The position numbers were made by a program, and so were the translations under genes. Positions 1-22,718 of a DNA stretch of 22,718 nt are shown in pieces. The DNA comes from a virus: positions 1 to 22,718 of IMG/VR virus record IMGVR_UViG_3300030329_003808; one strand, 5' to 3'. Every line of letters starts with the position of its first letter. Positions within the stretch are counted from its first letter, which is position 1. The notes under the pieces were generated by a model, which searched no databases, was not told the DNA's origin, and saw only the letters and a list, made by a program, of their open reading frames with translations.

Positions 1-552
1 CTGTTCTGCCAGGTCGCGTAGCGAGGGAGAACATTGATGCTCTTTCCAAAAATCAACGATTGCTTCATACACTCGCCGCTGTGTGGTCGTTAGGTCTTCA
101 CCTCTCGATAGCGCTAGTATGCGATCGCGTAAACGAGTTGCGCGTTCTGGGGTTTGTTTGCGCCACTTTGAGTCCCACATTTCGATCGCCGCCTCTACCC
201 AATTCTGCGCTTCAATCGCCGCTTTAAACTTTTTAAAACCTGCCAGGCGTGGTCTGCCAAGTTGAAAAGCCATGTTGATAAGCACATGCTGCGCTTCTCT
301 AGGGAGTTCAAAAAACGTATCAAATATCTCTGCACAGTCACGCGTTGCAATGGCAACGTCCTGCGTAAAAAGTTCAGTACATCGTTCATCAGTTATCTCA
401 TCTCCGACGTTTAGCGAAAACTCTGGGTCAGATTCCTTTAGCATGTGCCCGATGCCGACGGTTCGCACATTCTCAGAGCAAAAATAAACATCGAGTCGCT
501 TACCTTCATCGGCTGCAATCTCTTGACTCAGCCGTGGTATGTCGATTGTCAT
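1..552 (-). CDS. T4-type lysozyme (GH24 endolysin) with LexA-like winged-helix extension, C-terminus off window
   Basis: An open frame of 184 codons runs from an ATG at 552 to base 1 without a stop. Residues about 8-148 align with T4 lysozyme: the catalytic Glu is E16 in DEGKRL, TVGIGHML follows, and then DERCTELFTQDV, LINMAFQLG, LAGFKKF and SKWRKQTPERATRLRD. The protein should cut peptidoglycan at lysis. The T4 triad Glu11/Asp20/Thr26 maps to E16/C25/T31, so the aspartate is a cysteine. From about residue 153 the frame continues as LTTTQRRVYEAIVDFW and SPSLRDLAEQ, the pattern of the LexA N-terminal DNA-binding winged helix, with no intervening stop. The ATG overlaps the upstream stop (ATGA), so translation is probably coupled to the EF-hand gene. 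The lysozyme call is firm from the motifs. The fusion is seen directly, but its end is outside the window. Confidence 0.88.
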   Translation of the reverse strand, partial: MTIDIPRLSQEIAADEGKRLDVYFCSENVRTVGIGHMLKESDPEFSLNVGDEITDERCTELFTQDVAIATRDCAEIFDTFFELPREAQHVLINMAFQLGRPRLAGFKKFKAAIEAQNWVEAAIEMWDSKWRKQTPERATRLRDRILALSRGEDLTTTQRRVYEAIVDFWKEHQCSPSLRDLAEQ

Positions 553-884
553 TTTCCGTTCTTCCTGATGGCCTGGCTACCAAAATACACGCTGACCAAG
601 CCGCCGATTGTTAAAAAGAAAATGCTGCTCATCTCTGTCAGATTCTTGCCAGCATCGTCTAGCCCAAAAATGCTGCTCAACATCAGCAGGGCAGGAAACA
701 ACAAGAGCGATAAAAGCGCGAACCAAATCATGCGGAGCTGTGCATCCTGTTTCTGATCTTCGTTTTTCAACAACTCCAACTTGATCATCCGCTCACTACG
801 CAGGAACTCTTCATCGTCAACGACACCATCCCCATTCGTATCGAGGCGATTAAATTCAGAATCAGGCTGTAACGATTTGCTCAT
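549..884 (-). CDS. EF-hand membrane protein of the lysis cassette
   Basis: 111 residues. Residues 15-26 form a textbook 12-residue EF-hand calcium loop (DTNGDGVVDDEE: D15, N17, D19, G20, D23, E26). A charged helix follows (27-50), then two hydrophobic segments at about 52-73 and 86-103 and a short basic tail. The N-terminus probably faces the cytoplasm, but topology is not certain. It overlaps the holin gene upstream and the lysozyme downstream by ATGA junctions, so the three are translated as a unit. By position it could be a second holin, an antiholin or a lysis-timing protein. The family function is unknown to me; calcium binding is inferred from the loop only. Confidence 0.8.
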   Translation of the reverse strand: MSKSLQPDSEFNRLDTNGDGVVDDEEFLRSERMIKLELLKNEDQKQDAQLRMIWFALLSLLLFPALLMLSSIFGLDDAGKNLTEMSSIFFLTIGGLVSVYFGSQAIRKNGK

Positions 885-1252
885 TTGCCGACCCCCCTCA
901 CGCGCTCATAACTTCTACCGCCAGCAAGTCCTAACATTCCTAGAAGAATTGGCATCATCACTCCCGCGTCAGCTTGCGGTATAACAATGCCGAATCCTGC
1001 TGCGATAGGTGATACGAGAAAATTAATCATCAACGCCAAAACACAAACGTACCCGCACAGAGGTCGCCAACTTGATTGAAACCAGTTTCCTTTAGCGTCA
1101 GCCTTCAACACTTCAATTTGCTGGAGTGCTATTTCCTGCGCGTGGCGTTCTGACATCGTGCTAATTTCATGCGCCAACTTTTGTTTGGTATCGGCATCAG
1201 GAATAAATTTATCTAACAATCCCGTTACTGGCCCGATCAATTGTGTTATCAC
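881..1252 (-). CDS. 3-TM holin, gene-transfer-agent type
   Basis: 123 residues starting with GTG at 1252, which overlaps the stop of the NinG-like gene by one base (TAGTG). The N-terminal half is an amphipathic, charged helix (residues 15-52). The motif WFQSSWRPLCGYVC (57-70) leads into a long hydrophobic segment to about 91, and a second one spans 98-112. The WxQxxWRP motif ahead of membrane helices is the hallmark of the 'holin of 3TMs, for gene-transfer release' family. Such proteins permeabilise the inner membrane and release the endolysin. The lysozyme two genes downstream, in the same coupled cluster, supports this. No other holin is visible in this cassette apart from the EF-hand protein. 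Confidence 0.75.
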   Translation of the reverse strand: MITQLIGPVTGLLDKFIPDADTKQKLAHEISTMSERHAQEIALQQIEVLKADAKGNWFQSSWRPLCGYVCVLALMINFLVSPIAAGFGIVIPQADAGVMMPILLGMLGLAGGRSYERVRGVGK

Positions 1253-1662
1253 TAGCTTGCTTCCCTATTCTGTTCGCGGTAATACTCAATTTTTGTTATC
1301 AGATATTTGCGCGACCACTTCCACTTGTCAGTTGATTTTCGTTTTAGCGCCTCTACTGCCTCGTCACCAATTTCATCACGCAGCCGACGCTCGAACTCAA
1401 CGGGCTTGCCAGCAAAAAACTCATTGCATGTTGAGCATTGCGGTCGCACGTTATCCTCTTCGTATTTGGTCGGAGAATATGTGCGTGGAATGAAATGCCC
1501 TGCCTGACAGTTTCTGTCGCCCAGTCTGAGTGGCTTGTCACACGTGAAACACTTAGGCGGATGATTTGTTTTCACATAACGAGCAAACTCAGGCCACAGC
1601 GTGTTCTGCAACTGAGGGATCGTTTTATTCTCCAGTTTTCTTGGCCCCTTACGTCCGCGCAC
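1252..1662 (-). CDS. ninG: NinG/Rap-like recombination protein
   Basis: 136 residues from a GTG at 1662, preceded by a GGAGG ribosome-binding site. A zinc/HNH-like core is visible: C38-x2-C41, C52, GH at 55-56, then DNVRPQCSTCN with C76 and C79, followed by a helical, charged C-terminus. This is the arrangement of lambda NinG (Rap), which promotes Holliday-junction resolution in phage recombination pathways. Its position after replication genes and a NinB-like gene, directly before the lysis cassette, matches the lambdoid nin region. The start overlaps the preceding Cys-rich ORF by 14 bases. Lambda NinG is longer, so this is a short member. Confidence 0.8.
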   Translation of the reverse strand: MRGRKGPRKLENKTIPQLQNTLWPEFARYVKTNHPPKCFTCDKPLRLGDRNCQAGHFIPRTYSPTKYEEDNVRPQCSTCNEFFAGKPVEFERRLRDEIGDEAVEALKRKSTDKWKWSRKYLITKIEYYREQNREAS

Positions 1663-1840
1663 TCACCCTCCAATATTTGTCCATGCGACGAACCATCGCT
1701 AGATATTCCCGTTCCGCTTTCTCGACTGATCCGACGCTTTTTGAAAAACATCTATCACAGTATTTTTTGCGCTTGTCATGCACAACGTTGTCGCACCGAT
1801 CATTCATGCAGGCTCTATCCACGCAAAAAATACCGCGCAA
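1649..1840 (-). CDS. small Cys-rich putative zinc-binding protein
   Basis: Up to 63 residues, with Cys at 6, 11, 16, 28 and 31: CMNDRC (CX4C) followed by YCDRC (CX2C). The rest is basic with a C-terminal helix (EKAEREYLAMVRRMDKYW). The spacing suggests a zinc ribbon, possibly nucleic-acid binding. The start is uncertain. The longest reading begins with TTG at 1840, inside the upstream HTH gene and without a clear ribosome-binding site. An ATG at 1807, ten bases past that gene's stop, would give 52 residues but lose C6 and C11. I do not recognise the family. Its place between HTH_39-like and NinG-like genes marks it as a nin-region protein. Confidence 0.55.
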   Translation of the reverse strand: MRGIFCVDRACMNDRCDNVVHDKRKKYCDRCFSKSVGSVEKAEREYLAMVRRMDKYWRVSART

Positions 1841-2012
1841 AATTGGCGTTCTTGTTGCGCTCGTTTTTTGTGAAAATCACATGCCCCTTACCGCGAAGCT
1901 CGAAGATTCTCGCTGCCAGCCTGGTGACTCCCAGAGTTTTCCAAGCGTCGTGGCTGGTCACTCCGCGTGGTTGCTTTTTCAACAGTTGCAATACTCGTAG
2001 TGCTTGACTCAT
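1815..2012 (-). CDS. HTH_39-like helix-turn-helix protein
   Basis: 65 residues from an ATG at 2012 with a good AGGAG site in front. The sequence reads RVLQLLKKQPRGVTSHDAWKTLGVTRLAARIFELRGKGH, the typical helix-turn-helix pattern seen in many short phage proteins (a 'VTRLAARIxELR' recognition helix). A basic C-terminal stretch ending FARYFLRG follows. It is probably a small DNA-binding protein acting in replication or late control; the target is unknown. Bases 1888-2012 also encode the C-terminal tail of the NinB-like protein in another frame, an overlap of 125 bases. Confidence 0.75.
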   Translation of the reverse strand: MSQALRVLQLLKKQPRGVTSHDAWKTLGVTRLAARIFELRGKGHVIFTKNERNKNANFARYFLRG

Positions 2013-2397
2013 TTTCCGTCTCCTCTTCTTTTGAGTTGTAATCGGCCAACCATTCCTCAGTAGTTTGGTCGGCTGGTTCTTTTTTCAGATCAAGATTGAG
2101 ATCGTGGGCTGCCCACGCCTCGACCTGATTCAATAAATTATTCATTGAAATAAAATTGCGCTTACGATCTAACGGCGAAAGTTCTGCGTCGGTTGCTTTG
2201 TATTTCGAACTTCGCATCGCGATGACTTCTGGCTCCATCCCTGGTACATTTTCGATCAGAAGGCAATTCCCGAGCTTTCTCAAGATCAGTTCTTTCACCG
2301 TGTCTTCGCTGACATTCACTTCGTTTGCTTGCAAGTGTTCAGCAATCACACGACACCACTTGTGCAGGCAATCGTTCTGTTCTAAGGAACGTTTCAC
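1888..2397 (-). CDS. NinB-like recombination protein
   Basis: 169 residues, starting with GTG at 2397 in a GTGA overlap with the stop of the P-like gene. The N-terminal 110 residues (RSLEQNDCLHKWCRVIAEHL, SEDTVKELILRKLG, MRSSKYKATDAEL, FISMNNLLNQVEAWAAHDLN) resemble the NinB/Orf family, a recombination mediator that loads phage recombinases on SSB-coated DNA. The last 60 residues are Glu/Ser/Thr/Arg-rich and look disordered. Of these, about 41 are encoded over the next gene in a different frame, as if an original stop had been lost. Family assignment is moderate, resting on size, motif pattern and position between P-like and NinG-like genes. Confidence 0.6.
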   Translation of the reverse strand: MKRSLEQNDCLHKWCRVIAEHLQANEVNVSEDTVKELILRKLGNCLLIENVPGMEPEVIAMRSSKYKATDAELSPLDRKRNFISMNNLLNQVEAWAAHDLNLDLKKEPADQTTEEWLADYNSKEEETENESSTTSIATVEKATTRSDQPRRLENSGSHQAGSENLRASR

Positions 2398-2759
2398 AAT
2401 CGCTTCTTGCCGACGAGTGAAATGATGTTCTTCATTGAAGCTGCTGCGAGTTTTTCATCTCGCGGCTCCGGCAGCGCCAGCGGTTCAACCAAACGATGCT
2501 CTGGTCGAGTGATCAGCAGTTGCTTGAACTCTCCCAGTGTTGGCGCAAATGAAGGAAACAAATCTACGACCTCATCCAACGCTCTCTCAATTGCGGGAAT
2601 TTCAAAAGTTTTCAAATGTCTCAACCACAATCGTTTGGCAATGTTAGTTTGCTTTTCGCTTTTCCCGCGCTGCCACGACGGGTATATCGCTGAGAAAATC
2701 TGAAAAATCTTGTTCACCGTTTTGTGATACTGCCCATCCAATGTCTGAGATTTCGTCAT
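2394..2759 (-). CDS. Lambda P-like replication protein (helicase loader)
   Basis: About 121 residues. An ATG at 2759 lies just behind an AAGGGGG ribosome-binding site; a GTG at 2762 is an alternative. Residues 11-80 (HKTVNKIFQIFSAIYPSWQRG, NIAKRLWLRHL, FPSFAPTLGEFKQLL) fit the lambda P family core. In this family an N-terminal helical domain contacts the O-ori complex and helicase is delivered to the origin. It is much shorter than lambda P (233 residues), so it may lack part of the helicase-binding C-terminus. It overlaps the end of the O-like gene by over 110 bases in another frame and joins the NinB-like gene by GTGA. Confidence 0.65.
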   Translation of the reverse strand: MTKSQTLDGQYHKTVNKIFQIFSAIYPSWQRGKSEKQTNIAKRLWLRHLKTFEIPAIERALDEVVDLFPSFAPTLGEFKQLLITRPEHRLVEPLALPEPRDEKLAAASMKNIISLVGKKRL

Positions 2760-3165
2760 CACAGCCCCCTTCTTTGTTTCTTATATTTAATTTCTTAAAC
2801 TTCTTGTTAGTCGTCGCTTTGATCGTCGCCTTTTTGACCCTCTGATCGTCGGGTTGCTCGTCGGGTTGCTCGTCGGCGTCGATCATGTTGATGTCGAAAA
2901 CCCGCGTATCTACTAGCTTTGCGATGGTTCCTCGGTTCGTCGGTTTGAACGTCGCCAAGCCCGCCGCTTGAAGGCGTTTTTTGGTCCTTCTGTACGCCGC
3001 TTCGCTCGTCGCCCCCATAGCCTTCCAATCGCCAATTAGAGCCTCGCCCGTTTCGCGGGACGCACGAAAGGCTATCAACGTTAAGAGATTGAATGATTTT
3101 GGATCACTAGCGAGAAGCGCTAGCGCGGTATCTGATCGATTTAGTTTGACAAAACCTAGTGCCAT
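2644..3165 (-). CDS. Lambda O-like replication initiator (winged helix)
   Basis: 173 residues from an ATG at 3165 with GGGAG five bases ahead. Residues 1-95 (FVKLNRSDTALALLASDPKS, NLLTLIAFRASRETGEALIGDWKAMG, SEAAYRRTKKRLQAAGLATF) form a winged-helix domain of the initiator type. A low-complexity acidic stretch with two QPDEQPDDQ-type repeats follows, then a Lys/Thr-rich linker, then a C-terminal domain. That domain organisation (DNA-binding wing, linker, partner-binding tail) and the following P-like gene point to the O role: binding the origin and recruiting the loader. The DNA encoding the linker contains tandem 12-bp repeats beside an AT-rich tract (see the ori entry). A small stem TCCC-TTCA-GGGA covers the ribosome-binding site. 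Confidence 0.65.
   Translation of the reverse strand: MALGFVKLNRSDTALALLASDPKSFNLLTLIAFRASRETGEALIGDWKAMGATSEAAYRRTKKRLQAAGLATFKPTNRGTIAKLVDTRVFDINMIDADEQPDEQPDDQRVKKATIKATTNKKFKKLNIRNKEGGCDDEISDIGWAVSQNGEQDFSDFLSDIPVVAAREKRKAN
2765..2885 (-). other. candidate replication origin (iterons plus AT-rich tract) within the O-like gene
   Basis: CGTCGGGTTGCT occurs twice in perfect tandem (2847-2858, 2859-2870) with a partial third copy at 2871. GATCGTCG occurs at 2821 and 2844. On the downstream side in the gene's direction (2765-2812) the sequence becomes strongly AT-rich. In lambda the origin lies inside the O gene as four iterons followed by an AT-rich unwinding element, in the same order and orientation. 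The call is inferred from that analogy. The repeats also encode the EQPDEQPDD stretch, so a purely protein-level repeat is the alternative. Confidence 0.4.
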
Positions 3166-3226
3166 AACGTCTCCCTGAAGGGAAACATTAAGGCACTTTC
3201 AGGTTTTTTTCAACAGTAAAACTCTT

Positions 3227-3928
3227 TTACGAGTTTTCCCACTCCATCAGCTTGATTTGCGGAACGGTGTAATACTCGCAATTAAATTTAGCGTATCGGC
3301 GGCATTCATCGCGGAATTTCTCTGGTGTTTTGCAGAACGCAATCACCGTGGCAAATTCGTCGCAATCGTCACTTGGCAAAACTGGCACCTGATATTTCAC
3401 CATGAGCCGCAGGCCGTATATGTTGTTCATGGATGGCGTCAACTCAAACCAGCCGAATTGCGGTCGGCAGCTAACGTCTGCCATCGGCGTCCGATCCATC
3501 ACCTTGAGCCAGTAGTGTCGCCAGATTTTCATCTTGGGATTTTCTGGATCAGTAAGCACCTGCCAACTTTCGTCGCCATGCCAGCACCAGTAAATCAATT
3601 CACCCGTGTCTGGTCGCCGCTCAATCAGATCAGCTTCACGGTGAAATTTCTGCAAGGCAAAAGGATTGTAGGCCAGGAGTTGATGGGAATGTGCGGAAAT
3701 CCAAAGTGCACATTCTTTGCTGACGATCATCTGTGAATGTACATTGGCCTTGAGCTTCAGCCCTTTCCAGAATCCGTCGTAAACTTTGCCGTGATTCTGC
3801 AGAATTTCTTGTGCTTGCGACTCAAAATAATTTTCAAAACTAGAAAAACTCAAGTTCTCATTCCACTCCGCTGCAACATCGTCGATCAGCGTCAATGGCT
3901 GTGAGACAGGTCGTCTTTCATTCTTCAT
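3227..3928 (-). CDS. unknown 233-residue early protein
   Basis: I do not recognise this protein. The ATG at 3928 follows a G-rich AAGGGGGGCTG site and overlaps the stop of the XRE regulator by 11 bases; a TTG at 3946 in the same frame would add six residues. It is soluble-looking and rich in aromatic residues (many Trp and Tyr), with several Cys and no obvious catalytic motif. Middle segments such as ELIYWCWHGDESWQVL and IWRHYWLKVMD suggest a compact alpha/beta fold. It is the second gene of the leftward early operon, in the slot where lambda and P22 carry CII/C1, but it is larger and shows no CII-like HTH. A weak AT-rich hairpin (3218-3237) spans the stop codon. Confidence 0.75.
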   Translation of the reverse strand: MKNERRPVSQPLTLIDDVAAEWNENLSFSSFENYFESQAQEILQNHGKVYDGFWKGLKLKANVHSQMIVSKECALWISAHSHQLLAYNPFALQKFHREADLIERRPDTGELIYWCWHGDESWQVLTDPENPKMKIWRHYWLKVMDRTPMADVSCRPQFGWFELTPSMNNIYGLRLMVKYQVPVLPSDDCDEFATVIAFCKTPEKFRDECRRYAKFNCEYYTVPQIKLMEWENS

Positions 3929-4334
3929 TTTCCAGCCCCCCTTCAACCCTTATTGTTTTGTCTTTTCGCACGACTGCTTTTTGTAAAAAAAGGTCGTACA
4001 GATTTTTCAACGCCTCATAATCTTCTTCTGGCAAAAAATCCACCTCTTTGAAGTAGTCAATTTTTCCCAGTGGTCGATCATCCGCACCCTGGAATTCCCA
4101 ATCGACCAGGATGTGAACCGGAACCTTGTAGTAATCGGCCAAAGCGGTTAGCGCCACGATGTTTGGTGGCCGCTTCAGGCCGCCGTCCTTCTCCCACTTC
4201 TGATATCCAGATTTCGTAATTTTATAGCCGGACTCTCGCAACACGGCAACAACATCATCCTGCGTCATACTGTGAACCTTCCGCAGCATTTTGATGCGAG
4301 TTGCGAAAGAAACCTGCTTGGTTTCTTTTTTCAA
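3918..4334 (-). CDS. XRE/Cro-C1 family transcriptional regulator
   Basis: 138 residues. The likely start is a TTG at 4334 behind a GGAGAG site. Residues 9-75 form a Cro/C1-type helix-turn-helix: FATRIKMLRKVHSMTQDDVVAVL and KITKSGYQKWEKD, then NIVALTALADYYKVPVHILVDW. The C-terminal 55 residues are acidic and helical and carry no S24 peptidase domain (no Ser/Lys cleavage pair), so RecA-driven self-cleavage is not expected. It is first in the leftward operon with the replication genes, the position of Cro in lambda, and divergent from the YdaS-like regulator across a 188-bp control region. It probably controls that region. Whether it is the prophage repressor or the lytic regulator cannot be told from sequence. 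Confidence 0.85.
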   Translation of the reverse strand: MKKETKQVSFATRIKMLRKVHSMTQDDVVAVLRESGYKITKSGYQKWEKDGGLKRPPNIVALTALADYYKVPVHILVDWEFQGADDRPLGKIDYFKEVDFLPEEDYEALKNLYDLFLQKAVVRKDKTIRVEGGLENEE

Positions 4335-4363
4335 CGTTCTCTCCTTTTTTATACAGCACTTGA

Positions 4364-4396
4364 AAACTACGCCTAAATTTTTAGCTAGTCAACTAA
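4364..4396 (-). promoter_or_regulatory. candidate leftward early promoter with overlapping operator
   Basis: On the minus strand TTGACT (4392-4387) is followed after 17 bases by TAGTTT (4369-4364), a perfect-length sigma70 arrangement with a strong -35 and a weak -10. The -35 lies in the interrupted palindrome TAGTCAACTA (4386-4395), so a bound regulator would block polymerase. A second imperfect palindrome, CTAAATTTTTAG, is at 4373-4384. The nine-base element GCTAGTCAA (4384-4392) recurs as GCTAGTTAA at 4514-4522. The promoter would drive the XRE and replication genes. Confidence 0.45.
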
Positions 4397-4459
4397 AAGG
4401 AGATTTTGACTTTTCTCAATGCAAATAAGAATTCAGAACTTTGCAATTAATTGTATATT

Positions 4460-4522
4460 TTGATTACTATCGAGGTTATATGTACTATGAGTATTCTTTT
4501 TTAATTTTATAAGGCTAGTTAA
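4460..4522 (+). promoter_or_regulatory. candidate rightward promoter and operator upstream of the YdaS-like gene
   Basis: TTGATT (4460-4465) and TACTAT (4483-4488) are 17 bases apart. An alternative pair is TTGCAA (4441-4446) with TACTAT (4465-4470). The AT-rich stretch continues to a short AAGG site and the ATG at 4523. GCTAGTTAA (4514-4522), matching the leftward operator copy, ends at the base before the ATG, so binding there could also hinder translation initiation or early elongation. The promoter would drive the recombination/integration operon. Confidence 0.4.
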
Positions 4523-4729
4523 ATGATTGCTGAGAACGTGTGGCATCGTTTGAAGAAGATAGGGATTGCATCTATAGCGCGTGATATGGGGATTACAAAA
4601 GCAAACATCTATCGGTGGAGAAATTCAACACCTGTCCCCGATGGTCGTTTACTTGAACTAGAAAAGATCACTGGAGTTCCGCGACACCTGTTTAAGCCGG
4701 AATTATTTGATAGGTATACCCGCTGGTAG
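4523..4729 (+). CDS. YdaS/Cro-like HTH regulator
   Basis: 68 residues. The body is one helix-turn-helix domain: IASIARDMGITKANIYRWRN, then VPDGRLLELEKITGVPRHLFKPELF. The ending 'E-x-I-TGVPRHxFKPELF' is the signature of the YdaS/Cro-like family, in which the protein is a single DNA-binding domain acting as a dimer. It is the first gene of the rightward operon, divergent from the XRE regulator, and followed by a 91-base gap. It sits where lambda has CI but is much too short for a CI repressor. It probably forms the genetic switch with the XRE protein. Confidence 0.8.
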   Translation: MIAENVWHRLKKIGIASIARDMGITKANIYRWRNSTPVPDGRLLELEKITGVPRHLFKPELFDRYTRW

Positions 4730-4820
4730 ATACTTTTAGAATCTTTTGTATACTTTTACTTGATTCTTTTCCCAAGAGGAGTAGACTCTTTTAGTGTTTA
4801 TTAAGTAAAAAGGTGAATAT

Positions 4821-5105
4821 ATGGGTGTCTATTGGGATGAATTTGTTGAAAAGTTGCCAGAAATTATTCCTTTGATTGAAGCGCGAGACTTCGAGGCGTT
4901 ATGCACCAGCATCGCCGCTGAATACGAAACTTTCGTTGCAGACTGTCAAGACCTAGCAAAAAGCCATGACTTGGCACATGGGCAGGATAACCAAAGGTAT
5001 ATAGAGCTTGCTGAACAAGCCTACGAAGAAGGCTCTATCTGGGGCGATATGGTCGCCATAAAGGAAAAGGCGGAAAACGTATCGTCCTTCGGGAGATCGT
5101 CATGA
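4821..5105 (+). CDS. unknown acidic 94-residue early protein
   Basis: An ATG preceded by AAAAAGGTGAATAT, a weak ribosome-binding site. The protein is acidic and predicted all-helical (DEFVEKLPEIIPLIEARDFE, AEYETFVADCQDLAKSHDLA, YIELAEQAYEEGSIWG), with no recognised domain. It overlaps the next small gene by ATGA. In front of it (4730-4820) is an AT-rich leader with repeated TACTTTTA/CTCTTTTA elements and a possible weak promoter (TTGATT, 16 bases, TAGACT, ending about 4793). By position it could be an anti-nuclease or host-takeover protein like other small genes near phage recombination operons, but nothing in the sequence shows this. Confidence 0.65.
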   Translation: MGVYWDEFVEKLPEIIPLIEARDFEALCTSIAAEYETFVADCQDLAKSHDLAHGQDNQRYIELAEQAYEEGSIWGDMVAIKEKAENVSSFGRSS

Positions 5106-5266
5106 GACTGACGCTGAGAGGAAACGTGTGGCAGGTCATCGGCGGCTTTGCAGGACGAAAGTTCTTCGGACACGCGCCGAGTAGGAAAGAAGCCACAGAC
5201 TGTTTTATCAATTTCATATCGAATATCAAAAGGGAGAATCGAAGTGAACACAAGCGAATCCGTTAA
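5102..5266 (+). CDS. 54-residue protein resembling an orphan integrase-type arm-binding (AP2-like) domain
   Basis: A short gene starting in an ATGA overlap with the preceding gene and ending inside the start of erf. It begins LTLRGNVWQVIGGFAGRKFF, followed by PSRKEATDCFINFISNIKRENR. The pattern 'RGxxWxV, beta turns, then a kkeA helix' is that of the three-strand-plus-helix DNA-binding domain at the N-terminus of tyrosine integrases, here standing alone. The basic composition fits DNA binding. A role as an Xis-like or accessory factor is a guess. Coupled translation upstream and overlap with the erf ribosome-binding site downstream support it as a real gene. Confidence 0.55.
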   Translation: MRLTLRGNVWQVIGGFAGRKFFGHAPSRKEATDCFINFISNIKRENRSEHKRIR

Positions 5267-5822
5267 GGAAATTGCAACTGCGTTGTCGGCTGCACAGGGC
5301 AGCTTGCAGGATGCGACGAAGAACGCCAAGAACCCACACTATAAGTCTGATTACGCAGACCTAAGTCACGTCTTAGAAGCGATCAGACCAGCTTTGAAGG
5401 CACACAATCTGAGTGTGCTGCAACTGCCCTTCTCAAGTGGCAGTCGCGTGGGAATCGTCACACGCATCATGCACAGCAGCGGCGAGTGGATAGAAGAGTC
5501 GATTGACCTTGAAGTCGAGGGACGAAACCTAGCGCAAGCTGCCGGATCACATATCACTTATCTCAGACGCTATAGCTTGGCAAGTTTATTTGCGATCCAT
5601 CAGAAAGATGACGATGGAGAGAGCGCACCTAAACGCCAGGCCCGTCCAAGCCAACTAAAAGTCAAAGCACCGTCGCAGTTAGAACAGCAAGCGATTGATG
5701 CAGGCATTGTGACGGCAGAAAAACTGACTGATTACAAAGCTGCGAGATCAGAGAAAGAAGTAAATGATTGGCTGACGGAGCAGATTGCACTTAGGCAACG
5801 CGCAGAACTGGTGACTGTATGA
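5244..5822 (+). CDS. erf: ERF-family single-strand annealing protein
   Basis: 192 residues from a GTG at 5244 with AGGGAG in front. The longer upstream open frame is rejected because it lacks such a site and homology. The core (AQGSLQDATKNAKNPHYKSDYADLSHVLEAIRPAL, LQLPF, TRIMHSSGEWIEE, AGSHITYLRRYSLASLF, KDDDGES) is the ERF superfamily. These phage recombinases anneal complementary single strands and, in P22, circularise terminally redundant DNA. (The quoted core is split here: AQGSLQDATKNAKNPHY; KSDYADLSHVLEAIRPAL.) The C-terminal 60 residues form a flexible linker and a small helical part. It overlaps the exonuclease gene by ATGA, giving the usual annealase-exonuclease pair. Confidence 0.88.
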   Translation: MNTSESVKEIATALSAAQGSLQDATKNAKNPHYKSDYADLSHVLEAIRPALKAHNLSVLQLPFSSGSRVGIVTRIMHSSGEWIEESIDLEVEGRNLAQAAGSHITYLRRYSLASLFAIHQKDDDGESAPKRQARPSQLKVKAPSQLEQQAIDAGIVTAEKLTDYKAARSEKEVNDWLTEQIALRQRAELVTV

Positions 5823-6676
5823 TTGAGCGAATAAAGATTGATGTCGTTCAAAACACGCAGCCTTGGCTGGATTGGCGCAAAAGTTATCGCATGGCAAGTG
5901 ATGCAGCTACCGTCATGGATGCATCGCCCTACCAAAAGCCTGCCGATCTCTGGCAAGTCAAAAACGGCTTCAAAACTGTCGCGGTCACCAAGCCAATGCG
6001 TCACGGCTCTAACCTGGAGCCGACCGCACGAGCCAAAGTCGCTGAGATTTTGGACGTTGAGTTGGAACCACAGTGCTGGCAATACGGCGCATATGGGGCA
6101 AGCCTTGATGCAATCAGCGCAGACGGCAAGATCAAAGTTGAGATCAAATGCCCGTTTTCTGAAACGAGCGCGATTTACGGGCACCTGCAAGCTGAAGTGC
6201 CTGCGGTCGTGCCTTACGTGTTCTGGCAACTTGTTCATCAACAATACGTTTGCCCTACTCAGAAGACATATCTATTCGTCTATTTCGACGATGCCAAGTG
6301 GGAATTGTTTGATGCGACGAGCTTAATCACTCAAGAGCATATCGAACAGCTTTTGGATGCTTGGGATGACTTCTATCAAAACCCGCCGCTGATTGAGCGA
6401 ACAGACGAAAAAATAAAAACTCTGGTAATGCAGCACAGAGATGTTCTGGAGCAAGAGGAGCGGTTGAAAAAGCAACGTGCTGAGATCGAGAAATTGTTAA
6501 AGGCAGAGTGCGAACACGACACCATTGCGTTTGGCAGCAAGATCGTGACGCAAAGCCGAAAAGGTGCAATAGATTATAAATCCATCAAAGAACTTAAACC
6601 GCTGAACCTTGAGGCGTATCGAAAGCCTGCTTCAAGCTATCAGGTCATCAAACATCCAAAGGAGGGAATCGCATGA
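5819..6676 (+). CDS. YqaJ/lambda-Exo-type alkaline exonuclease
   Basis: 285 residues. The PD-(D/E)XK nuclease core is visible: [17 protein letters not shown] near the N-terminus, the GSNLEPTAR motif with E67, then ASLDAIS with D97 and VEIKCPF with E108 and K110 as metal-binding and catalytic residues. A C-terminal coiled coil runs from about residue 200 to 235. These enzymes resect dsDNA 5'-3' and hand the 3' single strand to the annealing protein. Here the partner is the Erf encoded just upstream with an ATGA overlap; SSB follows with another. The three genes form a complete recombination module. Confidence 0.87.
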
Positions 6677-7104
6677 GTGGAGTTAACAAAGTAATTCTCA
6701 TCGGCAATCTTGGACGTGCCCCTGAAATGAGGGCAATGACCAACGGCAATCACGTCACCAATCTAAGTCTCGCAACCAGCGAGTCGTTCAAAAACAAGGA
6801 AGGCGAATTTGAGACTCGTACCGAGTGGCATCGAGTGGTCATGTTTAATCGTCTTGCGGAAGTGGCAAATCAGTATTTGTCAAAAGGTAGCAAGGCATAC
6901 ATCGAAGGGAAGTTACAGACGCGAGAGTGGGAATCAGACGGCGCAAAGCGCAGCACAACGGAGATTGTCGCCAACAGATTAGAAATGCTAGACAGCAAAC
7001 AAAAGAATTTGGAAGGCACCAAATCAACCAACGAGTTTGTCGCTTTGTTTAATGACGAAAAAAAGCACAACGAGGAAGATTTTAACGATGACATACCGTT
7101 CTAG
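6673..7104 (+). CDS. ssb: single-stranded DNA-binding protein
   Basis: 143 residues with a strong AGGAGG site and an ATGA overlap with the exonuclease. The OB fold is clear: [17 protein letters not shown], then [45 protein letters not shown]. The C-terminus ends in an acidic tip, DFNDDIPF, the tail through which bacterial SSB recruits replication and repair partners. It is shorter than E. coli SSB, mainly in the linker. Next to Erf and the exonuclease it would protect and present single-stranded ends during recombination and replication. Confidence 0.95.
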
Positions 7105-7112
7105 GGGGAGCG

Positions 7113-7328
7113 ATGACTTATAGAAATGAGAATAGCTACCTTAGCCTCTCTGAGCTTAAAGATTTGACCCGTGAGAGCAACGTAGCGCAGATTACAGAGG
7201 TTTTACGCACCTGGGGTATCACGCCCTTTATCGTACCGAAAACTGGCTTCCCAGTCGTTTTTCGAGATAGTCTGCACAAGGCTCAAGCAGGCGAGCCAGA
7301 ATTTAAAATGAACTTGGATGCTATCTAA
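7113..7328 (+). CDS. DUF4224-like small protein, possible integration accessory factor
   Basis: 71 residues with a GGGGGAG site. The central pattern LSLSELKDLTRESNVAQI, EVLRTWGITPFIVPKTGFPVVFRD matches the short DUF4224 type ('ltg..k.saQ...L...gi.f......GrPvv.r') commonly found just before phage integrases. Its TAA overlaps the integrase start (TAATG), so translation is coupled. A role as an excisionase-like or directionality factor is inferred from position and the small winged-helix-like pattern. No separate excisionase is visible in the window. Confidence 0.65.
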   Translation: MTYRNENSYLSLSELKDLTRESNVAQITEVLRTWGITPFIVPKTGFPVVFRDSLHKAQAGEPEFKMNLDAI

Positions 7329-8356
7329 TGCCCAGACGCCGAACAAAAGACTTTGATTTACCGCCGCGATGCGAGCGCAGAGGGAAAAATAAACGTATAT
7401 CTTATCGATCTCGGACGAACCAAAGAATACCGCTTGATCTGCCGCCAAATCCGACAGTCGGACAGATATGGGACGAGTATGAGCGCATCACTCAGCAGCA
7501 CAATCCATTGAGCATTCAAAGTTTGTTTGATGAGTACGAGCGCAGTATAAATTATAAAAAATATGCAGACGCGACAAAAAAAGATCACAAGGTTTATATG
7601 AAGCAACTGAATGAGGTTTTTGGAAACAGTGATATGTCTGCTGCCCAGCCAAAGCACATTACTCAGTGGCGGGACAAGAAGGCTGAGAGCGCAAAGCCAC
7701 AAGCCAATAAACAACTCAGTTTATTACGAATGATCTTTCAACATGCTGTGTCAGTTGGCTTGATGAAAAGCAACCCCGCAAAAGATGTTCCTGCACTGTC
7801 TCTCACACGACAGGAGAAGATTCAAAAGAAAGAAGATAAATATGCGCTGACGAATGTGGCTACTCAAGAAAAGATGGTTGCGATGTACGAGTTGCTAGAG
7901 CGTCATCTGGATGATTACGCACCGCCAATGCTGCAATGCTATATGGAGTTGCAGTATTGCATCGGAGAGCGTGTAGGAGATGGCTTAAGCATGGAGTGGT
8001 CACATATCGATGAAAAAGAAGGTCGCATTCTGATTAAGCAATCAAAGACCTTACAGTGGCACAACAAAATCATCACGCCAAGAGTCGCGGCTGTGCTGCA
8101 TCGTGCTAGAAGAATTCAACCGATATCAAAATACGTGATCCACAATCAATCTGGCAAAAAATATACCGTTAGTGGCATGAGAGCAAATTGGAATCGTTAC
8201 AAGGAACGACTACCAAAGCATTTGTGGTTCACATCAAGTTCGATCAGAAAAATGGCAATCAGTGATGCTGACGATAAGCAATTGTTCTCACAACACGCCT
8301 CGTTAGCTATGGCAAAACACTACGATTACAGCATCCCAGATGCACCATCTCACTAA
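7328..8356 (+). CDS. int: tyrosine integrase
   Basis: 342 residues. The N-terminal arm-binding region (1-45) begins RRRTKDFDLPPRCERRGK, as in lambda-type integrases. A SAM-like core-binding domain follows (about 60-150), then the catalytic domain with R215 (GERVGD), K240 (QSKTLQW), R307, H323 (SQHASLAMAKHY) and the nucleophile Y332. The usual HxxR box reads SSIR, so the first histidine is replaced by serine (S304). The gene ends next to attP, with its candidate arm sites and tRNA-His core. It is the last gene of the rightward operon, so recombination genes and integrase share a transcript. Confidence 0.93.
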   Translation: MPRRRTKDFDLPPRCERRGKNKRISYRSRTNQRIPLDLPPNPTVGQIWDEYERITQQHNPLSIQSLFDEYERSINYKKYADATKKDHKVYMKQLNEVFGNSDMSAAQPKHITQWRDKKAESAKPQANKQLSLLRMIFQHAVSVGLMKSNPAKDVPALSLTRQEKIQKKEDKYALTNVATQEKMVAMYELLERHLDDYAPPMLQCYMELQYCIGERVGDGLSMEWSHIDEKEGRILIKQSKTLQWHNKIITPRVAAVLHRARRIQPISKYVIHNQSGKKYTVSGMRANWNRYKERLPKHLWFTSSSIRKMAISDADDKQLFSQHASLAMAKHYDYSIPDAPSH

Positions 8357-8364
8357 CATGCAAA

Positions 8365-8385
8365 CTACTGTATATACCCAACTAT
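8365..8385 (+). repeat. arm-type repeat, left copy
   Basis: A 21-bp sequence starting CTACTGTATATACCC, identical to 8554-8574 and starting exactly 189 bases before it. A nine-base inverted copy, ATACAGTAG, is at 8408-8416; with flanking bases it forms a 12-bp inverted repeat, 8362-8373 with 8408-8419. Likely integrase arm-binding site. Confidence 0.75.
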
Positions 8386-8407
8386 ATACCCAAATCCATG
8401 GTTATAC

Positions 8408-8419
8408 ATACAGTAGTTT
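8408..8419 (-). repeat. arm-type repeat, inverted copy
   Basis: ATACAGTAGTTT is the exact reverse complement of 8362-8373. The 34-base loop and lack of a T-run argue against a terminator for the integrase transcript. It is more likely a third arm-type site in the opposite orientation. Confidence 0.6.
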
Positions 8420-8440
8420 CACGTAAGTGATTGATTTAAT

Positions 8441-8494
8441 TGGGGTGGACGATGGGGTTTGAACCCACGACCGCTGGAATCACAATCCAAGAGC
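8441..8494 (-). tRNA. 3' half of tRNA-His(GTG), attP core (fragment, not functional)
   Basis: Read on the minus strand, it contains the anticodon arm (TTGGATTGTGATTCCAG, anticodon GTG), variable loop, T arm (GTGGGTTCAAACCCCAT), acceptor 3' strand CGTCCAC, discriminator C and encoded CCA. No matching 5' half (a GGTGGACG acceptor strand) exists in the adjoining sequence. Phages that integrate into a tRNA gene carry exactly this half so that the host tRNA is restored after insertion. The crossover core is this identity block. Confidence 0.85.
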
Positions 8495-8553
8495 CAATCC
8501 AGTGTTTATGCGGCCTACAGGCCAGTTTTGGGAATATAAAATGCGCCAGATAC

Positions 8554-8574
8554 CTACTGTATATACCCAACTAT
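8554..8574 (+). repeat. arm-type repeat, right copy
   Basis: Identical to 8365-8385. It lies on the other side of the tRNA-His core, as P' arm sites do. Its last four bases overlap the stop end of a 28-codon minus-strand ORF. Confidence 0.75.
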
Positions 8575-8657
8575 TTTTTCACAAACCGACCACGTTTATC
8601 GCGCTTGCGAGGCGGGGGCGGGAAGAAGAAGGCAACGAGTTTTTTCCAGAAGGACAT
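8571..8657 (-). CDS. 28-residue basic, proline-rich micro-ORF after the last ejection gene
   Basis: The ATG at 8657 is five bases past the stop of the 645-residue protein, and the frame ends with TAG at the attP repeat. The peptide has a hydrophobic start (FWKKLVAFFF), a run of four prolines, and a basic end, RDKRGRFVKK. The 'RDxxGRFVKK' ending is a pattern I associate with small phage proteins, which is the main reason to list it. There is no good ribosome-binding site; coupling to the upstream stop is the likely mode. It may be a chance ORF. Confidence 0.35.
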   Translation of the reverse strand: MSFWKKLVAFFFPPPPRKRDKRGRFVKK

Positions 8658-8662
8658 AGGAG

Positions 8663-10600
8663 CTATTCTTGATAAGCAGTAATAGCGGGAACCATCCCAG
8701 CTCTAACATTTTGCCGCGTAAATACGCTGTTAACGATAGGAGCAATGCGCGAGGCAGTTTGCCCCAACTGCGTCCTGTTAATAGGAGCCTCAAACACTTT
8801 AATGATTTCGTCCTGACTCATGCCTCTGCGAAACAAATTATTAGTCAGTTCCTCTATGAGTTCTGGCGAGGGTTCACCTTTGCTAAGAACCCTGGCAACT
8901 GTCGGGACGATACTTACAGGGTCAACAACGCTCAGAAGAATAGATGGATCAAGCGCATCCCTCAAATTATTCATCGCCTGCAACCTAGCCGCCGTATTGG
9001 GGCCAGAGGTCAGCGCAGATCGCGTACTAGAAAAATCAGCCTCATTTTTAAGCGTTTGTAAGAAACCATCAACATTTTCTTCAGGGATAATCGCTGCCAA
9101 CCTTTTACGCATGGTTTCAGAACCGATAAGTTGTTTGACCACATCCACATTATCTCTACCTGATTCAATAACATCCTGCAACGCTTTCATTGCCCCAGTG
9201 CGAAAACCCTCAAGTTCAGCAGAGGGCAAATCTTGAGTTGTCAATTTCAATACCTCTGGATCAACTTTTAAAAACTTTAATCCGTCTTGCATGGCATTAG
9301 TAATTGCAGAATGACTTGAAAAAGTCTCTAGGGCTTCTCCATAAGCAGGATTTTGTTGTATCAACAAACTTTTCAAAGCATTTTTTTTGCGAGTAAAGAA
9401 AAGCGCATCGTCATTTTCGCCTTTCCTTTTTGCTGCTGAAATTTTATCGTCAAGGGAACGCTTTAATTGATCAAGCGCACGCATATTGACATCACCAGGT
9501 TCCATCTCGCTTTTTGCTTTTTTCTGAGCTGTTCTGAACAAAGGTTTAATAAAGTCATCATCAACAAACTCTTGTAATGTTTGCTGCACTGTAATTGGAT
9601 CGTCAAATCCCTTTACAACTTGCTGATAAGCCCCTGGTGCGTTCAAATCAATTGTTGTGTCATACGCCTCTCGATATAAAGGAGTCGATGCCCGTGATCT
9701 CGCTGCGATGGCTGCATCGTAATTTTCAAAGTATTTAGCACCATCAGCTCCGAAAGTTTTAGTCAAAAGTTCTTTTACGCGTTTCCGTTGGCCTGCTTGT
9801 CTTTCGTTCACTAAAGACCTGCCTGCTATCTTGGCTTGATCGCCTAAGTCCATCGTAGCTCTAGCAGTTGTCTGAAATGCAGGGCCAATATCTGAGATCG
9901 TTGCTTGCCCTGGCCCCACTGTGGTTTGATCCAACTGAGCAACTCGCGCAGCGGCTTGTTGTGGAGTTAGCCCTTCTTGACTAAGCGCATCCTGTAATAC
10001 ACGCGAGGCTTGATCAGCAGGAGCGTCTGTTGCCTTTCTGGTTACCGTTGCCACGCCACGGGAAAGCAGGTCGCCTAACAAATTGACGGTTCCAGCGCCC
10101 AGGACCGCTGTTGGTGCGCCAATCGCCGCCCCTTTCGCTGCTTCTCCTATTGTTTCACCAGGCTCAGCTTTCCCTGCTCCATAGATACTGCCTTCTAAAG
10201 CGCCAACACTGCCAATACGTCCCGCTCGTTGAGCAGGACTCATTTTGCTAATAACTTTCGGCGCTAAAAGCCTAGTGCCTCCAGCGATCCCTGTTCCCAA
10301 TGCACCAGTCATCTCTAACGCTGGCGCGAGTATCGGGTGCGTTTTTTCAAAATCTTTTCGTTCCTGCGCCAACTCACTGTGTCGCTGTCGATACCCTTCA
10401 GCTAATGGCGTACCTTCTGTCGCCGCCTTGTATAATGCAGCAACACCGCTTTCCAATTCATCGCCAAAGCCAAACAGCAAGCCCTGCCCATACAGTTGAC
10501 GCTGGGCCGCTTCGAGCGACCGATTCAGATTTTCTGCGCCTCGCTTCTCATTAAAAGTCTTTCCTGTTTCTCGCTTATACGCCTCTGCCATTGTTCCCAT
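8663..10600 (-). CDS. large ejection (internal virion) protein, gp16-like by position
   Basis: 645 residues starting two bases after the upstream stop. A charged, helical N-terminus (1-90) leads into a Gly/Ala-rich hydrophobic region (about 93-195, for example ALEMTGALGTGIAGGTRLL and GAAIGAPTAVLGAGTVNLLG), which could insert into membranes. Long helical segments rich in Lys, Ala and Gln follow (230-640). In P22 the last of three ejected proteins, gp16 (609 residues), has similar size and place. No enzymatic motif is seen. This type is widespread in phages and prophages as an uncharacterised virion protein; the ejection role is inferred from size, composition and gene order. Confidence 0.65.
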   Translation of the reverse strand: MGTMAEAYKRETGKTFNEKRGAENLNRSLEAAQRQLYGQGLLFGFGDELESGVAALYKAATEGTPLAEGYRQRHSELAQERKDFEKTHPILAPALEMTGALGTGIAGGTRLLAPKVISKMSPAQRAGRIGSVGALEGSIYGAGKAEPGETIGEAAKGAAIGAPTAVLGAGTVNLLGDLLSRGVATVTRKATDAPADQASRVLQDALSQEGLTPQQAAARVAQLDQTTVGPGQATISDIGPAFQTTARATMDLGDQAKIAGRSLVNERQAGQRKRVKELLTKTFGADGAKYFENYDAAIAARSRASTPLYREAYDTTIDLNAPGAYQQVVKGFDDPITVQQTLQEFVDDDFIKPLFRTAQKKAKSEMEPGDVNMRALDQLKRSLDDKISAAKRKGENDDALFFTRKKNALKSLLIQQNPAYGEALETFSSHSAITNAMQDGLKFLKVDPEVLKLTTQDLPSAELEGFRTGAMKALQDVIESGRDNVDVVKQLIGSETMRKRLAAIIPEENVDGFLQTLKNEADFSSTRSALTSGPNTAARLQAMNNLRDALDPSILLSVVDPVSIVPTVARVLSKGEPSPELIEELTNNLFRRGMSQDEIIKVFEAPINRTQLGQTASRIAPIVNSVFTRQNVRAGMVPAITAYQE

Positions 10601-10602
10601 TA

Positions 10603-11961
10603 TTAAGATTCCATTTCTTTCATTCTGTCTATCACCGCTTCGTATAATCCAAGTTTTTTCAACACCTTATCATCTAACTGCCCGAGTTCTTCTTTCGTCA
10701 TTTCCAAAATGTTTTGGGGCAATGAGAACGATTGACCGTCAGATGGCGGTGGGTTTTCAGATGACGATGCTTCTGACCCCGTTGTTTGCGGGGCTGCTCT
10801 CCCTGCTGCGTTTAACATACTCTTTTGCGCCACTTTTCTAGCTCTGCGTTTAGCAGCAATGGTTTCTGCACTATCTCCAATAACAGGGAAGAATCTGGCA
10901 TATTCTTGAGCGAACTCATCTTCTCCGATAGCTGCGCCTGATTCTCGCCTTAGTTTTGCAGCCGTCCATGCAGAAGCAGCGTTTAAGTATTGCTTTTCTT
11001 TTTCGCTTTTGAATCCCTCTGCTATTTTGACATTACGCTTTAGTGCCGCCTCTGTGCTGGTTATCTCGTCTAAAAATTCCCCAGAGTTTTCATCTTGCTC
11101 TAGTTCGTCGATCGTCGGGGCAGCGTTCATCATTTGATCGTAAAAGAACGCGGAATCTGTTTCCGCTTGTGTCGGCATGTTGGCTTTTGTTCTTTCCTCA
11201 TCTGCCAAAGCTACCACTGCTTTATTATGTAATTGTTGAAATTCATTTTCTGGCGTATTTGGGTCGTAATATTTTTTTCTATCAGCAGGGCTTAATAAGG
11301 ATGCGGCTTTAGGATCGCGGGTGCGTGTTAGCCCAAACGACCTGGGATCGTCGCTTATTTTAACTGGTTCGCGAGAGCCATCAGGATTTTCAACCACCTG
11401 ATAAACTGCGTCCCCCTGGCGATATGGATTGCCTACATTTTTCCTGTTGGGTCTCGTTACAGGGATTCCGGCTTGCTCAAATCGGTCAGCTAACGTCAAT
11501 GGCTTCGTAGCTGACGGTGGCGAGGGCATGACGGGGGTTGCTGTGCCGTTTGGTTTTATTACTTCGCTTATTCGATTATCGCCCGTCGCTTGGTCAGGTG
11601 GCGTGACGATATTTCCTAACAGGTTACCAAACGTCGGTTGTTCAAAGGTTATGGAGCCGTCAGGGTTTGTAATTTGGATCAATCTTACCGACTGTCCTCC
11701 ACCCAAAGGATAATCAATCAATTCTCGTTTTGGCTGATTCAGCGTTCGCATTTCAGCATCGCGCTTGGCTTTTTCAAAAGCTAGTCGTTCAGGCGAATTA
11801 AGACGTTGTAACTCTTGCAGCCTGGCATTTTCTATTGCTTGAGCTGTTTGCTGCTTACGCAACTCCATAACACCAGCGTGAGTTTCAGGCAGAGGGCGTC
11901 CGAAAATGTCAGTGCCTAAGCGCCCCTGGCGCATTAAATAATCGTCAACTAATCCCACCAT
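10603..11961 (-). CDS. ejection/internal virion protein, gp20-like by position
   Basis: 452 residues if started at the ATG at 11961, which has a TAGGAG site and stands just after the stop of the previous gene. A start at 12018 is possible but would lie inside that gene without a site. The protein is hydrophilic, with a disordered Pro/Asn-rich middle (about 120-190). Its C-terminal part (YLNAASAWTAAKLRRESG, AIGEDEFAQEYARFFPVIGD, TIAAKRRARKVAQK) is a pattern frequent in phage DNA-transfer and internal virion proteins. Position between two other large proteins matches the P22 7-20-16 ejection series; P22 gp20 is of similar length (471). Confidence 0.65.
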   Translation of the reverse strand: MVGLVDDYLMRQGRLGTDIFGRPLPETHAGVMELRKQQTAQAIENARLQELQRLNSPERLAFEKAKRDAEMRTLNQPKRELIDYPLGGGQSVRLIQITNPDGSITFEQPTFGNLLGNIVTPPDQATGDNRISEVIKPNGTATPVMPSPPSATKPLTLADRFEQAGIPVTRPNRKNVGNPYRQGDAVYQVVENPDGSREPVKISDDPRSFGLTRTRDPKAASLLSPADRKKYYDPNTPENEFQQLHNKAVVALADEERTKANMPTQAETDSAFFYDQMMNAAPTIDELEQDENSGEFLDEITSTEAALKRNVKIAEGFKSEKEKQYLNAASAWTAAKLRRESGAAIGEDEFAQEYARFFPVIGDSAETIAAKRRARKVAQKSMLNAAGRAAPQTTGSEASSSENPPPSDGQSFSLPQNILEMTKEELGQLDDKVLKKLGLYEAVIDRMKEMES

Positions 11962-11969
11962 TGTTACTC

Positions 11970-14402
11970 CTACCCAAATATGCTGCCAATAAGGTTGCCA
12001 AAAACTCGCTGTTTCCAAGCGTTGTCCTGATTCTCTATCTGCCCAAGATTGTGATAGGGCGACCCAGCGGATTGTCCATAGCCAGCGCCCAGATAAGATG
12101 TATCGCCACCTACAATACCTGGAGCGCCAACCTTCCCGCTAAGATTCATTAGCATGTTAGCCATCTCAATATCTCTGTTTGCCAGGCCCAAATCAGCCTG
12201 ATTGATGTCTCGCGCCTGCGCGAATCCTTGTGAGCCTATCTGCTGACCAGATTCAAAACGACTTGACTCAGCCTCTAGTTGGGCCTTATCTGCTGCCGTC
12301 TGCGCTTGCTGTAACGCTTCAAGCTGTCTCAAATCTTGACCGAATTCTTGTTCCTGACCGCCGAATAGTTGATTGTAGAATTGCTGATCACGGCTCAACC
12401 GCGTTTGATCTTGCGTCCTGCCGATATCAGCTAACTGCCCTGAATACTTTGCAGCCGTACCAATTGCCTGGTTCATCAGCTCTTGGAGCGTCCCGCCCGT
12501 GTTCAACCGTCCCTGTGCCGCTGCGCTACTCTCTATCGCACGTCGCCCCTCGTCCTGCAAAAAGCGCAAAGCAGGATCGTCAGGGTTGAAAGGGTTGATC
12601 TGGTTAACATCTGTGAAAATGGCATCAGGTATTGCCCCCCGCCCAATCTCGCTAACCATCTGGGCGATATCTAACTGGTTAGGCTGTACATCAACGAGCT
12701 GGCCTGTCCCTCGCTCGTCGGCCAAATCAATGCGCGGTTCATATTCTTCAAGCAGCGCATCGCGGTATCTGTCGATGTCAGTATCTGTAAAGCTGACGTC
12801 ATCAGCAGTGCCCCACGTACCGTCTGGGCCAGGGTCACCGCCTAATGTATAGAACGGATAATAAACATCCGCTCGGGTTTTCATCAGTTCTCGCAGCAAC
12901 GCGAGTTCAGCGTCGGCAGCGTCTCGGAGTTGGTCAGCCTGATATCTGCGCCACGCTTCTTCGATCAGCCCCGCACCGACCACATCGATGGGGTCTTGGA
13001 TGATATTCGTTACTGCATCGAATATCGTATCGCCAATGGTTTGGGTACTTGCCAAATCTCCTGTCGTGACACCTTCAACAGAACCGCCTGCCCCACCTTG
13101 ACCAATTCCGCCTTGACCCCCAGCGCCGCCTGCCGCCGTTGCCTGTCCTCCTTGCCCCCCAGCGCCGCCTGCCGCCGTTGCAGTTGTATCTCCAACGCTA
13201 CCACCTGTGGCTGTTGTATCTCCAACGCTACCACCTGTGGCTGTGGCATCAGCTTGACCGCCTTGCGCGTCAACATCGACATCAGTATCAACATCAGTCG
13301 TCTGGTCTTGATCGCCTCCCCTGACATCGACATCGGTTGTCTGCGTTTGATCGCCCAGCGCTATGTTGATCAGATCGATTATTCTCTGATCTGATGGATC
13401 AAGCCCAGGCCCGAAAACTGTAGTAATCCAATCCCAAATTGCTCTTAAATCCATTCCGCCACCATCGTCGTTGCCGCCTTGGTTATTACCGCCTTGGTTG
13501 TTACCGCCTTGGTTATTACCGCCCTGGTTGTTGCCGCCCTGGTTATTACCGCCCTGGCCTTCTAGCAAATCATTTTGATAATCGTCGTAGTCTTTTCCAA
13601 AAGCGCCGAGAATGAAGGCTATTAAATCTCGATCTTCATCACTCATTACCGTAAAATCTGGCCCAAAAATAGCAGCAATAATGCCGACAGTATCTAAGCC
13701 GCGATCATCTTGTTTTAACAACTCCCACATGTCTCTTTGCTCGTCGGTGAGTTCGAAATCGTCCTCTCCGCTGTCAGCCTTTCCATCCCACGCGACGTTC
13801 TCTAGCAAAAGGTCTATAAGAGCTGGATCAACAGCATCAAGATCGTAATCACCGAATATGGCTCTGAGAATTTCGTCCCGAGGGCCAGGTCTTGATGCTG
13901 TTTGCATCAATTCCCACATGTCGAGGTCTACAGCAGCCTCAGCATCACTCACAACGCCGTCTTGATTAAAATCTGACGGGTCAAAAGTTTGTTCGTCGTC
14001 CTGGCCTTGGTTTTGGTAGAACTCTTCTGGAGTTTGCCCCAGCATCCTGCGATTGAATTCCTGAATATAGATTTGGCGCAAATCATCACCATCTAACGGT
14101 GATGAATCGGGCGGGGCATTGGTGTACCAGGGGATATCGTCCGTATAATTGTTATCCTCTAAACCTGCCGCAATCAGGTCTTCTATAAAATAAGAATCAA
14201 CATCAATAGGGCGATTTGGGTCTGGTCGATATTTCCCGTCAATGTCAATCAGGCCAATGTCATCAGAAAACAAATCCTCACGAGCTAACGCCGCATTTAT
14301 CCAGCCTTGGACAGCTTGCTCATCACGCAGGAACGCTTCCATTTCCTCATTCGATAGTGATTTAAACCACTCACGCAACACATTTTGATTTTCTTCTGAC
14401 AT
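11970..14402 (-). CDS. repeat-rich 810-residue virion protein, DNA-transfer-protein-like C-terminus
   Basis: The ATG immediately follows the stop of the preceding gene. Residues 1-280 are very acidic, with an EF-hand-like loop DFNQDGVVSDAE (144-155). Two modules with a 63-residue offset follow (DMWEL at 161 and 224, AIFG at 181 and 244) and a weaker third (TVFG at 328). Next come five GGNNQ repeats (284-308), a DVDVD stretch, two GSVGDTTAT units (391-410) and Gly-rich repeats to 440. Residues 455-810 are helical and Gln-rich and end with a pattern found in podoviral DNA-transfer/ejection proteins (FLQDEGRRAIESSAAAQGRL, then NQLFGGQEQEFGQDL). It probably is packaged in the head and leaves with DNA. 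The EF-hand and repeats are unusual for that family. Confidence 0.65.
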   Translation of the reverse strand: MSEENQNVLREWFKSLSNEEMEAFLRDEQAVQGWINAALAREDLFSDDIGLIDIDGKYRPDPNRPIDVDSYFIEDLIAAGLEDNNYTDDIPWYTNAPPDSSPLDGDDLRQIYIQEFNRRMLGQTPEEFYQNQGQDDEQTFDPSDFNQDGVVSDAEAAVDLDMWELMQTASRPGPRDEILRAIFGDYDLDAVDPALIDLLLENVAWDGKADSGEDDFELTDEQRDMWELLKQDDRGLDTVGIIAAIFGPDFTVMSDEDRDLIAFILGAFGKDYDDYQNDLLEGQGGNNQGGNNQGGNNQGGNNQGGNNQGGNDDGGGMDLRAIWDWITTVFGPGLDPSDQRIIDLINIALGDQTQTTDVDVRGGDQDQTTDVDTDVDVDAQGGQADATATGGSVGDTTATGGSVGDTTATAAGGAGGQGGQATAAGGAGGQGGIGQGGAGGSVEGVTTGDLASTQTIGDTIFDAVTNIIQDPIDVVGAGLIEEAWRRYQADQLRDAADAELALLRELMKTRADVYYPFYTLGGDPGPDGTWGTADDVSFTDTDIDRYRDALLEEYEPRIDLADERGTGQLVDVQPNQLDIAQMVSEIGRGAIPDAIFTDVNQINPFNPDDPALRFLQDEGRRAIESSAAAQGRLNTGGTLQELMNQAIGTAAKYSGQLADIGRTQDQTRLSRDQQFYNQLFGGQEQEFGQDLRQLEALQQAQTAADKAQLEAESSRFESGQQIGSQGFAQARDINQADLGLANRDIEMANMLMNLSGKVGAPGIVGGDTSYLGAGYGQSAGSPYHNLGQIENQDNAWKQRVFGNLIGSIFG
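13183..13242 (-). repeat. 30-bp tandem duplication in the 810-residue protein gene
   Basis: Two consecutive perfect 30-bp units (13183-13212, 13213-13242) encode GSVGDTTATG-type decapeptides. A longer GC-rich direct repeat (CAGCGCCGCCTGCCGCCGTT near 13120 and 13160) encodes the neighbouring AAGGAGG units. The perfect identity suggests recent slippage and a length-variable region. Confidence 0.85.
13479..13553 (-). repeat. 15-bp tandem repeat array encoding GGNNQ
   Basis: Five 15-bp units differing only at synonymous positions (TTG/CTG-type and ATT/GTT alternations) encode five GGNNQ pentapeptides, followed by GGNDD. Synonymous differences mean the protein repeat is selected or the array is older than the 30-bp one. 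It forms a flexible linker between acidic and Gly-rich regions. Confidence 0.9.
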
Positions 14403-14780
14403 TTAGATCACCAGATATTCCGAGGACGCATCCAGATAAACGACGCGCAAAGCGTCATATTGGCTGCCAATGGATTTACTCGCAGCACCGTCTATGGTTT
14501 CTGACCCCTCGGTATCCACAGATACCGCGCCACTGCCCATTCGTTTGACAATCACCTGTTGCCCGTCTTTTGGACTTTTATGCAGCGAAACGGTGACACT
14601 GCCACTACTATCTACCTCAACAATCTCTAGAGCTGCTGCTCCGGTGGTCGTATAGGCGGCAGTCTGTCTTGAGTAAAAAGGCTTCACAAGGTCAAAAATA
14701 TCGATGACAACCTGACGAAGTGGCTCAGTCTCAGCTGGCACTTTTATCGCAAGCGGGTCTCGCAGAATGCGTGTAGTCAT
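14403..14780 (-). CDS. 125-residue beta-rich virion protein sharing the fibre C-terminal module
   Basis: No family name is recognised. The N-terminal 45 residues contain one helix (PLRQVVIDIFDLVKPFY). Residues about 60-125 are beta-strand-rich: TVSLHKSPKDGQQVIVKRMG, VSVDTEGSETIDG, YDALRVVYLDASSEYLVI. This part aligns by eye with the last 60 residues of the 479-residue fibre protein (TITLPAGSANDTVIISNAG, QKINSS, VQLVYVDDTIGWYAI), suggesting a shared trimerisation or head-domain fold. Its start overlaps the 55-residue membrane protein gene (ATGA). It is probably a small virion component, such as a needle tip or fibre cap. Confidence 0.65.
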   Translation of the reverse strand: MTTRILRDPLAIKVPAETEPLRQVVIDIFDLVKPFYSRQTAAYTTTGAAALEIVEVDSSGSVTVSLHKSPKDGQQVIVKRMGSGAVSVDTEGSETIDGAASKSIGSQYDALRVVYLDASSEYLVI

Positions 14781-14944
14781 TTCAAAAAACCGACAGTGAA
14801 AACTAACGTCACCATAAAGGGGTATAAAGCATAAACAGCCATCTCGACTCTGCTCACGCGATCACTTACTGTTTTGAATTGATCTTTGAAGTTTTCATAA
14901 CGCAGCGCGCATTCAGCCTCGTGCCGTTCAAGTTCGCTGCTCAT
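14777..14944 (-). CDS. 55-residue coiled-coil/TM protein, XhlA- or holin-like
   Basis: The ATG at 14944 lies within the last 17 bases of the previous gene; the TGA overlaps the next start (ATGA). Residues 1-36 are a charged helix (SSELERHEAECALRYENF, DRVSRVEM), followed by one hydrophobic segment (VYALYPFMVTLVFTVGF) up to the C-terminus. A charged helix plus C-terminal membrane anchor is the plan of XhlA-type haemolysin/holin-associated proteins. It stands among virion genes, not lysis genes, so a tail-associated membrane role is equally possible. Confidence 0.6.
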   Translation of the reverse strand: MSSELERHEAECALRYENFKDQFKTVSDRVSRVEMAVYALYPFMVTLVFTVGFLK

Positions 14945-15167
14945 TGATATCTTTTAAAACCTCAGTTGTGTCATCAACGATGACTGGCTTGCAATAGGCC
15001 GTGACGTTAACCTGACCACAGTTATATGTTCGTCTGTCGTCAGGATGTGTTTGTGCATGTTCAATTGCGTGACTGTAAAGATTGCATGTGTAGATTGATT
15101 GCCAGTAGGTTATGTCAGGCTGCTCAACGCCATCGATAATAACGATTAACGCGAAAGCGATTAACAT
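14928..15167 (-). CDS. small probably exported Cys-containing protein
   Basis: 79 residues. It begins with a hydrophobic stretch (MLIAFALIVIIDGV) that may be a short signal or anchor, then a hydrophilic part with three Cys (C28, C50, C58) and an acidic end (DDTTEVLKDINEQ). The start overlaps the preceding stop by seven bases (ATGTTAA). No family is recognised. It belongs to a run of three small membrane or exported proteins between tail-fibre and ejection genes. Confidence 0.6.
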   Translation of the reverse strand: MLIAFALIVIIDGVEQPDITYWQSIYTCNLYSHAIEHAQTHPDDRRTYNCGQVNVTAYCKPVIVDDTTEVLKDINEQRT

Positions 15168-15700
15168 CTAACGCGTCCACACTGTCGCGTATTTCGATAC
15201 TCTTCAATCTTCTGCGACATCTTGGTTTGTTCCCACTTGTCCCACACCTGCTTTACGCCCCATCCTGTAACGGACAACATGACGCAGAGAGTGAGCAGCA
15301 AGAACACGATCGCATAGTTTCTGATTTTTGCTTTTCTTCGCTGGCGCTTAACTGCGATTGTTCGCATGTACTCGGCATGGTCTCGCTCGCTTTGAGCGCG
15401 AATCCGCATAGCTTCTCTATAAACATCTATGCAACCTGCCATGAGGCAGATATCCTTTATATCGCGTTCAGCCTGCTTGATTTTGCGGCGATGAATCGAT
15501 AAATCCATTGCCTCTTTTGTGCTGAGTGGTCTCTTTAGTTTAGTCTTTTTTTCCCAACGATCTAATCTAGTCGCGCTGTCAGAGAATTTTCCTAGAAGTT
15601 TTGCAGCATCAGAAGCATTGGCCTGCGTGTCTCGCAGCGTCTGGATAACGCCGTTGACAGCGTTTAAAGCCGCCCCTATAGCGGCAAGCTCTGCAAACAT
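15161..15700 (-). CDS. 179-residue single-TM protein with long coiled coil
   Basis: An N-terminal Ala-rich helix (MFAELAAIGAALNAVNGVIQ) is followed by a long Lys/Arg/Asp/Glu helix (45-125) with an RRKIKQAERDIKDICLMAGC stretch, a very basic patch (KRQRRKAKIRN), one clear TM segment (129-148) and a charged tail with two Cys. The protein is probably inner-membrane with its large coiled part in the cytoplasm, by the positive-inside rule. The family is not recognised. Gene order places it between a tail chaperone and the ejection proteins, so it may be a virion or infection-modulating membrane protein. Confidence 0.65.
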   Translation of the reverse strand: MFAELAAIGAALNAVNGVIQTLRDTQANASDAAKLLGKFSDSATRLDRWEKKTKLKRPLSTKEAMDLSIHRRKIKQAERDIKDICLMAGCIDVYREAMRIRAQSERDHAEYMRTIAVKRQRRKAKIRNYAIVFLLLTLCVMLSVTGWGVKQVWDKWEQTKMSQKIEEYRNTRQCGRVRC

Positions 15701-15706
15701 AAGCCA

Positions 15707-16003
15707 TTATGTCAAAGAAGGTCGTGTATCGGGAAAATCACTGGTGCTAGGCCAATCTCTTAACTTAATTCGATAGGCTTTATAAGCATCAAGTTCTGGA
15801 TGATCTGTCAGCGGCAAAATATAATCTGTACGCGCTAACTCTCGATTTCTCCAGAATCTAGCAGCCTCCGCTTTTGTGTTTTCCGCTTGCGGATCAACCC
15901 ACATCTCATAATGAGAATAATTTGCTTTAACAAAGTTTTCGTCGGCAACGATGAAATTCGTTTGATTACCGTCAGCGTCTTTGATAATAAATTTGTTCGA
16001 CAT
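15707..16003 (-). CDS. tail fibre/tail assembly chaperone-like protein
   Basis: 98 residues with an AGAGGA site. The C-terminal pattern FWRNRELARTDYILPLTDHP, ELDAYKAYRIKLRDWPSTSDFPD is that of phage tail assembly chaperones and fibre assembly proteins ('RdxlLxxtD.....awaaYRqaLRdlP...gFPd'). These small proteins bind fibre or tail subunits during folding and are usually encoded next to them. Here the Gly-rich adhesin and the fibre are directly upstream. Confidence 0.7.
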   Translation of the reverse strand: MSNKFIIKDADGNQTNFIVADENFVKANYSHYEMWVDPQAENTKAEAARFWRNRELARTDYILPLTDHPELDAYKAYRIKLRDWPSTSDFPDTRPSLT

Positions 16004-16014
16004 GATAATCCTCT

Positions 16015-17190
16015 CTAGCCGTAGGCAAGGTAATGAATAATAACGACACCGTTACCACCGTCACCTGATTGCATATTATTGTTGCCAGTGTTTGCAGCAC
16101 CGCCCCCGCCGCCACCGAAAGCTCCCCCATGCCCACAAAATGTGGTTGACGTTGACCCCGCCGAAGCGTCACAGGCTTTTCCACCGCCGCCACCAAAGAC
16201 ACCGCCGTAATTGATTGCTTGCTCATTGAAGTCGCCAGCCGCGCCACCGCCCCCAGCGCCGTTACCACCCACGCCAAAAACACCATCAAGCGTTGAGTCG
16301 GCCTTTGATAGTCCACCGTCTCCAAAGACATTTAAAATATTGCTGGGGAATGAACTTCCCTCTGGCAGATCAATCTCAGTGTCACTTCCTTCAACTTTTT
16401 TCTGACCCGCGTTTGTTGAAAGATCGGCTGCGTTCAAGACTCCTGCTTGGCTAGCCGTTCCTCCCTGACGAATTCCACCAACGCCAGCATATGTGTAAGA
16501 GGTATTTTTTGCGGCATTGCTTGCTCCTGGGCCACCTGAGCCTCCTCCAACTGAAGCGACTGGATCAGTCGCAGTCCCTGAAACCGCTCCACCAGCTCCA
16601 CCAATACCACCACCGCCTGTTGCTCGTTCATGCGAGGCAATAGCGGCTGGAATTGCTCCTCCAGCATGTCCTACGTTTGAACGAATGGCGACTGCACCAC
16701 CACCTGTAGCAGCACTGCCAGAATTGCTTCCAGCGCCTACTGCGCCTCCAGCACCTCCAACACGATTACTCGTACCTCCACTGGCTGTTCCTCCAGCACC
16801 ACCAGCCGCTGCTGATGTGGACGATTTTAGTGCGACCCCGCCTGTGCCTCCGTTTCCATTCAGATCAACGGTGGTTCCTGAAGCCGTTACAAAACGACTG
16901 TTGCCACCGTTGTTCCCTGCAACAGCGGAATTTGATGAGGTTGAACCAGCACCGCCAGCTCCAATAGTAACGGTGTAGGTATCACCCTGTTTTACCGATA
17001 TGATTTGCTCCGACAAGCCTCCAGCACCACCTCCCGTGGCTATCCCCACATTCGAGCTTGCCGCACCAGAGCCTCCACCGCCAATAGTAATCACGCGAAT
17101 GACACCTGCTCTGCCGACTGTCCATGTTTGGCTGTTGGTGAGCAGAATTTGCTCAAGCATGGATTGATTGTCGCTACCTAAAACTGCCAT
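16015..17190 (-). CDS. glycine-rich tail adhesin
   Basis: 391 residues with an AGGAG site. The N-terminal part TWTVGRAGVIRVITIGGGGSG resembles the start of the phage Gly-rich domain family. The body is a long run of Gly/Ala/Ser motifs (GGAGG, GGGGIGGAGG, GGNGAGGGGAAG, FGGGGGKA) interrupted by loops such as GSDTEIDLPEGSSFPSNIL, ending GNGVVIIHYL. Gly-rich adhesins (for example S16 gp38) fold as packed polyglycine-II helices whose loops bind host receptors. The loops are thus candidate receptor-contact sites. Location between fibre and chaperone fits a tail-tip adhesin. Confidence 0.8.
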   Translation of the reverse strand: MAVLGSDNQSMLEQILLTNSQTWTVGRAGVIRVITIGGGGSGAASSNVGIATGGGAGGLSEQIISVKQGDTYTVTIGAGGAGSTSSNSAVAGNNGGNSRFVTASGTTVDLNGNGGTGGVALKSSTSAAAGGAGGTASGGTSNRVGGAGGAVGAGSNSGSAATGGGAVAIRSNVGHAGGAIPAAIASHERATGGGGIGGAGGAVSGTATDPVASVGGGSGGPGASNAAKNTSYTYAGVGGIRQGGTASQAGVLNAADLSTNAGQKKVEGSDTEIDLPEGSSFPSNILNVFGDGGLSKADSTLDGVFGVGGNGAGGGGAAGDFNEQAINYGGVFGGGGGKACDASAGSTSTTFCGHGGAFGGGGGGAANTGNNNMQSGDGGNGVVIIHYLAYG

Positions 17191-17201
17191 GTTTTTTTCT
17201 C

Positions 17202-18641
17202 CTAAATTGCATACCAGCCAATGGTGTCATCGACGTAGACCAGTTGAACGCTTGCGCCCTGAATGATCGTTCCGTCTTCCGCAGAGCTGTTGATTTTCTG
17301 ACTGCCGTTCCTGCCGACAGTCACCAATGCTGCTCCTGCGTTCGAGATAATTACCGTGTCGTTTGCAGAACCTGCTGGCAGCGTGATCGTGAACGCTGTA
17401 CTCGCGTGGTTACAAACTAATTGATCGCCAGCACTGGCAGTGTAGTTGGTCGTCTTAATTGCCCACGCTGTGTAAGCGCCACCAGCAGTTGCCCATGACA
17501 TCGTGCCAGAGCCGTTTGTTTGTAAGAATTGCCCAGAATCTCCATCACTAGATGGAAGTGTTAAAGTAATGTCTGCTGTAGACGCAGGACCGATAAGTGT
17601 TACTTTGTTTGTACCATTGTCTGAGTCCTCAAAGAACTCTATCTTACCTGCACTGGTTGAACCATTTTTAAGTGATAATGCTCCTGCATTAAGAGTCATC
17701 CCATTAGCATCAACAGTTACTCGATTTGTATTGTCAGCATATAGATGAATTTCATTAACCGTTCCGAAATCCACCTTGGTTTGATCGTCTTCACCTATCT
17801 TGATGTCAGTCGCAAGCAAACTGGTTATGCCCGTCTGTGCGGCATCTACGTTCAACGTGTTTGTCGATAGCGTAACGCCTGTGCCTGCTGCAAAACTGGT
17901 TGCAGACATTGGTATGTTCGACAGGGTGTTGTTCGAGGCGTTTATAGTTTTATTTGTGAACGTCGTGGTGCTACTTGCAGTTACCCCACTGACCTGCGAG
18001 TCCACATAGGCTTTGATTGATTGCTGAGTTGCCAATTGGGTCGCAGAATTGGACGCCATATTGTCTTCATCAAGCACCGCTGTACCGCTAACGCCCGTGT
18101 TCAACACTGCTGAGGTAAGCGTTTTGTTAGTCAGCGTTTGCGTGAAGGCTTCAAAGACGAATGTGTCGTTACCTGCCAACAATGGCAGCGAGACAGTGCG
18201 GTCAGCCGCCAGGTTAGCGACAGCGAAAATATATTGATGATCAGCAGCGCTGTCGTTGATTTGGGGAGTTGTAAGGACGGGGCTGGTCAGTGTCTTGTTA
18301 GTCAAAGTCTGCGTGGATGTTGTGCCAATCGCCTCACTCCAACTGCTCAGTGTGCCATTGTCATCCACCGCCCAGTACAGCCCAGAGCTTTCTGTGAGGA
18401 CGATCTGCCCGTAGCGTATCTCACCGGATGCACTTGTATTTCTAACAGCAGAGATGAGTACAGAGCGATCAGACGAAGGTGCGTTGGATGCGCTTGCGCC
18501 GAGCGAATAAAAACCTGACTTTTTGACTGCCGTGGCTTTTGTATCACTCGCATCAGATATACTGGTGTTGCCGATATTTCCCGCGTCAGCATCATTCAGT
18601 ATTGTCTGAACTTGTGTGGTGGTCTGTGTTAACTGGCCCAT
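17202..18641 (-). CDS. tail fibre protein
   Basis: 479 residues with a GAGGATAGA site. The sequence is Ser/Thr/Asn-rich and repetitive. TSTQTLTNKTLTSPVLTTP and TQTLTNKTLTSAVLNTGVSG, plus a degenerate TFTNKTINASNNTLSNI, are the 'TLTNKTLTSPxL' repeats typical of many aquatic-phage fibres. The C-terminal 80 residues form a beta-rich domain (DQLVCNHASTAFTITLPAGS to VQLVYVDDTIGWYAI). There is no N-terminal P22-tailspike-like head-binding domain and no hydrolase motif. It stands where P22 has the needle gene 26, after gp10, so fibre genes occupy that slot. Confidence 0.85.
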   Translation of the reverse strand: MGQLTQTTTQVQTILNDADAGNIGNTSISDASDTKATAVKKSGFYSLGASASNAPSSDRSVLISAVRNTSASGEIRYGQIVLTESSGLYWAVDDNGTLSSWSEAIGTTSTQTLTNKTLTSPVLTTPQINDSAADHQYIFAVANLAADRTVSLPLLAGNDTFVFEAFTQTLTNKTLTSAVLNTGVSGTAVLDEDNMASNSATQLATQQSIKAYVDSQVSGVTASSTTTFTNKTINASNNTLSNIPMSATSFAAGTGVTLSTNTLNVDAAQTGITSLLATDIKIGEDDQTKVDFGTVNEIHLYADNTNRVTVDANGMTLNAGALSLKNGSTSAGKIEFFEDSDNGTNKVTLIGPASTADITLTLPSSDGDSGQFLQTNGSGTMSWATAGGAYTAWAIKTTNYTASAGDQLVCNHASTAFTITLPAGSANDTVIISNAGAALVTVGRNGSQKINSSAEDGTIIQGASVQLVYVDDTIGWYAI

Positions 18642-18642
18642 T

Positions 18643-20067
18643 CTATCCTCTTAAAATTTGTGCATCGATGGCTGCGTCCAGCACATCGACCTGAGCATTT
18701 GAACTTGTTTCAACACGCACGATGATCTCTCGACACTTACCAATACCGTTAATATCGATAGTCTTATTGCCGTTCAGCGTCATAGTATTAATGGTCGTGA
18801 AACTCGATAGGTCTTTGCTCACTTTCAACGACACGCTTGAGCTTGCGCTCGTATCCAAATGCAGCTTCACCTGGTCAATCACCATCTCTGCCCCGCCCAC
18901 ATCCAGCACCTCTGAGGTGATCAGCGGCAAATCTTTCCGCCTCGTGATGTTTTCGCCATCAGCCTGGAAGTTGGAAAAATCGAGCTTGTAGATTTTCTTG
19001 TTGGCAGAGTGTGCGGCAAGCACATAATCAAAATCGTGAACCACGCTCGTAGTCATGAAGTCTTTTTCAAACCACGTCTGACTCGTTACGTGATAGGTCC
19101 AGATTTCGCCCTGATCAGCAAAAATGAAATCAACAAAACTTTCCTGGTGTAAAGAGTAGGAGGTTACGCGCACCGTATCGAAATCACTGCTGTCGTAGTT
19201 CGCCCACTGCTCTCCGATCGCAGGCACGAACAGAGGTTGGAAGTTCTCACCCTGAATCATCCCTGGCCGACGATTCTCATCGATGAAATAGATCACCCCA
19301 TCGATAGCGGCAACAGCATGAGTTCCACAAATGCCATGCTGCATGACCGCCTGACGGCTAAGTGGTGGCCGTCCTGTGCCGCTCGTAAACCATATCTCAG
19401 TGGTTGTTTCACCAAAGAGGTAGAGTAGCTGATTAAGGCTGAAAACGCGCAGAAGGTCATCTGGTAACGCCTCTGCCTGAGCAAAATCGAGAGACTCGAT
19501 ATTAGTCCCGTCGTTTAGGGCAGAAACTACGAAATAACCGTCAGGCTGCTGATAAATAAACCTGCTATCTAAAAACGCCACTGAGCTGGTCAGGAGTAGG
19601 TCCGTGTCGCTAATTTCAGCGAGACCGCCTGCAACAGTGTACACATATGCGTCTGGTGTGCCGCCTGTAGTAATAATTAACTGATTTTGGTCAGTCGCCA
19701 TCACCACGGGAGTTGGGCTATTTACGATCTCGCCCAGAAAGATAGCTGCTCCGCCCGAATCAATCGAATAGAGAGCATCGCCTGTAACTTGATAAAGCAG
19801 CCCATTAGGACCATTAGCAATCAGCCCCCTATCAGCACCGCCTGGCGTAATACTCGCGGTAATCGCTTCAGAGGCGCTGTCTGTCAAAGGTGACGAGGTG
19901 CTGTCAGTAATGGCCTCGCCCGTGGCTTGGAAGTTTGCGAACTCCACATAGCCAGGTATCTGCCTGTAACCTCGCAGCGTATGCGGAAATAGATTGAGCG
20001 TTTGCTGTCGGTTCGCATCTAACCTGGTGCTGCCGTAGCTCGACTCAAGCGGTATCGCTGCCCTCAC
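18643..20067 (-). CDS. P22 gp10-like packaged DNA stabilisation protein (tail hub)
   Basis: 474 residues, close to P22 gp10 (472). The GTG start is in a GTGA overlap with the preceding stop. The N-terminal part RLDANRQQTLNLFPHTLRGY resembles the family opening (asn-x-yPe). The middle has IDGVIYFIDENRRPGMIQGE, the QAVMQHGICGTHAVAAIDG propeller-like stretch, and IWTYHVTSQTWFEKDF. In P22 gp10 hexamers close the portal below gp4 and carry the tailspikes and needle. Position directly after gp4-like and in the same operon strengthens the call. Confidence 0.78.
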   Translation of the reverse strand: MRAAIPLESSYGSTRLDANRQQTLNLFPHTLRGYRQIPGYVEFANFQATGEAITDSTSSPLTDSASEAITASITPGGADRGLIANGPNGLLYQVTGDALYSIDSGGAAIFLGEIVNSPTPVVMATDQNQLIITTGGTPDAYVYTVAGGLAEISDTDLLLTSSVAFLDSRFIYQQPDGYFVVSALNDGTNIESLDFAQAEALPDDLLRVFSLNQLLYLFGETTTEIWFTSGTGRPPLSRQAVMQHGICGTHAVAAIDGVIYFIDENRRPGMIQGENFQPLFVPAIGEQWANYDSSDFDTVRVTSYSLHQESFVDFIFADQGEIWTYHVTSQTWFEKDFMTTSVVHDFDYVLAAHSANKKIYKLDFSNFQADGENITRRKDLPLITSEVLDVGGAEMVIDQVKLHLDTSASSSVSLKVSKDLSSFTTINTMTLNGNKTIDINGIGKCREIIVRVETSSNAQVDVLDAAIDAQILRG

Positions 20068-20468
20068 AGCACGTCATCCGTGATGTTGTACTTTCCGTAT
20101 GTGAAACGCAGGTCGCTCATATCGACGCTAATATCCAATGTGATATCGGCCTCTAATCTGTCTTTGGTTTCCTGCGCTACCTGATTCACGATGGGTGAGG
20201 GATCGATGCCGAATTGTGGGCTGATATCTATCGCCAGATTATATTCAAGCGCCCTTACTGCCCCATCAGGAATATCAAGTGTATCGCCCAGTGCACTAGG
20301 CGCTGGTATTGCCAAAAGCCCGTCTTCACCATACTCGTTGATCAAATTCTTCAGCGAAGTGAACGCATCAGTATTCTTGTTAGAGTCATCAGTTGAAAAC
20401 GTCACGCCTGATGTACGCACCCTGATCAAACTGGTAGCAGCATCAATAATGTTTTGACTAGTTGCCAT
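20064..20468 (-). CDS. P22 gp4-like tail accessory factor
   Basis: 134 residues. Helical N-terminus IIDAATSLIRVRTSGVTFST, then DAFTSLKNLINEYGEDGLLA, PDGAVRALEYNLAIDISPQF, and a C-terminal LRFTYGKYNITDDVL. This is the pattern of the P22 gp4 family, which binds the portal and starts tail assembly; P22 gp4 (166 residues) also has muramidase activity in the virion, but no such residues are evident here. It is flanked by coat upstream and gp10-like downstream as in P22. Confidence 0.82.
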   Translation of the reverse strand: MATSQNIIDAATSLIRVRTSGVTFSTDDSNKNTDAFTSLKNLINEYGEDGLLAIPAPSALGDTLDIPDGAVRALEYNLAIDISPQFGIDPSPIVNQVAQETKDRLEADITLDISVDMSDLRFTYGKYNITDDVL

Positions 20469-20479
20469 GGTATTTCCAA

Positions 20480-20529
20480 AAAAGATAGGGGGGCCGAAGC
20501 CCCCCCAAGGGAGTCGGAGCTTGCGCTCC
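20480..20529 (-). terminator. tandem tetraloop hairpins and intrinsic terminator after the coat gene
   Basis: On the minus strand the coat stop is followed by a GGAGC-GCAA-GCTCC hairpin (20529-20516, GNRA-type loop). Then comes GGGGGGC-TTCG-GCCCCCC (20505-20488, UUCG tetraloop) followed by TATCTTTTTT. The second is a strong intrinsic terminator located ten bases ahead of the gp4-like start. It would lower expression of tail genes relative to coat and protect the coat mRNA end. Confidence 0.85.
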
Positions 20530-20538
20530 TAGGGATAA

Positions 20539-21726
20539 TTAGTTAATACCAACTCTTGTTGCGAGTTCTGGCCTGATCGTTTTGTATCCGTAGAGAATAT
20601 CAATACGACAAGGGAAGGTATCAGCACTGATCGAATAGTCTCGGACTATTCTCATGCTTATCCCATCCATCACTTCTCGGGCCTTAAAATCAACCCCATC
20701 CGGCAGGGTCAGGTCAGCAGATGCAAAACAGAACGCGTCCTTGTGATAAGCCAACGTATCTGTCCAGTCAGCACCATTTCCACCGCCTAGCTTACTTACA
20801 GCCGCATTATCCGCAGGGCTTCCCGATACATTCTGGGTTCCACCTGACGCGACAATAGAGGGGCTGATAGCTAACGAGGTGGCTGAAGTGCCAGAGTTTG
20901 CCGTGACCACGAAGTTCTGAAGAACTCCGGTATCGGCCTTAGTCTCTGGATGAACTCGGTTCACACCAGCGATCGTAATGATATCGCCTTTGAGGAACGT
21001 CGTTGATCCAGTGTCCACAGTTAGGCTAGCACCCGTTTGACTTGCGCCATTGACGAGATAGCCCGTCGTTGCCGCAGCAGTTCCTGTGGTGTGAGTCGGT
21101 ACAAGAGTGTTCTCGTAGTGATCGAATCCTGAGATACGACCTAACAAGCCTTCTTTGTACTGCTTACCGATTTGGGTAGAGTCCTGGAACAGACCCTTGG
21201 TATCAGCCAGCATATCGACAACACTTTGCGGATCGTGCATGTAGTTGCGATCGCCATAAGGCGCAAGATTTGTCGTTAGACTCTTCTGTGCGTTGGTTAT
21301 GTTCGCGAACGAGTTAGCTGAACCTACGCCATTAACAAAGTTGTAAACATCTTTGCTCATGGAATACGCATCGCTTTCGATATTCGCAGCCAGCACACTC
21401 ATCGCAGGTTCAAGATAACGTTCCTTGAACTGATCGATGTGCAGGGTCAACTCTTCGCTTGAGAACGTGAAGTCAACACCTTTTTGGGTTGCGACAGACA
21501 GGGTGACAGAATTCTCTGTGACGTCCTGGCTGCTGAGGGTTGCACCTGTCCTAACAGTGAATTCGTTAGGGAGGCGTATTTTTAGGTCGTTACCGACCTT
21601 TGCGCCACTCTTGGCATACTGATCATCGTACTGCGTATTTATTGTCGCAATGAAATTCGATTTCTGATGGAGTATAGCGAGGGCTTCTTTCGTAATAATA
21701 CTCGGGGTGAGTAATGAATTAGCCAT
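20539..21726 (-). CDS. P22 gp5-type major capsid protein
   Basis: 395 residues. The opening NSLLTPSIITKEALAILHQK and VGNDLKIRLPNEFTVRTGAT is the hallmark of the P22 coat family (HK97 fold). The middle part contains SGFDHYENTLVPTHTTGTAA and FLKGDIITIAGVNRV, corresponding to the inserted domain of P22 gp5 (GDKISFAGV in P22). The end is CRIDILYGYKTIRPELATRV, again family-typical. It is downstream of the scaffold and followed by a strong terminator, consistent with high expression. Confidence 0.92.
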   Translation of the reverse strand: MANSLLTPSIITKEALAILHQKSNFIATINTQYDDQYAKSGAKVGNDLKIRLPNEFTVRTGATLSSQDVTENSVTLSVATQKGVDFTFSSEELTLHIDQFKERYLEPAMSVLAANIESDAYSMSKDVYNFVNGVGSANSFANITNAQKSLTTNLAPYGDRNYMHDPQSVVDMLADTKGLFQDSTQIGKQYKEGLLGRISGFDHYENTLVPTHTTGTAAATTGYLVNGASQTGASLTVDTGSTTFLKGDIITIAGVNRVHPETKADTGVLQNFVVTANSGTSATSLAISPSIVASGGTQNVSGSPADNAAVSKLGGGNGADWTDTLAYHKDAFCFASADLTLPDGVDFKAREVMDGISMRIVRDYSISADTFPCRIDILYGYKTIRPELATRVGIN

Positions 21727-21736
21727 TTTTTAGTGC

Positions 21737-22597
21737 CTATTTTTTGTACCCCCGAAACTTTGCATACTCGTCAGGACTCATCTTGTCAGGGTCTTTCGAC
21801 ACCTTTCCTTTTGGAGCGACGGGCTTACTTGGCGCGGGAGCGTTAGTAGTTGAGACAGGTCGCTTGGCTATTTTTAGAGCGGTTGAAACAGTAGTAAGAG
21901 CTTTCATCGCCTCAAGTTCTTCCATTTGATTCACACGGGCAGCCTGTTGTGGATTACTGGCTAACCAGTAGGCAACAGCAGGGCCGTTATCAAAATCGTT
22001 AACTATCGCTCTCGCCACAAAATCCGATTGTTGGAATGTGGGCGAAGTGATCTTGGATTCGTAATCGGGAAAATCTAACGCAAATTCTTTAGACTTTTCT
22101 TTGAACGATTCCTCACTGATCACTTGTTTTTGAGCGTTGAGGTGATTCAATTGCGCTTGTTGCTGCTGGCCCAAAGCCTGTTGGACGGTCTGGGCGTTTA
22201 GCTGCGCGTTGTACTGAATAACAGCTTGCTGATATTTGCTCTGATCATAATCGTAGTCCTGCAACTCTGGAAATTGATCCAGCGGTTGTTGAACCTGGTT
22301 TATTTGTTCAGACAAATATCTGTTCTGCTGCTCTAGCTCTTGAACTCTGGCATTAGCCTCGTTCTTCTGTCGTGCGAGTTGAGAAATCCGCTGCTGAACG
22401 GAGTTGCGTGTTTTCTGCTTCTCCTCAGCTTGGTTGTCAGCGTTCTCTTCGCTGGATGGCTCCTGGGCTTCTTCTGTAGTGTTTTCAGAAGTAGCTTCAG
22501 AGGTTGCGCCCTCTTCGGGCTGTTGAGAATCTTCAACGGCATCCTCTACAATTTCCGCAGGCGATAGATCGCCCTCAGCGTTAGCTGCATCAGACAT
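21737..22597 (-). CDS. scaffolding protein
   Basis: 286 residues from the ATG at 22597 with GGAG nine bases ahead; the longer frame to 22651 lacks a site. The N-terminal third is acidic and disordered (EEGATSEATSENTTEEAQEP). A Gln-rich coiled coil (about 85-165) follows, with more helices, and the end is basic: PVAPKGKVSKDPDKMSPDEYAKFRGYKK (shown in two parts: PVAPKGKVSKDP; DKMSPDEYAKFRGYKK). An acidic disordered start, coiled coil and basic C-terminal coat-binding helix is the P22 gp8 plan (303 residues). Between portal and coat in gene order. Confidence 0.85.
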   Translation of the reverse strand: MSDAANAEGDLSPAEIVEDAVEDSQQPEEGATSEATSENTTEEAQEPSSEENADNQAEEKQKTRNSVQQRISQLARQKNEANARVQELEQQNRYLSEQINQVQQPLDQFPELQDYDYDQSKYQQAVIQYNAQLNAQTVQQALGQQQQAQLNHLNAQKQVISEESFKEKSKEFALDFPDYESKITSPTFQQSDFVARAIVNDFDNGPAVAYWLASNPQQAARVNQMEELEAMKALTTVSTALKIAKRPVSTTNAPAPSKPVAPKGKVSKDPDKMSPDEYAKFRGYKK

Positions 22598-22679
22598 GAG
22601 TACGTCTCCACGAATTTTTACCTCGCTTTGAAGGGCAGCGAGTTCGCCCACGCTTTACGGTGCGCTAAACCGAAATAGC

Positions 22680-22718
22680 TTAGGAGGAGAGCATGTTTCG
22701 CAAGCGGTTTGCCAAGCC
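22680..22718 (-). CDS. C-terminal end of the upstream gene, probably portal protein (partial)
   Basis: Twelve codons read in from the window edge (GLANRLRNMLSS) followed by TAA. In P22 gene order the gene just before the scaffold is the portal, so this is likely its C-terminus. The identification rests on position only. On the other strand the same bases offer an AGGAGGAG site and an ATG at 22693, an alternative that cannot be excluded at the edge. Confidence 0.4.
   Translation of the reverse strand, partial: GLANRLRNMLSS

Follow-up and report, generated by a model that had tools for sequence, protein, structure and literature searches.

A conserved in-frame fusion of a T4-type phage lysozyme and a LexA-type winged helix

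T4-type GH24 phage lysozymes (PF00959; phrog_7 endolysin) and the N-terminal DNA-binding domain of LexA (PF01726; PDB IDs 3jso, 3k2z and 1lea) are both well known. Modular endolysins often carry accessory binding domains, such as cell-wall-binding domains, and in LexA-DNA structures the base contacts are made by the recognition helix. Here we describe a phage protein in which the two domains are combined, and among the phage records and the open literature that we searched it is this combination that is new. With the T4-type enzymes the protein shares the fold, the catalytic Glu and Thr and a holin-adjacent position, but the catalytic Asp is replaced by Cys, and a winged-helix tail of about 80 residues extends beyond the normal end. 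The tail shares three helices, a wing and an NAA-x-E motif with the LexA N-terminal domain. In contrast to LexA, however, the fusion has no S24 peptidase/dimerisation domain, its winged helix is placed behind an enzyme and not in front of a peptidase, and an extra C-terminal helix is present. The PHROG family that best matches the tail, phrog_3502, has no annotated function and consists of free-standing winged-helix proteins which, unlike the tail, are encoded by separate genes and are not fused to a lysozyme. T7 lysozyme, the gp3.5 amidase, also inhibits T7 RNA polymerase (PMC5445346). It provides an analogy only, as one phage protein for both wall cutting and transcription, since it has an unrelated amidase fold and acts through polymerase binding, without a DNA-binding domain; the fusion would thus resemble it in logic and not in descent. 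In the open literature that was searched, no paper described a LexA-type domain joined to a lysozyme or an endolysin.

The window, meaning the whole stretch of DNA that was analysed, is a 22,718-base virus record. A 184-codon open frame lies on its minus strand (552..1), begins with MTIDIPRLSQEIAADEG and is cut at codon 184 by the left edge of the record. The features of this frame were as follows.

1..552, minus strand: lysozyme-winged-helix fusion gene, 3′ end missing at the contig edge (229-231 codons at full length in relatives)
106..552, minus strand: GH24 T4-type lysozyme domain, residues 1-149, from PF00959, the alignment of fused copies and the T4 fold found by Foldseek
505-507, 478-480 and 460-462, minus strand: E16, C25 and T31, the residues at the catalytic positions, from the alignment
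1..99, minus strand: first 33 residues (152-184) of the LexA-type winged helix
70..72, minus strand: GTG codon 161, proposed as an internal start

The Phage_lysozyme profile PF00959 matched residues 16-141 of the window copy (1.9e-10) with 41.6 bits, compared to 39.7 and 42.8 bits for two fused relatives, L002 and L013, and a curated cut-off of 22.3. For the LexA_DNA_bind profile PF01726, the match to residues 152-183 reached 18.4 bits against a Pfam cut-off of 23.7, the tail being incomplete here, and relatives were therefore needed. As the contig of the window ends before the recognition helix, the wing and the C-terminal helix, these were read from L002 and L013.

The tail was present on five contigs, namely the window, L002, L013, L026 and L008. 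L002 (IMGVR_UViG_3300024344_000970) encodes a 231-aa protein that is 98% identical to the window copy across the shared 184 residues, and the two DNAs were 91.4% identical over 1,245 aligned positions. L013 (IMGVR_UViG_3300046532_002527), which was located via the gene downstream of the fusion, encodes a 229-aa protein of the same architecture with 53% identity overall. The two other copies are partial; L026 (IMGVR_UViG_3300030106_001721) holds the C-terminal part of the lysozyme and the complete tail, and L008 (IMGVR_UViG_3300030329_001093) holds the final 54 tail residues. The shared layout is a GH24 lysozyme, a linker of 2-3 residues, a complete LexA-type winged helix and one extra C-terminal helix. 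On L002, L013 and L026 the boundary was read through into a complete tail, and all three tails matched PF01726 above the cut-off of 23.7, with 37.9 bits (1.6e-9, profile positions 2-64 of 65), 42.0 bits (7.8e-11) and 41 bits, respectively. The initial annotation had described a lysozyme running in frame into a LexA-type tail, and this was borne out by the profile, fold and comparative evidence; in the window, L002, L013 and L026 alike, the stretch from residue 145 to 160 is free of stops and frameshifts. The in-frame join of the two domains is real and conserved.

The fusion has a narrow distribution. Among 65 related loci the tail was present in two, L026 and L018 (the label of the L002 contig in this comparison), and in the other 63 the lysozyme frame stopped at most 13 residues past the lysozyme match, which is the usual end. 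A search of the 65 loci with the tail profile gave no convincing second copy. Readthrough matches past the stop were seen in L021, L031, L048 and L075, but when these ORFs were searched with the tail profile none contained a LexA-like tail, and the gene that follows in L021 was unrelated. A tblastn search of 50,697 phage records with the tail gave nothing at E 0.01, and the combination of lysozyme and LexA-type domain was not found in these records, where the best 40 of 1,690 lysozyme-bearing records were inspected. The genome contigs that were searched gave one lysozyme relative, which was unfused. The contig PBQF01000053.1 (L098/L128), from a Parcubacteria MAG, carries an unfused lysozyme relative whose profile match spans two in-frame TGA codons, and despite its binning it is perhaps a misbinned phage contig.

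Within the tail, the NCBIfam lexA profile aligned over positions 2-67 of 203 only, and the frame terminated about 18 residues past the PF01726 match; by both measures the S24 peptidase/dimerisation domain of LexA is absent. As judged from its sequence, the tail is a LexA DNA-binding domain without the peptidase, and because the peptidase domain is missing we class the protein as a GH24 endolysin with an accessory domain and not as a LexA repressor. The AlphaFold model of the whole fusion protein had a mean pLDDT of 85.7. For the tail, which was modelled together with its free-standing relatives, the best PDB matches by Foldseek were Thermotoga maritima LexA (3k2z, rmsd 1.6 Å) and DNA-bound Escherichia coli LexA (3jso, 1.5 Å). 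When the PDB was searched with the tail profile, LexA chains were the main matches and one designed repeat protein was in the top ranks. The recognition helix reads NAA-x-E in L002 and L013 and NAV-x-E in L026, and its counterpart in the alignment with E. coli LexA is NAAEE, which we take to be residues N41-A42-A43-E44-E45. After the wing follows an additional conserved helix with the motif HVR-x-FY, for which the LexA DNA-binding domain has no counterpart. Overall the tail carries almost no net charge, but from helix 3 onward it is positive. Since the LexA dimerisation/peptidase domain is absent, tight DNA binding would need another dimer contact. DNA binding by the tail is a prediction that forms part of the explanation preferred below.

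The lysozyme part has the T4 fold by Foldseek comparison of the predicted model. E16, C25 and T31 were unchanged across the aligned fused copies. Compared to the Glu-8aa-Asp-5aa-Thr pattern, the Glu and Thr are correctly spaced and Cys25 occupies the position of T4 Asp20. Some GH24 members use Glu alone as the catalytic residue and the P1 enzyme has a Glu-Thr diad (PMC4188523); because such enzymes with a reduced triad have been described, muralytic activity of the fusion is plausible by analogy. No hydrophobic N-terminal signal or SAR segment was found in the fusion protein, and with a holin in the operon it would thus be expected to wait in the cytosol.

On the minus strand the gene order is NinB, a small HTH protein, NinG, a three-TM holin, an EF-hand protein and the fusion, and short overlaps link the last four genes from NinG onward. 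The neighbours were positioned as follows.

1252..1662, minus strand: NinG/Rap-type nuclease, upstream of the lysis cassette
881..1252, minus strand: holin of the GTA three-TM type (PF11351), two genes upstream of the fusion
549..884, minus strand: gene for a 111-aa protein that has hydrophobic segments and a single EF-hand; it shares 4 bp with the lysozyme gene

The EF-hand protein is also encoded directly upstream of unfused lysozymes, at L019:2675-3004 and L021:2675-3004, and a calcium-responsive lysis accessory is a possible role for it. The 3′ end of the fusion gene is overlapped by a gene for a 131-aa protein (L002:4809-5201, L008:139-531, L013:1810-2202 and L026:357-749), downstream of which L008 has genes for a nuclease-like protein, a ParB-methylase, the small and the large terminase and the portal, the unprofiled names being read from the sequence. 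No Pfam family matched the 131-aa gene above cut-off. For PF06530, the Q-type antiterminators, the best E-value was 0.1, in one member, and the score was 12.6 bits compared to a cut-off of 26; being under the Pfam threshold, this did not place the gene in that family. A profile-profile comparison with PF06530 scored 26.3, and none of 40 shuffled controls scored above 16.2. The weak resemblance to Q-type antiterminators is suggestive only. An integrase and two repressor-like genes are present in the window, and the phage, which like its relatives with the fusion is uncultivated, is therefore probably temperate; its origin is probably marine, as relatives such as pelagiphage Aegir suggest. Elsewhere in the window (11970-14402, minus strand) lies a gene for an 810-aa protein that contains GGNNQ repeats and matched no PHROG, and L002 carries a cytosine-methyltransferase-like gene (587-1522) between the helicase loader and NinB that is missing at that place in the window.

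Between the window and L002, the lysozyme parts gave a dN of 0.024 and a dS of 0.36 (dN/dS about 0.07), and the first 35 tail codons gave 0.025 and 0.23 (about 0.11), all from small substitution counts. For the tails of L002 and L008, on similarly small counts, the values were 0.024 and 0.44 (about 0.06), or 0.019 and 0.49 when the overlap with the next gene was left out. The differences among close copies were thus mostly silent in both halves, and both halves therefore look to be under purifying selection, the pattern of functional domains. The maximum-likelihood tree placed the lysozymes of the fused copies (window, L002 and L013) in one clade (98/94) that adjoined the unfused relatives L019-L025, with L013 on a long branch. 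The best-matching family of the tail, phrog_3502, also matched small proteins in L104, L106, L111, L114 and L130. A free-standing winged-helix gene lies between the small and large terminase genes in L130 (4001-4420), L131 and L132, and just upstream of the large terminase in L129; the terminase neighbours were checked by profile for L130 and likened by sequence for the other three. Since free genes of this type occur in other phages, several of them beside terminase genes, gene capture is the likely origin, and the simplest history would be that the lysozyme gene took up its tail from a free-standing phrog_3502-type phage gene.

Taken together, the in-frame fusion, the two predicted folds, the purifying selection, the terminal position in a holin/lysozyme cassette and the single fused clade lead to the explanation that we prefer, at about an even chance of being right. 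It is that of a single cytosolic protein in which a holin-released GH24 endolysin carries a C-terminal DNA-binding winged helix of the LexA N-terminal type, which would most likely act as a regulator of the late operon. The fusion would accumulate in the cytosol, where the tail would meet DNA. It would bind DNA and regulate late transcription in step with the endolysin dose, with its own late operon as one possible target, and at lysis the holin would release the endolysin part to cut peptidoglycan. More tentatively, the endolysin may itself be a sequence-specific transcription factor that acts on a late-region operator, so that late or lysis gene expression is tuned to the accumulated enzyme. 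The coupling of lysis-enzyme level to transcription that the initial annotation had proposed is compatible with this evidence. The explanation is weakened by the near-neutral charge of the tail, by the absence of the dimerisation domain and by the target search, in which no operator was found. E. coli-type SOS boxes occurred at chance level, without enrichment, in the window and its relatives, and because the lysis genes overlap there is no operator directly upstream of the fusion. A 15-bp element, TTAGCGCTAATGCAA, which contains the perfect palindrome TTAGCGCTAA, is common to the non-coding late leaders of L008 (1603-2110) and L013 (2206-2545), at L008:1649 and L013:2209, and was absent from the examined stretches of L026 and L101; as a target of the tail it is only a lead.

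The winged helix could instead have turned into a binding module for something other than DNA, which aids the enzyme by contacting peptidoglycan, the outer membrane or a holin partner. The frequency of accessory binding domains in endolysins would fit such a role, as would the HVR-x-FY helix foreign to the LexA domain, but we consider it unlikely, as the tail retains the LexA-typical residues of the recognition helix, is positively charged from helix 3 on and matched no known wall-binding family in the profile searches. It is rather improbable that the tail holds the endolysin on DNA for storage or timing until the holin is triggered, with no part in transcription control. With a holin gene nearby and neither a signal nor a SAR segment, an endolysin should build up in the cytosol together with phage DNA, but the fold is of the sequence-specific type and not that of a bulk DNA binder, and to our knowledge there is no precedent for a DNA-tethered endolysin. 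A precursor that a protease cuts into a lysozyme and a free winged-helix regulator has a small chance; free homologues exist separately, so the domain can work alone, but the linker is just 2-3 residues long and shows no evident conserved protease site.

The initial annotation had also put forward the GTG at residue 161 as an internal start that would yield two proteins from one frame, which we regard as very improbable. Three copies have a start codon here (at residue 159 in L013), but no Shine-Dalgarno sequence precedes it, the codon in L026 is not a start, and the product would miss the start of helix 1. At the domain boundary of the fused copies no conserved start with a ribosome-binding site was found, and the other in-frame starts differed between copies. 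An assembly artefact or sporadic mutation, which the truncation of the window inside the tail might suggest, is ruled out by L002, L013 and L026, as independent contigs down to 53% identity carry the join and both parts appear to be under purifying selection.

If the tail binds DNA, a single protein would both measure and execute the end of the phage cycle, and the fusion would allow a direct test of lysis timing. T7 lysozyme sets a precedent for linking the two functions through an unrelated mechanism. If true, the fusion would be a clear case of the capture of a regulatory domain by a lysis enzyme.
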